Assembly: GCA_019636285.1 (NCBI GenBank)
Contig: JAHBXV010000032.1
Location: 1-64,000 of the forward strand
Direction of reading: 5' to 3'
From: Planctomycetaceae bacterium
Lineage (GTDB): Bacteria; Planctomycetota; Planctomycetia; Planctomycetales; Planctomycetaceae
DNA length: 64,000 nucleotides
A program made the position numbers and the translations under genes. Shown piece by piece: positions 1 through 64,000 of this stretch (position 1 is its first letter; each line of letters opens with the position of its first letter). Below the pieces are notes generated by a model that saw only the letters and a list, made by a program, of their open reading frames with translations, did no database searches and was not told the DNA's origin.

Positions 1-252
1 GAAGTTCGGTCACGCCGGGTCGGTGGTGCGAACTACCAGGTGCCGACTCCGGTCGGTCCGCGCCGTCAGCAGACGCTCGCCATCCGCTGGATTCTGCAGG
101 CCTGCCGTTCGAAGAAAGGTCGGCCGATGGACCGTAAGCTGGCTGAAGAATTCATGGCTGCCTTCCGACGTGAAGGAACGGCGATGACCACCCGTGAAAA
201 CGTGCATCGTATGGCCGATGCGAACAAGGCGTTTGCTCACTTCGCGTGGTAG
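1..252 (+). CDS. rpsG: 30S ribosomal protein S7, C-terminal part
   Basis: This is the 3' end of rpsG. The reading frame is open from the first base and gives 83 residues ending in the S7 signature [15 protein letters not shown], preceded by the [11 protein letters not shown] segment that contacts 16S rRNA. S7 organises the 3' major domain of 16S rRNA and the mRNA exit channel. The start lies outside the window. It is followed by fusA, the usual str-operon order; rpsL would be expected to the left. Identification is secure from the C-terminal sequence alone. Confidence 0.97.
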
Positions 253-470
253 TCGGCGTGCCGACGACACGGAAGACCCCGGGTCGAGAAGATGGGGCGG
301 TGCGAATACCCGAACAGGGGCTCGCGCGGCCCCTTTTTTCATTGGTGGTGGAGTTTTCGCGAGTCGACGACATGGCTGCCGCCGGAGCGGGTTGAATTCG
401 GTGGGTTGGATTGATGGGATGTCGGACATTGCCCGCACCGGGCTCCGACGGTTGCCGAGAGGTCTGGAAC

Positions 471-2555
471 ATGTCTCAAGATACATCCCGGCTGCGGAAC
501 ATCGGCATCATCGCGCACATCGATGCCGGCAAGACGACGACGACCGAACGCATCCTGTTCTATGCCGGCGCCACGCACCGCATGGGCGACGTCGACGACG
601 GGAATACGGTGACGGACTTCGATCCGGAAGAAGCCGCCCGCGGGATCACGATCTACTCGGCCGCGGTGACGTGTTACTGGGCCGACCACACGATCAACAT
701 CATCGACACGCCAGGCCACGTCGATTTCACGGCGGAAGTCGAGCGCAGTCTGCGCGTGCTGGACGGCGGCGTCGTGATCTTCAGCGCGGTCGAAGGGGTG
801 GAGGCGCAGAGCGAGACCGTCTGGCGTCAGGCGAATCACTACCACGTGCCGCGGATTTGTTTCATCAACAAGCTGGATCGCATTGGGGCAGGCTTCGAAC
901 GAGTTTTTCAGCAGATCACCGATCGCTTGCAGGCCGCGCCGCTGGCGCTGCAGATCCCGATTGGCGAAGGGCCCGCGACCCGACCCGGCGGATTCACGAG
1001 CATCATCGACCTGGTCGAGATGCGCGGCCTGCGTTTTGACGAGGCCTCGCAGGGTTCCACGGTTGAACCGTTCCCGATTCCCGATGAAGAGCGAGATCGT
1101 GCTGAAGAGTGGCGCGCGAAGCTGATCGACACCATCGCGCTGCTCGACGAACACGCGTTCGCGATCTACGACGAGACGGGCGATCTGCCCCCTGACGAGA
1201 TTCGCCGCGTTGTCCGAAAGGCCACGTTGGCGGGTCAGTTGCAGCCGCTCATGTGCGGATCGTCTCTGAATCACATTGGCGTTCAGCCGCTGCTTGACGC
1301 GGTTGTCGCATATCTGCCCAGTCCGCTCGACTGCCCGCCGGTCCAGGGACGAAATCCCAATCCGAAAAAGGCGGATGTTGTCGAGTCGCGGAAACCGGCC
1401 GAGAAGGAGCCCTTCTGCGGCCTGGCCTTCAAGATTGCCGCGGACCAGCACAACGAAATGTATTTCGTGCGGGTCTACTCGGGCGAATTGAAGAGCCGCT
1501 CTCGGGTGCTCAATCCGCGTTCGGGTGCGAAGGAAATGATCACCCAGATCTGGCGAATTCAGGCAAACTCTCGCGACAAGGTCGAGTCGGCCGGGGTGGG
1601 CGAGATCGTGGGGGTGATCGGGCCGAAAGATACCGTGACGGGCGACACGCTCTGCGACACCAATCATCCGATTCTACTCGAGTCGATCACCTTTCCGGAG
1701 ACGGTCATTTCGATGGCCGTCGAGCCCGAGACGTCTGCCGAGAAGAAGAAGTTGGATGAGACGTTGGCCCTGATGATGAAGCAGGATCCGACCTTCACGG
1801 CGAAGACGAGCGAGGAAACCGGACAAACGATCATCAGCGGGATGGGCGAGCTACATCTGGAAATCATCAACCACCGCATGCAGCGGGACTTCGGCCTGAA
1901 AATTCGCGTTCATAAGCCGCGGGTGACCTACCGGGAAACGGTGGCAAAATCGGTCGACGAAGAGGGCGTCTTCGAGCGGCAGACCCCGAATGGCAACCTG
2001 TATGCCCGAATCAAGATTCGACTCGAACCATTCGCTGGTCCAAAACCGGTGATGGTGGAAAACAAATTGAAGCCGGGGATTCTTCCCCCGGATCTGCTGG
2101 ATGCCGTCCTCCAGGCCCTCCAGGAGCAGGGCCGAAGCGGCGGGACGGTCGGGTATCCCCTGTTGAATCTGAAGCTGACCCTACTGGCGGCTGACTATCG
2201 CGAGGGGGAAACGAACGAGCCGGCGGTTCGTCAGGCGACGAATATGGCGATTCAGGCGGCTCTGGAGAATGCCGGGCCGGTCCTGCTCGAGCCGGTGATG
2301 AAGCTGGAAATCGTGACGCCGGAAGACTTTCTGGGAAATATCTCCAGCGATTTGAACGCCCGGCGGGCAATGATTGTGAACACGGAGATGCGGGGGAACC
2401 TGGTGGCTTTGCAGGCCGAGGCCCCTTTGTCGCAGATGTTTGGATACTCGACTCAGATTCGAAGCCTGTCCCAAGGGCGTGCCTCGTATGCGATGGAGCC
2501 CCTGCGCTACGACCCGGCCCCTCCGGCGATTCTCGCTGAAATGCTGGGTGGGTAA
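471..2555 (+). CDS. fusA: Elongation factor G
   Basis: Translocation GTPase of 694 residues, the normal EF-G length. The G1 loop AHIDAGKT is at residues 15-22, G3 DTPGH at 79-83 and G4 NKLD at 133-136. Domains II-V follow, including the conserved GMGELHLEI segment of domain III. The ATG is chosen because it begins directly before the GTPase domain and follows a GAGAGG-like ribosome site; an upstream in-frame ATG would add a non-conserved 20-residue tail. Switch I reads EEAARGITIYSA instead of the usual ERERGITI-type sequence, so this may be a divergent EF-G of the spirochaete/planctomycete/delta type. It sits between rpsG and rpsJ with no tuf gene. Confidence 0.96.
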   Translation: MSQDTSRLRNIGIIAHIDAGKTTTTERILFYAGATHRMGDVDDGNTVTDFDPEEAARGITIYSAAVTCYWADHTINIIDTPGHVDFTAEVERSLRVLDGGVVIFSAVEGVEAQSETVWRQANHYHVPRICFINKLDRIGAGFERVFQQITDRLQAAPLALQIPIGEGPATRPGGFTSIIDLVEMRGLRFDEASQGSTVEPFPIPDEERDRAEEWRAKLIDTIALLDEHAFAIYDETGDLPPDEIRRVVRKATLAGQLQPLMCGSSLNHIGVQPLLDAVVAYLPSPLDCPPVQGRNPNPKKADVVESRKPAEKEPFCGLAFKIAADQHNEMYFVRVYSGELKSRSRVLNPRSGAKEMITQIWRIQANSRDKVESAGVGEIVGVIGPKDTVTGDTLCDTNHPILLESITFPETVISMAVEPETSAEKKKLDETLALMMKQDPTFTAKTSEETGQTIISGMGELHLEIINHRMQRDFGLKIRVHKPRVTYRETVAKSVDEEGVFERQTPNGNLYARIKIRLEPFAGPKPVMVENKLKPGILPPDLLDAVLQALQEQGRSGGTVGYPLLNLKLTLLAADYREGETNEPAVRQATNMAIQAALENAGPVLLEPVMKLEIVTPEDFLGNISSDLNARRAMIVNTEMRGNLVALQAEAPLSQMFGYSTQIRSLSQGRASYAMEPLRYDPAPPAILAEMLGG

Positions 2556-2707
2556 AACGGGTTGCGTCAGGCATTTCGGACGAAGATTTTGCGGGAAGCT
2601 CCCCGTGGCTGGAAGCCGATTCAAGCCGTCGAATCTTCTGTTTTGCGGGGCGATTCCACGATTGGCAATTGCCGGAACGTCCTTATGCAGAAACCGTGAA
2701 GCCTTGT

Positions 2708-2736
2708 TTGACAGAACGGCCTCGCAGAGTTATCTT
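2708..2736 (+). promoter_or_regulatory. Sigma-70-type promoter for rpsJ and the S10 operon
   Basis: A perfect -35 TTGACA is followed by a 17-base spacer and a -10 TATCTT (four of six consensus bases). It lies in the 252-base gap between fusA and rpsJ, about 70 bases before the rpsJ start. This would allow the S10 block to be transcribed separately from the str operon. The motif is seen directly; use as a promoter is inferred. Confidence 0.72.
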
Positions 2737-2807
2737 GCGTGGCTTCCGACCCATCCCGTGTTTGCGGGAATGGGGGTTGGTTATTGTTCTTTGGAAGGGA
2801 AGTTGGA

Positions 2808-3134
2808 GTGGCCGGGACACGACAGGAGCGCATTCGCATCCGCATGGAAGCCTACGATCATTCCGTGCTTGATCAGTCTGCGTCGGAAATTGTGGATACG
2901 GCCAAGCGAACCGGAGCGGTTGTTCACGGTCCGATTCCTCTTCCCACGCGGATCGAACGGTACACCGTACTCCGTTCGCCGCATATTGATAAGACATCGC
3001 GCGAGCAGTTCGAGATTCGGACTCACAAGCGCCTGATCGACATCATGCAGCCGACGGGGAAGACGATTGACGCGCTGAACAAGCTGTCGCTTCCGGCCGG
3101 TGTGGATGTCAAGATTCGGGCGTCCGCTGGCTGA
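2808..3134 (+). CDS. rpsJ: 30S ribosomal protein S10
   Basis: 108 residues, close to the 102-105 usual for S10. It carries the conserved [16 protein letters not shown] start and [19 protein letters not shown], and the [18 protein letters not shown] block that binds 16S rRNA in the head. The GTG start is chosen because GGAAGGGAAG lies about seven bases upstream and the protein then starts exactly where S10 homologues do. An ATG 23 codons earlier would add unconserved residues. It is the first gene of the S10 block and has its own promoter. Confidence 0.96.
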
Positions 3135-3298
3135 TGTGGGTGTCGGTGGGTGCAGGGTGGCGGCTGTCGGCTGGTGCCGGTGGTTGCTCCGTCCGGATTT
3201 CCTGGTGAGCGTCGATGGTCGCGTTGTCGACCGAGGCGCTGGGTCGGGCCGGCTCGCAAAGATTGAATAAGTTGGGTTGAGGCGAAGGGTGGCTGGCG

Positions 3299-3991
3299 AT
3301 GCCAAAAGGCTTGCTGGGACGAAAAGTCGGCATGACGCAGATTCACGATGAGTCCGGCAAAGTGATGCCGGTCACCGTGATCGAGCTCGGGCCGTGCGTG
3401 GTTATGAAGGTGTGCGAGCCCGGCAAAGAGGGCTACAGCGCCGTGCAGTTGGGATTTGCCGACAAGCCGCGCCGTCTCGCTTCGCGTGCCGAGCGCGGTC
3501 AGTGCGTCTCGCTGGGCGGCCGTCGTGAGAAGGCCCGCCAGGCTGCCGGAGTTGCGACCGTTGCGAAGCCCGAGTGCGAACCGAAGCGGTTCGTGCGTGA
3601 GTTTCGGACGGAAGGCGAAGATGTTTCGTACACGGTCGGCCAGGTGCTGACGGTGGATGAATTTCAGTCGATCCCGCGTGTGGACGTGATCGGCGTGAGC
3701 AAAGGGCGAGGTTTCACCGGGGCGATGAAGCGGCATAACTTCTCGGGGTTATGCGCCAGTCACGGTGTGAAGAAGGTGCATCGGTCGATGGGTTCGACCG
3801 GTCAACGGCAGGATCCGGGTCGCGTGTTCAAGGGGCAGAAGATGCCCGGGCACTTCGGCAACGAGCGGGTCACTGTGCGTCACCTGAAGGTCGTGAAGGT
3901 GGATGTCGAGAACAATCTGCTTTTGGTTTGGGGCGGCGTCCCTGGACCGAATGGCGGATACGTGATGGTACGTGAGACGAACTGTTATTAA
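3299..3991 (+). CDS. rplC: 50S ribosomal protein L3
   Basis: 230 residues, a little longer than E. coli L3 (209). It starts with the typical LLGRKVGMTQI and holds the conserved core GFTGAMKRHNF...HGVKKVHRSMGSTGQ...PGRVFKGQKMPGH that reaches the peptidyl-transferase centre. L3 is an early assembly protein of the 50S subunit. A GAGGCGAAGG site precedes the ATG. It follows rpsJ after a 164-base gap and precedes rplD after a 199-base gap; such long gaps are a feature of this whole block. Confidence 0.97.
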   Translation: MPKGLLGRKVGMTQIHDESGKVMPVTVIELGPCVVMKVCEPGKEGYSAVQLGFADKPRRLASRAERGQCVSLGGRREKARQAAGVATVAKPECEPKRFVREFRTEGEDVSYTVGQVLTVDEFQSIPRVDVIGVSKGRGFTGAMKRHNFSGLCASHGVKKVHRSMGSTGQRQDPGRVFKGQKMPGHFGNERVTVRHLKVVKVDVENNLLLVWGGVPGPNGGYVMVRETNCY

Positions 3992-4190
3992 TCTATGCGG
4001 TTCGTGCCGCGTCGATCCGGCCGGAGTTGTCGACAGACTTCCGGCGATTGTGGATCGGCGTACCAGATTCGGCTGAGAGCGCTTCCGCGACAAAGCCGAG
4101 AAGAAGAGTTTTTCCGCCAGCGGGCGGGTGTCGGGAGGCCGAAGCCTTCTGGCAGTGTTCGCCGTGACGGTCAGTAGCGCGGTTGAGATC

Positions 4191-4829
4191 ATGATTTCCG
4201 TACCCATTCATCGTCAGGACGGTTCCACCACCGGCGAGAACTACGAGTTCGACCCGGCCGAACTGGCTCCTGCCGTTAACAAGCAGTTGCTTCACGACGC
4301 CGTCGTGATGTACCAGGCGAACCTGCGCGTCGGGACTCAGAAGTCCAAGACACGCTCGGAAGTCTCGGGTTCGTCTCATAAGTTGTACAAGCAGAAGGGG
4401 ACCGGCCGCGCCCGTATGGGTAACAAGCGGACTCCGGTTCGCCGTGGCGGTGGCCACGCCTTTGCCAAGCGGCCGCGAGACTTTGGTTTCCGAATGCCGA
4501 AAAAGGCGCTGCGACTGGCGACGCGCATGGCTCTTCTGGGCAAGTTCCAGGATGGCGAAGTGGTCGTTCTCGATCAGTTGTCCATCGACGCGCCCCGAAC
4601 CAAGGTGGTTGCCCAGATGCTGAAGGGGCTGGGTGTCGAGGGGCAGTCGTGCCTCTTGGCGACGGTTGCCCTGGACCAGAATACCTATCGTTCGGCCCGG
4701 AACATCCCGGATGTTTCCGTCAAGCCGGCGGGTGAATTGAATGCGTTCGAGCTACTGCGTCGTCGCCGACTCGTGGTGACACGGGACGCACTGGACCGAC
4801 TCCGCGGCGTCGCGGGCGGGAAGGAGTAA
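4191..4829 (+). CDS. rplD: 50S ribosomal protein L4
   Basis: 212 residues. The conserved loop KQKGTGRARMGNKRTP, followed by RRGGGHAFAKRPRDF, is the L4 extension lining the exit tunnel. The C-terminal globular part ends with ELLRRRRLVVTRDALDRL. The ATG before ISVPIHRQDG is chosen by alignment with the family start; upstream in-frame codons would add 21 unconserved residues. Only five bases separate it from rplW, so translational coupling is likely. In enterobacteria L4 autoregulates the S10 operon; nothing here shows that mechanism. Confidence 0.96.
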   Translation: MISVPIHRQDGSTTGENYEFDPAELAPAVNKQLLHDAVVMYQANLRVGTQKSKTRSEVSGSSHKLYKQKGTGRARMGNKRTPVRRGGGHAFAKRPRDFGFRMPKKALRLATRMALLGKFQDGEVVVLDQLSIDAPRTKVVAQMLKGLGVEGQSCLLATVALDQNTYRSARNIPDVSVKPAGELNAFELLRRRRLVVTRDALDRLRGVAGGKE

Positions 4830-4834
4830 CTGCC

Positions 4835-5143
4835 ATGGCGATTCGTTATCAGCACGGGCTGACGCTCGAGCCGTACCAGATCATCTATCGCCCGCTGGTC
4901 ACCGAGAAAGGTACGCACCTTTCCGAACGGTACAACAAGTACACGTTCGAAGTGAACCCGCTCGCGAATAAGCACGAAATCAAGTCGGCGATCGAGCAGC
5001 TGTTCAACGTGCGAGTTGAAGAGGTGCGGACGCAGACCCGGGTCGGTAAGCCGCGTCGGCACAAGATGGTCATGGGCCAGATGAAGTCGTGGAAGCGGGC
5101 TATTGTGTCGCTGCATCCGGATGACCGAGTGACGTTCTTCTAG
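4835..5143 (+). CDS. rplW: 50S ribosomal protein L23
   Basis: 102 residues, normal for L23. Conserved features are IIYRPLVTEKGTHL, NKYTFEVNPLANKHEIKSAIEQLFNV and the basic loop with KPRRHKM. L23 sits at the exit of the peptide tunnel and is the docking site for trigger factor and SRP. An AAGGAG site lies seven to eight bases upstream, inside the end of rplD, which supports the chosen ATG and translational coupling with rplD. Confidence 0.96.
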   Translation: MAIRYQHGLTLEPYQIIYRPLVTEKGTHLSERYNKYTFEVNPLANKHEIKSAIEQLFNVRVEEVRTQTRVGKPRRHKMVMGQMKSWKRAIVSLHPDDRVTFF

Positions 5144-5233
5144 GGCATCGGGAATTGCAGGCGTTGCGGTTTCGGCCCTCGGGCGGCGGTCAGGTCGGAA
5201 ACGATCGAATCAGACAGCGGACGGAAGTGAATC

Positions 5234-6094
5234 ATGGGTCTTCGAAAATACAAACCGACAAGCGCTGGCCGCCGTCACGGCATGGTCAGCGATTTTGCGG
5301 AAATCACGGACAAGAAGAAGAAGCCCGAGCGATCGCTGCTCGGCAAAGTGAAGAAGACCGGTGGCCGTAACTTCCAGGGAAAGATCACCGTCCGGCACAT
5401 CGGCGGCGGTCACAAGCGGAAGTACCGCGTCATCGACTTCAAGCGGAACGATCGCGATGGCCAGATCGCGACGGTGACGCACATCGAATACGATCCCAAC
5501 CGAACCTGCCGTATCGCCCTCATTCAGTTTGAAGACGGCGAAAAGCGTTACATTCTGGCTCCGGAAGGCCTCTCGGCCGGGATGCAGGTTTCCTCGGGAG
5601 CTGGTTGCGAACCCAAGGTCGGTAACTGCATGCCGTTGTCGGCCATCCCGACCGGCACTCAGATTCACAACATTGAAATGCAGCCAGGCCGCGGCGGCCA
5701 GTTGGTCCGTAGCGCCGGTGTTTCGGCGACTATCGACGCCCGCGAAGCGGGCTGGGCACAGATCACGCTCCCCTCGGGCGAAGTCCGTCGTCTGCCGGCG
5801 ACCTGTCGTGCGACGATTGGCGGGGTGGGCAACGGCGAACACATGAAGGTGGTCATCGGCAAGGCCGGTCGTAACCGCTGGAAGGGGATTCGGCCCAGCG
5901 TTCGTGGTTCTGCCATGAACCCGATTTCGCACCCGATGGGTGGTGGTGAAGGTCGCCGTAACGGCGGTCGTCACCCGGTCAGCCCGACGGGCAAGCTTTC
6001 AAAGGGCGGCAAGACTCGCAACCCGCGAAAGCCGTCGCGTCGTGCGATCGTGCGTCGCCGCAAATCGGTTCGCTATGGTCAGTTGAAGGTTTGA
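5234..6094 (+). CDS. rplB: 50S ribosomal protein L2
   Basis: 286 residues. It opens with the typical [17 protein letters not shown] and carries [15 protein letters not shown], the [11 protein letters not shown] block, and the C-terminal [13 protein letters not shown] loop, whose histidine is at the position implicated in peptidyl-transferase function. L2 is one of the primary 23S rRNA binders and bridges the subunits. The C-terminus ends in a very basic [16 protein letters not shown] tail. It is followed by rpsS in the standard S10 order. Confidence 0.97.
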
Positions 6095-6178
6095 TCGAGA
6101 GAGATTGGGGCGGCTGGTTGGCTGCCGGTTGCTTCTGAAAACAGTCGGTTGCGGATCAGGTTCCGGGAAGTATCAAGT

Positions 6179-6445
6179 ATGAGCCGTTCACTGAAAAAAG
6201 GCCCTTATGTCGACGCCAAGTTGCTCAAGAAGATTGAGCGGCTGGATACGGCGCGCCGCAAGGAGCCGATCAAGACCTGGGCGCGGCGCTCGACGATCGC
6301 GCCGGAATTTGTCGGCCACACGTTCCTGGTTCACAACGGCAAGGCGCACATCAACGTCTACGTGACCGAGGAAATGGTCGGCCACAAGCTCGGCGAATTC
6401 TCGCCGACGCGGACGTTCAAGGGGCACACGGGCAAGGGGCGCTAG
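6179..6445 (+). CDS. rpsS: 30S ribosomal protein S19
   Basis: 88 residues. The conserved start [19 protein letters not shown] fixes the ATG; a longer frame upstream would add ten unconserved residues. The family core [22 protein letters not shown] and the [16 protein letters not shown]-terminus are intact. S19 binds the head of 16S rRNA with S13. The standard order rplB-rpsS-rplV is kept. Confidence 0.96.
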
Positions 6446-6535
6446 TCGCCTTAAGAGAGGGGGCGCGGCGGCTGGCCGTGACCCTGCGATTGGAATTTGA
6501 GCGGATCGGGTCTGGGAAAGTCGGGGATCGGAAAG

Positions 6536-6886
6536 ATGTCTTATCGCGCAGTCCATCGATTCGCACGCATCGCGCCGACGAAAGTCCGGCACGTGATCGC
6601 GTTGATTCGCGGAAAGACGGCGGCGGCCGGATTGAACGAACTGCGGTACCTGCCGCATCGTGGTGCCCGCATGGTCGAGAAGGTGCTCAAGAGTGCCATG
6701 GCCAACGCGGAAGATCGCGGCGCGCGGAATGTCGACAGCCTGATGATCGTCGAGGCCAAGGTTGACGGCGGGCCGATGTTCAAGCGAATTCAGCCGCACG
6801 CCCGAGGCATGGGCTTCCTGATTATCAAGCGGTTTTCGCACATCACGGTCGCGGTCGATTCGCCGCGGGCCGTCGGCGAAGAGTAG
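6536..6886 (+). CDS. rplV: 50S ribosomal protein L22
   Basis: 116 residues. It begins MSYRAVHRFARIAPTKVRHV, typical of L22, with the tunnel-lining beta-hairpin in the second half around KRIQPHARGMGF, followed by KRFSHITVAV. The ATG is preceded by GGAAAG only a few bases away. A TTG codon 13 codons upstream is possible but adds sequence not seen in L22. It lies between rpsS and rpsC as in most bacteria. Confidence 0.95.
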   Translation: MSYRAVHRFARIAPTKVRHVIALIRGKTAAAGLNELRYLPHRGARMVEKVLKSAMANAEDRGARNVDSLMIVEAKVDGGPMFKRIQPHARGMGFLIIKRFSHITVAVDSPRAVGEE

Positions 6887-6963
6887 CATTCGGATTCTGG
6901 CTGGGTAGACGGGCGACTGGTTCACAGATTCACACAGACTGCCGCGTACGGGGCTGATTGACC

Positions 6964-7665
6964 ATGGGACAGAAGGTACGGCCGACGGGATTCCGAGTGG
7001 GGATCGTCGAAGATTGGCGCAGCCGTTGGTACGCCACGAAGAAGGAATTCGGCGACCTGCTCCTGGAAGACTTCCGGATTCGGTCGTTCATCAAGAAGAA
7101 ATACGAATTCGCGGGCATTCCGAAGATCGAAATCGAGCGGACCCGTGATCAGGTGATTGTCCATCTGCACACCGCGCGACCAGGGATCATCATTGGTCGC
7201 AAGGGGCAGGAAGTTGACCGTCTTAAGGCCGAGTTGGAAGACCTGACCGGCCGTCGGATGGAGTTGAAGATCGTCGAAATCAATCAGCCCAATCGCAGCG
7301 CGATGCTGGTTGCCGAGGATATCGCGCAGCAACTCGTCAAGCGGGGAAGTTTCCGCCGCGTGATGAAGCGCAGCCTCGATCAGGTGATGGAAGCGGGTGT
7401 TGACGGGATTAAGATTGAACTGGCTGGCCGACTGGGCGGGGCGGAAATGTCCCGGACCGAGAAGGCGATCCGAGGTTCGATTCCGTTGAGCACGCTTCGC
7501 AAGCATATCGATTACGGTTTGGCCGTCGCCCGGACGACGATGGGCGTGATTGGCGTGAAGGTGTGGATCGACCTGGGCGAATACGACCGCGAGGAGACGC
7601 AAGATGGCGCTTATGCCCAAGCGGGTAAAGCACCGCAAAGAACAAAGAGGCCGCGTAAAAGGTAA
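6964..7665 (+). CDS. rpsC: 30S ribosomal protein S3
   Basis: 233 residues. The N-terminal MGQKVRPTGFRVGI and the KH domain with PGIIIGRKGQEVDRL and the NRSAMLVAEDIAQQL segment are conserved, as is the C-terminal GVKVWIDLGEY. S3 lies at the mRNA entry of the 30S subunit. The ATG of MGQKV is used; an in-frame TTG two codons earlier exists. The last 62 bases overlap the start of rplP in another frame, so the basic tail after GEYDREE is encoded by doubly coding DNA. Confidence 0.96.
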   Translation: MGQKVRPTGFRVGIVEDWRSRWYATKKEFGDLLLEDFRIRSFIKKKYEFAGIPKIEIERTRDQVIVHLHTARPGIIIGRKGQEVDRLKAELEDLTGRRMELKIVEINQPNRSAMLVAEDIAQQLVKRGSFRRVMKRSLDQVMEAGVDGIKIELAGRLGGAEMSRTEKAIRGSIPLSTLRKHIDYGLAVARTTMGVIGVKVWIDLGEYDREETQDGAYAQAGKAPQRTKRPRKR

Positions 7666-8023
7666 CGCCACTCGTGGCAATTCCGTGGCCTTTGGCGACT
7701 GGGGATTGCAGACCCTCGAGGCGGGTTACATTCGCGGAAACACGATCGAAGCTTGTCGCGTCGCGGCCACGCAATATGTCCGCGGCGAGGGGAAGCTTTA
7801 CATTCGCATTTTCCCGAACAAGCCGATGACGGCGCGTCCGTTGGAAACGCGAATGGGTACCGGCAAGGGCGAACCCGACCACTGGGTGGCGGTCGTCAAG
7901 CCGGGCAAGATCCTGTTTGAACTGGCGGGTGTGTCCGAGGCGCTGGCCAAGGAGTGTTTCGCACGCGTGGCCTACAAGCTGCCCGTGCGCGTTCGCCTGG
8001 TTCCCCGGCTCCCCTCCGTTTAA
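7604..8023 (+). CDS. rplP: 50S ribosomal protein L16
   Basis: 139 residues, typical of L16. It begins with [20 protein letters not shown]; the core has [41 protein letters not shown] and [12 protein letters not shown]16 helps form the A site of the 50S subunit. The GAGGAG site seven bases before the ATG lies inside rpsC, and the two frames overlap by 62 bases. A start three codons later (MPKRV) is possible. The overlap implies coupled translation with rpsC. Confidence 0.95.
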
Positions 8024-8108
8024 CGGAGACTCCAGGGACTGCGGTGTTTTTTGCGCGATGTGGTTCGTGAGAATCGCTGCTGTTTCGTGAGAATTGTTGA
8101 GGTTCGTC

Positions 8109-8312
8109 ATGTCGGAAGCTTCCAAATTGCGGGAAATGAGCGTTGAACAGCTCAGCTTCCAGTTGAAGGAAACCCAGCAGGATCTGTTCCGGCTGCGATT
8201 TCAGGCCGCGAGCGAGAAGCTCGACGCGCCTTCGAATCTGAAGAAACTTCGCCGTCAGATCGCGCGGATCCACACGATCCTGCACGAAAAGTCGGCGGGA
8301 ACCGGCGCCTGA
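8109..8312 (+). CDS. rpmC: 50S ribosomal protein L29
   Basis: 67 residues, the usual size. It shows the L29 pattern: two helices with [26 protein letters not shown] and a C-terminal [16 protein letters not shown]29 sits beside L23 at the tunnel exit. The ATG at MSEASK is preferred by family length over a start five codons earlier. It lies in the standard order rplP-rpmC-rpsQ. Confidence 0.94.
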
Positions 8313-8473
8313 GTGTTCCGTCTGGGTTGGCCCCGACGGGGATCGGAAACGGTTCGGTCAAGATAGCGTATCGGCAGGGCAACGGGGCGCGTGACGTCCG
8401 TCGGGAAATTGGTTATTCTCGCGGGTTCCTCGGTTGGCAGGCAGTTTCAATTCCGTGCGGATGGGTCGAGTTC

Positions 8474-8752
8474 ATGCTGAAGCGTTTGATTGGCGTCGTG
8501 ACGAGCGATAAGGCGAGCAAGACTCGTCGCGTGGAAGTCGAGCGCGTGTTTCGCCATCCGAAGTATGGCAAGACCGTCCGTCGGACGACCGTCTGCCACG
8601 CGCACGATGAAGGAAACGTCTCGCATGTCGGCGATCGCGTGGAAATCGAAGAGAGCCGACCTCTGTCGCGACTGAAGCGATGGCGGCTGGTGCAGGTGGT
8701 GAAGACGGCCGTCGGCCGGGAAGCTGGCACGGCTTCCGAAGGCGCGGAATAG
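8474..8752 (+). CDS. rpsQ: 30S ribosomal protein S17
   Basis: 92 residues. The OB-fold protein S17 is recognised by [31 protein letters not shown] and by the [22 protein letters not shown] block. S17 is a primary 16S rRNA binder. The ATG before LKRLIGV fits the family start; the frame is open far upstream, but the upstream residues are unconserved. The C-terminal [12 protein letters not shown] tail is a mild extension. Confidence 0.95.
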
Positions 8753-8876
8753 GAACGACTGAAAATCATTCAGTCACGGCTCTCCAGGCCGCGAGGTAGC
8801 TGCCGAGAGATGTGGCGGAAGGCAAGTTTGGGTTGGTGATAACCCCCGACGCGGGGTGTGATTCAAAGGCAGGACG

Positions 8877-9245
8877 ATGATTCAGGCACAGACGATGCTC
8901 GACGTGGCTGATAACAGTGGTGCCAAGACGGCACGCTGTATCAAGGTCCTCGGCAATACCAAGCGGCGTTACGCTGGGTTGGGCGATATCGTCGTCGTCG
9001 CGGTGCAGAAGGCGCTCCCGAACGGTGCGATCAAGCACAAGCAGGTGTGCAAGGGAGTCATCGTTCGCTGCCGTCAGCCGACGCGTCGCGAGGATGGCAG
9101 CTATGTGCGGTTCGACCACAATGCCATCGTGATCGTCGACAATGACGGCAATCCGCGTGGCACGCGTATTTTCGGCGCGGTGGCCCGCGAGCTTCGCGAT
9201 CGTCGGTACATGAAGATCGTCAGCCTGGCTTCGGAAGTGGTCTAG
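8877..9245 (+). CDS. rplN: 50S ribosomal protein L14
   Basis: 122 residues, exactly the family length. It begins [17 protein letters not shown] and contains the conserved [34 protein letters not shown], and the C-terminal [14 protein letters not shown]14 forms inter-subunit bridges. AGGACG precedes the ATG closely. It lies between rpsQ and rplX in the spc order. Confidence 0.97.
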
Positions 9246-9397
9246 TTGTCAAAAAGATTCGCGGGCGTCCGTCGGGGGTGCCGCGGTGAGTTGAAGAGAA
9301 CAAACAACGCCGGTCGATCGGCGGTTAACAGTCAAAAGCAGGAGTTCCTCCCCAGGCGGGAAGTGGATTCCGACGGCGATCGCCGGTGGAGTTGATT

Positions 9398-9754
9398 ATG
9401 CGAATCAAGAAGGGCGACCAGGTGGTGGTGACGGCGGGGGATGACGCCTCGTCGACTCCTCACAAGGTGTTGCAAGTGGTCGAGGGTGGCAAGCGGCTCG
9501 TCGTCGAGGGCGTGAACCGTGCCTACCGGCACGTCAAGCGCGGCCATCCGAAGTCGCCGCAGGGCGGGCGATTGTCGATCGAAATGCCGATCGCGATTTC
9601 GAACGTGCAGTTCTATTGCGAGAAGTGCAACGGTCCGACGCGGATTGGTTATCGTTACGACGACGAAGGACGCAAGGAGCGGTTCTGCCGCAAGTGCCAG
9701 GCATCGGCCGGGATCATCAGCCCGCCGCGTCCGAAGTACGCGAAGAAGGCCTGA
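9398..9754 (+). CDS. rplX: 50S ribosomal protein L24, zinc-ribbon type
   Basis: 118 residues. The N-terminal KOW motif (MRIKKGDQVVVTAGDD...VVEGGKRLVVEGVN) is followed by a C-terminal ribbon with CEKC and CRKC pairs, likely a zinc site. L24 initiates 50S assembly. The ATG is preceded by GGTGGAG seven bases upstream; the in-frame GTG four codons earlier lies inside that site and is less likely. Confidence 0.95.
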   Translation: MRIKKGDQVVVTAGDDASSTPHKVLQVVEGGKRLVVEGVNRAYRHVKRGHPKSPQGGRLSIEMPIAISNVQFYCEKCNGPTRIGYRYDDEGRKERFCRKCQASAGIISPPRPKYAKKA

Positions 9755-9851
9755 TTGGCCTGGAACTGCCGGTGTTGGCTGATTGAAAACAGAAAAGCGA
9801 TCGAATTTGACTCCCCGGACTGATCGGGGACTGCCAGAGCGAGTGACGGTC

Positions 9852-10403
9852 ATGGCCAGGTTGCAGGAAAAGTATCGGAACGAGGTCGCCCCCGAGCTCG
9901 CCAAGGAGCTGGGCCGGGATAATCCTCATGCGTTGCCGCGTCTGGAAAAGATCGTGGTGAGCATGGGGCTCGGCAAGTCGATCGGCGAGCGGAAGCGTCT
10001 CGAAGAGGCGACCGGCCAACTCGCGCTGATCACGGGCCAGAAGGCGCAGATCACCAAGTCCCGCAAGGCCGTGTCCGGATTCCGGCTGCGTGAGGGCATG
10101 GAAGTCGGCGCCCGCGTGACGCTGCGTGGTAAGCGGATGTACGAATTTCTCGATCGATTGATCGTCCTGGCGCTGCCGCGAGTTCGCGACTTTCGCGGCG
10201 TGAGCTTCAAGGCATTCGATGGTCGTGGCAATTACAGCATGGGCCTGAACGAACAGTTGGTCTTCCCGGAAATCGATCCGGATAAGGTCACGTTCGTGCA
10301 GGGAATGAACATCACGATGGTGACGACGGCCCGCAGCAACGACGAAGGGCTGCTCTTGCTGAAGAAAATGGGCGTTCCGTTCCGCAAAGCGGACGCCAAC
10401 TAG
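9852..10403 (+). CDS. rplE: 50S ribosomal protein L5
   Basis: 183 residues. The conserved segments are MARLQEKYRNEVAPEL, PRLEKIVVSMGLG, GQKAQITKSRKAVSGFRLREGMEVG, VTLRGKRMYEFLDRL, and the C-terminal GMNITMVTTA. L5 binds 5S rRNA and touches P-site tRNA. The ATG at MARLQEK fits the family; 23 codons of open frame upstream are unconserved. It precedes rpsN in the standard order. Confidence 0.96.
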   Translation: MARLQEKYRNEVAPELAKELGRDNPHALPRLEKIVVSMGLGKSIGERKRLEEATGQLALITGQKAQITKSRKAVSGFRLREGMEVGARVTLRGKRMYEFLDRLIVLALPRVRDFRGVSFKAFDGRGNYSMGLNEQLVFPEIDPDKVTFVQGMNITMVTTARSNDEGLLLLKKMGVPFRKADAN

Positions 10404-10529
10404 TTAAGATATCTCGCTTCACCGGCGGTCGTCTGACCAGTCCTGTGGGCCGATTAAGTTGATCGACTGGGATTTCAGGGTTTCCTGTAGAGATGGGCGG
10501 AATGGGTTCCGCCGACATGGGGTATCGGA

Positions 10530-10715
10530 ATGGCGAGTAAGGCGCACATCGCGAAGGCTAAGCGGACGCCGAAGTTTACGTCGCGTCTGGAGCATCGGTG
10601 CAACCTTTGCGGTCGTCCGCGGGCTGTTTACCGGAAGTTCAAGCTCTGCCGCTGCTGCTTCCGGAACATGGCCTTGGATGGTCTCATTCCAGGTGTGAAG
10701 AAGGCCAGTTGGTAG
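10530..10715 (+). CDS. rpsN: 30S ribosomal protein S14, type Z
   Basis: 61 residues, the short zinc-containing form. CNLC and CRCC pairs bind zinc, flanked by RLEHRC and the C-terminal [11 protein letters not shown]14 sits in the 30S head. The short form lacks the internal insertion of E. coli S14. It lies between rplE and rpsH, as in bacteria carrying the Z type. Confidence 0.96.
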
Positions 10716-10878
10716 GTGGTGTCGCCGCTTCTGACACCGTCTGAAGCGGGCCCCCTGAGCGATCTCGCGTTTCTGACAGCTTTGACGCGTCAGCGTAACG
10801 CCACTGCGAAGACAGCGACCGTGAAATCAACGATAGTCCGGGCGTGACTCGGGCGAGTGAATCGAAGGTAATCTGGCG

Positions 10879-11274
10879 ATGATGACCGATCCTGTGGCGG
10901 ATATGTTGACCCGGCTCCGGAATGCCATCCGGAACGAAGCGCCATTTGTCGAGATGCCGACATCCCGGTTGAAGGTGGGCATCGCCGAGGCCTTGAAGCG
11001 CGAAGGCTACATCTGGGAATTCGCCGAGATCGAGGCCTCGCCGCGTAATGTGTTGCGAATCGACCTGAAGTATGGTCAATACGGCGAGCGAGTGATTCAA
11101 TCGGTCCGTCGTGTCAGCCGTCCAGGCCGACGCGTCTACTCGGGCGGTAAGGATCTGCCGAACGTCTTGCAGGGTCTGGGAATCACCTTGGTCTCGACAA
11201 ACCAAGGGATTTTGTCGAACCGTGAGGCGCGGGCGAAGGGGATCGGCGGCGAAATTCTGTGTGAATTGTATTAG
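10879..11274 (+). CDS. rpsH: 30S ribosomal protein S8
   Basis: 131 residues. It shows DPVADMLTRLRNAIRNEAPFVEMPTS, RVSRPGRRVYSG and the C-terminal QGILSNREARAKGIGGEILCELY typical of S8, a primary binder of the 16S central domain. Two ATGs stand side by side at the start, so the start may be one codon later. In E. coli S8 represses the spc operon; no such target is evident here. Confidence 0.96.
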   Translation: MMTDPVADMLTRLRNAIRNEAPFVEMPTSRLKVGIAEALKREGYIWEFAEIEASPRNVLRIDLKYGQYGERVIQSVRRVSRPGRRVYSGGKDLPNVLQGLGITLVSTNQGILSNREARAKGIGGEILCELY

Positions 11275-11395
11275 ACCGAATTTTCAGGATCTGGCGTTGA
11301 GTCAAAGCGTTGCCTGACCGGGTTCCTCGGCGAATCGGAAACGGGCATCGGAAGGTTCATGCGGGGCGAAAGCCCACAGTTGGAATTGCGGAATC

Positions 11396-11941
11396 ATGTC
11401 GCGAATCGGAAAGAAGCCCGTTCCCGTCCCGAAAGACGTGGCCGTCACCCTCGCGGGCGATGAAGTGACGGTCAAGGGCAAGAACGGCGAACTGCGGTTC
11501 ACAACGCCTTCCGAAATTGGCGTGAAGTTCGACGAGTCGACCCGGGAAATTACAGTGACCCGTCCGGACGACACCCGTAACAGCCGCGCTCTGCACGGTC
11601 TGACACGGGCGATTCTGAACAACATGGTTCGCGGCGTTGTCCAGCACTGGGAAAAGAAGCTCGAAATTCAGGGAGTCGGCTACCAGGCCGCGCTGAGTGG
11701 CAAGAAGCTGTCTCTGCAGGTCGGGTTTGCAAACACGATCGAACTCCAGGTTCCCGCTAACGTGGTCTGCGAAGTTCCCGACACCACGCACATTAACGTG
11801 CGGAGTGCGGATCGCCAGGCTGCCGGACAGTTCGCGGCCCAGATTCGCTCGGTTCGTCCGCCGGAGCCATATAAGGGCAAGGGCATTCGCTACGCTGACG
11901 AGCACGTCAAGCGGAAGGCGGGCAAGGCGTTCGGCAGTTAG
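11396..11941 (+). CDS. rplF: 50S ribosomal protein L6
   Basis: 181 residues. It opens MSRIGKKPVPVPKDVAVTL and holds the duplicated L6 domains. The second includes the conserved RPPEPYKGKGIRY that binds 23S rRNA near the factor-binding site, followed by DEHVKRKAGKA. Length and start agree with the family. The order rpsH-rplF-rplR is standard. Confidence 0.97.
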   Translation: MSRIGKKPVPVPKDVAVTLAGDEVTVKGKNGELRFTTPSEIGVKFDESTREITVTRPDDTRNSRALHGLTRAILNNMVRGVVQHWEKKLEIQGVGYQAALSGKKLSLQVGFANTIELQVPANVVCEVPDTTHINVRSADRQAAGQFAAQIRSVRPPEPYKGKGIRYADEHVKRKAGKAFGS

Positions 11942-12002
11942 TCGGTCTTTGGTCGAGTCGGGTCTGTTTGGTTGGCGGCTTGGGATTGGGTAGAGAACGG
12001 TC

Positions 12003-12368
12003 ATGAAGCTTCAAAAGCGTCTTCACGCACAACAGACACGACGGTCCTACCGGGTTCGGAACACGGTGCGCGCGAGCGGCCGATTGCGGCTGACGGTCTT
12101 CCGCAGCAACCAGCACATCTACGCCCAGATCGTCGACGACGAAGCGGGCAAGACTCTCGTCTCGGCGTCGACCGCCGAGAAGGGTGGTTTGGGCGAAGGC
12201 GCTCACGGAAACACCGTGGCGGCGGCAACCGAAGTCGGCAAGCGGCTGGCTGATCGGGCCAGGTTGGCGGGGATCTCCGAAGTCGCTTTCGATCGAGGTT
12301 CTTACCGGTATCACGGCCGTGTCGCCGCGCTGGCTGACGCAGCCCGCGACGGTGGTTTGGAGTTCTAA
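12003..12368 (+). CDS. rplR: 50S ribosomal protein L18
   Basis: 121 residues. Family features are a basic N-terminus, [24 protein letters not shown], and the C-terminal [27 protein letters not shown]18 binds 5S rRNA. The ATG starts the protein at [20 protein letters not shown], which agrees with homologues. Confidence 0.96.
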
Positions 12369-12526
12369 GCGGCCGGAGTGTCCGGCGTTCGAGCCGGTTG
12401 CTGTCGCTGGGCCGTGAATTCGAGTACAACTACGGAGCTTGAGGACGACATTCGAGGAGTCGTCATTCGGCCTCAATCCGAGATTCATTGAGACAGCTGA
12501 TTCGCTGAGACAGCCAAGGAGCAGAC

Positions 12527-13012
12527 GTGTCCACCGCAGAAGGTCAATCGACGCAGAATCCCGAGCACGTCATCCAGATTCGACGATGTGCTTGCGTGGT
12601 CAAGGGGGGCCGTCGTTTCAGCTTCGCCGCTCTGGTCGTCGTTGGTGACGGTCAGGGCCGTGTCGGTTTCGGCTACGGCAAGGGGAACGAAGTTCCGCAA
12701 GCCGTGGAAAAGGCTGTCAAGCGAGCCAACCGCAAGATGATTCAGGTGCCCCAGCGTGGCACGTCGATTCCGCACCAGGTCATTGGCCGGTTCGGAACCT
12801 CGCGGGTGATGTTTTACCCGGCGAACGCGGGGACCGGGATTATCGCCGGCGCGGCGCTGCGATCGGTCGCCGAGTCGGTCGGCCTGAAGGATGTTCTCAC
12901 GAAAGTGCGGGGATCGAGCAATCCTCTGAACGTGATTCGCGCGGCGTTTGACGCTCTGCAGCAGATCCGGACCCGCGAAGAAGTCGCGCGTTTGCGCGGA
13001 GTGGAGCTGTAA
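12527..13012 (+). CDS. rpsE: 30S ribosomal protein S5
   Basis: 161 residues. The dsRBD-like core is seen as VVKGGRRFSFAALVVVGDGQG, GFGYGKGNEVPQAVEKAVK, and APANAGTGIIAG-like ending NPLNVIRAAFDAL. S5 affects translational accuracy at the mRNA entry. The start is GTG, preceded by AAGGAG at five to six bases. It is followed three bases later by rplO with no rpmD (L30) between. Confidence 0.96.
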   Translation: MSTAEGQSTQNPEHVIQIRRCACVVKGGRRFSFAALVVVGDGQGRVGFGYGKGNEVPQAVEKAVKRANRKMIQVPQRGTSIPHQVIGRFGTSRVMFYPANAGTGIIAGAALRSVAESVGLKDVLTKVRGSSNPLNVIRAAFDALQQIRTREEVARLRGVEL

Positions 13013-13015
13013 ATC

Positions 13016-13465
13016 ATGATGATCCATGACGTCAACGAAGGGATTGTCGGCAACCGCACGCGGAAGCGTGTTGGTCGCGGCATCGGCTCCGGTCACGGCA
13101 AGACCTCCGGTCGCGGCCACAAGGGGGCCAAGAGCCGGTCGGGTTATCGCCGTCACTTCGGCGAGGAAGGCGGCCAGACGCCGTTGTTCCGCCGGATCGC
13201 CAAGCGTGGCTTCAACAACGCGGCCTTCCAGCTGCGGATTGCCGAAGTCAATCTCGACGCGCTCGACACGGCGTTTGAAGACGGTGCCTCGATCACGCCC
13301 GAAGTGCTGGCCGAAAAGGGCCTGGCCAAGGGACGCTTCGACGTCGTCAAGATTCTCGGGAACGGCGAACTGTCGAAGAAGCTGACGGTCTCGGCCCACC
13401 GGTTCTCCCGTTCGGCCGAGGAAAAGATCACCCAGGCGGGTGGTTCCGTCCAACGGCTGTCCTAG
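13016..13465 (+). CDS. rplO: 50S ribosomal protein L15
   Basis: 149 residues. The glycine-rich N-terminal [26 protein letters not shown] and GFEGGQ-like [17 protein letters not shown] are diagnostic. L15 is a late-assembly 50S protein. It starts directly after rpsE, with a GGAG site inside the end of rpsE, indicating coupling. A strong terminator follows the gene. Confidence 0.96.
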
Positions 13466-13490
13466 CAGCATTGCTCGGGATGAAAAATCG

Positions 13491-13536
13491 CCTTCGGACG
13501 GCGAGGAGTTCCTCGTCTCTCCGAAGGTTTTTTTTT
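13491..13536 (+). terminator. Rho-independent terminator after rplO
   Basis: CCTTCGGA pairs perfectly with TCCGAAGG, and CGAGGA with TCCTCG inside the same hairpin; nine T residues follow immediately. It lies between rplO and secY, so secY is either reached by read-through or has its own promoter. This is one of the clearest terminators in the window. Confidence 0.88.
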
Positions 13537-13703
13537 GCCGGTTCGGGACGCGAGTTTCACTGTTCCCGGAACGGCTGTTTTCGCTAGACTTCGAGGGCCT
13601 CGCCCGATGCGGGGTCACGGAAGCAATGATTGGCGACGTTTCGCGCCGGTTGGCTTCCGCGGGTGGTTACGGATTCTGATTGAGTTCCGAGGGATGCGGA
13701 CAA

Positions 13704-15068
<1,365 letters not shown>

Positions 15069-15171
15069 CCGGATCCCACCGCTGGGTCGGCGCATGGAGC
15101 GGAGTGACGCGAAGTCAAACGCCCGGTGCCGTGCCGTCAAGAGCGAAACCGGGAATTTCCAGGCGGGTTGC

Positions 15172-15201
15172 TTGCCAGCAAGACCGCGATTTGGCTACAC
15201 T
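15172..15201 (+). promoter_or_regulatory. Possible promoter before rpmJ
   Basis: TTGCCA and TACACT are separated by 18 bases, about 60 bases upstream of rpmJ in the 192-base gap after secY. Both hexamers match the sigma-70 consensus in four of six positions. It could drive rpmJ-rpsM-rpsK-rpoA-rplQ. Confidence 0.42.
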
Positions 15202-15260
15202 GCCGCGTTCCGCCGGGGGCTGGGCACCTCGAGCGCGACGACAAGGGGAAAGTTGAGATC

Positions 15261-15377
15261 ATGAAAGTCCGTTCGAGCGTCAAGCGAATTTGCGAACACT
15301 GCAAGATGGTGCAGCGCAAAGGCCGTGTCTACGTGATTTGCTCAGCCGATGCTCGGCATAAGCAGCGTCAGGGCTGA
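15261..15377 (+). CDS. rpmJ: 50S ribosomal protein L36
   Basis: 38 residues: [20 protein letters not shown] followed by GRVYVIC and a final RHKQRQG. The C-x2-C...C...H pattern is the zinc-ribbon form of L36. GGGGAAAGTTGAG precedes the ATG. It sits between secY and rpsM, where L36 is often found. Confidence 0.96.
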
Positions 15378-15569
15378 TTTCGCGTCGTGAGCGAAGGCAA
15401 GGACGGCGGTCGATCATTCGGTTCGCGGTCGCGTCTTCGCCACGGTTTTCAGTAGCCGTGGATCGCAAGACAACAACAAATCGCAAGTCAAATAGAGTGG
15501 TCCGGCCTGATGTCAGGTTTCGGTCCGTTGATTCCAAGTGGTGGGTAGCTGCCGGGAGCTGGGGCGACA

Positions 15570-15956
15570 ATGCCGCGTCTGCAGGGCGTCGATATTCCGA
15601 ATGATAAGCCAGTCGTGATCTCGCTTCAGTACTTGTACGGAGTGGGGCCGAAGGTGGCTTCCGAGATTTGTTTCCGCCTTGAAATCGATCCGCATGGAAA
15701 GGCCCGCGAGTTGTCGGATGACGATCTCGCGCGGATTTCGGCGCTGCTCGACAAGGACTTCCTGGTCGAAGGCCAGTTGCGGCGGTCAGTTCAGCAGAAT
15801 ATCGCCCGCCTGCGGGACATTCAGAGCTATCGTGGTTATCGACATCGCCGCAGCTTGCCAGTGCGGGGCCAACGAACCCGGACGAACGCCCGCACGCGGA
15901 AGGGACCGAAGAAGACGGTTGCCGGTAAGAAGGGCGTGAAGGACATGCGGCACTAA
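15570..15956 (+). CDS. rpsM: 30S ribosomal protein S13
   Basis: 128 residues. The start MPRLQGVDIPNDKPVVISL and the helix-two-turn-helix with YGVGPKVASEICFRLEI are typical; the C-terminus has GYRHRRSLPVRGQRTRTNARTRKGPKKT. S13 sits at the top of the 30S head and contacts the 50S subunit. It is followed by an unusual 299-base gap containing two structured repeats before rpsK. Confidence 0.96.
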   Translation: MPRLQGVDIPNDKPVVISLQYLYGVGPKVASEICFRLEIDPHGKARELSDDDLARISALLDKDFLVEGQLRRSVQQNIARLRDIQSYRGYRHRRSLPVRGQRTRTNARTRKGPKKTVAGKKGVKDMRH

Positions 15957-15964
15957 GTTGTGGT

Positions 15965-16036
15965 GACACGACCTCTGTGCTGTGAGGTGTTTGCCTCCAG
16001 TGTCGCAGGTTTTTGACAAGCACAACCGGTCGTGTC
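15965..16036 (+). repeat. 72-nt structured element, copy 1 (rpsM-rpsK gap)
   Basis: The ends form a perfect 9-bp inverted repeat, GACACGACC with GGTCGTGTC. A second stem GTGCT/AGCAC lies inside, and a small central hairpin CCT/AGG is followed by TTTTT. The element starts nine bases after the rpsM stop. It is a paralogue of the next element, with which it shares length and layout but differs by compensated base pairs. The function is unknown. Confidence 0.8.
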
Positions 16037-16055
16037 AGGGTATCTTGTTCGTGCT

Positions 16056-16127
16056 AACACAACCTCTGTGCCATGAGGTGTTTTCCCGCTGCCTCGCGGG
16101 TTTTCGACAGGCACAACCGGTTGTGTT
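16056..16127 (+). repeat. 72-nt structured element, copy 2 (rpsM-rpsK gap)
   Basis: It has the same length and layout as copy 1, offset by 91 bases. Ends AACACAACC/GGTTGTGTT, inner stem GTGCC/GGCAC, central hairpin CCCGC/GCGGG followed by TTTT. Relative to copy 1, two outer pairs change G-C to A-T and inner pairs change T-A to C-G, always on both sides. This supports a selected or copied fold rather than chance. Confidence 0.8.
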
Positions 16128-16255
16128 GGACGGTGGTCGCGGGACTTCGCGGCTGTGGTGCCTGGTCAGTCAGGCGAATCGTTTCCTTGGCAAATTGCAG
16201 TTCGAGCTCGCGGTCGAAACCGGCCGTGTCAACGTGTTGAGAGAAGGGTTGGAGC

Positions 16256-16636
16256 GTGGCGAAGGCCAAGAAGAAGAAGATTCGTCGCAACGTGACGCGG
16301 GGTCTGGCATTCATCCAGGCCACGTTCAACAACACGATCGTGACCATCACCGACACCAACGGCGATGTGCTGTGCTGGGCAACCGCCGGCACGGTCGGCT
16401 TCAAGGGAAGCCGCAAGAGCACTCCCTTCGCCGCGCAGCGAGCCGCGGAAACGTGTGCCGAGCGCGCCTCGAAGTTCGGTCTTCGCGATATCGAAGTCCG
16501 GGTCAAGGGGCCGGGCTCCGGTCGCGAAAGCGCCATCACGGGTCTGCAGTCGGCTGGCTTGCAGGTGCGATCGATCGAAGATGTAACGCCGCTTCCGCAC
16601 AACGGTTGCCGTCCGCGTAAGAAGCGACGCGTCTAG
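16256..16636 (+). CDS. rpsK: 30S ribosomal protein S11
   Basis: 126 residues. The core has [40 protein letters not shown], and the C-terminal [19 protein letters not shown]11 lies on the 30S platform near the anticodon. The GTG start is preceded by GAGAAGG and GGAG. rpsD, which commonly lies between rpsK and rpoA, is missing here. Confidence 0.96.
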
Positions 16637-16778
16637 CGCGTTGTCCCCGATGGCGGCCGGCGAGATCGGCGGCTGTCGGCCGTGACAGGGCCGCCTATGC
16701 GGCCGGTAGTGAGAGATAGACAGGCGTTTCCGCGGGGAGAGCGGGGACGGAAACGCAGCACAGCAAGCGGGGGATACC

Positions 16779-17792
16779 ATGCGAATTCGTTGGCGCGGTC
16801 TGGAACTTCCGAGTCGAGTCCATTGCGATCACGCGGACGGCGGTCCGAACTACGGCAAGTTCGTGGTCGAACCGTTCGAGCGTGGCTTCGGCGCGACCAT
16901 CGGCAACAGCCTGCGACGGATTCTGCTGAGCAGCCTCGAGGGAAGCTCGATCACTCGCGTGAAGATCCAGGGTGTGCAGCACGAGTTCACCACGATCCCC
17001 GGGGTCGTGGAAGATGTCACCGACATCTGCCTCAACCTGAAGTCGATTATTGTCAAGAACCACAGCTCTGGTCCGAAGACGCTGCGGATCGAGAAGCACG
17101 ACCGTGGGGTCGTGACCGCGGCCGATATCGTTGCCGACGACCAGATCGAGATTCTCAACCGGGATCTGGTCATCGCCACGATGACCGATGACGTCCCGTT
17201 CCATGTCGAAATGCACGTCGAGAACGGTCGTGGGTTCATCCCCGCTCACGAGCAGGAAGGCCAGCTCGAGCCGGAAGTCGGCGTGATTCCGCTCGATGCG
17301 ACCTTCTCTCCGGTGACGCGTGTGCGGTATAAGGTCGAAGAGACCCGTGTCGGTCAGCGAACGAACTACGACCGCCTGACGCTTGAGATCTGGACCGACG
17401 GAACGGTGAATCCGGAGCTGGCGCTCGTCGAGTCGGCGAAGATTCTGCGAAAGCACTTGAACCCGTTCATTAGCTACCGGGAGCCGGGGCCGGAACTGCC
17501 GCCGGAAGGTGGTTTGCGTGGGATGATGGAATCCACCGGTTATTCGCCGGTCGATCTGGAACTGGAAGAACGGCTCAACCAGAGCCTTGCCGAGTTGAAC
17601 CTGTCGGTCCGGGCCACGAACTGCCTGGAATCGGAAGGAATCAACACGGTGCGCGACTTGGTGGGCAAGTCGGAAGACATGCTGCTGCAGGTGCGGAACT
17701 TCGGTGAAACCACCCTGCTGGAAGTGAAAGAACGGTTGGCGGTGCTGGGATTGCGTCTTGGGATGCGATTGCCTCAGTCCGTCAATCGCTAG
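16779..17792 (+). CDS. rpoA: DNA-directed RNA polymerase alpha subunit
   Basis: 337 residues. The N-terminal assembly domain shows the family motif [23 protein letters not shown] and [22 protein letters not shown]. After a linker, the C-terminal domain has [24 protein letters not shown] and [20 protein letters not shown], which binds UP elements and activators. It directly precedes rplQ as in most bacteria. Confidence 0.97.
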
Positions 17793-17935
17793 TTGTGGAT
17801 TAAGCGACCGGTGCGGTATTTTGGGCCGAGCCCGGTAACGGGAACAGCGGGTCACCCAGCGGTCAGTCGACGAGATCATGTAAACGGGCCGGGTGTTGAA
17901 ACCTCGTCTCGTGAGAATTGTTCGGGAAGTCTGTC

Positions 17936-18547
17936 ATGCGTCACCGCAAGAGTGGTCGGTATCTCGGTCGTAACGCCTCGCATCGGCGAGCGATGTTTCG
18001 CAACATGGCTACCAGCCTGGTGACTTCGGCACGTCCCAACGAGGACGACGCTCAGAAGCCGAAGGTGGCCGGTCGTATTATTACGACCGTCGAGAAGGCC
18101 AAAGAGCTTCGTCCGCGGATCGAGAAGCTGATTACGCTCGCGAAGAAGGCGCTGCCTCACCAGGAAGCGGCCGAGCAATTCGCAACCTCCGCCAAGAAGA
18201 ACACTCCCGAGTGGAAGGAATGGCGGAAGTCGGATCGCTGGGTGCAATGGGTGAAGGCGATCAGCCCGGCCGTGAATTTGCGTCGTCGAGCCTTCGCGGC
18301 GCTGCGGGACAAGGCCGCCGTCGAGATTCTGTTTGACGACCTTGCTCCCCGCTATCGCGAGCGTCCGGGTGGTTACACGCGGATCGTTCGCCTGGCTGAA
18401 GTTCGCCTCGGCGACGCCGGCCGCAAGGCGCTGATTGAGTTCGTTGGTGAGAACGATCGCCGCAAGGCCAAGAAGCGAGCCGCCCCCGTGGTGCGGACCG
18501 AAGAGACCGTCGACACCGCCGCGGAAGCACCGGCGACGGAAGGCTAG
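17936..18547 (+). CDS. rplQ: 50S ribosomal protein L17 with insertion and C-terminal extension
   Basis: 203 residues against about 127 in E. coli. [20 protein letters not shown] is diagnostic, and [12 protein letters not shown] near the end of the core is intact. Between LITLAKKAL and the [13 protein letters not shown] part there is a lysine/tryptophan-rich insertion of roughly 40 residues, and after ALIEFV an acidic/alanine-rich tail. Insertions of this kind are, I believe, common in planctomycetes. The ATG follows GGGAAG. It is the last gene of the ribosomal block. Confidence 0.95.
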
Positions 18548-18577
18548 ACGTTTCTCGCTACGCGTAGATTTGATAAG

Positions 18578-18613
18578 GTGCCGGACCATTGGCCTAGCCA
18601 GTCCGGCACTTTT
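18578..18613 (+). terminator. Terminator after rplQ
   Basis: GTGCCGGAC pairs perfectly with GTCCGGCAC, with an inner TGGC/GCCA pairing, followed by four T residues. It closes the ribosomal block. Confidence 0.85.
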
Positions 18614-18672
18614 CATTGGCGGGCAGCGGCTGTGCCGTACCGGGCGGCAGAACTTCAGGCAAGGGCGCGGCG

Positions 18673-19260
18673 ATGGATCGCTCGTTCGACTTCACGGTCG
18701 CGATGAGCCGGCTGTGTGCCGATATCACGCGGCGCTGCGAAGCGCTGTCTCATGTCCGCATGGAACAGGTGCTGGTGACCTTCGCCCAGGCACGCCGCCG
18801 CTGTCTGCACGGCTTGCAGGCGAAGCTGACGCCTCTGCGATTCGAACAGGGCAGCCTCGTCACGCGTCGCGGTTCATCGCTGTGGACGCTACGGCGGATG
18901 TTCGTTGGCGAGCACGAGCAGCTCTACCTGCTCACGTTCTATCTGCCCCGTTTCCTCGACCAGTCGCTCGATGAGAAGTTCATCACGATCTTCCACGAGC
19001 TGTTTCACATCTGCCCGCGATTCAGTGGCGACATTCGGCGGCACGAAGGACGCTATCACGTCCATACGGCCAGCCAGAAGGACTATGATCGCGAGATGGC
19101 CCGCCACGCGGCCGCCTATCTCGCGACAAGGCCGCGCGAGGAACTGTGGGAGTTTTTGCGACACGACTTCAAGACGCTCACGCGACGGCACGGCAGCGTG
19201 ATCGGAACTAAGGTTCCCATTCCCCGGCTGATCCGCATCCCCGAGCAGAAGTCGGCCTGA
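18673..19260 (+). CDS. Putative zinc metallopeptidase (HExxH)
   Basis: 195 residues with no signal peptide. The zinc motif HELFH lies at residues 108-112, followed by HICPRFSGDIRRHEGRYHVH, giving more histidines and acidic residues for metal binding. The ATG at MDRSFDF is chosen because the upstream frame runs into the terminator. I recognise only the metallopeptidase motif; it resembles small proteins annotated as putative metallopeptidases in planctomycetes and phages. It lies right after the ribosomal terminator, and its end is 12 bases from the convergent neighbour. The substrate is unknown. Confidence 0.72.
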   Translation: MDRSFDFTVAMSRLCADITRRCEALSHVRMEQVLVTFAQARRRCLHGLQAKLTPLRFEQGSLVTRRGSSLWTLRRMFVGEHEQLYLLTFYLPRFLDQSLDEKFITIFHELFHICPRFSGDIRRHEGRYHVHTASQKDYDREMARHAAAYLATRPREELWEFLRHDFKTLTRRHGSVIGTKVPIPRLIRIPEQKSA

Positions 19261-19272
19261 TCGGCGTCGGAG

Positions 19273-20061
19273 TTACCGCAGGAATGTCGAGCGGGCAGCC
19301 AGGGCAGCCGACGGAGCCATCGAGGGGGCGACTCCGATGGCGCTGGTCTCGCGCCGAGGAACGCTGACGGGCGGCGTGGAATCGGAGGTCCGCGGCGGAA
19401 CGGTGATCCACTCTCCCGATGCCGATGGGCTGGGGCTGCTGGGGTGCCCTGTCTCCGGCAGGACCGTGATCCGTGGCGGGATCGCGGCGTGGGGCGCGAA
19501 CGGAACGCCAACGGGAAACCCGTAGGCCAGTCCGCCGGGCTGACAGGTGTTGCAGGGGGCCGAGACGATGGGGACTGGAGCGGGAGCCATCGTGACCACG
19601 GGAACCGTCTCGGTGACATGGCGAACGGTCTGCACGGGCACGACTCGCGTTGACAGTTCGGGAATCCGGCGGACGACCTGGTACGGGACCATCCGAGATT
19701 TCTGCTCGGAAACCATGGTCGTCTGGGCGACCTGCTTGGTGACAGGCTTCGGAACCCAGACCATCTGATAGCCGCCTTCGTCGACCGTCACCTGGCGATA
19801 GGTGGTGACCGGCCGTTGTTCGACATAGCACTCAGCTCGCAGTCGCGTCTCGGCGACGTCGCGAAACGTGGTGACCTGTTCGGTGCGCAGTTCGGTTTGA
19901 ACGACGGGGCGCGTCCGCGTGCAGGTACAGGCCGTGGGAACCTGCTGACATTGCGGGCAGCAATTGTGCGCCCCGTGGGTAAACGGAAGTTGCGCGAATG
20001 TGAGTCCGACGCCGGGGCCGCCGAGCATCGCGATCGCCACCAGGATTCCCCGTGCATTCAT
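19273..20061 (-). CDS. Secreted YTV-like planctomycete protein
   Basis: 262 residues with a signal peptide (MNARGILVAIAMLGGPGVGL). The mature part starts with a cysteine cluster (NCCPQCQQVPTACTC), then repeated Tyr/Val/Thr segments such as RPVTTYRQVTVDEGGY, KPVTKQVAQTTMV, MVPYQVVRRIPE, and a proline/serine-rich end. The repeats resemble the YTV motifs of planctomycete cell-wall proteins and the larger protein encoded at 32392-33777. Likely a structural envelope protein; no enzyme motif is seen. The start is chosen at the signal peptide. Confidence 0.7.
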   Translation of the reverse strand: MNARGILVAIAMLGGPGVGLTFAQLPFTHGAHNCCPQCQQVPTACTCTRTRPVVQTELRTEQVTTFRDVAETRLRAECYVEQRPVTTYRQVTVDEGGYQMVWVPKPVTKQVAQTTMVSEQKSRMVPYQVVRRIPELSTRVVPVQTVRHVTETVPVVTMAPAPVPIVSAPCNTCQPGGLAYGFPVGVPFAPHAAIPPRITVLPETGHPSSPSPSASGEWITVPPRTSDSTPPVSVPRRETSAIGVAPSMAPSAALAARSTFLR

Positions 20062-20209
20062 CGTGACAACCTTTCCGGATGGCGCTTCGGCAATTCCCGC
20101 CGAATACTGATCGATCGGCAATGACGGCCCGTCGTCAGAATCGTCACAATCAACAAAGTCGCTCCAAGAAATTCACGGAGGTCATTGGAAATCCCAACGT
20201 GATTCCAGC

Positions 20210-20251
20210 AAAAAAAAGACGCGGCCCGAGGTGATTGCCACCTCGGGCCGC
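20210..20251 (-). terminator. Terminator downstream of the first amt gene
   Basis: A perfect 13-bp stem GCGGCCCGAGGTG/CACCTCGGGCCGC with a five-base loop is followed on the minus strand by a run of T residues. It closes the ammonium-transporter transcript. Confidence 0.88.
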
Positions 20252-20302
20252 GCGGCGTTTTCAACGGCTGGCTAGCCCAGCATGTTTCCGGCGAGAATCG
20301 AC

Positions 20303-21712
20303 TTAGGCCTGATCGACGCCGTAGCAAGACATACCGTGCTCCACGACATCAAGGCCGCGCATTTCTTCTTCCGGCGAGACCCGCAGAAGCCCGACCGCCT
20401 TCAGGATCATGAACAGAATGAACATGGTCACGAAAGAGAAGACTGGAATGGCAATCGAGCCAATGATCTGGGCCTGCATCGGGTGACCGCCAAAAATGCC
20501 AGTCGCCAGGCCGCCCCAGACGCCGCACACGCCGTGAACCGGGAACGCCCCAACCGGGTCGTCGATCTTCAGTTTGTCGAGTGCGACGACGGCCAGCACG
20601 ACCAGAACCCCGGCCACCACCCCAATGATGATGGCTTCCTTGTTGGTGACCGAATCGCAGTTCGCGGTAATTCCCACGAGGCCGGCGAGGATGCCGTTAA
20701 GGGCCATCGTCAGGTCCGGTTTACCAAACAGTCCCCAACTCACGATCATCCCGAGCAGGCCACCGGCGGCAGCCGCCAGCGTGGTGTTGGTAGCGATGAG
20801 CATGACAACGTCGGTATTGGATTGTCCGACGAATGCCAACTGGCTGCCGGGATTAAAGCCGTACCAGCCGAAGAGTAGAATGAAGACGCCCAAAGTCGCA
20901 TACGCGAGGTTGTGACCGGGAATCGGAACCGACTTGCCTTCAGCATTGTAGCGACCGATACGCGGTCCCAAGGCAATCGCGCCGGCGAGTCCGGCGAAGC
21001 CGCCACACGCATGCACGACAATCGAGCCCGCGAAGTCGTAGAAGTCCATGGCACCGAGCCAGCCCCCGCCCCACTTCCACATCCCGCCGATCGGGTAGAT
21101 GAAGCCGGTCAGCGCGATCGTGTAGACGAGGTAGCCCACAAACTTCATACGACCAGCAACGCAACCAGAGACGATCGTTGCGGCGGTCGCGCAGAAGACG
21201 GCCTGAAACAGGAAGTCAACCTGCGGGTTCAATACTCCGGGGCCCGCATTGGTCACGGGGGCTTCAAAGCTGGGCTGGGTAAAGCCAAAGTACTTGCCAG
21301 CATACGCATCGCCGGGATACATCAGGCCGTAACCGATGAAGTAGAACATCATGACTCCCAGGCAGAAGTCGATGGTGTTCTTGAACAGAACGTTCGTGGC
21401 GTGCTTGGCCTGGACGAGGCCGGCTTCCACCATGGCGAAACCGGCCTGCATCAGCAGGACCAGCACGGCGCAGATAAACAGCAGTAGATTGTCGACCGCA
21501 TAGCCGACCATCGCGGCATCAAGGGGGGCTTCCTCAGCGGCCGGTGCCTCCGCAGCGGGCGACTCCTCCGCGACCATTTCGCCTTCGGCTTCCACCTCGA
21601 CAGCGGCTGCCGGTTCCGCCGGGGCTGCCGCGTCCTGGGCATGGAGCCCGCCCAGAGGAACGAGAGCCAGCGCGGCTCCCAGAATCATGGTCGTGAGTGT
21701 CAATCCCCGCAT
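20303..21712 (-). CDS. amt: Ammonium transporter (Amt family)
   Basis: 469 residues. A signal peptide (MRGLTLTTMILGAALALVPL) and an acidic Ala/Glu/Pro segment of about 40 residues precede the membrane domain of about eleven helices. Amt signatures include the twin histidines in DFAGSIVVHACGGFAGL and DDPVGAFPVHGVCGVWGG, plus GWYGFNPGSQL. It moves ammonium/ammonia across the inner membrane. GGAAAGGGATCGG precedes the ATG. It follows a second amt gene by 231 bases; no glnB/glnK is nearby, so PII control would act from elsewhere. Confidence 0.94.
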   Translation of the reverse strand: MRGLTLTTMILGAALALVPLGGLHAQDAAAPAEPAAAVEVEAEGEMVAEESPAAEAPAAEEAPLDAAMVGYAVDNLLLFICAVLVLLMQAGFAMVEAGLVQAKHATNVLFKNTIDFCLGVMMFYFIGYGLMYPGDAYAGKYFGFTQPSFEAPVTNAGPGVLNPQVDFLFQAVFCATAATIVSGCVAGRMKFVGYLVYTIALTGFIYPIGGMWKWGGGWLGAMDFYDFAGSIVVHACGGFAGLAGAIALGPRIGRYNAEGKSVPIPGHNLAYATLGVFILLFGWYGFNPGSQLAFVGQSNTDVVMLIATNTTLAAAAGGLLGMIVSWGLFGKPDLTMALNGILAGLVGITANCDSVTNKEAIIIGVVAGVLVVLAVVALDKLKIDDPVGAFPVHGVCGVWGGLATGIFGGHPMQAQIIGSIAIPVFSFVTMFILFMILKAVGLLRVSPEEEMRGLDVVEHGMSCYGVDQA

Positions 21713-21788
21713 TGAACCGATCCCTTTCCAAATGAAAGAATGCCCTGAACTCTGCCGCGCCGGCCCAATAACCGGCTCGGATGGTGTC

Positions 21789-21813
21789 CAGGAGTCGGGA
21801 CGTCCGACTCCTG
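21789..21813. repeat. Perfect palindrome between the two amt genes
   Basis: CAGGAGTCGG and CCGACTCCTG are perfect inverted repeats around a five-base loop. There is no T run on either side, so an ordinary terminator is unlikely. It may be an operator, an RNA-processing hairpin or an attenuator between the transporter genes. Confidence 0.55.
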
Positions 21814-21943
21814 AATCCGACGAAACCGGCGACCCGGCTCCGGGAGGGTTGCGTTCACAACGATCCCGGATTCCGGCAGGCCGATTCCGTCGGTTCCACC
21901 CGTGAACGACGGCAAATCATCAACATCGTTTGAACTGCATGAG

Positions 21944-23425
21944 CTATCGCGACTGCATGACAAAGCCCGGATAGGCTTCGTTGCCGTGCTCGCCCATGTC
22001 CAGACCGCCGATTTCCTCTTCCGGCGTGACTCGCAACCCGATCGTGAACTTCAGGAGCAACCACGCCACCGTGGAAACGACGACGACGTACGCGCCAACG
22101 GCTCCGATTCCAATTGCCTGAATCACCGTCTGATCGACACCGCCACCGTAGAACAGACCTGCCTTCAGGCCGGCTCCGCGATCGAGATAGCCAGGGAAGG
22201 CGAACAGGCCGACGCAGAGTGTTCCCCAGATCCCATTCACCAGGTGGACCGAAGTCGCACCCACCGGGTCGTCGACCCGTGCGCGGTCGAACGCGATCAC
22301 GCTGAGGACGACGAGGACACCAGCAACCAGACCGATGATGGCCGAGGCCCCGACAGTGACGAACGCACACGGTGCGGTGATGGCAACCAGACCCGCGAGG
22401 CAGCCGTTGAGCGTCATGCCGATGTCCGGCTTGCCGAGCAGGATCCAGGCCGTTGCGGTCGCGGACAGCGTCGCTGCGGCAGCGGCGGTGTTGGTCGTCA
22501 CCGCGACTTCGGCGAGGATCGAACCGTCGCCCACACCCATCGTGCTGCCCGGATTGAATCCGAACCAGCCGAACCACAGCACCAGGCAGCCGATGAAGGC
22601 GGCCGTCATGTTATGGCCGGGAATCGCGTTGACCTTACCATCGGGCGAGTACTTACCAATACGCGGTCCGAGGATGATCGCCCCGGTCAACGCGGCCCAA
22701 CCCCCGACCGAGTGAACCACGGTCGATCCGGCAAAATCGAACATCCCTTTGCCCGCGAGCCAGCCACCACCCCAGATCCAGTGGCCGGTGATCGGGTAGA
22801 TGGCGACGGCCATCACGAAGCTGAAGAGGATGAAGTCGATGTACTTAATGCGTTCGGCGACGGCGCCGGAGACGATCGTCGCGGCGGTTCCGGCGAACAC
22901 GAGTTGGAAGAAGAACTTGGCCCAGAGCGGCACGCCAGCCCAAGAAATCGAGCCGTAGGCACCGGAATAGGCATCACCCATGGCGGGGCTGTTGTCAGTG
23001 CCGCCGACCATGACGATCCCCTCGTTTCCGTAGTAGGGCGTCCCATTCCCAAACATCAGCCCCCAGCCCAAAAGCCAGAAACCGATCGACGTCGCCGCGA
23101 ACACGACAAAGTTCTTGGACAGGATGTTGACCGTGTTTTTGGCTCGGCAGAAGCCGGACTCGACACAGCCAAAGCCCAGATTCATGAAGAACACAAGTAT
23201 GCCGCAGACCATGACCCACAGGGTGTCGAGGCCAACCGTCAGTCTGGCAATGGGGTCGTCAGCCGGAGCCGACACTTCTTCCACCGCCACTTCGGTCGTT
23301 TCCGCGGCAGCGGCCGCCGCTGGTTCAGCGGGCGGGGTCGCCTCCTCTTGTGCAAGGGCTGGAGCCAACCCCAGCGAGCACAACCAACTCAGAGCGAGCG
23401 CCACGAGCACATATGAACGCCGCAT
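21944..23425 (-). CDS. amt: Ammonium transporter (Amt family), second copy
   Basis: 493 residues. Signal peptide (MRRSYVLVALALSWLCSLGL), then an Ala/Glu-rich segment, then the Amt membrane domain. Signatures: GFGCVESGFCRAKN, FDFAGSTVVHSVGGWAALTG, WFGWFGFNPGSTMG and DDPVGATSVHLVNGIWG, with both pore histidines. The C-terminal tail EEEIGGLDMGEHGNEAYP is the conserved Amt regulatory tail. It is only moderately similar to the neighbouring transporter, so an old duplication. The ATG is chosen at the signal peptide and follows AGGAC. A sigma-54-like promoter lies upstream. Confidence 0.94.
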   Translation of the reverse strand: MRRSYVLVALALSWLCSLGLAPALAQEEATPPAEPAAAAAAETTEVAVEEVSAPADDPIARLTVGLDTLWVMVCGILVFFMNLGFGCVESGFCRAKNTVNILSKNFVVFAATSIGFWLLGWGLMFGNGTPYYGNEGIVMVGGTDNSPAMGDAYSGAYGSISWAGVPLWAKFFFQLVFAGTAATIVSGAVAERIKYIDFILFSFVMAVAIYPITGHWIWGGGWLAGKGMFDFAGSTVVHSVGGWAALTGAIILGPRIGKYSPDGKVNAIPGHNMTAAFIGCLVLWFGWFGFNPGSTMGVGDGSILAEVAVTTNTAAAAATLSATATAWILLGKPDIGMTLNGCLAGLVAITAPCAFVTVGASAIIGLVAGVLVVLSVIAFDRARVDDPVGATSVHLVNGIWGTLCVGLFAFPGYLDRGAGLKAGLFYGGGVDQTVIQAIGIGAVGAYVVVVSTVAWLLLKFTIGLRVTPEEEIGGLDMGEHGNEAYPGFVMQSR

Positions 23426-23590
23426 AATCTCGGTCCTGTCCTTTCCGCCGTCCCAAATCTTGGAATAGGCAAAACATCCCATGAACGCCGATGCCCCATG
23501 GGTCGCGAGGAGATCGCACATGGCGAGGCCGCGCCCATGGATGTCACCGCCGGCAACACTGCGCGGACCCGGTAACTCGTGCCTGTGAAA

Positions 23591-23606
23591 CGCAACTGTC
23601 GTGCCT
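23591..23606 (-). promoter_or_regulatory. Sigma-54 promoter for amt
   Basis: On the minus strand the sequence AGGCACGACAGTTGCG matches the -24/-12 consensus TGGCACG-N4-TTGCW except at its two end bases, and it has the exact GG-N10-GC spacing. Transcription would start about 155 bases before the amt start codon. Sigma-54 control of ammonium uptake fits nitrogen regulation by an NtrC-type activator. Confidence 0.7.
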
Positions 23607-23634
23607 CAGCACGCAGGACGATTAGTGAGCTGGG

Positions 23635-23663
23635 CGTAACTCTTTTGTGATAAGTTAGTTACG
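23635..23663. promoter_or_regulatory. Inverted repeat upstream of the sigma-54 promoter
   Basis: CGTAACT and AGTTACG are perfect inverted repeats 15 bases apart, about 30-60 bases upstream of the -24 element. It may be an activator site; it does not match the enteric NtrC consensus. Confidence 0.4.
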
Positions 23664-23987
23664 GGAGATGCTTCCCATGCGGGGAACCGCTGCTTGGCGA
23701 TTCGTGCGCGCAATGGTCGCAGTTGTGCTGCCGATGCGGGCACATCTGGGGAATGGACGCTCCTGCATCCTGACTGCATGGGAGGTTTGTTGCGATTAGG
23801 GCGTCTGAAGGGCTGGGGAAGACTCAGCCAGTTCTCCGGAGCGAACGGATCTGCACGCTCTCGGACATTCGTCGCCTGCCGGGTGGGCAGCGTCTCCCCA
23901 CCTCAGATAACCGCTGCTAGCCAGTCAGGCATTGTCCCACGCGGAAAGCAAAAGCGTTTCACGCATCGATCAGCCAAGGACAGGGGA

Positions 23988-25139
23988 CTAAGTTCCAGTC
24001 GGCGACGGCTCGGAAGGATTCGCGGGTGCAGCGTCCGGCGTCGCGGGAACTTCTCCGTCTTTGCTTTCGGGCTCCGTCGGTGAGGGAGTCTTGGGAGCGG
24101 TCTCCTCGGTAGCCTGGGGTGTCGTGGCCTCGGGCTCGACGACAGTGACGTCATATTCGATGTCGATCGCCATGGAGCCCGGATCATTCGTTGGCAGGCC
24201 CACGATTCGGAATTGGGTCGTCCCCACCGGCAACACGAAGACGAGAGACCGCTCAGTGTCCTGGTAGACACAAGGAAAGAGCGTGCTGTCGACAGCCGCC
24301 ATGACGTGATGGCCAAATCCGCCTTGAAGCGCTGTCAGCCCGAGACGGTCCCGGAAACGGGACAGGTCACGGGTCGTTTCGTCGCCGTTCAGGACGGCCT
24401 CCCGAAAATCGTTGGCCGCCGCCGTCTCGACGCGCGCGCGTGCCTGCTCAAGTTTTGCTCGGTGGGTCTCCACGTAGCGTTGGATGGCAACTTCCCGCGA
24501 CAGGTCGACACGAAACAACCGGGCAGCGGTCCCGGCCTCGACGAAGACAGTCATTCCTTTGGGGCCGCCGCGGAATTCCACCCGCATCAGGCCGCTGCGG
24601 AGACTGAGAGGCTCGGCCGTTAATTTGTCGAGCAGCGTTTTGGTGGCTTCCTCTTCCCCAAAGCGGCTGGCCGGAATCTCGGTCGAAAACAGTTCGCCGC
24701 TTGGGAGGGGGGTCGCAGTCAACTCGCCGCGCAGCGGCAATCGTGCCGCGAATGGCGAAGTCCACCAGATGACCACGCTGGCGAAGGCCAGCAGGGCGAC
24801 CACCGGGACAATCCAGACCAGACGATTCTTGCGCTGGCGGCGTCGAACGCGACTGGCGACTGAAGCGATTGGAACCGGTCGCGCGGCATTCATGACGGGA
24901 AATTGACCCAAACCGTCGACTCCGCCGGATTCGGGAGTTGGCTCGGGTGGCGATGGCTCGGGCTCGGCGACCGACTCAGCGGCGGGCGGAATGGGGGAAG
25001 GTGCCTCGGTCGACTGTCGCGTCGGATTCGGTACCAGCAACCGCGTGGAACATTTGGGGCATCTGCCCATCTTGCCGGCCGCCGAGTCGGGAACTCTGAC
25101 GGCAACGGTGCAGTAGGGGCAGGAGAATTCGATCGCCAT
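23988..25139 (-). CDS. MJ0042-type zinc-finger membrane protein
   Basis: 383 residues. The N-terminus carries a CPYC (7-10) and CPKC (27-30) pair of the MJ0042 zinc-ribbon type common in planctomycetes. A Pro/Glu-rich linker, a basic patch and one membrane helix (about 107-126) follow. The rest is an outer soluble domain with mixed alpha/beta composition and a Pro/Glu/Ser-rich tail. It has no enzyme motif I recognise. Topology suggests a cytoplasmic zinc ribbon and an exported domain. It is preceded by the flagellin on the same strand, after its terminator. Confidence 0.6.
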   Translation of the reverse strand: MAIEFSCPYCTVAVRVPDSAAGKMGRCPKCSTRLLVPNPTRQSTEAPSPIPPAAESVAEPEPSPPEPTPESGGVDGLGQFPVMNAARPVPIASVASRVRRRQRKNRLVWIVPVVALLAFASVVIWWTSPFAARLPLRGELTATPLPSGELFSTEIPASRFGEEEATKTLLDKLTAEPLSLRSGLMRVEFRGGPKGMTVFVEAGTAARLFRVDLSREVAIQRYVETHRAKLEQARARVETAAANDFREAVLNGDETTRDLSRFRDRLGLTALQGGFGHHVMAAVDSTLFPCVYQDTERSLVFVLPVGTTQFRIVGLPTNDPGSMAIDIEYDVTVVEPEATTPQATEETAPKTPSPTEPESKDGEVPATPDAAPANPSEPSPTGT

Positions 25140-25233
25140 CGCTGGGAGTCTCGTATCGTGGCGGAGGGGGTGGCGCGGGGTGCCACCGCGAGGATTCCGA
25201 CGTTATCCCACCCTTGCGGAGGGGGCTCCGTCA

Positions 25234-25271
25234 AGAAAAAGACCGACCCGGCTCGCGATGAGCCGGGTCGG
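25234..25271 (-). terminator. Terminator of the flagellin gene
   Basis: A perfect 12-bp stem CCGACCCGGCTC/GAGCCGGGTCGG with a five-base loop is followed on the minus strand by TCTTTTTCTTG. It lies about 30 bases after the flagellin stop codon. Confidence 0.87.
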
Positions 25272-25303
25272 CTGTGTTGAAGTCAACTCGTCACGACCGG
25301 CGA

Positions 25304-28300
25304 TTACCGGAGGAGACTCAGAACCTGCTGCGGGGTCTGGTTGGCGATCGACAGAGTCGAAATACCAGCCTGGCTGAGGATCTGGGCCTTCTGGAGCTGC
25401 GCGGTTTCAATCGCGAAGTCGGTATCGATGATCTGGCTGCGGGCTTCGGTGATGTTTTCCAATGCCACGCCAAGGGTGGTGATGTTGGTTTCAATCACGT
25501 TCTGCTGCACGGCACCGAGGCGACCACGCAGGGTCGACACGCGGTTCAGGGCCTGCTCGATGATATCGACGACGTTCGAAGCCGACGCGTTGCCTTCCGC
25601 GACGTCGCGAATCGTCTTGCCGTTGCCAGAGCCGAGTTCGTAAATCTTGCCGCTGATACCACCCAGGCGGGCGGTATTGATGGCTTCGATTCCGATCCCG
25701 ACCTGTCCGGCGGCCGACACTTCCTGGCCGATCTGGAACAACGCCCCGCCGCCGGTGATCGTGATGGTCGCGGTTTCGTTGGCGGTGTTGTTTGCTTCCT
25801 TGAAGCTGATCGAAGCATCTAGGGTGGCGGTCTTGACCGAGGCTTTCAGGCCGTTGCCGAGAGCTTCCTGGCCGTTGATCCGCACTTTGATGTCGGTCCC
25901 GGCGTCTCGCGAAGCCGTGGTCACGCCGTCAGCCAGAGTCGTCGCGAACGAGCCGGACAACACCTTCACTTCGACCATCTGCTTCGACCCATACTCGGCA
26001 CTGGTCAGGACAAGGACATCGTTACCAGAACTGGCGGTCAGGGCCGCCGCGGAACGAGCCGCCACGACACCCGATCCGTCTCCCGACGCCTCGGCACTGA
26101 CCAGGGCACGGGCCGCCGCGGCGCCGGAGCTGCCATCGGTGGCGATGAAGTCGGCCAACTGGTCGGCGGTGGTGGTGATGTTGCCGTTCGCGTCGGTCGC
26201 CAGGCTGACGGTGATGAGGTGATTACCGTTGCCATCCAGTCCAACGGTCACTCCGAGAGCGGAGCTGTTGGCACCCGGATCGGCAAAGACGACATTGATC
26301 GACTTCGTATCGGTACCGCCGGTACGAACGTCCGTGAAGGTCACGTCGTTATTGGCGCCGTTCGATCCGCCCGTCAGCGACTGCGGTCCCTTGGCTTGCA
26401 GGACTCCGCTGCCATCTCCCGAGGCTTCCACGTTGACGAGGGCTCGAGCCGCGACAGCGCCGGCCGTGTTGCTGTTGGCGATGAAGCTCGCGACATCGGC
26501 TGCCGTCGACGTGACATTTCCATTGGCATCCGTCGCCATGTTGACGGTGATAATGTTATTGCCGTCGAGATCCTGCGTGACGCTGACGCCCAGGGCCTGG
26601 TTGGACCCGGCATTGTTGAACTGCACCGAAATGCTGGTATCGAACTCGCCGGTCGAGTCGGTAGCCCGGGCATCGGTGAAGGTCAGGTCGCTGTTGGCGA
26701 GATCGTCGGCACCGGTCAGGTCGGTGCTGGTGAAGGCCTGAACCGTACCACTGCCGTCACCCGAGAATTCCACCTTGTACTGGGCGATATTCGGGTTGGC
26801 GTTGCCTTCGAGCAAAGCCTTGATATCAGCGGCTGTCGAGGTGATGTTGCCGTTGGCGTCCGTGGCGAGGGTCACCGTCAGCGTTCCGCCATCACCGTTG
26901 GCCGAGAAACTCGCGCCGAGTGTCTGGCTGGCACCGCCATTGCTGAGGACGATGGAGAGCGGGTTGGTGAACGTGGCATTCTGGTCGGTCGCCCGGCCGT
27001 CGGTAATGGTGAGCTGGCTGTTGGTCACATTGGACAGGGCGGTCGCGGCGTTCGCCTTGACCACACCCGTTCCGTCGCCAGAAGCTGTCGCCGAGAGCAA
27101 CACGTTGGCGTTGACGTCGTTGGTGATCAGCGTTTCGATGTCGCCGGCCGTGCTCGTCACGTTGCCATTCGCGTCGGTGGCAAGCGTGACCGAGACCGTC
27201 TTGTCGCCGAACTCGTTGGTGTTGACGACCACCCCGGCCACCTGGTTGGCGGCGGCGGCGATGAATTCCACCGCGACGCTGAAGTCGTCTCGCTGGGCGA
27301 GCGGCCGGACATCGGTAAAGGTAATGTCGTTGTTGGTGGTGTCCTGACCGCCGAGCAGCTGAATCGCACCGCCGGTGACACCGTACGTGTCGGAAGCATT
27401 GGCAGCACCATAACCGCCGTTCGCGGTTGCGGTAACCGACACAAGGGCGTTGGCACCGGCGTGGGCAGCGATAGCATTCTGAATGTCGGCGAGGGTCGCG
27501 GTCGAGTTACCGCCGCCGTCGTCGGCCAGTTCGATGGTGATTGTGTAGTCGCCGTTTCCGTCAATCGCCAGCTCGGACACCGACGACGTCGCGTCGCTGC
27601 CATTGCCGTTGATGAGGTTGACGAAAATCTGGCCGCCCAGCGTGGCCGCGTTCCCGGTGGTCGCGGTGGCTCGCTTATCGGTGAAGGTCAACTGCGAGTT
27701 GGTTTCGACGCTGTCGACCTGTGCGAAACCGGCGCGAGCGTTGCGGGAAACGTTGATCGTGCCAGCCGTGGTCAACGCCGCGCTCGCGGGTTGCGTATTG
27801 CCGACATTGAGGCTGCCGGCGGTCGCGTTGGTCACGGTCAGTTCGCCAGGAGCGGAGTTGATGACAGACGCCTTGACGCCGGTCACGTCGCTGATGCCAT
27901 TCACGGCTTCCGCGACGTTCGCCACGCTGCTCTGGGCTCCAAGGAACAGCACCTGGCTGCCCTTCGATCCAGCGACCTGCAACGTCGTGGACGAGGCGAG
28001 CGTGCCGCCCGAATAACGCAGTTCGCCTTTCTGGGCGGCCGCGACAACCGTCGCCTTGACGTCGACCGTCTGGGCGTTGCCGAACAGCGCTTCGTTGATC
28101 TGGAAGTCGCTGATCTTGACGGCGTCGGCCGTTGACGTGGTCGTGGTGAACGCCTTGCTGCCATCGATCAGCTTATCGCCGGCGAACGTCGTGTTCGCGG
28201 AGATACGATTGATGGCCGAGAGGGCGGCGTCAATCTGGAGCTGGTTGGCGTCGATTTCGGCGTCGGACAGAGCGCCGGTGTTCAAACCTTCCTGAACCAG

Positions 28301-28579
28301 ACCGCGAATCTGGTTGAGCAGTCCGCCGATTTCGCCCAGGGCCGAGTCGGCCGTCGAAATTACGTTGTTGGCGCGATTGCTGTTCTTGATCGATTGCTCG
28401 ATCGTGGTGGTTTGCAGTCGCAGCGTTTCGCTGGCGATCAGACCGGAAGGATTGTCCTTGCCGGAGTTGATCTTAAGACCGGTCGACAACCGCTGCAGCG
28501 ACGTGCTGAGCATGTTGTTGGCCTTTTGGACGTTCCGCAACCCGCGGAGCGACTCCACGTTCGTGTTGATTCTCGTCAT
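25304..28579 (-). CDS. Giant flagellin with internal repeats
   Basis: 1091 residues, about twice a normal flagellin. The N-terminal D0/D1 part (MTRINTNVESLRGLRNVQKA, then NRANNVISTADSALGEIGGLL) and the C-terminal part (from about residue 905, ending QILSQAGISTLSIANQTPQQ) are canonical. Between them the surface region holds five repeats of 104-122 residues starting near 295, 417, 521, 630 and 744, each with a TFTDxR motif and a later LATDANGN motif, plus a decayed sixth near 851. The protein is exported by the flagellar type III system. GAAAGG precedes the ATG. csrA lies just upstream. Confidence 0.92.
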   Translation of the reverse strand: MTRINTNVESLRGLRNVQKANNMLSTSLQRLSTGLKINSGKDNPSGLIASETLRLQTTTIEQSIKNSNRANNVISTADSALGEIGGLLNQIRGLVQEGLNTGALSDAEIDANQLQIDAALSAINRISANTTFAGDKLIDGSKAFTTTTSTADAVKISDFQINEALFGNAQTVDVKATVVAAAQKGELRYSGGTLASSTTLQVAGSKGSQVLFLGAQSSVANVAEAVNGISDVTGVKASVINSAPGELTVTNATAGSLNVGNTQPASAALTTAGTINVSRNARAGFAQVDSVETNSQLTFTDKRATATTGNAATLGGQIFVNLINGNGSDATSSVSELAIDGNGDYTITIELADDGGGNSTATLADIQNAIAAHAGANALVSVTATANGGYGAANASDTYGVTGGAIQLLGGQDTTNNDITFTDVRPLAQRDDFSVAVEFIAAAANQVAGVVVNTNEFGDKTVSVTLATDANGNVTSTAGDIETLITNDVNANVLLSATASGDGTGVVKANAATALSNVTNSQLTITDGRATDQNATFTNPLSIVLSNGGASQTLGASFSANGDGGTLTVTLATDANGNITSTAADIKALLEGNANPNIAQYKVEFSGDGSGTVQAFTSTDLTGADDLANSDLTFTDARATDSTGEFDTSISVQFNNAGSNQALGVSVTQDLDGNNIITVNMATDANGNVTSTAADVASFIANSNTAGAVAARALVNVEASGDGSGVLQAKGPQSLTGGSNGANNDVTFTDVRTGGTDTKSINVVFADPGANSSALGVTVGLDGNGNHLITVSLATDANGNITTTADQLADFIATDGSSGAAAARALVSAEASGDGSGVVAARSAAALTASSGNDVLVLTSAEYGSKQMVEVKVLSGSFATTLADGVTTASRDAGTDIKVRINGQEALGNGLKASVKTATLDASISFKEANNTANETATITITGGGALFQIGQEVSAAGQVGIGIEAINTARLGGISGKIYELGSGNGKTIRDVAEGNASASNVVDIIEQALNRVSTLRGRLGAVQQNVIETNITTLGVALENITEARSQIIDTDFAIETAQLQKAQILSQAGISTLSIANQTPQQVLSLLR

Positions 28580-29006
28580 GAGTGGAAACCTTTCTCGGGC
28601 GTCTGTTCCCGAAGGACCACGAACGGTCCCGTTGCCTCACCGAATGGCCGTCGAGGGGCGTCGTGCGGCGGTGACCCGCGTGCGACTGGAACTCCTGTGA
28701 ATGAACCTGAAGCTTCGACGACCGTGGTGGTGCAGCCCGCCGGCCCTCCGCGCCTCACCGCTCGGATTCCCTGTCATCAGACCGCGCGTTCGCATCGCGA
28801 CCCGCAACTTCCCGAGCACTCACCTCGTTCCATCGGCCCTGTCTTTTTTAAAGATCAGGCAACTCTCCGACATTCGCCCGCCAAATGGAAAAACGGTCCG
28901 GGTTTAACGATTGCAGGACATGGGGCATTTCCCTGTCCTGCATCAACCCGACCGTTTTATCCGTGAGACGGACGTCGCCACTGCTGTTCGTGCGGCCGTC
29001 ATTTCT
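28580..29006. other. Flagellin leader region
   Basis: No gene is seen. The minus strand holds the csrA terminator and then a long leader of the flagellin. An ACAGGA sequence about 114 bases before the flagellin start resembles a CsrA-binding core. No clean sigma-28 promoter was found. Confidence 0.5.
28889..28959 (-). terminator. Nested terminator of csrA
   Basis: On the minus strand AAAACGGTC-GGGTT pairs with AACCC-G-GACCGTTTTT (one bulge). Enclosed is a second stem of GCAGGACA with TGTCCTGC plus GGG/CCC. The outer stem ends in a T run. It would separate csrA from the flagellin transcript. Confidence 0.7.
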
Positions 29007-29207
29007 TTAGCGGACGCCGGTCTGTTCCGCGGCGGGACGCTGATTTTCCCGCTGAATGGCTTCGTACACTTCCTGCCGGTGCACCGGGATCTCCGTGGGA
29101 GCTTCGATGCCGAGGCGGACTTTGTCCCCCCGAATATCGACCACGGTGATCTTGATGTTGTCGCCAATGAAGATGCTCTCGTCACGCTGCCGGGATAGTA
29201 CGAGCAT
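29007..29207 (-). CDS. csrA: Carbon storage regulator CsrA
   Basis: 66 residues: [20 protein letters not shown], then [31 protein letters not shown]. This is a complete CsrA, a dimeric RNA-binding protein that blocks or stabilises target mRNAs at GGA motifs; residues L4 and R44 at the RNA-binding surface are present. AAGGAGAACACAGCG precedes the ATG. Adjacency to flagellin matches the known CsrA control of flagellin translation in other bacteria. fliW, the usual antagonist, is not in the window. Confidence 0.96.
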
Positions 29208-30125
29208 CGCTGTGTTCTCCTTCCATGCCGTTTGCCGGCGGGATCGCCGCCGGCAGGGTTGTAATCCAAGATGTGTGACTCTGTGGGAAGACGGCCTTCG
29301 TCCAACGGGACAAAGTGTTTTGCCTTGACCATTCCGGCGAAGACCGCCGTGGTTCGCGCCGTCCTGGGCGAAACGAACGGTGCGGTCGAAGGCGTGTCGC
29401 TGGGTTAGTCGTGCAGGAAGAGAGATCGGCAGGTCAACCGCGCTTTCCGAGTTTGTCCAATCGGAAAACCTTGTGAATCCGCAAAGGTCTCGGCGACCTG
29501 ACCTGTCGTATCGGCTATGACGCCTATGGGGGGATCCGGCGGCCACTTATCGCCCACGTCCAGCCGCGCAGGACGTGACTGGGTCTCACATCTCACTCTC
29601 GGGATTGCCGCGACTGGTTGGTTTCTCGCGGTACGGTGCCGCCGCACGTTCAAATGGTCGTGTTGCCGAAGTGACACGTTGCCGCAAAGCTGGCACAACC
29701 TGCGTGTCCAGAATTTGCAACACTCTGTCGAGCGTTGCTGAAACGCCTCAAGACATTACATGTCATAAGGTTGCGAGAATAGTTGCCGCGTCGGAGCGTT
29801 CAGCGGAGTGAACGGCTCGAACAAGAGTTGAACGGCCGCGCGCCAGGCTCTGAACAGATCCCGAATGGGGCAGCGGCTGTCTTCCCGTCCGTCTCGGAAT
29901 ACTTCTCGAGCCCGAATCGCCGGTGTCACAAGGGATTTGGCGAACTTCTTTGCCAAGCCATCGCCACCGCACCGACTCCAATCGTTGGCAATGGCACGGC
30001 GCCTGCGAAACCGGCGAATGGCTGATCCTGGCGAACCTGCGAGGCGGCCTGATGTGAAATGACATGCCGGTTTGGTGTCGGCTGAAAATTCGTGGGCGAG
30101 ACAAGTCTTAGCGAAGGAAAATCAG
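29208..30125. other. Long gap between csrA and the pilin-like gene
   Basis: Open frames here lack ribosome sites and recognisable products. The right end holds an AAGGAAAATCAG ribosome site for the next gene. No RNA gene, terminator or convincing promoter was recognised. Confidence 0.5.
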
Positions 30126-30467
30126 ATGTTTGCGACGACGTTGGCGAAGCTGTGGAGCGATGAGGCGGGTGTCGTGATTTCGGCCGAACTGGTCCTGGTG
30201 CTGACGGTCACCGTCATCGCGATGGTCGTCGGCCTGAGCGAAGTAGCCGTCGCGGTCAACACCGAGTTGAACGATGTCTCGAACGCCATCGGTCATCTCG
30301 ATCAGTCGTACTCGTTCACCGGCTTCAAGGCTTTCAGCGACTACAAATGCAAGAGTTTCGTGAACGGCACCTCGTTCAAGGATCGCACGGACGACTGCGA
30401 TCTCAACACGAGCTGTGAACTCGTCTGCGGCGCTCCGAAATACGCCACCTATGAAGGCGGTCACTAA
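30126..30467 (+). CDS. Type IVb (Flp) pilin-like small protein
   Basis: 113 residues. A short basic/acidic N-terminus (LAKLWSDEAG) is followed by a hydrophobic helix VVISAELVLVLTVTVIAMVV, the layout of Flp/TadE-type pilins, and then a soluble part with four cysteines (YKCKSF, DDCDL, SCELVC). The EAG-V-x4-E arrangement recalls the Flp cleavage site with its +5 glutamate. AAGGAAAATC precedes the ATG. No tad genes are adjacent; similar orphan proteins are common in planctomycetes. The exact role is unknown. Confidence 0.55.
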   Translation: MFATTLAKLWSDEAGVVISAELVLVLTVTVIAMVVGLSEVAVAVNTELNDVSNAIGHLDQSYSFTGFKAFSDYKCKSFVNGTSFKDRTDDCDLNTSCELVCGAPKYATYEGGH

Positions 30468-30691
30468 CCCTGTTGACGTACGGGGCGATCACGGCGGACG
30501 GGTTTTTCTCCGCCCCGGAACGCCCCCCGCGGGACGATGAGACGTCGAGGCCAATCGAGTCGCTCACACCAAACCGAACTTCGCAGGGGCCGCCGGACGA
30601 ACCGGTCGGCCCCTCTTCGTTTGGGACGGAAGCGGAGGGCTTGAGGCTGGTGGGGTGACACTCTACGCCGTTAACCTTCTTGGCTGCCGCC

Positions 30692-30712
30692 CCCACCGGC
30701 TTGACCGGTGGG
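30692..30712 (+). repeat. CTTG-loop hairpin element A
   Basis: Perfect 8-bp stem CCCACCGG/CCGGTGGG with loop CTTGA. The downstream AACGGGAGTTTGACAGCTAG resembles the tail of elements B and D. Confidence 0.65.
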
Positions 30713-30762
30713 AACGGGAGTTTGACAGCTAGCACGAGACCATGATCCGTCCCGGTCCGCCC

Positions 30763-30783
30763 CCGGCCAGCTTGTCTGGCCGG
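30763..30783 (+). repeat. CTTG-loop hairpin element B
   Basis: Perfect 8-bp stem CCGGCCAG/CTGGCCGG with loop CTTGT, followed by AGCAAAAGTTTGAGGGCTGG. Confidence 0.65.
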
Positions 30784-30836
30784 AGCAAAAGTTTGAGGGC
30801 TGGCCTCCAACGACCCTGGTCTGCCAGACTTGGCTT

Positions 30837-30857
30837 CCTGCCGAGCAAGCCGGCAGG
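30837..30857 (-). repeat. CTTG-loop hairpin element C
   Basis: Stem CCTGCCG/CGGCAGG; the minus-strand loop is GCTTGCT. The stem differs from A and B while the CTTG loop core is kept. Confidence 0.6.
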
Positions 30858-30904
30858 GGAGCGGAGAGACCTCGTATGAAATCTCTAGCCTTCAAACTTT
30901 CCGT

Positions 30905-30925
30905 CCGGCGGGACAAGCCCGCCGG
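30905..30925 (-). repeat. CTTG-loop hairpin element D
   Basis: Perfect 8-bp stem CCGGCGGG/CCCGCCGG, minus-strand loop CTTGT. On the minus strand it is followed by ACGGAAAGTTTGAAGGCTAG, matching the tail of A and B. Confidence 0.65.
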
Positions 30926-31006
30926 GGCTGTCGGGCAGCTGTAAGTAGGACCAAACCTTTTTTCGCAGCTCTTGATCCACCAAAAAGGGTTAACGGTGAA
31001 GAGTGA

Positions 31007-31036
31007 CACGCCCTGAAGGCTTTGCGGAAGGGCGTG
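31007..31036. repeat. Hairpin after the hydrolase gene
   Basis: CACGCCCT pairs perfectly with AGGGCGTG across a 14-base loop. It lies just downstream of the minus-strand hydrolase gene but lacks a T run, so its role as terminator is doubtful. Confidence 0.45.
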
Positions 31037-31080
31037 GGATCTCTCCATTCTCTCCCCTGGAAGTTTTGCCATCCCTCAGT

Positions 31081-32166
31081 CTACTTGGTCTCGGACAGCG
31101 ACTTTGCCAGAAAGCGATACGCGGCTTCGCGAATTTCGGGCGGAAAGTCATGGCCGCAATCGGGATACAGGGCCTGCAATTTGTCGGTCGATCCATACAG
31201 ATCATAGATCGGCCGGGCCGCGGCGAGAGTGTCGCGCACGCCGGAGACCTCGAAGTTCCCGTCATGCAGGGGTGAACAGGCCAGGAAGGGACGCGGCGCG
31301 AAAACTGCGACAATTTCCGGAAAGTCGAACGGCATTTCATCCGGGTTGTTGTGATGCACGCTGGCGATGCGCGGCATGTAGCGAGCGCTCGTCCAGCCAG
31401 CCAGTTTCCCCTCGTAGTATTTGTGGAACCGCGTGAAACCGCAGCTTGAGACCATCGCCTTGATGCGCTCATCGAACGCGGCGGTGAACATGGTGTTGTG
31501 GCCCCCCAGCGAGTGGCCGATGCAGCCGATCCGTTTCGGATCGACCTGTGGCAAGGATTGCAGGACATCCACGGCGCGCAGGTTGTCGGCAATGGCTTTC
31601 ATCGATCCACTGATGTAACCGTGTTCGGCCGGAAACTCGTACTGATATTCGCCGAAGCTGGGATAGTCGGGTGCCAACGTGACGAAGCCCCGTTGTGCCA
31701 ATTCGATTGCATAGTGCAGGTTCGGACTTCCGCCGAGCCCCGCCGGCTCATCCTTGCCGATGCCGATCGTCTGGTGCAGGCAGAGGACGGCAGGTCGCTG
31801 CTTTGCCTCGCCGCCTGGCAGGAAAAGCCACGCACGAACTTTACGGTCGGGTGAGTCCGTGGAGTATTCGACTTTTCGCCGCTCGAGCCCGCCGTCGAGC
31901 GTGGTCGTTTCGAGCACTTTCAGATTCGCGGGCGGGAACGTCGTCCGATCTGGAAGCGGCCCCATGACGGTTTGCATTTGTCGCAGGATGTCAGCCCGCC
32001 GGAGTTGCCACTCGTCACGCGAGGTCACCGGCTTGGCTTCACCTGCATCGTCAACAAACAGGGACGGTTGTTGATGAAAGCCGGCCGTCGGTTCGGCGGC
32101 CCCGACCTGGCACCACCCGGCGAACGACACCACGAAGAACGCGATACCGCACCACGAACGCATCAT
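31081..32166 (-). CDS. Secreted alpha/beta hydrolase (esterase-like)
   Basis: 361 residues with a signal peptide (MMRSWCGIAFFVVSFAGWCQ). The alpha/beta-hydrolase fold shows the nucleophile elbow GHSLGG, an earlier PAVLCLHQT strand-loop, and a late DCGHDF with the likely catalytic histidine. It resembles dienelactone-hydrolase or acetyl-xylan-esterase type enzymes that are abundant in planctomycetes. The start at the signal peptide follows GAGGCAAACC; 46 upstream codons are unconserved. The substrate is not known. Confidence 0.8.
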   Translation of the reverse strand: MMRSWCGIAFFVVSFAGWCQVGAAEPTAGFHQQPSLFVDDAGEAKPVTSRDEWQLRRADILRQMQTVMGPLPDRTTFPPANLKVLETTTLDGGLERRKVEYSTDSPDRKVRAWLFLPGGEAKQRPAVLCLHQTIGIGKDEPAGLGGSPNLHYAIELAQRGFVTLAPDYPSFGEYQYEFPAEHGYISGSMKAIADNLRAVDVLQSLPQVDPKRIGCIGHSLGGHNTMFTAAFDERIKAMVSSCGFTRFHKYYEGKLAGWTSARYMPRIASVHHNNPDEMPFDFPEIVAVFAPRPFLACSPLHDGNFEVSGVRDTLAAARPIYDLYGSTDKLQALYPDCGHDFPPEIREAAYRFLAKSLSETK

Positions 32167-32320
32167 TGGTTTGCCTCGATCGAAATGACCTTTCGGCGCG
32201 GCGTGGGCTGAGATCCACGCCATCATCTGCTCAGGCAGAGAATCAGACTGGCGCGAGCGCGTCAAGGATAGGCGGAAGCGGAAGGCTGGCTTGCGTAAAG
32301 TCATCGCGATCAGAGAAACG

Positions 32321-32361
32321 AAAAGAGGTCGTGCCTTCGCGGGGAAGACACGACCTCTTTT
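32321..32361 (-). terminator. Bidirectional-type terminator after the YTV gene
   Basis: Perfect 13-bp stem AAAAGAGGTCGTG/CACGACCTCTTTT with inner CTTC/GAAG pairing. T runs exist on both strands. It ends the YTV gene on the minus strand. Confidence 0.85.
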
Positions 32362-32391
32362 GAAGTCTCAGCCGTCAGAATTGAGCGGAAC

Positions 32392-33777
32392 TTAGACGGA
32401 CGGCGACGCGGTCGCGGGAGCCCGTTCCGGTTCCGTCTCCGGCGGGTTCGGCTGCGGAGCAGGAGCCGGGGCAGCGTCCGGAGTCGGCGTCAGCACCGGC
32501 TTGCCGGTTGACGAATCGACCGGGACCGGAGTGGCGTCGCAGGCGCCGTTGGCACATCCGCCCGTGGCACAAGCCGTCGTCGGGCAGACCGTTTCCGGGA
32601 CCATCCGGCAAACTTCATAGGCTTCCTGTCGCGGCACGCAACGGGTGACGTAACGAGTGCATTGCGTCACTTCTTCACGCGGAACCGAGCGACAGACGCG
32701 ACGGGTCACCTGGAAGGGTTCCTGGCGCGACACGCAGTAAGGAACTCGACGGCTGCACTGTTCCGAGACCATGCGGCAGGTCTGAACCGGAACCTTGCGG
32801 ACGCATTCTTCGGCGACCATGCGGCAGGTGCGAACCGGCACCTTCTGCACCACGTTCTCGCAGACCCAGCGGCAGGTCCGAACAGGAATCTGATCACAGA
32901 CTTCCTGGCACTCAATCCGGCAAACCTGACGCGGAACTTTCGTGACGACGGTTTCGGGAACCATCCGGCAAACCTGTACCGGGCAGACCTGGCGAACCAC
33001 TTCGGGTCGCATGGTGGTACAGGGAATCTGGCGCTCAACGATGTTCGGGCACCAGACGCGTCGGCAGGTGTAGAAGCCGGGGCACTGCACCATGCAGGTC
33101 CGCGGGCAGCCGCACTCATCGAGCGAGATGCGCGGAACGACGGGACCGGGGTGATAAACCCGCTGGACCTGCCATTGTCCGCAGTCCTGGCGGACCGTGC
33201 GGTAAGTCGTGACCGGCCGCATCACCGTGTAGCAACGTTCCTGATTGACGGTCTCGACGACCTGACGCATGACCGTCTGGCGAACTTCCTGTTCAACGGT
33301 TTCCATCACGGGACGCTGGACGACGCGGCGAACTTCGCGCATCGACTGTTCCCAGACCGGACGGCGAACGGTGTACGACTGGTCGCGGTACGACGTTTCG
33401 TAGACCGGCCGCATGACCGTGTACTTTTCTTCCCGTTCGCTGCACTCGTAGACCGGCCGCTGAACCGTGTACGATTCGTCGCGATAGGCCGTTTCAACGA
33501 CCGTTCGGTAACACGTTTCCTGCACGTCTTCGTACGTCGTGTCGATGACGGTGCGGCTGACGTTGTAGGTCTGCGGTTCGCTGACCGTGTCGTACACGGT
33601 TCGGTAACACGTCTGCCGCTCGACGCGACAGGTCGTGTAGCAGGCGACTGGCTGGCAAGCGGTTGTCGGGCAGCATCCATAACTGGCAGCGCCGCAATAC
33701 GTTCCAGCGGACACTTGCGCGCCAGTCAGGCACCAGACCGCCAACGCGAACGCCGCGCTGACTCCTCGAAGACTCAT
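32392..33777 (-). CDS. Large cysteine-rich YTV cell-envelope protein
   Basis: 461 residues with a signal peptide (MSLRGVSAAFALAVWCLTG). The first half has tandem repeats around YTVxRPVYE (for example EKYTVMRPVYETSYRDQSYT), the second half has repeats of the form VPVRTCRMVxE with regularly spaced cysteines, and the end is Pro/Ala/Glu-rich. This is the YTV family described from planctomycete cell walls; cysteines may cross-link the envelope. GGGGGAGG five bases before the ATG fixes the start. It ends at a strong terminator. Confidence 0.88.
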   Translation of the reverse strand: MSLRGVSAAFALAVWCLTGAQVSAGTYCGAASYGCCPTTACQPVACYTTCRVERQTCYRTVYDTVSEPQTYNVSRTVIDTTYEDVQETCYRTVVETAYRDESYTVQRPVYECSEREEKYTVMRPVYETSYRDQSYTVRRPVWEQSMREVRRVVQRPVMETVEQEVRQTVMRQVVETVNQERCYTVMRPVTTYRTVRQDCGQWQVQRVYHPGPVVPRISLDECGCPRTCMVQCPGFYTCRRVWCPNIVERQIPCTTMRPEVVRQVCPVQVCRMVPETVVTKVPRQVCRIECQEVCDQIPVRTCRWVCENVVQKVPVRTCRMVAEECVRKVPVQTCRMVSEQCSRRVPYCVSRQEPFQVTRRVCRSVPREEVTQCTRYVTRCVPRQEAYEVCRMVPETVCPTTACATGGCANGACDATPVPVDSSTGKPVLTPTPDAAPAPAPQPNPPETEPERAPATASPSV

Positions 33778-34061
33778 CGTAACCTCCCCCCGTTGAACAA
33801 CTTGCATGTGTGGTGGGTCCGCGCGGTCGGATCGCGAAACCGGGATAACCCGCACGATCGATTATTGAGAGCCCTTCCAGCCGAATGCAAAGCATTTTCG
33901 CGAGATGGACTCAAGTCGAACCCTATTCACGGCCGACGGCGACCGTTCGTTTCTGAAACGTAGACTCTGACGATTTCCGTGTGATGGAAATCTACAATGG
34001 TTGCGGAAGGAGAACCGTCGAATTTCGGCAACCAATCGCTACGGACACGCCTCACTGTTGC

Positions 34062-34706
34062 TTATCCGCACCATGAACCCGTGAGCCGCGAGATCGCATC
34101 AAAGTCTGCTGGAGTGTCCAGATCCTGAAGAATGCCCGGCGCGTGAAGGGGAAGTTCCGTCATCACGACGCCCCCCTCGCGAGTCAGCCAGTTGAGTCCT
34201 TGCCCCTGGGGGATGTCGTCGAAGTGGTCCGTGACGGACCACGACAGCAGCACGGGATGACCGCGCTTTCCCCCGTAGGTCGGGGCGATTCCCATGGGGC
34301 CAGTCGTTCGCGTCGCGGCAACCAGGGCCGTCGCCACTTCGCCATGGATCACCGGATAATCGGCTGGCAGCAGAAAGAACCAGTCGCGCGCGGAGGGATG
34401 ATAACGCTCGCGCAAATGGCCGACGCCGAGGCGGATGCTCGCCAGCATGTCGGCCGGATCCACGTCGCCCGTCACCCAGTCAAACGGCGGGCCTGCATCT
34501 TGAACGATCTGCTGGAGCGCGGGATCCGCACGACGACCGACGACCGCGGCTCCGGTCAGTGATACCCCGCTGAAGCTGCCAAGTGTCCTTTCGATCACGG
34601 TTTGCCCGCCGACGTTCATCAGCAGTTTGGGTTGCCCCATGCGGCGACTGTGTCCAGCGGCCGGAACAATGGCAAACCATCGGGCCGGTTGATGGATGTC
34701 ACTCAC
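34062..34706 (-). CDS. MobA/MocA-like nucleotidyltransferase
   Basis: About 214 residues. The N-terminal nucleotide-binding motif IVPAAGHSRRMGQPKLL is that of MobA/MocA-type NTP transferases; DWFFLLPADYPV supplies the metal-binding aspartate, and the end LQDLDTPADFDAI matches MocA-type enzymes that make molybdenum-cofactor dinucleotides or act on other sugars. A GTG start is chosen, but a TTG ten codons upstream is as likely, as neither has a strong ribosome site. It is divergent from surE. The exact substrate is uncertain. Confidence 0.72.
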   Translation of the reverse strand: MSDIHQPARWFAIVPAAGHSRRMGQPKLLMNVGGQTVIERTLGSFSGVSLTGAAVVGRRADPALQQIVQDAGPPFDWVTGDVDPADMLASIRLGVGHLRERYHPSARDWFFLLPADYPVIHGEVATALVAATRTTGPMGIAPTYGGKRGHPVLLSWSVTDHFDDIPQGQGLNWLTREGGVVMTELPLHAPGILQDLDTPADFDAISRLTGSWCG

Positions 34707-34888
34707 CTTGAAGAGCCTGACCGTGTGTTGGGGCAATGTGGCAAGGGTCTGGGGATTCCCGCTTCATGACACCTCCAGCATGGCGACAGAGGGACGTGAG
34801 GGCTAGGCTGACCGATCGGGCCCCCTCAACTCATTGGGGCGGCCATGCCGACTGCCGAGACAACTAGCGACGCGATGGAAGACGGATC

Positions 34889-35674
34889 GTGGAAATTCTG
34901 CTCGTCAATGACGATGGCATTCATGCCCCTGGCCTGGCCGCCATTCGCGAGAAACTGCAAACCTGGGGAAATGTGACGGTGGTCGCCCCGGCGGTCGAAC
35001 AAAGTGGCGTCGGCCACACGATCACCTACCTGCACCCGATCGTCGTTCATCAGGAGTATCGCAACGGCGAATTCGTGGGCTGGAAAGTGGAAGGGAGCCC
35101 CGCCGACTGCGTGAAGCTGGGCATCCTCGAGTTCTGTCCGCGTAAACCAGATCTCGTGGTGAGCGGCATCAATCACGGCGCGAACTGCGGCATCAATGTC
35201 CTTTATTCGGGGACTGTCGCCGCCGCCGTGGAAGGGGCATTCTTCGGCGTCCCGAGCATTGCCCTGTCGCAATGGCTGGAACCGCCGCCCAACTTTGCCG
35301 CGACGGCCGAGTACGCGCTCGAACTCTGCAAACTGCTGTATGCGAAGTCGACCGATTGCCATGCCCTGTGGAATGTGAATTTCCCCGCGAATCGCCCGGG
35401 CTGGCCCTTGGGGACTCAGTTGGTCGCGATGGGGGTCAAGCGGACGCGAGACACGGTCGAGAAGCGAACCGATCCCCGTGGCCGCACCTATTTCTGGTCG
35501 GGGCTCGAGCCCATCAAGAGCCATGACCTCGAACCGGGAACCGACATTCAGGCGCTGCACGATGGGTACGCGACGATTACTCCGCTGCACTTCGATTTGA
35601 CCGAGCAGCCCATTCTCAAACAGCTTGAAGGTCTGGAGTGGCCAGGCCCACCGGTTCGGAAAACAGTGGGCTGA
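34889..35674 (+). CDS. surE: 5'/3'-nucleotidase SurE
   Basis: 261 residues. The start EILLVNDDGIHAPGL has the metal-binding NDDG; VVAPAVEQSGVGHTIT and LVVSGINHGANCGINVLYSGTVAAA are SurE signatures. The enzyme is a metal-dependent phosphatase of nucleoside monophosphates. The GTG start follows GGAAGACGGATC and agrees with the family start. It has no clear partner genes here. Confidence 0.93.
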   Translation: MEILLVNDDGIHAPGLAAIREKLQTWGNVTVVAPAVEQSGVGHTITYLHPIVVHQEYRNGEFVGWKVEGSPADCVKLGILEFCPRKPDLVVSGINHGANCGINVLYSGTVAAAVEGAFFGVPSIALSQWLEPPPNFAATAEYALELCKLLYAKSTDCHALWNVNFPANRPGWPLGTQLVAMGVKRTRDTVEKRTDPRGRTYFWSGLEPIKSHDLEPGTDIQALHDGYATITPLHFDLTEQPILKQLEGLEWPGPPVRKTVG

Positions 35675-35796
35675 TCGAAAAATCTCGTCCGTGCCAGGCC
35701 GAGTTTGGCCCGCTGCTTGCTTTTACTGAAAAGAACCGCTGATTCGACCGCGATTTCGTGGCGAATCGGCATCTTTCGGTGGAATGCAGGTGTCTG

Positions 35797-36132
35797 ATGA
35801 TGCAAAACGGCAACACGCGCCCGCGAACGTCTCGCAAGGTCAGGCAGGCTCTGGTCTGGATGAGCCTGGTTGCCGCCCCCGGTCTGTATCCCGGCCAGCG
35901 CGCCTGGGCTGATGATTGGATGTTCCGCCGTTCGTACTTCAGCCACGTCCAACCGCCCGGCGCGGATCAGGATCCTGCACTTCCGCAAAGTCGATCCGCC
36001 TACCGGACGGCCTACTATCGGCCGGCCATCGGGTTCCGCAGTTCGTTCCGGATCAACAACAACATCATCCGCAACGGCGCGCGATACGACTGGACGCGCC
36101 AGACCGAAGGCTGGATCGAACCGTTGCCGTAA
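35797..36132 (+). CDS. Small secreted protein of unknown function
   Basis: 111 residues. A basic N-terminus with a hydrophobic stretch (ALVWMSLVAAPGLYPG) ending in RAWADD looks like a signal peptide. The mature part is rich in Tyr, Arg and Asn (FRRSYFSH, AYRTAYYRPAIGFRSSFRI). No known motif. The start is chosen at the signal peptide with AGGTGTCTG upstream. Confidence 0.5.
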   Translation: MMQNGNTRPRTSRKVRQALVWMSLVAAPGLYPGQRAWADDWMFRRSYFSHVQPPGADQDPALPQSRSAYRTAYYRPAIGFRSSFRINNNIIRNGARYDWTRQTEGWIEPLP

Positions 36133-36149
36133 GTGGCGGCTCCAGGCAG

Positions 36150-36224
36150 GTCGAGAGTCCAGAGTCGAGAGAAAAAGTCGACGAATTGCTGTGTATTTCT
36201 CGACTCTCGTCTCTCGAAACTCGA
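36150..36224. repeat. Inverted repeat of GAGTCGAGAG type
   Basis: AGAGTCGAGA and its complement TCTCGACTCT flank about 26 bases; related GTCGAGAGTC and CTCGAAACTCGAC units surround them. It lies after the small secreted protein and could act as its terminator or be a dispersed repeat. Confidence 0.4.
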
Positions 36225-36335
36225 CCTGACTTCATCCAGATGCGGCGTCGGTGAAAACGGATTACACTTCGTCCCCGGTGCGATCGATGTTCGGTTGCCA
36301 CAGGGAAGCGAACCGCGGACGAAGGACGAGACCAG

Positions 36336-37115
36336 ATGGAAGTCGTGGCCGGCCACCTTTACGACTATCCCACCTACTACGACATCATTTTCGGCGCCGA
36401 CTGGAAAGCCGAATATCGCTTTCTGAAAGCCTGTTTCGAGAAGTTCGCGAAACGGCCCGTGAAGCGCATTTTCGAGCCCGCTTGCGGGACTGGGCGTCTC
36501 CTGGTGCGGCTTGCGAAAGATGGCTACGAAGTCGCGGGAAACGATCTGAATCCCCGCGCGGTCAAATACTGCAACAAGCGGCTGGAGCGAGCCGGATTTC
36601 CCGCGACGGCAGTGGTCGGAGACATGGCCAACTTCAGCGTCCGCAAGAAGGTCGACGCTTCGTTCAACTTCATCAATACGTTTCGCCATGTCCAGACCGA
36701 GGAAGAGGCCCGGTCCCACTTCACCTGCATGGCCGACGCCCTCAACAAAGGCGGGATTTATTTGCTGGGACTCCACCTGACTCCCCGCACGCCGCAGCAG
36801 TGTACCGAAGAAATCTGGAAGGCCAGTCGGGGACGGGTCACGGTCAAATCGCGACTCTGGTCAGAAGGGTTCGACGTCCCGAACCGCAAGGAACACATCG
36901 GCGTGACGTACGACGTCAAAACGTCGGCCAAGTCGTTCCGCATTCGCGACAACACGGTCTTCCGAACTTACACCGCCGAGCAGATGGCCATGCTGATTCT
37001 GTCGGAGCCGCGGTTCGAGTTCGTCGCCACCTACGACTTCCGCTACGACATGGACACGCCGATCATCGTGACCCCCGAAACCGAAGACGTCGTCTACGTG
37101 CTGCGGAAGCGGTGA
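36336..37115 (+). CDS. Class I SAM-dependent methyltransferase
   Basis: 259 residues. Motif I FEPACGTG is at 46-53 and motif II NDLNP at 69-73, followed by GDMANFSV as motif III and a Rossmann-type succession. The N-terminal YDYPTYYDIIFG is often seen in small-molecule methyltransferases of this group. The substrate is not predictable. Neighbours give no pathway clue. Confidence 0.85.
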   Translation: MEVVAGHLYDYPTYYDIIFGADWKAEYRFLKACFEKFAKRPVKRIFEPACGTGRLLVRLAKDGYEVAGNDLNPRAVKYCNKRLERAGFPATAVVGDMANFSVRKKVDASFNFINTFRHVQTEEEARSHFTCMADALNKGGIYLLGLHLTPRTPQQCTEEIWKASRGRVTVKSRLWSEGFDVPNRKEHIGVTYDVKTSAKSFRIRDNTVFRTYTAEQMAMLILSEPRFEFVATYDFRYDMDTPIIVTPETEDVVYVLRKR

Positions 37116-37155
37116 GCCAGTGCTTCGAATGGCTCAGACGTGTTCCCCGGCCAGG

Positions 37156-37261
37156 GTGGCACGCCCCTGACGACAGGAAGGGCGTGGCGCTTGTTGGAGA
37201 CGTGCTCACGACAACTGTCTGAAATGACCACGCCCATTCGCTGCGCTCCTGAGCGTGCCAC
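37156..37261. repeat. MITE-like nested inverted repeat
   Basis: A 9-bp terminal inverted repeat GTGGCACGC/GCGTGCCAC encloses a perfect inner pair GGGCGTGG/CCACGCCC, in all about 106 bases. The right arm includes GGAGCGCAGCGAATGGGCG (minus strand). It sits between convergent genes. No transposase is present. Confidence 0.5.
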
Positions 37262-37273
37262 ACCGCACGGCAG

Positions 37274-39055
37274 CTAGCGCAACGGCTCGAAATTCGCTTG
37301 CACAATGCCACTCTTCGGGCGACCCAGAAGGACCAGATCGTGGCGACGTAGGAATCGCCTTTGACGGGCCAGGATCACGACATCGGCTGGTAACGATTCG
37401 GTGAGGGCGGGCAACCGGTCTGATCGCGTAATGACGCAGGCGGCCGGGTCTTCGGCAAAGAAGCCGGCCACGTCGACGGGTTCCCGCAATTTTTCCACGC
37501 GGTCATCCGCGTAGAAGACCAGGCTCGGCAGAAACATCTGCCAGGTTGCGAGTCGGGTTCCTTCTTCCGGGCCGACACGGTCGAGCGCGTCGGCGAAGAA
37601 GGCGGCATTCTGGTTGCGGGCCACGCTCACCGAGGCAAAACCGGTGACCGTGGTCGCGAGGACAATTGCCGTCGCGGCCATTGCGAAGACAGCGCGGCTG
37701 CGCTCGCGACGGCAGCCGCAGCCATAGGCCACGGCTCCACCCACCAACGGAATGGCGCCGATCGCCCCGAGCCACAAATCGTCTGGAAGCAGGATGGCGG
37801 CGGTGATCGACAAGCCGATGGCCATCAGGACTCCCACTGCGGCCAGGAGCCGGCAACTGTTCCGGAAGGACGTGAGTTCGCGCGAGTCAACATAGCGGGA
37901 CCAGACTGCCAGATAGCGGGCGGTCAGCATCGCGATGGCGGGATACATCGGCAGGACATAATTCGGCAGCTTCGTGCTGGCGAGAGAAAAGAAGCCCAGC
38001 CAGACGCCGAACCAAGTCACGAAGAACAGCAAAGCCGGACTGTCGTCGCGGGATTCACCAAAGCTCTGCTTGCAGTAACGCCCGGTTTGCCAGGCAAAGA
38101 TCGACCAGGGGAAGAACCCGGCACAGACCACGGGAATGTAGTACACGATCGGCCCGGAGTGGTTTTCCATCGGGGCGAGGAACCGGTTGACGTTGTGCCC
38201 CCCCAGAAATCCGGTCAACCAGGCTCCCTTGGTGGCATAGCCAACCACGAGGTACCAGGGGAGCGCGACGGCGGCGGTCGCGGCCAGGCCGCGCACGGGG
38301 CGGAGCGCCGAGGCCGCTTCCCAGACTCGCCACGGTGAAAAGATGCGGACGACCGACCAGGTGACTCGTCTCCACCAGCTCTGTTCCGAGGAAGACGTGG
38401 GCTGAACCTCGAGGCGGTCGCGCATCAGCAGGACGAAGAGCCCGACCGTGATTGAAGGCAGCACAACGCCGACGGGGCCCTTGGCGAGGACGGCCAGCCC
38501 CATTGCCAGATAGAATGGCAGACCCGAACGAAACGTCGCCGGGACATACGCTCGCCAAGTGGTGACGGAGCGGGGATCCTTGAGCGAATTGCCGATCGAA
38601 AGCAGATAAGCAGTGAATGCCAGCGTGATTGAGAAGATCAGGCAGGAATCGGGCGTCACGCTGCGGCCAACGGCCGAATACATGAGGCTCGTGGCCAGGA
38701 TCACCGTTGCCAGGAGGCCCGTTCGTCGATCGAAGAACCGCTGCCCCATGAACCCGACGAGCAGACAAGTCCCAACCGCGCACAATGCGGAGCCAAAACG
38801 GGCGCCGAGTTCGTTGATGCCCCACAGCCGATACGAAGCCTGCATGATCCAGTAGATGAGGATCGGCTTGTCGGTTCGGAGGTCCTGGTTGAACGTGGGG
38901 ACCACCCAGTCGTTGCGCAGAAACATCTCGCGACCGCAGACGGCGTTTTTCGGCTCGTCTTCGTCGAAAAGCGTGTAGGCCCCGAGGTTGGTGAAAAAGA
39001 CCAGACTCGCGACCGAAGTCATCAGCAAGACATCGCGCGCGGCGCGCCAGGACAT
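37274..39055 (-). CDS. Membrane glycosyltransferase, ArnT/PMT type
   Basis: 593 residues with an N-terminal helix, the acidic motif TLFDEDEPKNAVCGREMF in the first periplasmic loop and around a dozen membrane segments. This is the pattern of GT-C lipid-phosphate-sugar transferases (GT39/GT83) that move sugars to lipid A-like molecules or proteins in the periplasm. The C-terminal part is a soluble domain. The ATG at MSWRAAR follows AGGAAG at five bases; a start 12 codons upstream is possible. It lies downstream of lptE. Confidence 0.82.
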   Translation of the reverse strand: MSWRAARDVLLMTSVASLVFFTNLGAYTLFDEDEPKNAVCGREMFLRNDWVVPTFNQDLRTDKPILIYWIMQASYRLWGINELGARFGSALCAVGTCLLVGFMGQRFFDRRTGLLATVILATSLMYSAVGRSVTPDSCLIFSITLAFTAYLLSIGNSLKDPRSVTTWRAYVPATFRSGLPFYLAMGLAVLAKGPVGVVLPSITVGLFVLLMRDRLEVQPTSSSEQSWWRRVTWSVVRIFSPWRVWEAASALRPVRGLAATAAVALPWYLVVGYATKGAWLTGFLGGHNVNRFLAPMENHSGPIVYYIPVVCAGFFPWSIFAWQTGRYCKQSFGESRDDSPALLFFVTWFGVWLGFFSLASTKLPNYVLPMYPAIAMLTARYLAVWSRYVDSRELTSFRNSCRLLAAVGVLMAIGLSITAAILLPDDLWLGAIGAIPLVGGAVAYGCGCRRERSRAVFAMAATAIVLATTVTGFASVSVARNQNAAFFADALDRVGPEEGTRLATWQMFLPSLVFYADDRVEKLREPVDVAGFFAEDPAACVITRSDRLPALTESLPADVVILARQRRFLRRHDLVLLGRPKSGIVQANFEPLR

Positions 39056-39246
39056 AGCGGCTTCCTGCCAGATGGCGATCCGTTCTCCCATTGCGGACGG
39101 AGTTTTAGGCGATCGCGTCGTTCGCGGCAACGGGAGTCGGAGAGAGTTGAAGACGGATGGGGAGAGAGGGCGAGGGGGGAACCCGAAATTCGAAACTCTA
39201 CATTCGAAAGCTGGAGGCTGGCTGCTCGCCGCTGGCTGCTGGCCGC

Positions 39247-39828
39247 CTACCACGGCATTTCCAGCATGTTCACGATGCGGCGGGCCATCTGGTTGACCGC
39301 GTCGTTCATGCCGGTTGCCAGCGAGTGACCCACTTCCGGCGCGAATTCGGTCTGCGCGGCGAGGGGAACGTCGACCGGTTGGAGTGGAAGTTCCTGAGTG
39401 GCCAGAACCTGGCCGGTACGCCGGTCTTCCCAGGTGACTCGAACCAGCAGCGAAATTTGCAATTCGCGGGGGTCGTCGAACCGGGTTTCGCCGAGAACAT
39501 CCTTGCGGACATCGACAATCCGGCCGGTCAGACGCGTGTCGGCATCGCCTCCCGTCGCGAGTCGATACGGCGTTCTCCGAGTGATTTCCTTCTGAACGGC
39601 CTCGGTCAACTGATACTCGATGCCCCGACGGAAGGTGTTGTTTTCAAAGATGGGAACATCGATGGTGCGCCACTGAGCACTATAGTTCTGGCCCACCATG
39701 TAGCCGCAACCGGACAGCAGAACGGCCAGCAGTCCACAGGTGACAACTGGCCAGCGCGGCGCGCGATACCACCCCGCGCCCGCGAGCGGGGCGTCCATTG
39801 CGGCGATCCAGAAATCCATGCCGGACAT
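39247..39828 (-). CDS. LptE-like outer-membrane lipoprotein
   Basis: 193 residues. A hydrophobic segment ends in the lipobox LLSGCG (Cys 41). The mature part with IDVPIFENNTFRRGIEYQLTEAVQKEI and TRLTGRIVDVRKDVLG follows the LptE pattern of the lipopolysaccharide-assembly partner of LptD. A start ten codons later (MDAPLAG) is also possible. It follows the BamD-like gene by 79 bases. Presence supports a Gram-negative outer membrane in this organism. Confidence 0.75.
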   Translation of the reverse strand: MSGMDFWIAAMDAPLAGAGWYRAPRWPVVTCGLLAVLLSGCGYMVGQNYSAQWRTIDVPIFENNTFRRGIEYQLTEAVQKEITRRTPYRLATGGDADTRLTGRIVDVRKDVLGETRFDDPRELQISLLVRVTWEDRRTGQVLATQELPLQPVDVPLAAQTEFAPEVGHSLATGMNDAVNQMARRIVNMLEMPW

Positions 39829-39907
39829 GAGCCGATCTCGCGAGGCGCGCGACGTGACGGTAACAACTGACCGCCAGGCTCGCCTTCGAACCGGTTTGTA
39901 TGCCGAT

Positions 39908-41476
39908 CTAGAAGTCGGCGTCTAGATCAGCGGAGCCTGCTTCTTCGCCGCCTACCGGTTCAACCGCCGAGCGTCGAAAGGGGTTCCAATTCCGCTTTTC
40001 GGTTTCCGCCGACTCAATGCGAATTTCCTTGGCATTCGAATCCGGCGTCAGGGGACGCGGTTGCGAGAACGGCCAGAACCGTCGCGGAGGCTTCTCTTCC
40101 GGTTCCGCCTCATTAAAGTCAAAGTCGACTCCTCGGCGTTCCAATGGCTCCTCGCTAGCCTCGGCTGGTGCGGGATAACCGTTGGCGGGAGCCCGTCGCA
40201 TCGATTCCGGATTGGAATTCGTCAGAGTCCCCCAGATCGTTCGCTTCGGATCCGGTTCGGGTGACCGAAGCGCCGCGCCGGAAGCGTATTCGGGACCAAG
40301 CTGGCGAAGTTTTTCGCGGGCACGATCCGCATACGGCGTGTCCGGAAACTGCTGGAGAATGAGGAAGCAGTACACGGAAACCGAACGAGGCCGGTCTTTC
40401 TTTTCGTACAACTCGACTTCCGCCCACAGGCGCGCGGCACGGGCGGATTGGATCTTCGCCAGTTCCATCTCGATCCGTTCGCGGTCGGCGCCCGGATAGA
40501 GTTGGACCAGACTGCGTTTGAGTTGTTCCGCGTCGTCGAGGTTCTTGCCGTCGTACTCCGGGCCCTGGTACGACATCAGCTTGACATGCGAGCCGAGTTC
40601 AAACGCGGTCTGCACATGCGGACTCTGCGGGAACTGCTCGCGCAATAGCGTGAACATGCGGTCGGCTTCGATCCAGTCCTCGGCCCGCGCGTAGTAGCTG
40701 GCGGCCAGCATGATGGCGTCGTCGGCCAGCGGGCCGGTCGGATCGTTGACCCAGATCGCCCGCAGCGCGGCGACGGCATTCCCGGGCGTGTCGAACAAAG
40801 GGCGGGTTTCGTCGATCAGGTTGGGGACGAACACCAGACTGCTGGGGTTTTTCGTGGGGTTGGGAGCGGGCTTCTTGACTTGCGGCTGTTCGAAATCGAC
40901 CTGCTTGATTTCATCGACCCCGACGACTTCTGGCTCGTTCAGCCACACCGTCGCGATCTTGAAGAGCCGCCGGCTGATCGTGTCGAGATGCCGGGTGGAC
41001 GGATAATCCTTGAGAAGTTCCGCGTAGTAGTCGTGTGCCTTGGCCAGTTTGTTCTGTTCGTAGGCGGCTTCGCCACGCATGAACATCGCATCTTCACGGA
41101 TGCTGCTGCGGGCCTTCTTGAGTTTTTTGTTCTTGGCGATCGACTTGAAGGCTTCTTCGGCTTTCGCGAATTCGCCCGCGTCGAACAACTCTTTCGCGGC
41201 CAGATATTCGTCGGTTCCGGCAAGCGGCTTCAGCGAGCCGTCAACCCCCACTTCCGAGGTCTGCGTCGCCTCTTTACTCCAGGGGTTTCGCAATCGCCGT
41301 TCGGTCGGCCCCTGCACGTTGTCGATCTGCGGGCGGTTGTCGTCGAGCAGAACATCTCGCTCGAACGGTGTCACGCACCCAAGACTGCCGGGAATGAGCA
41401 ACAGCCCGGCTGCAAACAGTCGCCGCGCCGGCGAGCGGCGGACGGACGACGTGCAGGGAACGGGCCACAATCTCAT
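39908..41476 (-). CDS. BamD-like TPR lipoprotein
   Basis: 522 residues, longer than typical BamD (about 245). A lipobox-like PGSLGC ends the N-terminal hydrophobic segment (Cys 34). Tetratricopeptide-like repeats follow (FDAGEFAKAEEAFKSIAK, LAKAHDYYAELLKDYPSTR, WIEADRMFTLLREQFPQSP, CFLILQQFPDTPYADRAREKL). The last ~110 residues are Pro/Arg/Glu-rich. BamD assists outer-membrane protein insertion. The stop of recO overlaps its ATG by four bases (ATGA), so the two are coupled. Confidence 0.72.
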   Translation of the reverse strand: MRLWPVPCTSSVRRSPARRLFAAGLLLIPGSLGCVTPFERDVLLDDNRPQIDNVQGPTERRLRNPWSKEATQTSEVGVDGSLKPLAGTDEYLAAKELFDAGEFAKAEEAFKSIAKNKKLKKARSSIREDAMFMRGEAAYEQNKLAKAHDYYAELLKDYPSTRHLDTISRRLFKIATVWLNEPEVVGVDEIKQVDFEQPQVKKPAPNPTKNPSSLVFVPNLIDETRPLFDTPGNAVAALRAIWVNDPTGPLADDAIMLAASYYARAEDWIEADRMFTLLREQFPQSPHVQTAFELGSHVKLMSYQGPEYDGKNLDDAEQLKRSLVQLYPGADRERIEMELAKIQSARAARLWAEVELYEKKDRPRSVSVYCFLILQQFPDTPYADRAREKLRQLGPEYASGAALRSPEPDPKRTIWGTLTNSNPESMRRAPANGYPAPAEASEEPLERRGVDFDFNEAEPEEKPPRRFWPFSQPRPLTPDSNAKEIRIESAETEKRNWNPFRRSAVEPVGGEEAGSADLDADF

Positions 41477-42357
41477 GAGGAAGATCCCTCGACAGGGGGC
41501 GGTTCCCCCTCGCGGGGGACTTGAGGAACGTCGTGTACCTCTCGGGAAGCCGCATCGTCAAGGTCGTCCGGCGATATCGGGGCACCGACAGCCGGAACCT
41601 GGCGTCTCAGGGGGGGCGGTTGCAGGTATTTCAGCAGTTTCGGCCGGTGACCCAGGATGCTGGACAGCGCGGACGTCGTGATGGACCGCATTTCCTTGAG
41701 CTGACCCAGGGTAGGAGCCAGACGCTGCCAAGCGTCTCCCTCAGCCGAGAGAGCGCGTAGCATGGCAGCGGTTCCGGCATGAATCAGAAGCTGGGAATAC
41801 CCCTCTTTCTGGCAGGCTGGGCAAATGAGGCCGCTTTGGGAGACCCAATACCCCAATCGCGCCTGACCCGTCAGGGCATTCCCGCAGCCAGCACAGGTTT
41901 CAAAATCGGGGAGTTGCCCAATCTCGCGAAGCAGGACAAGCTCGAATCGAAGAACTTCAAGGTGAACGCGATCCGGGCTGGAGAGGGCGGCGAGCGTAGA
42001 TCTGGCCGCTTCGTACAAGGCCGGATGGGGATCGTAGTCCTCGGTCGTCGCGAGCAGCAGTTCGGCTAGGTAGTAGCCTGCGTAGTAGGCCGACATGTCT
42101 TGCGGAGCCGGCTGAAAGCGATGCAACAACTGGGCTTCGGTGAGCAAGTCGAGCTGCGTATTCGTCTTTCTCAAGAAGACAACGCTCACTTCGGCGAGCA
42201 GATCGAGCGAATTCTCAAACGGACCGCGCAGCCGCCGCCCACCCTTGGCGAGTGCCGACAACCGACCAAAGTCTCGCGTGAACAGCACGACGATGCGGCT
42301 GGTTTCGCTGAAGTCGGTTACCCGCAGGACCAGCCCCTGTGATTGTTCGGCGGACAT
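41473..42357 (-). CDS. recO: DNA repair protein RecO
   Basis: 294 residues. N-terminal OB fold (SQGLVLRVTDFSETSRIV and GRLSALAKGGRR), helical middle, and a Cys4 zinc site at C155, C158, C179 and C182. RecO loads RecA onto SSB-coated DNA with RecR. The C-terminal tail (RRQVPAVGAPISPDDLDDAASRE) is acidic and unlike E. coli. It is upstream of and coupled to the BamD-like gene, and divergent from the DUF433 gene. Confidence 0.9.
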   Translation of the reverse strand: MSAEQSQGLVLRVTDFSETSRIVVLFTRDFGRLSALAKGGRRLRGPFENSLDLLAEVSVVFLRKTNTQLDLLTEAQLLHRFQPAPQDMSAYYAGYYLAELLLATTEDYDPHPALYEAARSTLAALSSPDRVHLEVLRFELVLLREIGQLPDFETCAGCGNALTGQARLGYWVSQSGLICPACQKEGYSQLLIHAGTAAMLRALSAEGDAWQRLAPTLGQLKEMRSITTSALSSILGHRPKLLKYLQPPPLRRQVPAVGAPISPDDLDDAASREVHDVPQVPREGEPPPVEGSSS

Positions 42358-42562
42358 GATGGATTCAGACTCGCAATCGAGGCCGTTCTGGCAATTGGAC
42401 GGCCTTCTCGGCGCCGCCCACAGCCATCTCTATATCGGATATCCCTTGCCGGGACGAGACGCGGTAGCCGGCTGCGAATGGCGAGGGTTGGGTTTGACTA
42501 CCCCAGTCTGGGACCGCGGGATTTCGTTGCTGATGCAGTCGGAACCGACGTATCATGCATGC

Positions 42563-42901
42563 ATGTCACAAACAATCGCATCCCACATCGAGATTCGCCC
42601 GAACCGCGACGGACAGGATCGGGCTTTCGTCGACGGAACACGAGTTCGTGTTCACGACGTGGCCGTCTTGGCCGAGCTTCATGGCCAGACGCCCGACCAG
42701 ATTGCCGAGGCATTGCCGCACTTGTCGCTGGCCCAGATTCATGCCGCGTTATTGTACTACTTCGATCATCGAGCCGAGATACAACCAGAATTGAAAGACG
42801 ACGCCGAGTTCGTCGAACGGTTCAAAACTTTGGTCGGCTCCGGCCCCCTGGAGTTGCGGTTGAAATCCGTCTCGTCTTCCTTTTCAAAGGCCTCGAAATA
42901 A
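42563..42901 (+). CDS. DUF433 family putative antitoxin
   Basis: 112 residues. The DUF433 core is seen in RAFVDGTRVRVHDVAVLAEL, QTPDQIAEALPHLSLAQIHAALLYYFDHRAEI. The family is a small helix-turn-helix group often paired with PIN-like toxins. The ATG at MSQTIAS is used, as the upstream open frame is antisense to recO. It lies 22 bases before a UPF0175 gene, so it may form one operon with it. Confidence 0.82.
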   Translation: MSQTIASHIEIRPNRDGQDRAFVDGTRVRVHDVAVLAELHGQTPDQIAEALPHLSLAQIHAALLYYFDHRAEIQPELKDDAEFVERFKTLVGSGPLELRLKSVSSSFSKASK

Positions 42902-42923
42902 TACCTGGGAAGGAGCCAAAATC

Positions 42924-43202
42924 ATGCAGATCACATTCAATGTACCGAAAGAGATCGAGCAACGGCTTCGAGAAGTTGCTCCCAATGTCGATCGCGAGGC
43001 GCAAGAGGCACTGGCTCTTGAGTTGTTTCGCAAAGAAAAGATTACTCACTATGAGCTAGGCCAGATGCTTGGCCTGGATCGCTTTGAGACGGATGAATTT
43101 CTGGTCGGCCACGACGAGTACGCTCAAAGCCTCACGCTGGAAGACCTCGAAAGCGACGCCGAAACGCTTCGCCAACTCAGGGCGCGAGAGAAGCGTCAAT
43201 GA
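42924..43202 (+). CDS. UPF0175 family antitoxin
   Basis: 92 residues. The sequence FNVPKEIEQRLREVAPNVDREAQEALALELFRKEKITHYELGQMLGLDRFETDEFL is the UPF0175 pattern with a helix-turn-helix. This family is commonly the antitoxin of DUF3368 PIN toxins. GGAAGGAGCC precedes the ATG. The stop overlaps the toxin start as ATGA. Confidence 0.88.
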   Translation: MQITFNVPKEIEQRLREVAPNVDREAQEALALELFRKEKITHYELGQMLGLDRFETDEFLVGHDEYAQSLTLEDLESDAETLRQLRAREKRQ

Positions 43203-43702
43203 TTGTCGTTTCAGATGCGTCTCCACTCATCGTGCTCTCCAGACTTAACCACCTTGACGTTTTGCCTGTCTTGTATGGCAGCGTTTTAATTCCTCCGGAA
43301 GTTTACAAGGAATTGACCCAGCAAGCCGCAAAGATCGGCATTGCCAACGCTTTCTTGAATGCTTCTCCGTGGCTCCGCGTTCAATCGCCTCAAGTCATCA
43401 CTCCATACACGGGCCTTCACCCTGGGGAAACGGCGGCGATCGCTCTCGCCAAGGAGCTCAATGCGGATCTCCTCATCATCGACGAGAAGTCCGGGCGAAA
43501 AGTCGCTGCTCGGGAACACGTGAAGATCATCGGAACCATCGGTGTCTTCGAAGACGCGGCCGATGCGGGGTTACTCGACCTCGCAAGCGCTTTCAGCGAG
43601 TTAAAGCAGTCGGGTTTTCATATCACCCAGGAACTGCTGGACTCACGTCTGAAAGCCTTTGAACAAAAACAAGAACTCAAGCGGACGGCCGAATCGCCAT
43701 GA
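43199..43702 (+). CDS. DUF3368 PIN-domain toxin
   Basis: 167 residues. It opens MIVVSDASPLIVLSRLNHLDVL, with the PIN aspartate, and later has HPGETAAIALAKELNADLLIIDEKSGRKVA and GTIGVFEDAADAGLL, giving the acidic residues of a PIN RNase. Likely cleaves RNA when free of its antitoxin. The ATG sits within the ATGA overlap with the UPF0175 gene. Confidence 0.87.
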   Translation: MIVVSDASPLIVLSRLNHLDVLPVLYGSVLIPPEVYKELTQQAAKIGIANAFLNASPWLRVQSPQVITPYTGLHPGETAAIALAKELNADLLIIDEKSGRKVAAREHVKIIGTIGVFEDAADAGLLDLASAFSELKQSGFHITQELLDSRLKAFEQKQELKRTAESP

Positions 43703-43746
43703 GGAACCATCTGAAGGGACTCGATCCGAATCAATCTCTCGAAAGC

Positions 43747-43778
43747 AAAAACCGGCCCGGAGAAGGTCTCCGGGCCGG
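43747..43778 (-). terminator. Terminator of the large secreted protein gene
   Basis: Perfect 12-bp stem CCGGCCCGGAGA/TCTCCGGGCCGG with a three-base loop, followed on the minus strand by TTTTTGC. It ends the gene at 43818-46289. Confidence 0.87.
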
Positions 43779-43817
43779 CTAGAAGTAAAGGAAATCTGAA
43801 CGGCGTGCCGCGATTGA

Positions 43818-46289
43818 CTACGGGACGCTGGCCATCGGTGCTGGCGGCAGCGAGCCGACTGGAGCCAATTGGGCGGGCACGGGGTTCGATACTGCCCCAT
43901 CACCACGCACGACGACGACTTCGGCATTCCTGGCGAACGAAACCGGGGCGTTGGGAACCCGGAAGTGAACTCCGAGGTCGTACCACCCATGGATTTCGCA
44001 CTCGTAGTCGATGCCGTCGACCACCAGGCGGATGTGTCCCGGTTCCGGTCCCAGCCCTTCGCCGGCCAGCGTCAGCATGTCCCCAGGCATGGCGGCCGTG
44101 CGATCGACAGAAAACGCAGCCGGATCGACCGGCAGGATTTCGCCTCGCGGCAGGACGGCTCCGTTGTTGACAAGATCCACTTCGGAAAGATCGCGGTGGC
44201 TGTCAACCAGCACGTGCAGCCAGTTGAATGGCATCGCTCGGTTCTCGGCATCGCGTAGCAGGGAGTTGGCAGCCAGCGGCAGCCGGATGTCGACCGGAAC
44301 CGTTTCACCGGCGGCGATCGTTTCGACCGTGACGCCTGAATTCGGATCGCTAGCCGACAATTCTGTCCCGCCACCAGCAAACAACATCACATGAAACGGG
44401 CTCGTGACCGGGCTGGTGCCGTTGTTGCGGAACCAGACACGGTAGCGCGGACCGAGATCCTGTTCCGGGTGGCCGGGGTCGACAAACCGAACCGCCAGCA
44501 GTTGCAGGTCGACATTGCTGACCGTCTGGACGGGAACATCAACCCAGGTCCCGCAGGTCACGACTGGTAGAGGCTGCCAGACAACCGGAGTTTGCCAATA
44601 AGTCCAGGTCGGGCAGGGATCGACCCAGATGGGACGGCAGACGAACGGTCGCGGGTCGTAAATCACCCACGGATTGTTCCAGGCACACCAACTGACCCAT
44701 GGTGACCACTGCGGGAACCAGACCCAACTCGGACAGTACGACGGCCCCGGATACCAGATGCTCGTGTGGTATGAGCGATAGGAGGGGGCAATCGGCCCCA
44801 CCGGACGTCCGGCCCAACCGCCCCAGTTCACCAGGTTCACCTGCAGATTCAGTCGGCGAGCCACGTCTCCGTGCCGATGCAGCCGGTATTGATCTTCAAT
44901 CGCGAACCGCTTGTGCAGGGACGTTCGGTCCCAGCCAGAGAAGTCATTCCGAGCAACTTTCAACTGAAATCCGCCGGCCATGCGGTCAAGCCGTTGGGTT
45001 CCTGCGAATGGTGCGTCGCGAAACTCCGGCCGTGATCCCCACTTCTCCAGTTGATTCCGCAAGTCGTCCGCTGACTGCGGACGCTGGCCTCGACCGTTTC
45101 GTTCGACCAGCGATGCGCGCAGATCGTTCGGCAAGCGATCCATTTTGGGAGGCTCGATCTTGCGAACGTCGAGTTTCTCGATGACTCGATCCGAAGGACG
45201 CTTGGAAAGATCAATCCGCTGTCGCAAGGAATCGCCGGGCCCGTTCAAATCGCCGCGATTCGAGGAACCAATCCCCGGAAGTCGAACAGAGTCAGGTCGC
45301 GCGAGTTGAGGACCATCTCGATCCACGCGGTCGCGAATGGTCTTCGGAATTTCGACTTTCGGAAGTTCACGGGCCTTCGTGTCGCCACGATTGGTCAAAA
45401 CCGGTCGACTGTTACCAAATTCCAGGCGATCACTGGAACGCGGCGGAGTGATTTTGGGAATGTCGACCTTTGGCAGTTCACGCGGTTTCGTTTCGCCGCG
45501 ATTGGTCAACACCGGGCGATTGCTGTTGCCGATCACCGGGCGATCACCGGAACGAGGTTGAATCGTCTTGGGAAGTTCGACCTTTGGCAAATCGCGAGGC
45601 TTGTTGTCGCCGCGATTTGTCAGGATCGGTCGACTCTCGCTGCCAGCCGCCGGTCGATTGCTGTTGCCGATGACCGGACCCTTGTTGTTGCCAATTGCCG
45701 GGCGGTCATTGGATCGGGGTAACACGGTTGGCGGCTTTTGGGTGGTCAAACCTGGCGAGTTTGTGGCTGGACGCGGCGTAATCGATCGCGGCGCCACGTT
45801 GGTCGGACCCGATGGGAACTTGGAACCTTCAAGATTCGGCCGAGCGATGTTGTTGGACGAATTTCCGCCACCCAGGTTAGGGCGGTTTGAATCGCCCCGC
45901 GGAACCTGGCGCGGAGGCGTTGATTGCTGCAAAACAGTCCGCGGAGTCGGCGTACTGGATTCCGACCGACGAAGGGGCGTTGAACTGTTTACTCGGTCCT
46001 TCAGAGCAGGCATGCTCGATGGGGCTGGTCGCGATGAGCGAATCTGGTTGGGGGCTGATGGCGCTTTGAAATTCGCCGGACCGGGAGAACCCGTCGGACG
46101 GCGGGTCACTGGGGCCGAAGACTTTGGTGAGGCCGTCGCGGCCGGCGCGCCGCGTCCGCCGGCATTAATCTGCGGGCCATTCCCCGAACGCCGAGAGGAT
46201 CGCTCGTCTTTGGCATCGGCTAATGAGACGGAAATCGCACCGCCACACAGCGCGAGGGTCATCAGGAACGTGGACCATTGAAACCTCAT
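43818..46289 (-). CDS. Large secreted repeat protein, CARDB/IPT-like C-terminus
   Basis: 823 residues with a signal peptide (MRFQWSTFLMTLALCGGAIS). The first 400 residues are low-complexity, rich in Arg, Pro, Ser and Asn, with three near-repeats of the form RPVLTNRGETKPRELPKVDI and IGNSNRP units. A Trp/Pro/Tyr-rich middle (SIWYPGPSYCPSWVWFPQWS) follows. The C-terminal part resembles a CARDB domain (DLQLLAVRFVDPGHP) then an IPT/TIG-like domain (AAMPGDMLTLAGEGLGPEPG). AAGGAGGATGACCCC before the ATG fixes the start. Likely extracellular or wall-associated; no enzyme motif. Confidence 0.65.
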   Translation of the reverse strand: MRFQWSTFLMTLALCGGAISVSLADAKDERSSRRSGNGPQINAGGRGAPAATASPKSSAPVTRRPTGSPGPANFKAPSAPNQIRSSRPAPSSMPALKDRVNSSTPLRRSESSTPTPRTVLQQSTPPRQVPRGDSNRPNLGGGNSSNNIARPNLEGSKFPSGPTNVAPRSITPRPATNSPGLTTQKPPTVLPRSNDRPAIGNNKGPVIGNSNRPAAGSESRPILTNRGDNKPRDLPKVELPKTIQPRSGDRPVIGNSNRPVLTNRGETKPRELPKVDIPKITPPRSSDRLEFGNSRPVLTNRGDTKARELPKVEIPKTIRDRVDRDGPQLARPDSVRLPGIGSSNRGDLNGPGDSLRQRIDLSKRPSDRVIEKLDVRKIEPPKMDRLPNDLRASLVERNGRGQRPQSADDLRNQLEKWGSRPEFRDAPFAGTQRLDRMAGGFQLKVARNDFSGWDRTSLHKRFAIEDQYRLHRHGDVARRLNLQVNLVNWGGWAGRPVGPIAPSYRSYHTSIWYPGPSYCPSWVWFPQWSPWVSWCAWNNPWVIYDPRPFVCRPIWVDPCPTWTYWQTPVVWQPLPVVTCGTWVDVPVQTVSNVDLQLLAVRFVDPGHPEQDLGPRYRVWFRNNGTSPVTSPFHVMLFAGGGTELSASDPNSGVTVETIAAGETVPVDIRLPLAANSLLRDAENRAMPFNWLHVLVDSHRDLSEVDLVNNGAVLPRGEILPVDPAAFSVDRTAAMPGDMLTLAGEGLGPEPGHIRLVVDGIDYECEIHGWYDLGVHFRVPNAPVSFARNAEVVVVRGDGAVSNPVPAQLAPVGSLPPAPMASVP

Positions 46290-46870
46290 GGGGTCATCCT
46301 CCTTTGGACACGGTTCCTGCGATCCTCCGTCCGGACCTCTCTGGATCCCGCTGGTGGAGCATCGCTTGCCCATCCGCGAAGAATTGAACGCAATTTGAAT
46401 ACCGGCAAAATCTGCCGATCGCGCCGGAAACTCATGCGGAGCGGTAAGCCCTTCCATGGAAGCAAGTTTCGACACGAAGCGTGGCGAAAGAACCGGGAAA
46501 ACGGTGTCGTCAAGATGATGTCTAATGAGTGCGATCGATCACAGGAATTGAGAGTCGTCGAACGCTCGTCCCGACTTTCGAAGGTCAGTGCAAGCGTGGC
46601 GATTTCGACGGTGGCTGAGCAAAACGCGAACGGCGAGCGAGTCTTGATTGACTTGCCAGCTCTTGGGGTTACGATGAATGAAGTCCGCTCCTTGATCTGG
46701 TGAATGACCGGGCAGTCTGAGTGGAAACGGGCGTGGGTCGCCGCGTCGAGAACGGCTTCGGGATCGGGGAAGCGACCCCTGACAGCCGTCCGTGGGACCG
46801 TTACACTGGATGATGCGAACGAGGTTCGACATCGCCCGCCAGTTTTGCCACTCGTGAAGGAAGTTGTGTC
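46290..46870. other. Gap between the secreted protein and tatA
   Basis: Divergent promoter region of 581 bases. Open frames on both strands lack ribosome sites and conserved features. The end carries GAAGGAAG, the ribosome site of tatA. Confidence 0.5.
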
Positions 46871-47050
46871 ATGTCCTTGGGCACACCAGAGCTGATCATT
46901 CTCGCGGTGATCATTTTGCTTCTGTTCGGTTCGCGACTGCCGAGCGTGATGCGCTCGCTCGGCTTGAGTGTGACCGAATTCAAGAAGGGGATCCGTGATG
47001 GGGATGAGCCCACTTCGTCCGACCACCCTTCGGAACCCCGGCGCGACTGA
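46871..47050 (+). CDS. tatA: Sec-independent translocase protein TatA/E, short
   Basis: 59 residues. It reads MSLGTPELIILAVIILLLFG, then SRLPSVMRSLGLSVTEFKKG and a short charged tail. The single N-terminal helix, FG hinge and amphipathic helix are those of TatA. GAAGGAAG precedes the ATG. It shares the GTPELI motif with the next gene, a tandem paralogue. tatC is not nearby. Tat exports folded proteins such as molybdoenzymes. Confidence 0.9.
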   Translation: MSLGTPELIILAVIILLLFGSRLPSVMRSLGLSVTEFKKGIRDGDEPTSSDHPSEPRRD

Positions 47051-47282
47051 CCGTCTTGGAGGCGCGCCGACGGCCGAGTTCGGTCTGTCCTGCCGCCGAA
47101 GTCGTCGGTTGTTTGTTGCCGGTCCCTGCCGAAGCCCCGTAGCGTCGAGATTTCGACGATGACGGAATTCGCGGGGAATGTTCAGAAGCCACCGGGCGCG
47201 GTTTGACTCACCTCGAATCGCCTTGCCGACCATTGCCAGCCTCAAAACATCTCACCCGATCATCCGCGAGGAGCTTCCTGCC

Positions 47283-47570
47283 ATGTTTCCATTTTCGATT
47301 GGTACACCAGAACTGATCGTCCTGGGCATTATTGCCCTGCTTTTGTTTGGCAAGCGACTGCCCGAAGTGGCCCGCAGCATGGGGAAGGGAATTGTCGAAT
47401 TCAAAAAGGGAATTCGGGGAATCGAAGACGAAGTGAATTCGAGCAGCACCAGCTATTCGAGTTCGTCGCGCACCGAGACGAGTTCGACGGCGACGCGTCC
47501 GACTCCGCCGGAAGAACGCATCGAGCCGACGGCCCCCAAATTCGAGCCGCCCACCTCTGCTCCGAGTTAA
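47283..47570 (+). CDS. tatA: Sec-independent translocase protein TatA/E, second copy
   Basis: 95 residues. MFPFSIGTPELIVLGIIALL begins the membrane helix, LFGKRLPEVARSMGKGIVEF the amphipathic helix, and the C-terminal tail is Ser/Thr/Pro-rich. GAGGAG precedes the ATG; a longer upstream frame is not conserved. It is followed 18 bases later by moaE. Confidence 0.9.
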   Translation: MFPFSIGTPELIVLGIIALLLFGKRLPEVARSMGKGIVEFKKGIRGIEDEVNSSSTSYSSSSRTETSSTATRPTPPEERIEPTAPKFEPPTSAPS

Positions 47571-47588
47571 GCCGGAGCGCGAAGAGTC

Positions 47589-48032
47589 ATGATTGAGTTG
47601 ACCCGGAATCCCATCGAGGTCGGTCCGTTGACGGAGGCCGTTCGGTCGCCGGCCAGCGGTGCGATTGTGGTGTTCCTTGGGACGGTGCGTGAAATGACGG
47701 GAAACTTGCGCACCGTCGCTCTCGACTATGAGGCCTATCCCGAAATGGCATTGGTCCAGATGCAGAAACTGGCCGATCGGGCCAGGTCTCAATGGCCGGT
47801 CGACAGGCTGGCCATGGTCCATCGCCTGGGGCGGTTGGAACTCGGTGAAGTCAGCGTGGGAGTCGCCGTCAGTTGTCCGCATCGGAAAGATGCGTTTCTG
47901 GCGGGTCAGTTTCTCATCGATGAATTGAAGGTCACGGTCCCGATCTGGAAGAAAGAGAACTGGGCCGACGGTCGGACCGAGTGGGTCCACCCGGGAGGCG
48001 ATTCGTCCGCGAAAGCACCGGCCTTTGGGTAG
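47589..48032 (+). CDS. moaE: Molybdopterin synthase catalytic subunit
   Basis: 147 residues. It has GAIVVFLGTVREMTGN, LDYEAYPEMALVQMQKLADR, RLGRLELGEVSVGVAVSCPHR and the catalytic lysine region VPIWKKENW. MoaE with MoaD sulfurates precursor Z (cPMP) to molybdopterin. moaD is not adjacent. The gene is followed by moaA after 99 bases, so it belongs to the molybdenum-cofactor pathway. Confidence 0.94.
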   Translation: MIELTRNPIEVGPLTEAVRSPASGAIVVFLGTVREMTGNLRTVALDYEAYPEMALVQMQKLADRARSQWPVDRLAMVHRLGRLELGEVSVGVAVSCPHRKDAFLAGQFLIDELKVTVPIWKKENWADGRTEWVHPGGDSSAKAPAFG

Positions 48033-48131
48033 CGATCCAACGCACGGAAGTACCCGGTCGACACGGTTGTCGTGGGATGGAGACGTGCCAGGCTCTGGAA
48101 TGGGCATGGCGCATCGTCAGGAGTCAAAAGC

Positions 48132-49133
48132 ATGCAACCACTGCCCGTGCTTATCGACTCCTTCGGCCGCGTGCATAACAACCTGCGGATCAGCGTCACC
48201 GATCGCTGCAACATTCGGTGTTTCTACTGCATGCCGGCGGAAAACGTCCGGTTCATGGAACGCAAGGAACTGCTGACCTTCGAGGAACTGGAACGGATTG
48301 TCCGCGTCGCGGTCCGATTGGGGATCGACAAGATCCGCCTGACCGGCGGCGAACCACTCGTTCGCAAGAATCTCGACCGGCTGATCGCGCTCCTGGCCGC
48401 CATTCCGGAAGTGCGCGATATCGGGCTGACCACCAACGGGATTCTGCTGGCTGACCAGGCACAGGCCCTGTACGACGCCGGATTGAGGCGCATCAACATC
48501 AGTCTCGACTCGCTCACGCCGGAAGGGTTTCGCGAATTCACGCGCCGGGACGGCTTCGAGCAGGTGCTGGCGGGAATCGATGCGGCCCGCGAGGCGGGGT
48601 TCGACCCCATCAAGATTAACGCTGTCTCGGTGCGGGGCTTCAGCGAAAAAGAGATCGTCCCCTTTGGCCACTTCGCGCGGCGGACGGGGGCCGAGGTGCG
48701 TTTCATCGAGTACATGCCCCTTGATGCCGACAACGCCTGGGAACGCGAAAAGGTGCTCTTTGCCGGTGAAATCCTCCAGACCTTGAGCGATGAGATCATG
48801 CCCCTGCGGCCGGTCGGCGCGCACGAACCTGGGGCTCCCGCCACCGAGTTCGAATTTGAAGATGGCGTGGGACGGATTGGCTTCATCGCATCCGTCAGTC
48901 AGCCGTTCTGCCGCAGTTGTAACCGCATGCGAGTTACTGCGGATGGCAAGTTGCGAAATTGCCTGTTCAGCCTCGACGAGACCGATCTGCGCGAACTGAT
49001 TCGCGGCGGCAAGAACGATGACGCCATCGCCGAAGCTTTTCTCAAGAGCGTCGCGGCGAAGAACGAAGGGCACGAAATCAACACCGCTCGCTTCATTCAG
49101 CCTGAGCGGCCGATGTATTCGATCGGGGGGTAG
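48132..49133 (+). CDS. moaA: GTP 3',8-cyclase
   Basis: 333 residues. The radical-SAM cluster CNIRCFYC (26-33), the TGGEPL motif (71-76), and the second iron-sulfur site C260, C263 and C277 are present, with the required C-terminal GG. MoaA with MoaC starts molybdenum-cofactor synthesis from GTP. The ATG at MQPLPVL follows AGGAGTC. The upstream gene is moaE and the downstream gene a cysteine-desulfurase-like enzyme. Confidence 0.96.
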   Translation: MQPLPVLIDSFGRVHNNLRISVTDRCNIRCFYCMPAENVRFMERKELLTFEELERIVRVAVRLGIDKIRLTGGEPLVRKNLDRLIALLAAIPEVRDIGLTTNGILLADQAQALYDAGLRRINISLDSLTPEGFREFTRRDGFEQVLAGIDAAREAGFDPIKINAVSVRGFSEKEIVPFGHFARRTGAEVRFIEYMPLDADNAWEREKVLFAGEILQTLSDEIMPLRPVGAHEPGAPATEFEFEDGVGRIGFIASVSQPFCRSCNRMRVTADGKLRNCLFSLDETDLRELIRGGKNDDAIAEAFLKSVAAKNEGHEINTARFIQPERPMYSIGG

Positions 49134-49206
49134 CCATTCGATCGATGGATAAATTGCCCGGCCAGAATGGCAGCGCGGGACTCGCGGATAACGTGGCTCG
49201 TCATCC

Positions 49207-50355
49207 ATGACCATCTATCTCGACAACGCCGCCACGAGCTTTCCCAAGCCGGAGGAAGTCTACCGGGCCGTCGACGACTATCAACGGCATGTGGGAGCGG
49301 CGGCGGGACGGGGGGGATATCGCGCCACGCGAACCGCCGAGACCCTGGTCGACCGAGCCCGGCGCAACGTCGCGCGGTTGTTCGGAACCACTCCTTCGAG
49401 AATCATCTTCACGCTCAACGGAACCGACAGCCTGAATCTGGCGCTGCACGGGTTTTTGCGGGCCGGCGATCATGTCGTGGCGACCTCGCTCGAACACAAT
49501 TCCGTGCTGCGACCGCTCGCCTGGCTGCGCGAACATCGCGGGATCGCGGTCTCGGTTGTTCCTGTCCGCGAGGACGGCAGGCTGTCGTGCGATGACATCC
49601 GGCGTGAGATCGTCTCGTCAACGCGCCTGATTTGCATGACGCATGCCTCCAATGTGACGGGCGTCGTGCAACCCATCGCCGAGGTTGGCGAGATGTGTCG
49701 CCAGCAGGGCGTCCGGTTGCTGGTCGATGCCGCGCAAACGGCCGGACACCTCGCGATCGACCTGGCCAATCTTCCCATCGACATGCTGGCCTGCCCGGGC
49801 CATAAGGGGCTCCTGGGGCCGCTGGGGACTGGCGTCCTCTTTCTCTCGGACGAAATGGATGACCTGGTCGAACCGGTGCGTCTGGGCGGAACGGGAACGC
49901 ACAGCGAAGACGAAGCGCCGCCGCTCGCCGCTCCCACCCGTTACGAAGCGGGCAACCTGAATGTTCCGGGCCTCGCAGGGTTGGCCGCCTCGGTGGACTG
50001 GCTATTGGCGCGAGATGCGGGGGAACTGCACCGCCACGAGCGCGCCCTACGCGAAGAACTGGCCTCCAACCTGTCGGGAATTCCTGGAGTCACGGTTTTC
50101 CATGCCGATCGCCCCGAAACGGTCGGCGTGTTGAGCTTCGAAGTGAATGGCTACGGTCCGCAGGAAGTCGCCGCCATTCTGGATGAGAACTTTGACATCG
50201 CCTGTCGGGCTGGCTTTCACTGCGCGCCGCGAGTTCACCAGGCGTTGGGAACATTCGATCGCGGCGGAACCGTCCGTTTCTCGGTTGGTCCCTTCAGCCA
50301 ACCGGAACACGTTCATTCCGCCGTGGATGCAGTGCGTCAACTGGCCGCAGGATAA
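49207..50355 (+). CDS. Cysteine-desulfurase-like aminotransferase (class V)
   Basis: 382 residues, PLP enzyme of the NifS/Csd type. LDNAATSFPKP at the start, cofactor residues H96 (SLEHNS) and D174 (LLVDAAQTAGH), PLP lysine K200 in ACPGHK, and an active-site-like cysteine C339 in CRAGFHCAP. It may release sulfur from cysteine for a sulfur carrier such as MoaD, given its position after moaA, or serve another sulfur/selenium pathway. It ends three bases from the convergent neighbour. Confidence 0.85.
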   Translation: MTIYLDNAATSFPKPEEVYRAVDDYQRHVGAAAGRGGYRATRTAETLVDRARRNVARLFGTTPSRIIFTLNGTDSLNLALHGFLRAGDHVVATSLEHNSVLRPLAWLREHRGIAVSVVPVREDGRLSCDDIRREIVSSTRLICMTHASNVTGVVQPIAEVGEMCRQQGVRLLVDAAQTAGHLAIDLANLPIDMLACPGHKGLLGPLGTGVLFLSDEMDDLVEPVRLGGTGTHSEDEAPPLAAPTRYEAGNLNVPGLAGLAASVDWLLARDAGELHRHERALREELASNLSGIPGVTVFHADRPETVGVLSFEVNGYGPQEVAAILDENFDIACRAGFHCAPRVHQALGTFDRGGTVRFSVGPFSQPEHVHSAVDAVRQLAAG

Positions 50356-50358
50356 CGT

Positions 50359-53300
50359 TCAGTCGAATCGCACAAGGCCCGTCGCGGCATTCGCATTCGC
50401 GGCCTTGTTGAATGGCGGCATTCCTTCCCAGCGAACGCCGGGAATCGAACGGACGATGGACAGTCCCCAGTGCTCGCCCCGACGAGGCGGATGACTGGCG
50501 AGTTCCGCCCAGGGGATCGCGGCTTCGAGGGTCCAGCGCGTGGCGTCCGAGTCGATCGCGACGAACCATTCCGGATTCCATCCCTCATCATCCCAGATCG
50601 AATCCGCCGTTTCCCCGCGCTGATCGACCCGAAACTCGTAGTAGGACGCATAGTCTCGTTCGAGATCCAGCCGCAGTCGCACGTGGTCGAATTGATCGAG
50701 ATCGGGGGCATCGTGCTGTCTTCCCTCGCGTCGCGTCTCGGCAACCGGTTGAGACTCTTCGCGAGTCACGCTTGCCCCCCAGTACAAAAAATTGTTGTCG
50801 AAGGTGAGGAGCGCGAACGACGTTGAACCAGTTTCTTCAATCGCATCGCCAGCCGTGCGAAACCGGATCGGCAACGCCTGTTGCCAGCAGGTATCGGAAA
50901 GCAGCCCATCGAGGACGGGAGGGCTTTCGGCCCGGCGGGCGGAAGCGATATCGGAGGGGGTCTCACCAAAAGGCTGCGACAGCCAGATCTCCCGATCGAC
51001 GACGTTTCGCCAAGGGTGATTATTGGGAAGCCGGACGAACTGGCGATACACGGCATCGGCCTCGGCGGATTTACCGCGCGAGCGACAAAGGGCCGCGAAC
51101 GAACATTGCAGGTCGCGCGATTGGGCGACGGCCGGGTTCAGTTCCGACAGCGAGCGGATAATCTGCGAGATGGATTGCCGCTCGGCTGCCAGTCGCGCAT
51201 CGAAGCCGAGAGGGCCAGCTTCGGGCCGCGTCCCCGCAACCGGCAGAATCGTGGTTGCCGTTCGACGGGGATTCGGAATCTCGGCGGTCTGGTTTCGCGC
51301 CCGTTGCCACGTCATTTCGGCACTCGTGACGTATGTGAGCAGCCAGGCTGCCGCTTCCATGGCCGCGGGATCTTGCGGATACCGTCGATACAGTTCCAGG
51401 TAGACCTCGGCGGCCAGTTCGAACTGTCGCCGCGACCGATGCTGGCGCGCCAGGTCGGACAGCACGGCGGCCCCTTCGGCGGACGGCAGACCACGCAGAA
51501 TGTCCGGAAGCTCGCCAAGCATCTGGGCCGCCAGGCGAACATCGTCCAACTGCTTCCTCGCGACCGCGGCGAGATTTCGCTGACGACGAGTTCGTTCGAG
51601 CATCTCATCAAGACGGCCGGGGTCCGAAGGCAGTACGGGGCGTCGGATGCTGGCTAATTCGTCCGCGGTGGGATTGCCGAAGAAACCGCGACCACCCTCC
51701 AGCGGCGTGCCCAAGTCGATCGATCGATACGTGGCGTGCGACGCCGGCGTCGCGAATTCGCCCCCGGCTCGTGCCGCGGCTGAGTGGACGAGTTGACGAA
51801 GATGGCCTCCCGAGTTCGGCAAGAGTTCGAACTCGTCGATCGAATAGTCGCCCCGGCTCCCTTCGCCCAGGCGTTCGTACACACGCTCCACCCGCCAAGG
51901 CTCCAGGTTCAGCGATTCGCCGAGGTGCGTGAGCCGCGTGGGATCGGCGGCCGCGGCGATCGCGCGGCGCGCGGTGTCGTTCAGAATGGCGGCCAGTGCA
52001 TCGTCGGCCGGAGGTTGTTCGAGAACCACAACTCGGGGACGGTAGCTACGAATCTGGACGACCAGTTGCTCGATGAGCGCTTCGCCCAGACGCCCTTCCG
52101 ACCGTCGTTGCCATTCGGCGATCAGGAGATCCCGGTTTTTGTCGAGGCTGGGCTTGTCGGGCGTCCACAGCCAGTGGCGTTCGACTTCCTGGGCGCCGGC
52201 CGCGGCAATCGCGGCGGCGACGGGTACGTCGGATTCATCATCACCCGTTGCAATCCAGACCTTCGAGCGGTAGCCATCCTCGCCCGAGTGCTTGACCAGG
52301 ACCGGCCAATCGATGCGCTGCGGTCGCGAAACGATATTGAGCAGCGCCAGGCGACGGTCGTTGCCGCGGACCGTCGACCAGGACCGCCCGCCGTCCTGGG
52401 TCCGCAGAATGATCCCCAGTTCGCCGACCGCGAGTCCCGTTTGGTCATCGAACCTGCGCAGACGTGTCAGCGGCAGCGACTGGTGCGTGGGAATGGCTCG
52501 CCAGGTCTGGCCGGAATCGTCACTGCGCGCCACGAACGAACCCGGCTGACCGGCGACCCAGACCGATTCTCCCCGCGCGTCGACGGCGCGCCAGTTGACC
52601 GAGAGTCGCAGGTCGGGCGAGAGGACCGGGTTTGGTTCTTCCCAGACGGCTCCGCCAGTTTGCGAAGTCATCAGCAGTCCGCCATCCCCCACCAGCCATC
52701 CCCGGTCGGAGTCCTGCAAGTGCAAATCGCGAACGGCTCGCCGGCCCAGGGCTGGCAGTCGCGACGGCAGCAATCGGTCTCCGGCAAGCAGCGTGACTCG
52801 GCCGCCTTGTCCCCCCAAGAGGCCCAGATCGGGCATCGTCAGAAAGGCGGCCCGCCATCCGGTTGATTCGACATCTTCGATCGGCTGCCAGCTCGCGCCG
52901 CCATCTTGCGTACGGAAAGCAGTGTGACCCAATGGAGACGGGCTGGCCGCGATCGCGACCCCTTCCTGAAAATCAAAAAAACGGACGACCGCCAACGGTA
53001 CCGGCAGGCCGGTTGAAATGGGGCTCCACGTGGCGCCGGAATCGCGAGTGGCCAACAAGACGGCCTGTCCGGCCCTGGTTCCCGACGCAGGATCGCCACC
53101 GGCGACCCAGCCGATCTGGTCGGTGAGAAAACAGACCGAGCGCAGCGTTTCCACGGTGCCGCTCTCTTGCGACGTCCATGTCTGCCCCGCATCGGCGGAA
53201 TGCAGAATGGTCCCGCAGGCCCCGACCGCCCAGGCGGACCGCGTTCCCGCCACCGCGACATCCAGGAGCGGTGCATCCTCCCGCAGCCACTCATAGCGCG

Positions 53301-53412
53301 AAATCGGTTCAGCCGCCGGACAAGCCGCCGTCGGTAGCAAGATCGCGACGAGACTGATGACTTGCGTGAGCGAAGTCCATGTCGCGATCCGTCGCGGTTG
53401 CAGTCGAGTCAT
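50359..53412 (-). CDS. Secreted BNR/YCF48-like protein with CBM9-like C-terminus
   Basis: 1017 residues with a signal peptide ending in LLPTAACPAAEP. The N-terminal third has repeated BNR/YCF48 beta-propeller motifs such as HSADAGQTWTSQ, ATRDSGATWSPI, RTQDGGASWQPI, ARSDDSGQTWRA and RTQDGGRSWSTV. A long helical middle follows, and the C-terminus (PPVLDGLLSDTCWQQA...LLTFDNNFLYWGASV...EGWNPEWFVAID) is like a family 9 carbohydrate-binding module. GGATGGCGGAC precedes the ATG; a start three codons earlier is possible. Probably exported; function unknown. Confidence 0.7.
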   Translation of the reverse strand: MTRLQPRRIATWTSLTQVISLVAILLPTAACPAAEPISRYEWLREDAPLLDVAVAGTRSAWAVGACGTILHSADAGQTWTSQESGTVETLRSVCFLTDQIGWVAGGDPASGTRAGQAVLLATRDSGATWSPISTGLPVPLAVVRFFDFQEGVAIAASPSPLGHTAFRTQDGGASWQPIEDVESTGWRAAFLTMPDLGLLGGQGGRVTLLAGDRLLPSRLPALGRRAVRDLHLQDSDRGWLVGDGGLLMTSQTGGAVWEEPNPVLSPDLRLSVNWRAVDARGESVWVAGQPGSFVARSDDSGQTWRAIPTHQSLPLTRLRRFDDQTGLAVGELGIILRTQDGGRSWSTVRGNDRRLALLNIVSRPQRIDWPVLVKHSGEDGYRSKVWIATGDDESDVPVAAAIAAAGAQEVERHWLWTPDKPSLDKNRDLLIAEWQRRSEGRLGEALIEQLVVQIRSYRPRVVVLEQPPADDALAAILNDTARRAIAAAADPTRLTHLGESLNLEPWRVERVYERLGEGSRGDYSIDEFELLPNSGGHLRQLVHSAAARAGGEFATPASHATYRSIDLGTPLEGGRGFFGNPTADELASIRRPVLPSDPGRLDEMLERTRRQRNLAAVARKQLDDVRLAAQMLGELPDILRGLPSAEGAAVLSDLARQHRSRRQFELAAEVYLELYRRYPQDPAAMEAAAWLLTYVTSAEMTWQRARNQTAEIPNPRRTATTILPVAGTRPEAGPLGFDARLAAERQSISQIIRSLSELNPAVAQSRDLQCSFAALCRSRGKSAEADAVYRQFVRLPNNHPWRNVVDREIWLSQPFGETPSDIASARRAESPPVLDGLLSDTCWQQALPIRFRTAGDAIEETGSTSFALLTFDNNFLYWGASVTREESQPVAETRREGRQHDAPDLDQFDHVRLRLDLERDYASYYEFRVDQRGETADSIWDDEGWNPEWFVAIDSDATRWTLEAAIPWAELASHPPRRGEHWGLSIVRSIPGVRWEGMPPFNKAANANAATGLVRFD

Positions 53413-54076
53413 GTCCGCCATCCGTGGCTGTGAGGTCGCTTCGCCGAAAATCACGGTCGCCATGCATTTTACGGCTTCGTCCCAGTGACAGAAGACCAGT
53501 TTTCGCGGGCCGTGCGGGCTGTCGCAACATGGAGTCGGCGAGGAGTTTGCGCCGCGTATGCGGAGTGGGCCGGCGCGGAAGCCCGAAATACGCCCATCGG
53601 CGAGAACATCGAAGGGCCTTGTGATCGTGGAACCAGGAGCGAGGCTCCAGTGTCGTACCATCAAAACCCTCTGGACGCCCGAAACATTCCTGTATTCGCA
53701 GGGGTTTCCGAGCCGCCAATCGGATTTTGACGCAAGCTCAGCGTCGCCTATTCAATCACGCGGTCCGACTCGAAGTGCGAGAGCCGGTTTCAAAACCGCT
53801 TGAGGCATCGCATTCCGCAGGCAAGCGTAGTCAATCCGTGGACCATGGGAATGTGGTACTCGTGCCGCTTTCCACCAGCATTCGGGACGTCGGACCTTGC
53901 GGCCATCTTGAGACGGGGGAAACTGGCACCGCCGGCAAAGCGGACAGACCCGATCGCATCCCTGCTCCTTAAGGCCATGTTTCTCTCGCGAGCAGCAAGG
54001 GTGCCGTTGCCATCTGTGAGCGAAATTCGCCAGTGCTCTCCCACCTCCGGACGTTTTGCCATAAGACCGACTGTGT
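53413..54076. other. Gap holding 70-nt repeat copy 1
   Basis: 664 bases between the BNR protein start and the dehydrogenase end. It contains a 70-nt repeat (annotated separately). Open frames here look unconserved. No RNA gene was recognised. Confidence 0.5.
53661..53730 (+). repeat. 70-nt palindromic-ended repeat, copy 1
   Basis: It begins TCAAAACCCTCTGGACG and ends in ATTTTGA, complementary to its start. An inner AAACCC/GGGTTT pair is also present. It is about 80% identical over its length to the copy at 56009-56078. Confidence 0.72.
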
Positions 54077-55249
54077 TCACGGTTTCAAGACCACCTTGAT
54101 GCAGCCGTCCTGCTTGTCGCGGAATGCCTTATAGGCAGAGGGAGCTTCCGTCAGCGGCTCGCGATGAGTAACAATGAAGGATGGATCGATCGAGCCCGAC
54201 TCGATCATTCCGAGCAGTTTTCGATGATACTTGGCGACGTGCGTTTGACCGGTTTTGACCGTCAACGCCTTGTTCATGAGCGCGCCAAAAGGAAGCTTGT
54301 CCGGGAAGCCCACGTAGACGCCGGGAATCGAAAGAGTCCCCCCCTTGCGACAGCACATGATCGCCTCCCTGAGGGCATGGGGGCGATCGGTGGCCATCAG
54401 CATGCTGGATTTCACCTTGTCATAAATGGCATCCCAGGAGCCGGTGGCATGCGCTTCGGCTCCCACGGCATCGATGCAACGATCCGGACCGCGACCTTTC
54501 GTCCATTCCATCAAGGTCTCGTAAACATCTCGCTGGCTGAAATCGATGGTTTCGGCTCGCCCGTGGGTCGCGGCCATCTCCAGCCGTTCCGGAACGCGGT
54601 CGATGGCAATCACCCGCGCCGGCTGAAATGTCCAGGCGGATTGAATGGTGAGTTGGCCAACGGGGCCGCAACCCCAGACGGCGACTGTCTCGCCCGGTTG
54701 GATCCCCGCCTGTTCGGCGGCCATATAACCAGTGGGAAAAATATCGGAAAGAAACAGGACTTTTTCATCTGGCAGATCGGATTCGATCTTCAACGGACTG
54801 ACATCCGCGTAGGGAACGCGCAGATATTCCGCCTGTCCGCCTGCAAAGCCGCCCAGCATGTGGGAATACCCGAACAGGCCGGCCGGAGAATGCCCCATCG
54901 CCGCACGAGCCATGTCGGCGTTCGGATTCGATGTGTCGCACAGCGAGTATAATTGCTGCTCGCAGAACCAGCAGTGCCCGCAGGAAATGGTAAACGGCAC
55001 GACGACGCGGTCGCCGGCCTGAAAGTTCTTCACGTCGGAGCCGACTTCCACGACAACGCCCATGGGCTCATGTCCGATGACGTCGCCGGCCTGCATGGTC
55101 GGCATCAGCCCATCCAGCAAATGGAGGTCCGAGCCGCAGATCGCTGTCGATGTGACGCGAATGATCATGTCGGTCGGATCCGCGATTTTCGGATCGGGAA
55201 CAGTGTCGACCCGGACATCGCCGGTTCCATGCCAGCACACCGCTTTCAT
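54077..55249 (-). CDS. Zinc-dependent alcohol/formaldehyde dehydrogenase-like
   Basis: 390 residues, MDR family. Catalytic zinc C38, H60 and E61; structural zinc C90, C93, C96 and C104; nucleotide-binding [11 protein letters not shown]. The FDH-like layout (insertion around [20 protein letters not shown]) is seen in glutathione-independent formaldehyde dehydrogenase-like enzymes. GGAGAGAGAACC precedes the ATG. It is 43 bases after a small membrane protein, so these two likely form an operon, perhaps stress related. Confidence 0.88.
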
Positions 55250-55292
55250 GGTTCTCTCTCCTCTCGCATATTCGATAGATATGGCCGCTCGC

Positions 55293-55733
55293 TCAGCCTT
55301 CGAGTCGTCGCGCCGCCGTCAGTGTCGAGGCCGTTGCGGCATCGAGAGCCGTCACTCCGGCCACCGCGAGCATGGAAACCATCGCACGAGACCGACGGTC
55401 TTCATCACCTTCACTGAGCACCGTTCCAAGAGCCGCCATGTCCAATCCGTCTCCGACAACTCTGGCCCACAGCCACGGCGCTGGTCGCTGGCTCATTAAC
55501 AAGCCCACTCCGGTGGCAATTTCGCGGAGACCATAGAGCGTCAACAGTTGACGATTGCGGATACCCGTCACCCTCGCGACGTCATTGGTGCAGAACACTT
55601 CCGCAAGTCCCAGCCCAATGCTGAACCACCCCAACTTTCTGGCGAGTTGAACTCCCGGTTGATAATGCATGTCCGGAGGCGAATGGGAGGGAGCCGGGGG
55701 GCGGGTTGGTGTGGGAACTGTCATTCGTGACAT
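55293..55733 (-). CDS. Small membrane protein upstream of the dehydrogenase
   Basis: 146 residues. Proline-rich N-terminus, then hydrophobic segments ([53 protein letters not shown] and [20 protein letters not shown]). Similar modules are found in cyclase/dehydrase-type membrane proteins of stress-related operons; I do not assign a function. AAGGAGAAGCGTC precedes the ATG. Confidence 0.6.
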
Positions 55734-56126
55734 GACGCTTCTCCTTATTCATCAATTGCGCTCTTTTTCGGAGACCACTTCCGCGTCAGGATCGCGAGTG
55801 GTTCATGACCTGCCAGCCTGCTCGGTAACCGGCCCTCCCTTGAACCAGGACCGTTCAGACCAATTGCGAGAGCAGAGGGACGATTCGACGGATCTCGAGG
55901 GCCGCGGACGCATTTTCGGAGAGGGGCCAAGGGGCGATTCGTGTCGAAGACGCAACGACATGGAATGGATGTGGAACCCCCAACCGATCCGTATCCGGTT
56001 GTGCTTCTTCAAAACCCTCTGGACGTCTGAAATATTCCCGAATTTGCAGGGGTTACCGAGCCGCCCCCCGAGTTTTGACGGAGGCTAATTGCATAGAGGT
56101 TGTGTGAGAGCCTCTAAGCGGGAAGG
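55734..56126. other. Gap holding 70-nt repeat copy 2
   Basis: No gene recognised. The gap contains the second 70-nt repeat. Promoters for the divergent neighbours probably lie here but no clear motif was seen. Confidence 0.5.
56009..56078 (+). repeat. 70-nt palindromic-ended repeat, copy 2
   Basis: It begins TCAAAACCCTCTGGACG and ends GTTTTGA, with a perfect 7-bp terminal inverted repeat TCAAAAC/GTTTTGA. It has the same length and orientation as the copy at 53661-53730; the two bracket the dehydrogenase module. Confidence 0.72.
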
Positions 56127-56375
<249 letters not shown>

Positions 56376-56469
56376 TCACGACAACAAGCCGGTTGATCTC
56401 TGGATCTCCGTGTTCGCAAGACCCATGCCAACGTGCCGCAATCTGGAAGTTCGCGTCATCGCAACGGAA

Positions 56470-56790
56470 CGTTCTGGACCGCTCGAACGACGAAACAGCC
56501 GAGCTGGCGTGACAGTGTTTGAACTCTTGCAAACCCTGAAAGAGCAGTCGCTTGCCACCGACGACACCACGAAACGCCGCATCCTCGAAATCGTCTGTTT
56601 GAACTGCACCCTCGACGGCGTAACTCTCTGCCCTGAAATGAGAAAGCCCTTCGACGTCCTCGCCGAAGGGCTTGTTTCTGAGAATAGTCGGGGCGACAAG
56701 ACACCGTTAGAACTTTTTCTGGCCGGGATCGCAACCTGGGATTTCTACCTGCGTCGGCGGCTGGAGACCGAAAAACCAGCAACGGATTGA
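56470..56790 (+). pseudogene. Remnant of a serine-recombinase C-terminus
   Basis: The frame contains VFELLQTLKEQSLATDDTTK and RILEIVCLNCTLDGVTL, then PEMRKPFDVLAEGLV, which resembles the C-terminal end of planctomycete serine recombinases. No catalytic domain or plausible start is present upstream, and the left boundary is only approximate. It may be a decayed integrase copy next to the ATPase locus. It could alternatively be a short expressed protein of unknown role. Confidence 0.5.
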
Positions 56791-57017
56791 TTTTAGGTCC
56801 GCTTCCCACACAGCCGCGGCTTGGGATCCCTCCGGATTGCAAAGTTACTCCTGTGTCGCTGATGGAATCATACGGGGCATCGTGTCGCGAGTTCAAGTTG
56901 CATCGGAAGGGCAAGGCCGATTTAACGGTCACAGAGATAGGCTAGCGGGGTCCGGGGACCGGCAATGAGTCCTCGGTCGCCGGCATGGACGGGCGAAATC
57001 TTTGCAAGGCATTCAGA

Positions 57018-57587
57018 TCAGCCGCCTCGACAGGACGTCCTCTTCTCTCCCCTGGCGATGGACACAACGCCATTGAGATGACAGACCAACTGATTGAGGC
57101 CGACATGGAATAAGTCACGTTCGCCGGCGTCGGGCGGTGGCTCCATATAGGCATTGCGATGCCCTTTGAGCGCCGCACACCAAGACCGAATCTGCTCATC
57201 CTCGAATGAAGCATAGAGGTCGTGAGCAAATCGGTTCCTGATTTTGCCAACAAGCCGAAGGTCATCACGGATGGTCTTGTTGATGAGGCCAAAGCAGTAT
57301 GCAGCACGGATTCGGTTTCCGTAGCTGCCGAGTGGCTGGTCGTATCGCATCAGCTCTGCGACTTCCTTCGAATCGGCAACTAAGAAGTTGATGAGGATGT
57401 GCTCCAGGAGCATGTCGAGAAAGGCGGCCCCTACGATGACCAAGGCGCGGTCATTCGTCTCATCATGCTTGAAGAGTCGAGCAAACTCTAGGAGTGCATC
57501 CTCAAGCGAGAAGTATCGCTCCAAGTCTTTTCCCGTGATCCAGGAGGGATCGAATTCGGGATCGCTTTCGGTTCCACTCATCGTCAT
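57018..57587 (-). CDS. MtlR-like protein downstream of the ATPase operon
   Basis: 189 residues. The central part ALVIVGAAFLDMLLEHILINFL, YDQPLGSYGNRIRAAYCFGLI and KIRNRFAHD is the MtlR pattern (mannitol-operon repressor-like domain). The second half has no known motif. It follows the winged-helix ATPase gene by 76 bases on the same strand. MtlR-like domains also occur near defence genes, but this link is inference. GGTGAGAA precedes the ATG. Confidence 0.75.
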   Translation of the reverse strand: MTMSGTESDPEFDPSWITGKDLERYFSLEDALLEFARLFKHDETNDRALVIVGAAFLDMLLEHILINFLVADSKEVAELMRYDQPLGSYGNRIRAAYCFGLINKTIRDDLRLVGKIRNRFAHDLYASFEDEQIRSWCAALKGHRNAYMEPPPDAGERDLFHVGLNQLVCHLNGVVSIARGEKRTSCRGG

Positions 57588-57663
57588 TTCTCACCGGAGG
57601 CAAAGGCTGCAAACCCGGCTGGGCTAATGGCCTCTGAGGAATCCATGCAGTTGACTACGAAGA

Positions 57664-59004
57664 CTATTTCACTGACCCATTCTGTGCCCGGAGATCAAGC
57701 TCATTGACGGTTAGCCGGACGAGCAGTCGCGTGGAGCGCGTGGGTGTCTGCCGCCAATGCGTCAAAACCAACTCCGGCTCCAGCGATGAGCAATTCGGGT
57801 AGGCGGTTCGGTACAGGCGAGCGACACTGCTAACCAATTGTTCGGCAAGCCCATCCGTCAGCCGTGGCGGGCGCAGAGGTTGGATCTCCTGAAAACGCCC
57901 GACGAACCACTTGGCATCTGGGGTCCAGTTGCCCCAACTATCAGCGGTTCCCTGGATGGCGTCCTGCTCAAGTTGATAAAGTAGTCTGTCGGTGACAAAC
58001 AATACTGGAAGGATATGGGGGTGCCGGCCCATTCGGCCCAGCGTGTCGTAGCTCTTTCTGCGTCCCCGGATGTCGTATTGCTTGTCAATATTCTCCGCCT
58101 CATCCAGCAGCAGGACCAATCCGCCACGGTTCATCTTGTTCAGAAATGTGGCAACAGACTCCACCAGTGACCATGCCTTTGGATGCTGGTACGGATAGTC
58201 GGGTGATCGGTACAGATGGCCGAGCGCCCGCAGCCAGCCCCATTCGGAGCCGCTCATCGCCCAACGAAGGCCGTAGGCGAAGTCAGAATAGTTGCTTGCT
58301 GCCCATGTCAAGGCTTTGTCCTGTGGCAGCACGCCGTAACTCAGCGCGTCCCGGAGTCCAACTGTGCGACCGAACTGGATGCGTTCGAGCCAGCGCGGGA
58401 CCGACCGGTGGATATGTGCAAGCGAGGCGGCACGGGCGTCGATGCATTCGTGAATGAATGGGATACCCTGCTCAGAGAGATGACTAGAAATCAGCATCCT
58501 CGTATGCGACTTGCCAAATCCCCAGTCAGCGGCAATCACGATCATGTCGCCTTTGGTGCCGTCCTGCAAAAGCGAGTCGGTCCGCGAGTATAGTTCCTGT
58601 TCGATTCGCTTCGTTCCCACCGATACTGCCTTGGCGGCTCGGCACGAAGTCGTTCCTAAGCGGAGTACCTGAAGCACTCGCCTAGCAGCCCGGCACTCTT
58701 CCGTTGACGGACCGGATGTTTCGCCGATAGAAGTCACGTAGGACGCATCCAGCTCCTGCGGGTCGTGGGCGGAAACCATTGCCTTGCGATTCGGAAGAGT
58801 CGCGGACCATCGGTATTGCGAATCCTGCGCGACCCGGGCTGCCTTGGATAGTTCGTGGTAAAGGACGGAATTCACTGTAGTTCTGGTCACGGCAAGCCCA
58901 CGCCCGTGTAGCATGTCTGCAATCTCCCGCGCCTTGAGGGGTTCAGCGGACTCGCGAAGAACTGCAAGGATGCTTTCTGCGATTTGTTCCCGTTCATCCG
59001 CCAT
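57664..59004 (-). CDS. DUF2791 (BrxD-like) ATPase with winged helix
   Basis: 446 residues. An N-terminal winged-helix (residues 4-68, AREIADMLHGRGLAVTRTTV followed by YRWSA) leads to an ATPase core with ECRAARRVLQVLRLG, the P-loop ADWGFGKSH at 159-167 and the Walker B LVLLLDEAE at 296-304. This is the DUF2791 / BrxD type seen in BREX systems. The rest of BREX (pglX, pglZ, brxA, brxB) is not in the window. A 45-base gap separates it from the preceding ATPase gene. The target of the winged helix is unknown. Confidence 0.8.
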   Translation of the reverse strand: MADEREQIAESILAVLRESAEPLKAREIADMLHGRGLAVTRTTVNSVLYHELSKAARVAQDSQYRWSATLPNRKAMVSAHDPQELDASYVTSIGETSGPSTEECRAARRVLQVLRLGTTSCRAAKAVSVGTKRIEQELYSRTDSLLQDGTKGDMIVIAADWGFGKSHTRMLISSHLSEQGIPFIHECIDARAASLAHIHRSVPRWLERIQFGRTVGLRDALSYGVLPQDKALTWAASNYSDFAYGLRWAMSGSEWGWLRALGHLYRSPDYPYQHPKAWSLVESVATFLNKMNRGGLVLLLDEAENIDKQYDIRGRRKSYDTLGRMGRHPHILPVLFVTDRLLYQLEQDAIQGTADSWGNWTPDAKWFVGRFQEIQPLRPPRLTDGLAEQLVSSVARLYRTAYPNCSSLEPELVLTHWRQTPTRSTRLLVRLTVNELDLRAQNGSVK

Positions 59005-59049
59005 ACGGCACCCTACGTCTCAGCATGCTTGCTAGTCGGAAACGTTGAA

Positions 59050-60354
59050 CTATTGTCCTTTGATTTCTCGCTCTCGCTCTTTTCGCATTTCCTCCGTGCG
59101 CGTTGCCAATTCTTCGCGAAGATCGGCTCCAAGCCGCCCTTCCAAGAGTTCGACCATGCACCGGCATAGCAGACGTGGCCGGGCAATGACGTAATTTCCA
59201 TTGGCCACGGCGCTCACCAGCTTCGGAATGCGGGCCAGCAAATCTTCGCTGGGATCGCCGCTCGCTGCCCTGAAGACGCCTACCACTTTGTCGGCAAGGT
59301 CTCGCAGTTCCTTCTCGCCCAGTTCAGTGGCATCGAGGTTCACCACAGGTGCCCGGTAGTTGATGGCTCCTTTGCCGGACAAGGACGGTAATTCCTCAAT
59401 CCGGTCCTGTAGCGCCTTGTAGCTTGGGAAAAGGTCGGGGTTCTCGAACATGTCCGGGGTTGCTGCGAGGTAGAGGCAGGTGGAGGGCGGCATCAGGTTT
59501 TCGTCGTTCTGATCGACCAATTCCCGCAAGGTTTGGAAACTGTTGTTGCGGCGGCGGCTGGTCTGCCCGGAAATCAGTTCAATTTCATCAATGGCCAGGT
59601 ACAGGCCGTTGTAGCCAGCCTCGTCAACTAACAGTGCGAACAGCCGAATGAGTTGTTCCGCATCGCCGAGTCCCAATGGCTTCAGGACGGACCGCGCCGC
59701 CTTCGTCTTCGGCTGATTGGGGGATGACGATAGTTCGTTGGGATCGACCGTCAGGGATTCACCGCCCCCACCCAGCCAGTTGGCGAATTGGGCCAGCAGT
59801 GGCTCGTCCTTTTCAAGAAGGGCGTATATGCACACTTGCAGCGCTAGGTTGAACTGGTAACCGAGGCCGTGCTCCTGGACGAAGTTTGACACCGCCCGCT
59901 GCGCGCGCTCGCGCGTCTTGAAAGACATCGGCCCGGCAGGGTCGTAGCCGTTGCGCTTGGCAATGCCGATCAATGCCTGTTTCAAAAGCGACGGCAGCCC
60001 TCGCTTGCCGTCAGGCAGTTCCAGCTTGTCGGCGATCTCTGCGACGATGGTATTGAAGCGATCCAGCTCGACTTCGCCGTGCTTGAGCAGCACATACGCG
60101 GTTGCCCAGCCCCTGGCTTTTGCTTCGGCTTGCAAGCACCGCAGGAAGTGAGTCTTACCGCCGCCGTAGCGGGCGCGGATGAACCGCACGTCGAAATGCT
60201 CGCAATCCGCAAGCTCGTCAAGCAGCATGACCGCGGTTTGGAACCAGGGAGTCTGGCCAACCGATAGCTCCAGGGCAAACGCCGCTGGCGTCGAGCCAGA
60301 GCGCAGTGCCTTGAGCACCTGCACCGCCTTGGGTCGTGGCAACGCCGTGTTCAT
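59050..60354 (-). CDS. DUF2791 (BrxC/BrxD-like) ATPase
   Basis: 434 residues. The start RPKAVQVLKALRSGSTP is like the BrxD N-terminus. P-loop ARYGGGKTH is at 61-69 and Walker B GLYLAIDEIELI near 250-261, followed by CLYLAATPDMF and an arginine-rich region that may include a sensor. The C-terminal part is helical and ends in a charged RTEEMRKERER tail. It has no N-terminal winged helix, unlike the next ATPase. GAGGGGGTCAAC precedes the ATG, which overlaps the preceding stop by four bases (ATGA). Confidence 0.78.
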   Translation of the reverse strand: MNTALPRPKAVQVLKALRSGSTPAAFALELSVGQTPWFQTAVMLLDELADCEHFDVRFIRARYGGGKTHFLRCLQAEAKARGWATAYVLLKHGEVELDRFNTIVAEIADKLELPDGKRGLPSLLKQALIGIAKRNGYDPAGPMSFKTRERAQRAVSNFVQEHGLGYQFNLALQVCIYALLEKDEPLLAQFANWLGGGGESLTVDPNELSSSPNQPKTKAARSVLKPLGLGDAEQLIRLFALLVDEAGYNGLYLAIDEIELISGQTSRRRNNSFQTLRELVDQNDENLMPPSTCLYLAATPDMFENPDLFPSYKALQDRIEELPSLSGKGAINYRAPVVNLDATELGEKELRDLADKVVGVFRAASGDPSEDLLARIPKLVSAVANGNYVIARPRLLCRCMVELLEGRLGADLREELATRTEEMRKEREREIKGQ

Positions 60355-61139
60355 GTTGACCCCCTCTTGGTGAATGCAAGCCGGCCGACCTGTACGACGC
60401 GCCCCTCGGCAGGTGAGAAGACTTCCCAGACATCTTTGCGGGTGACGGTTGGGGTCAGGCGTAGCTCCCGACCATCGGCGGGCTTTACGTTTTCGGCGAG
60501 GACGGCTGCCAGACGGCAGCGGAATATGGGCCGCGACAGGGGCTGAAATTTGGATGCTTCGACATTCGCCCAGAATCCCGCCGGTTGGACCAGGAGAATG
60601 CACTGACGGTAGATGGCCTCGATGGAAACATCACCCTGGCCGCCAAGGACTGCGTACGCTTCGACAAGCATGTCGCAAAAGCGTTGCAGTGAAGCCTTGT
60701 CGCCGCTCAGGGATGTGATATGCGGCTTCAGGGCGGCGAGTACAGCGGGAACATGGGGCGAGTGCTTGCCGGGCATGGCCTCGATTAGCACCGCATCGTT
60801 CTTGAGTTCGACAAAGAATGCCCGCGCTACCAGCCGCCGTTCCGTCGAGCCATGCACTTCCCAGCCGGCATTGTTGGCGGCCGCGTCGAACTTCTGCCAG
60901 AATTCAGCGATGCCTTCGACGCACGCGGTCTCGATGGCCTTTCGGATGTCGGCCGGCGCCTTTAGCGAATCAAGCCCAGTCTCCGCCAAGGTCTTGTCGG
61001 CCCGTTCGATCTGCTCTCGTTGGACAAACGGATCGTCGCCACTGGCGAGCAGCGCTTTTGCATGGGCATGGAGCTTCTTGCTAACGCCTTCAATCTCGGT
61101 AGCCCAGCGTTCGATACGGGTTGGTTCAGTCTGTGACAT
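60351..61139 (-). CDS. Unknown helical protein of the ATPase operon
   Basis: 262 residues, no recognised family. The N-terminal third is highly helical (IERWATEIEGVSKKLHAHAK, then VQREQIERADKTLAE), and a beta-rich part with RRLVARAFFVELKNDAVLIE and the C-terminal LTPTVTRKDVWEVFSPAEG follows. GAAGGAGACCGCC precedes the ATG. It overlaps the preceding 435-residue gene by 14 bases and the next ATPase by four, so its product probably acts with both. Confidence 0.7.
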   Translation of the reverse strand: MSQTEPTRIERWATEIEGVSKKLHAHAKALLASGDDPFVQREQIERADKTLAETGLDSLKAPADIRKAIETACVEGIAEFWQKFDAAANNAGWEVHGSTERRLVARAFFVELKNDAVLIEAMPGKHSPHVPAVLAALKPHITSLSGDKASLQRFCDMLVEAYAVLGGQGDVSIEAIYRQCILLVQPAGFWANVEASKFQPLSRPIFRCRLAAVLAENVKPADGRELRLTPTVTRKDVWEVFSPAEGRVVQVGRLAFTKRGST

Positions 61140-62433
61140 GGCGGTCTCCTTCGGCCACGGTGAAATCTTTCAGCAATTCCGAGAGCCCGGTCTTTGGAAC
61201 TGCCGCTGTTCGCCCTCGCAGTTCGGCACGACCGGACAGGCGCACTGAATTTGATGTGTGGGAATTGATTCGCATGGCTTCGAGCAATCGTTCGATGGTG
61301 GCGAGTTCCAGCAGGTATCCCCGCCCAAGTGCCCGCAGGCATGACAGCGAAGCCCACGTATGGACCTGCACCGGGCCGATTTGCCGGCGGGCATTTGGCA
61401 GTGTCTCATCAAGTAGCTCAGCGATTTGCCGTTGGTCCTCAAAGGCATCCAGCTCGTGAGTTTTCTGGCCAAGGCCTACGGCGCAAAACCGCATCCACGA
61501 TTCCTGGAAGAATGATTCCAGGTCAGCGAGTCGCGCCGCCAGGATTCTGGCTGCTGCTGGAAGCCCAGGTGAAACGTACCAGGTCCAGGACGTGCGCGTT
61601 TTTTCCCTGGAGGCGTCGTCCACCGGCGGTTGATTAGGGTCTTCCTTGGTAAGCAGCCCCAAGTCCGTGAGCTGCTCAAGCCGCGAAATGGCGTGATACT
61701 CGGCCAACTTGACCCGCACGCCCTTCAGGCGCTCAGAGACAAGGGTTTTGAGCACCTCGCGGCGAGTCTCGGAATTGACTAGCTTGCGAGGATCATCCAG
61801 TTTGAATTGCTTTCCGATTCGCTCAAGCACATCTCGCAACTCTAGCCGTAATTGGAGTTCCGCCGGGCTGTTGCCTTTCACAGTATCAAGTAAGTCACCA
61901 AGGGCCTGAGTGACGAGCACGCAACTTTCGGCGACACCGATCGATGCTCCAGCATCGAACTGCCCCAGGTGATGCACGAGGAACGGGAGAACCTGATCGT
62001 GGAAGAAGAGTAGCTGGACGAAAAATGCACGTTCTTCCAGCGACAGAATAAACGGATTGTCCTGCATCCAGCTTTGCTCGCCGGGGCGGCAGCGCACACC
62101 ATGAAGGATGGCAGCCCACTCGGATAGCCTGCCGCTTTGGGCCACCAAACCGACCTTCTCCGCCCACCAGACGAGCCGATCAAGCGTTTTGGGAACAAAC
62201 CCCACAATCCAGGAGGGGATGCGTTCATCGCGAATGAGCGCTTTCGGGTCGAACTCTTCCATGCGGCGACCGGCCAGAGGCGGCCGTCGGCCTCCTGGGT
62301 AAAGCGACTTCACCCGGTCGAGGATGTCGCCGGGACCGCCGCGCGCACCCTGGCCGACACGGTTGACGACCTTTAGGAAACCCAGCCGTTGCTGGTAGTC
62401 CTTGTTGTAGTTGCAGAATCTCGCTTCAATCAT
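61126..62433 (-). CDS. Unknown protein of the ATPase operon
   Basis: 435 residues. The N-terminus ARFCNYNKDYQQRLGFLKVV and GRRPPLAGRRMEEFDPKALI is distinctive; later it has long helices and a segment ISRLEQLTDLGLLTKEDPNQ that resembles a winged-helix. No catalytic motif seen. AAGGGGGCTTGCG precedes the ATG. It lies between the HerA-like ATPase (11-base gap) and the 262-residue protein (14-base overlap). It may be a DNA-binding or adaptor subunit, as an inference only. Confidence 0.7.
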   Translation of the reverse strand: MIEARFCNYNKDYQQRLGFLKVVNRVGQGARGGPGDILDRVKSLYPGGRRPPLAGRRMEEFDPKALIRDERIPSWIVGFVPKTLDRLVWWAEKVGLVAQSGRLSEWAAILHGVRCRPGEQSWMQDNPFILSLEERAFFVQLLFFHDQVLPFLVHHLGQFDAGASIGVAESCVLVTQALGDLLDTVKGNSPAELQLRLELRDVLERIGKQFKLDDPRKLVNSETRREVLKTLVSERLKGVRVKLAEYHAISRLEQLTDLGLLTKEDPNQPPVDDASREKTRTSWTWYVSPGLPAAARILAARLADLESFFQESWMRFCAVGLGQKTHELDAFEDQRQIAELLDETLPNARRQIGPVQVHTWASLSCLRALGRGYLLELATIERLLEAMRINSHTSNSVRLSGRAELRGRTAAVPKTGLSELLKDFTVAEGDRHVTD

Positions 62434-62444
62434 CGCAAGCCCCC

Positions 62445-63806
62445 TTAAAACGCCTTGCCGCCATGTGCCACGACGCGGGGCCGCACATCCATCACGAAGG
62501 CACGCTCGACGCTATCGCTCGACACGAACGCGGTTCCGACCTCTAGGGAGCGGATCAGCTCGCCAAGATCGACTTCCCGATCATTGACTTTGATCTTCTG
62601 CGGCAGACCCGATTGGATCAGATCCTGGACTGCGTTAATGTCATCTGCATTGGACAGGCGGTGGACGATCAGCGAATCGAGTTGCTTGATTGCTTTTTGC
62701 GAAATGGCTCCCCGTGGAATCTGCGTTGCCATCCAAATCGAAAGTCCGAAATTCCGGCCCTCCAGAATGTAGGATTCGATGGCGGCACGTGCCGGGCCTC
62801 CGCCGGATGATGGAAGAATCATCTGCGCCTCGTCGATGGCCAGAATCGTTCGCGGCATCACTGGAAAGGCGGCAGCGCCGGCCGCCGGGTCGTAAGCTTG
62901 GCGTCGCTCGCTCTGGCTGGAGCGGCTTCGTGCCGCCTGGATCTTTCGCACCAGCACGCCGGTGATGACGGAGCGCATGTCCTCTGAAAGCCGGTTGAGG
63001 CAGAGAATCGAGAGCTGGCCGGCCTTGACCAGATCGGTGACGGCCGTGCCGGTGTCGCTTTGAAAGAGCGGATCGCCATGCCAAGTCCGCAGACGCTGCC
63101 GCACGGCACGGACCGTCTGGCTGCTGTAGCTGGCCTGAATGTCATGATCGTCCAGGCACGCAATCAGGTCCGTCAGCCCATACACGCCCTTGGGGGCAAC
63201 GTGGTTATCGCCTATCTCATAGCCGAGCCGCGTCACTTTCTCGTACAGTTCCCAGAGCAGCATACCGGCCGGGTCCGATATGATGTTTGCGCCATAGAGC
63301 ATTCCCCAGTCTTCAGGCGTGAGATCGGTCACGGGAATCTGGAACGGAACGAAAGCGGGCGGGTCTTCCGCCTGAGCACGGCCTGCCGGCATATAGACGT
63401 TGACCTGGATCGGCTCGACAGCGACATCGGGCCATCGAGCCAGCAGCTTGTGCTGTTCTTTCATGTGTCGCGAGACACCATCCTGGACCGGATAGATAGC
63501 CGTCCAGTGAATATCCAGCGGGTCAAGCAAAAGGACACCTCGCCGGTCCGGGCCGTGGGTCGCCAGCGAACAGGTGTCCGCCGCTGTAGCAAACGCTTCG
63601 AGCGCGGCTCCCATGCCGAAGGATTTGCCGCTGCCGCGCTTGCCGACTTCGAGCACGACGAAATTATTGTCGGCGTCGAAATAGACATTGTTGTTATTCC
63701 TTCCGCTGTCACGCAGCCTGCCGATCAGGACCTGGTGCTCTCCCGGTCCGCCGATGCGTACACGGCTGGTAATTTCAGGAACGCATGAAAAACGAACGCT
63801 GGCCAT
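62445..63806 (-). CDS. HerA/FtsK-like ATPase
   Basis: 453 residues. P-loop GKRGSGKS at 55-62 within FVVLEVGKRGSGKSFGMG, Walker B ILAIDEAQ at 321-328, and the HerA-type signature EGRNFGLSIWMATQIP near 349-364 are all present. HerA-family proteins are hexameric DNA translocases found in repair and in several anti-phage systems. GAGGAATAACA precedes the ATG. It is 29 bases downstream of the partial gene at the window edge. Confidence 0.85.
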   Translation of the reverse strand: MASVRFSCVPEITSRVRIGGPGEHQVLIGRLRDSGRNNNNVYFDADNNFVVLEVGKRGSGKSFGMGAALEAFATAADTCSLATHGPDRRGVLLLDPLDIHWTAIYPVQDGVSRHMKEQHKLLARWPDVAVEPIQVNVYMPAGRAQAEDPPAFVPFQIPVTDLTPEDWGMLYGANIISDPAGMLLWELYEKVTRLGYEIGDNHVAPKGVYGLTDLIACLDDHDIQASYSSQTVRAVRQRLRTWHGDPLFQSDTGTAVTDLVKAGQLSILCLNRLSEDMRSVITGVLVRKIQAARSRSSQSERRQAYDPAAGAAAFPVMPRTILAIDEAQMILPSSGGGPARAAIESYILEGRNFGLSIWMATQIPRGAISQKAIKQLDSLIVHRLSNADDINAVQDLIQSGLPQKIKVNDREVDLGELIRSLEVGTAFVSSDSVERAFVMDVRPRVVAHGGKAF

Positions 63807-63835
63807 TGTTATTCCTCAATGATTTATCATGACGG

Positions 63836-64000
63836 TTAGAAGCCTTCGACGACCTGTTGCAGCACCTGAACATCGATCAGCTTCTTACCCAGCGTGATCG
63901 CGCGTTGCGCGGCGCGTTCCAAATGGTTCAGCAATTCTTGCGGCTTGTTTTCCTCGGTGCCGACCGAATGATGCTGGATGAATTCGCGGAAGGCATCCTC
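63836..64000 (-). CDS. Partial gene at window edge, unknown
   Basis: The last 54 codons, ending in LGKKLIDVQVLQQVVEGF, with EDAFREFIQHH at the left. It is read on the minus strand and so lies upstream of the HerA-like gene. Too short to classify; it shows that the operon continues to the right of the window. Confidence 0.8.
   Translation of the reverse strand, partial: EDAFREFIQHHSVGTEENKPQELLNHLERAAQRAITLGKKLIDVQVLQQVVEGF

What the first reader, a model, noticed from the sequence alone, without database searches (positions are those of the whole stretch)
57664..64000. Unclassified operon of three ATPases: HerA-type, two DUF2791 types, and two unknown subunits
The minus-strand genes are nearly contiguous: 29 and 11 bases separate the first genes, then two overlaps (14 and 4 bases), then 45 bases. 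One product is a HerA-like translocase (P-loop GKRGSGKS, Walker B ILAIDEAQ), two are BrxC/BrxD-like ATPases, the second with an N-terminal winged helix, and two have no recognised family. In BREX, DUF2791 ATPases act with PglX and PglZ, and HerA ATPases occur in other anti-phage systems; I know of no system that combines these parts this way, though the full set to the right of the window is unseen. A recombinase remnant lies next door.
Basis: partly seen in the sequence, partly recalled or inferred. Interest (0 to 1): 0.86.

Follow-up and report, generated by a model that had tools for sequence, protein, structure and literature searches.

The report
HerA motor with PLD nuclease operon
A bacterial gene cluster that looks like a multi-part machine for grabbing, pulling and cutting foreign DNA, in which a DNA motor, a nuclease and a DNA-reading subunit are joined to ATPases that elsewhere sit beside a helicase.

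Summary
In detail: HerA, two BrxC/BrxD-type (DUF2791) ATPases and two unclassified proteins form one tight minus-strand operon. The contig runs 9.5 kb past the window and adds a wHTH gene, a sigma-54-type AAA without GAFTGA, a PLD-family protein and an ORC/Cdc6-type AAA. No BREX, Ssp or Dnd set was found beside it, and no PglZ or SspC in the genome.

In 21 distinct bacterial loci ORC and HerA always occur, X or a remote homologue always, a PLD protein in 19. X435 is predicted to fold like the FokI recognition region and SspB; the PLD profile matches the restriction nucleases BfiI and SauUSI. The core is paired with SspBCD (2 loci), a methyltransferase (6), an ABC ATPase (4) or, as here, Y plus two BrxD-type ATPases (4). 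In ten other planctomycete loci Y and BrxD-type ATPases occur without HerA, seven with a BrxHI/SngC-like helicase; here that helicase is missing.

Best reading: an ATP-driven capture-and-cut defence complex, a new variant of the published HerA/FtsK capture systems. Function is inferred; nothing was tested at the bench.

The parts
63836..64000 (-). 3' end of the ORC/Cdc6-type AAA ATPase (389 aa; whole gene is contig C40 63836-65005, same numbering as the window). Further upstream, outside the window: PLD protein C40 65036-65506 (156 aa), sigma-54-type AAA lacking GAFTGA C40 65648-66937 (429 aa), wHTH gene C40 66972-67397 (no relative found at the other loci)
   Evidence: AAA_22 E 1.6e-08; family found at 21 of 21 bacterial loci
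62445..63806 (-). HerA-type DNA translocase, 453 aa
61126..62433 (-). X435: likely DNA-recognition subunit, predicted fold like the FokI / Nt.BspD6I recognition region and SspB
   Evidence: model pLDDT 76.8, pTM 0.81; VIA Z 9.4 (rmsd 4.2, 200 aligned) / 9.2 (4.7, 210) / 7.4 (4.9, 218), next row 4.7; sequence and Foldseek searches gave no significant hit
60351..61139 (-). Y262: unclassified protein, partner of BrxD-type ATPases, with a possible winged-helix C-terminus
   Evidence: pLDDT 60.7; best Z 7.0; remote homologues beside BrxD-type ATPases in other planctomycetes
59050..60354 (-). BrxD-like ORC/Cdc6-clade ATPase, 434 aa
   Evidence: PF10923 4.8e-38; BrxD 9.5e-31, SngB 2.1e-15
57664..59004 (-). 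BrxC/D-like ATPase with N-terminal winged helix, 446 aa
   Evidence: PF10923 1.3e-06, HTH_12 9.6e-4
57018..57587 (-). MtlR-like protein, 189 aa, 76 bases downstream; membership of the operon uncertain
   Evidence: PF05068 4.3e-4, below cut-off; mannitol operon repressor structure 0.0017

Best explanation
The operon encodes an anti-invader DNA restriction complex of the HerA/FtsK-capture kind. X435, with a FokI/SspB-like predicted fold, and Y262 choose or sense the DNA. The ORC/Cdc6-type ATPases (ORC, BrxD-like, BrxC/D-like) form or load rings on it. HerA pumps the duplex, and the PLD protein, related to BfiI and SauUSI, cuts it. In this variant the Y-BrxD-BrxD' set, which elsewhere is followed by a BrxHI/SngC-like helicase, is joined to the HerA core with no helicase, so I infer that these ATPases now load or switch on HerA. 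Shown: gene content, operon structure, conservation of the core, predicted fold of X435 at moderate confidence, conserved catalytic motifs, exchange of partner modules. Inferred: complex formation, order of action, nuclease activity, defence role, and how self DNA is spared (no modification gene is linked here).
For: Core at 21 distinct bacterial loci: HerA 21, ORC 21, X 17 plus the family c40 in the other 4 (c40 is homologous to X, hhalign probability 97.3), PLD-type 19. 0 of 62 archaeal loci with related HerA proteins carry ORC, X or PLD; 47 of those 62 and 17 of the 21 bacterial loci hold at least 3 kb on both sides of HerA. Pairwise distances of core genes agree (r 0.87-0.94, 0 of 2000 permutations as high). 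HerA groups on a quick tree largely match partner modules while phyla are mixed: the window groups with Phenylobacterium (SH-aLRT 98), not with G266 of its own family. The core is linked to SspBCD at 2 loci (L051; L049) and to a large methyltransferase at 6. The PLD profile hits SauUSI 5.8e-06 and BfiI 5e-05, with HAK and S-N motifs aligned. X435 fold. A BrxHI/SngC-like helicase accompanies Y and the BrxD-type ATPases at 7 of 10 HerA-free loci, the other 3 contigs ending first. Defence-type neighbours: HsdM/HsdS beside G266's operon, HEPN and HNH genes beside L038's.
Against: No activity data of any kind. L028 and L043, two of the four loci of the window's own subtype, lack the PLD gene, so PLD cannot be the only cutter. 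No linked modification module explains self-protection here. The X435 match is by fold only: hhalign to SspB gave probability 0.5, Foldseek alone found nothing significant, and Z near 9 with rmsd 4-5 over half the model is moderate for a mostly helical protein. Y262 is poorly modelled. The ORC matches at the four c30-type loci are weak (1e-12 to 1e-15). L030 lies in the window's HerA group but has no Y or BrxD pair. The wHTH gene has no relative at the other loci. Correlated gene distances partly reflect shared ancestry, and the profiles were built from most of the loci counted.
Confidence: 0.68

Rival explanations
1. It is the restriction half of a modification-dependent system whose methyltransferase or other marking enzyme lies elsewhere in the genome.
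For: The same core is linked to SspBCD or to a methyltransferase in 8 of 21 loci; the own genome has six N6_Mtase matches on other contigs; the sibling G266 has HsdM and HsdS next to its operon.
Against: None of the own-genome matches is on this contig; N6_Mtase genes ring in 13 of 14 control genomes, so their presence is uninformative; no SspC match in the own genome.
Confidence: 0.2
2. Two neighbouring independent systems (a HerA core and a Y-BrxD-BrxD' set) that merely lie side by side.
For: Each module exists without the other: 17 of 21 core loci lack Y, and 10 of 10 further Y loci read lack the HerA core in the stretch fetched.
Against: Same order in 4 loci from two phyla, X and Y overlapping by 14 bases here and by 4 bases in L028 and L038 (coordinates); none of the four has the helicase found at 7 of the 10 HerA-free loci.
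Confidence: 0.15
3. A DNA-transfer or plasmid/chromosome segregation machine rather than defence.
For: HerA/FtsK proteins and ORC/Cdc6 proteins also serve segregation and replication; an integrase lies directly upstream in G266.
Against: A PLD protein related to BfiI and SauUSI, a FokI-like predicted fold, exchange with Ssp and methyltransferase modules, sparse distribution and mixing of phyla on the HerA tree.
Confidence: 0.1

Closest known systems
HerA/FtsK capture systems with Orc/CDC6 ATPases (Rakesh, Aravind, Krishnan 2024, PMC10853773; abstract, sections 22 and 26 and passages read)
   Same: HerA/FtsK translocase, ORC/Cdc6 AAA ATPase, and in a subset a fast-evolving wHTH protein related to DndG, SspB and FokI
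   Different: Their core has an active REase and an inactive REase inserted in the ORC protein; here a PLD-family protein is the nuclease candidate, and Y plus two BrxD-type ATPases are added. Words beginning 'PLD' or 'phospholipase' do not occur in that paper's main text; its supplements were not readable
BREX-Related Capture (BRC) systems (Rakesh and Krishnan 2026, PMC12839542; abstract, sections 24, 34 and 36 and passages read)
   Same: HerA combined with BREX-type ATPases and wHTH proteins
   Different: BRC has PglZ, DUF6079, STAND, DUF4007, GNAT and TGT; no such family hit in the operon proteins scanned and no PglZ in the genome
SspFGH and DndFGH restriction modules (SspFGH: PMC8092258, abstract and passages read)
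   Same: An ATPase, a further subunit and an FtsK/HerA-type motor paired with phosphorothioation genes; in L051 the core stands directly after SspBCD
   Different: The three genes after SspBCD on three plasmids, which I read as SspFGH from gene order and the FtsK annotation, are 603-626, 523-557 and 1771-1810 aa; no profile relation to the core families beyond P-loop-level matches and HerA-SspH at probability 25
BrxHI-BrxD dyad of type 2 BREX (PMC12839542 section 24), and Shango (SngABC; the make-up of Shango is recalled)
   Same: BrxD/SngB-like ATPase
   Different: No helicase of the BrxHI/SngC-like family seen beside Y elsewhere is at this locus; among the 86 core and archaeal loci only one archaeal locus, L107, has a match
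BfiI and SauUSI, PLD-type restriction nucleases (names recalled for entries 2c1l and 7clg)
   Same: PLD domain with HAK and S-N motifs aligned
   Different: Here a single small protein of 156 aa encoded apart from any recognition or helicase part

Membership tests
BREX | PglZ | tested here: not met
   No PF08665 match in the own genome, nor in G266 or L038's genome; 4 of 12 genomes searched have one
BREX | BrxC/BrxD-type ATPase | tested here: met
   PF10923 4.8e-38 and 1.3e-06, over Pfam's cut-off; the NCBIfam BREX_BrxD equivalog cut-off is not reached, 106.7 of 350 bits
HerA/FtsK capture system with ORC/Cdc6 | HerA/FtsK translocase | tested here: met
HerA/FtsK capture system with ORC/Cdc6 | ORC/Cdc6-type AAA ATPase | tested here: met
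   AAA_22 1.6e-08; orc1/cdc6 NCBIfam 6e-4, below cut-off; hhalign to the BrxD-like family 98.6; no solved relative at 0.001
HerA/FtsK capture system with ORC/Cdc6 | active REase nuclease | tested here: not met
   No REase Pfam match in the operon proteins scanned; a PLD domain is present instead. An inactive REase insert in the ORC protein was not tested by fold
HerA/FtsK capture system with ORC/Cdc6 | DndG/SspB/FokI-like multi-wHTH protein (in a subset) | tested here: met
   By predicted fold only; no sequence-level support
SspFGH | homologous SspF, SspG and SspH | tested here: not met
   hhalign of nine families from the core and its partners against SspF/G/H read from L125, L126, L128: best probabilities 34.9 (the sigma-54-type AAA to SspF, 23 columns round the P-loop) and 25.1 (HerA to SspH)
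DndFGH | DndF, DndG, DndH | tested here: not met
   PADLOC: only DndH at E 0.022 over the HerA core; no DndF or DndG
BRC | PglZ with DUF6079, STAND and DUF4007 | tested here: not met
   No PglZ in the genome; no such Pfam hits in the operon proteins scanned
Shango / BrxHI-BrxD | SngC/BrxHI-like helicase | tested here: not met
   Absent from the locus; helicase matches in the own genome lie on other contigs
MADS | mad1-mad8 | tested here: not met
   Only mad8 (HerA 1.1e-11, ORC 7.2e-6, sigma-54-type AAA 3.2e-4) and a weak mad1 hit (wHTH, 0.0096) in the operon
PLD-type restriction nuclease | PLD domain with catalytic-type His, Lys and Asn | tested here: met
   PLDc_2 1.1e-11; invariant H86, K88, S106, N108, E119 in alignment A6 of 13
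PLD-type restriction nuclease | DNA cleavage | not testable with these tools
   needs biochemistry

The most novel reading that the evidence does not exclude
A portable four-part restriction engine (PLD nuclease, ORC ATPase, HerA motor, FokI/SspB-like reader) that plugs into different partners. With phosphorothioation or methylation genes it restricts unmarked DNA. In the window's clade it has swapped marking for a BrxD-type loader set without its helicase, and so tells foreign from own DNA by how or where the DNA is loaded rather than by a chemical mark.
Probability: 0.3. Interest if true: 0.82.

Novelty: new variant of a known kind. Interest (0 to 1): 0.62.

Why it matters
If right, it adds a PLD-armed branch to the HerA/FtsK capture systems, gives Ssp phosphorothioation a further candidate restriction partner besides SspE and SspFGH, and offers a natural experiment in which BrxD-type ATPases sit beside HerA instead of a helicase. 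That makes the open question of what BrxD ATPases load directly testable.

Tried and rejected
Standard BREX, Ssp, Dnd, Dpd or DISARM locus to the right: rejected by reading the contig to its end and scanning its main ORFs (the PLD protein alone has weak DrmC, 1.3e-4, and DpdK, 0.052, hits) and by genome searches for PglZ and SspC. A sigma-54 activator role for the 429-aa AAA: the GAFTGA motif is absent. Relation of X435 to SspB by profile: not supported at sequence level. Relation of the core to SspFGH: not supported. Archaeal HerA relatives as further members of the system: rejected, none of 62 has ORC, X or PLD in the stretch held; stray hits there were c30 in 2, SspD in 1, methyltransferase in 1. 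Plasmids: no X homologue by tblastn with three X queries; only two distant HerA hits. Foldseek against PDB for X435 and the VIA list for Y262 gave nothing decisive (best Z for Y 7.0, an ORC/Cdc6 entry). Solved structures for the ORC alignment: none at 0.001. Literature searches aimed at the combination (one search listed 15 of 510 papers) found no paper describing PLD-ORC-HerA-X or HerA with the Y-BrxD pair; only open-licence PMC papers are held and no supplements could be read, so this is not proof of absence. Searches looked for MADS and SspFGH; a MADS primary paper was not among their listings, and MADS gene roles were not used beyond the PADLOC names. Of PMC9252829 I saw passages only.

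Rows dropped before counts: L046 and L052 are the same loci as L030 and L031, and L153 is L051; L005 was left out of the bacterial count as a likely BRC plasmid of a haloarchaeon. Profiles for X, ORC and PLD were built from most of these loci; independent finds were X in 2 further loci, ORC in 8, PLD in 3. At L039 and L040 the methyltransferase is cut by the contig end; at L045 the PLD match is a fragment near the contig end; at L044 the ORC match is split over two frames. Of the 15 further genomes with a Y match, 10 loci were read. At L150 an unassigned 444-residue ORF lies between the BrxD-type ATPases and the helicase.
Full report
WHAT IS THERE. The window is bases 1-64000 of contig C40 (73,562 bp) of an assembled genome. 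The contig continues to the right, and reading it completes the operon in 5' to 3' order: wHTH protein, AAA with a sigma-54-activator-type domain but no GAFTGA motif, PLD-domain protein, ORC/Cdc6-type AAA, HerA, X435, Y262, BrxD-like ATPase, BrxC/D-like ATPase with a winged helix. Gaps are 34, 141, 30, 29, 11, -14, -4 and 45 bases. A MtlR-like gene follows after 76 bases. Five proteins have Walker A and B motifs, and the PLD protein has the HAK and GSxN motifs. GC of the operon (L002 2665-11938) is 58.9% against 60.9% in the first 50 kb of the window. The wHTH protein found only itself among the 86 loci then held, so it is not shown to be part of the system.

WHAT IT IS NOT. No pglX, pglZ, Ssp, Dnd or complete Dpd set appears beside it in Pfam, PADLOC and NCBIfam scans of six window proteins and of seven (PADLOC) or eight further contig proteins; genes left of 57018 were not scanned. 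The own genome has no PglZ match and no SspC match. Methyltransferase matches exist on six other contigs, but such matches occur in 13 of 14 control genomes.

CONSERVED CORE. HerA relatives were fetched with an alignment and by whole-genome search (18 of 294 genomes of the phylum had any match at E 0.001, but apart from the own genome only G266, G207 and G234 matched along the protein; 16 of 170 of the family, only G266 and G425 along the protein besides the own genome). After removing duplicates there are 21 bacterial loci: Planctomycetota, Chloroflexota, Verrucomicrobiota, Myxococcota, Thermodesulfobacteriota, Campylobacterota and Pseudomonadota, and one viral contig. Profiles searched against all open frames found HerA and ORC in 21 of 21, X in 17 and, in the other 4, a family c40 that is homologous to X (hhalign probability 97.3). 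A PLD protein was found in 19 (16 plus 3 of a longer PLD type); it is missing in L028 and L043. In 62 archaeal loci with related HerA proteins none of ORC, X and PLD was found; 47 of them hold 3 kb or more on both sides. Pairwise distances of the core genes agree closely, with the caution that shared ancestry contributes.

PARTNER MODULES. Four loci (window, G266, Phenylobacterium L038, Gemmataceae L043) carry Y and two BrxD-type ATPases after X; L047 has a BrxD-type pair upstream and no Y. Six loci carry a large methyltransferase directly after X (L039, L040, L041, L042, L044, L118 by profile; the L044 protein gave Eco57I 2.3e-13 and REase_MTase_IIG 1.3e-49). Two carry SspB, SspC and SspD (L051: 1.9e-112, 1.1e-170, 1.3e-88; L049 by profile). 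Four carry a protein c30 by profile, whose L065 member has an ABC ATPase domain (2.3e-14). The remaining five (L030, L045, L047, L048, L050) have other or truncated surroundings. On a quick HerA tree the methyltransferase-linked six (SH-aLRT 95), the Ssp-linked two (100) and the c30-linked four (97) are groups, and the window's group of five (97) holds the four Y loci and L030; host phyla are mixed, and the window's HerA pairs with that of Phenylobacterium (98) and not with G266 of its own family. The modules therefore appear to move and stay together.

X435. Pfam, PADLOC and NCBIfam do not recognise it, nor does a profile search of solved structures (best 0.36). Its AlphaFold2 model from 15 sequences has mean pLDDT 76.8 and pTM 0.81. 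Foldseek alone gave nothing significant. The VIA second look at 752 of Foldseek's chains put seven entries of three proteins first: FokI (Z 9.4, rmsd 4.2, 200 aligned; 8.9 for a second entry), Nt.BspD6I (Z 9.1-9.2, rmsd 4.7-4.8, 204-211 aligned) and SspB (Z 7.4, rmsd 4.9, 218 aligned), then a drop to 4.7. FokI and SspB are the proteins that Rakesh and colleagues name as sharing the triple-wHTH module with DndG (PMC10853773, passages of section 19 and section 22). I read X as the DNA-reading subunit, at fold level only; hhalign to SspB was not significant. Between L028 and L043, HerA is 76% identical, ORC 74%, X 60% and Y 47%, as expected if X and Y face a changing target.

THE NUCLEASE. The PLD alignment of 13 has invariant H-A-K, S-x-N and E, and its profile matches two solved chains at 0.001: 7clg (listed as putative helicase; the name SauUSI is recalled) and 2c1l (listed as restriction endonuclease; the name BfiI is recalled), with the motifs aligned.

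THE SECOND MODULE. Y has remote matches in 15 further genomes of 392 of the phylum, and none beyond L038's own in 299 genomes of L038's family. Ten of the 15 loci were read: all ten have BrxD-type ATPases beside Y and none shows the HerA core. In seven a BrxHI/SngC-like helicase accompanies them (in L150 with an unassigned ORF between); in three the contig ends first (four of the helicases were scanned, BrxHI 1e-67 to 1.7e-72 and SngC 4.4e-61 to 2.1e-70). No such helicase is in the four window-type loci. Those in their genomes lie on other contigs (own, G266 and L043's genome, whose locus is on contig C2) or about 167 kb away (L038's genome). BrxD has been proposed to load or activate the BrxHI helicase (PMC12839542, section 24). 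From this I infer that in the window type the ATPase pair serves HerA instead.

HOW IT MAY WORK. Inferred steps: X and Y meet DNA; ORC and the BrxD-type ATPases assemble on it; HerA translocates the duplex; PLD cuts. What spares the host's own DNA is unknown. In the Ssp- and methyltransferase-linked relatives a chemical mark is the natural guess, by analogy with SspFGH, which damages unmodified DNA (PMC8092258, abstract and passages). Here no mark is linked. Since L028 and L043 lack PLD, another nuclease must act there (L028 has a weak Mrr_cat match next door, 0.021) or PLD is dispensable.

COMPARISON. The nearest published kind is the HerA/FtsK capture system with ORC/Cdc6 (PMC10853773) and, for HerA with BREX-type parts, BRC (PMC12839542). 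The window's operon meets the HerA, ORC and (by fold) reader features and differs in the nuclease and in the Y-BrxD set. It is not SspFGH: three gene sets read as SspFGH from plasmids showed no profile relation to the core beyond P-loop-level matches and a weak HerA-SspH similarity. I therefore file it as a new variant of a known kind. Searches of the held library found no description of this combination.

Noticed in passing
contig C40 68396-72301 (L002 13397-17302), just right of the window: A JAB-ThiF (E1-type) fusion, a ClpB-type AAA protein and a small protein upstream of the operon; looks like a separate ubiquitin-like conjugation island (weak match to 6A-MBL cap2_3). Used as queries, these proteins found no relative at the other bacterial loci listed.
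   Followed up: partly
L146, L147, L148, L149, L150, L151, L152: Y, two BrxD-like ATPases and a BrxHI/SngC-like helicase together in other Planctomycetota; the two Y proteins scanned have no Pfam or PADLOC hit. Possibly a separate Shango-like defence system.
   Followed up: partly
L051 2020-12503 and L049 2563-13605: SspBCD phosphorothioation genes next to the PLD-ORC-HerA-X core with a second ORC-type ATPase; SspFGH-like genes were not seen in L051's ten scanned proteins, so the core may stand in for SspE or SspFGH.
   Followed up: partly
L051 13916-15538 and 15529-17328: Downstream of the core: a helicase-type protein matching PbeA (1.6e-22) and a GHKL ATPase matching MzaB (2.8e-17).
   Followed up: no
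L053-L117 except L065, L082, L100: Archaeal, often DPANN, HerA-like proteins in varied chromosomal surroundings lie opposite the bacterial HerA proteins on the tree (16 sampled); in five Thermoplasmata loci the protein is about 1140-1246 aa.
   Followed up: partly
L044 17187-20932: The methyltransferase-linked locus ends with a pair matching PADLOC candidates PDC-M61A (weak, 0.0048) and PDC-M61B (1.9e-50), the second with weak MreB similarity.
   Followed up: no
L005 (Haloplanus plasmid): HerA beside a 1363-aa BREX-type ATPase and a GNAT gene; resembles the published BRC system.
   Followed up: no
L028 13678-14676: A tyrosine recombinase (Phage_integrase 5.8e-17) directly upstream of the sibling operon in G266, with HsdM and HsdS downstream.
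   Followed up: no
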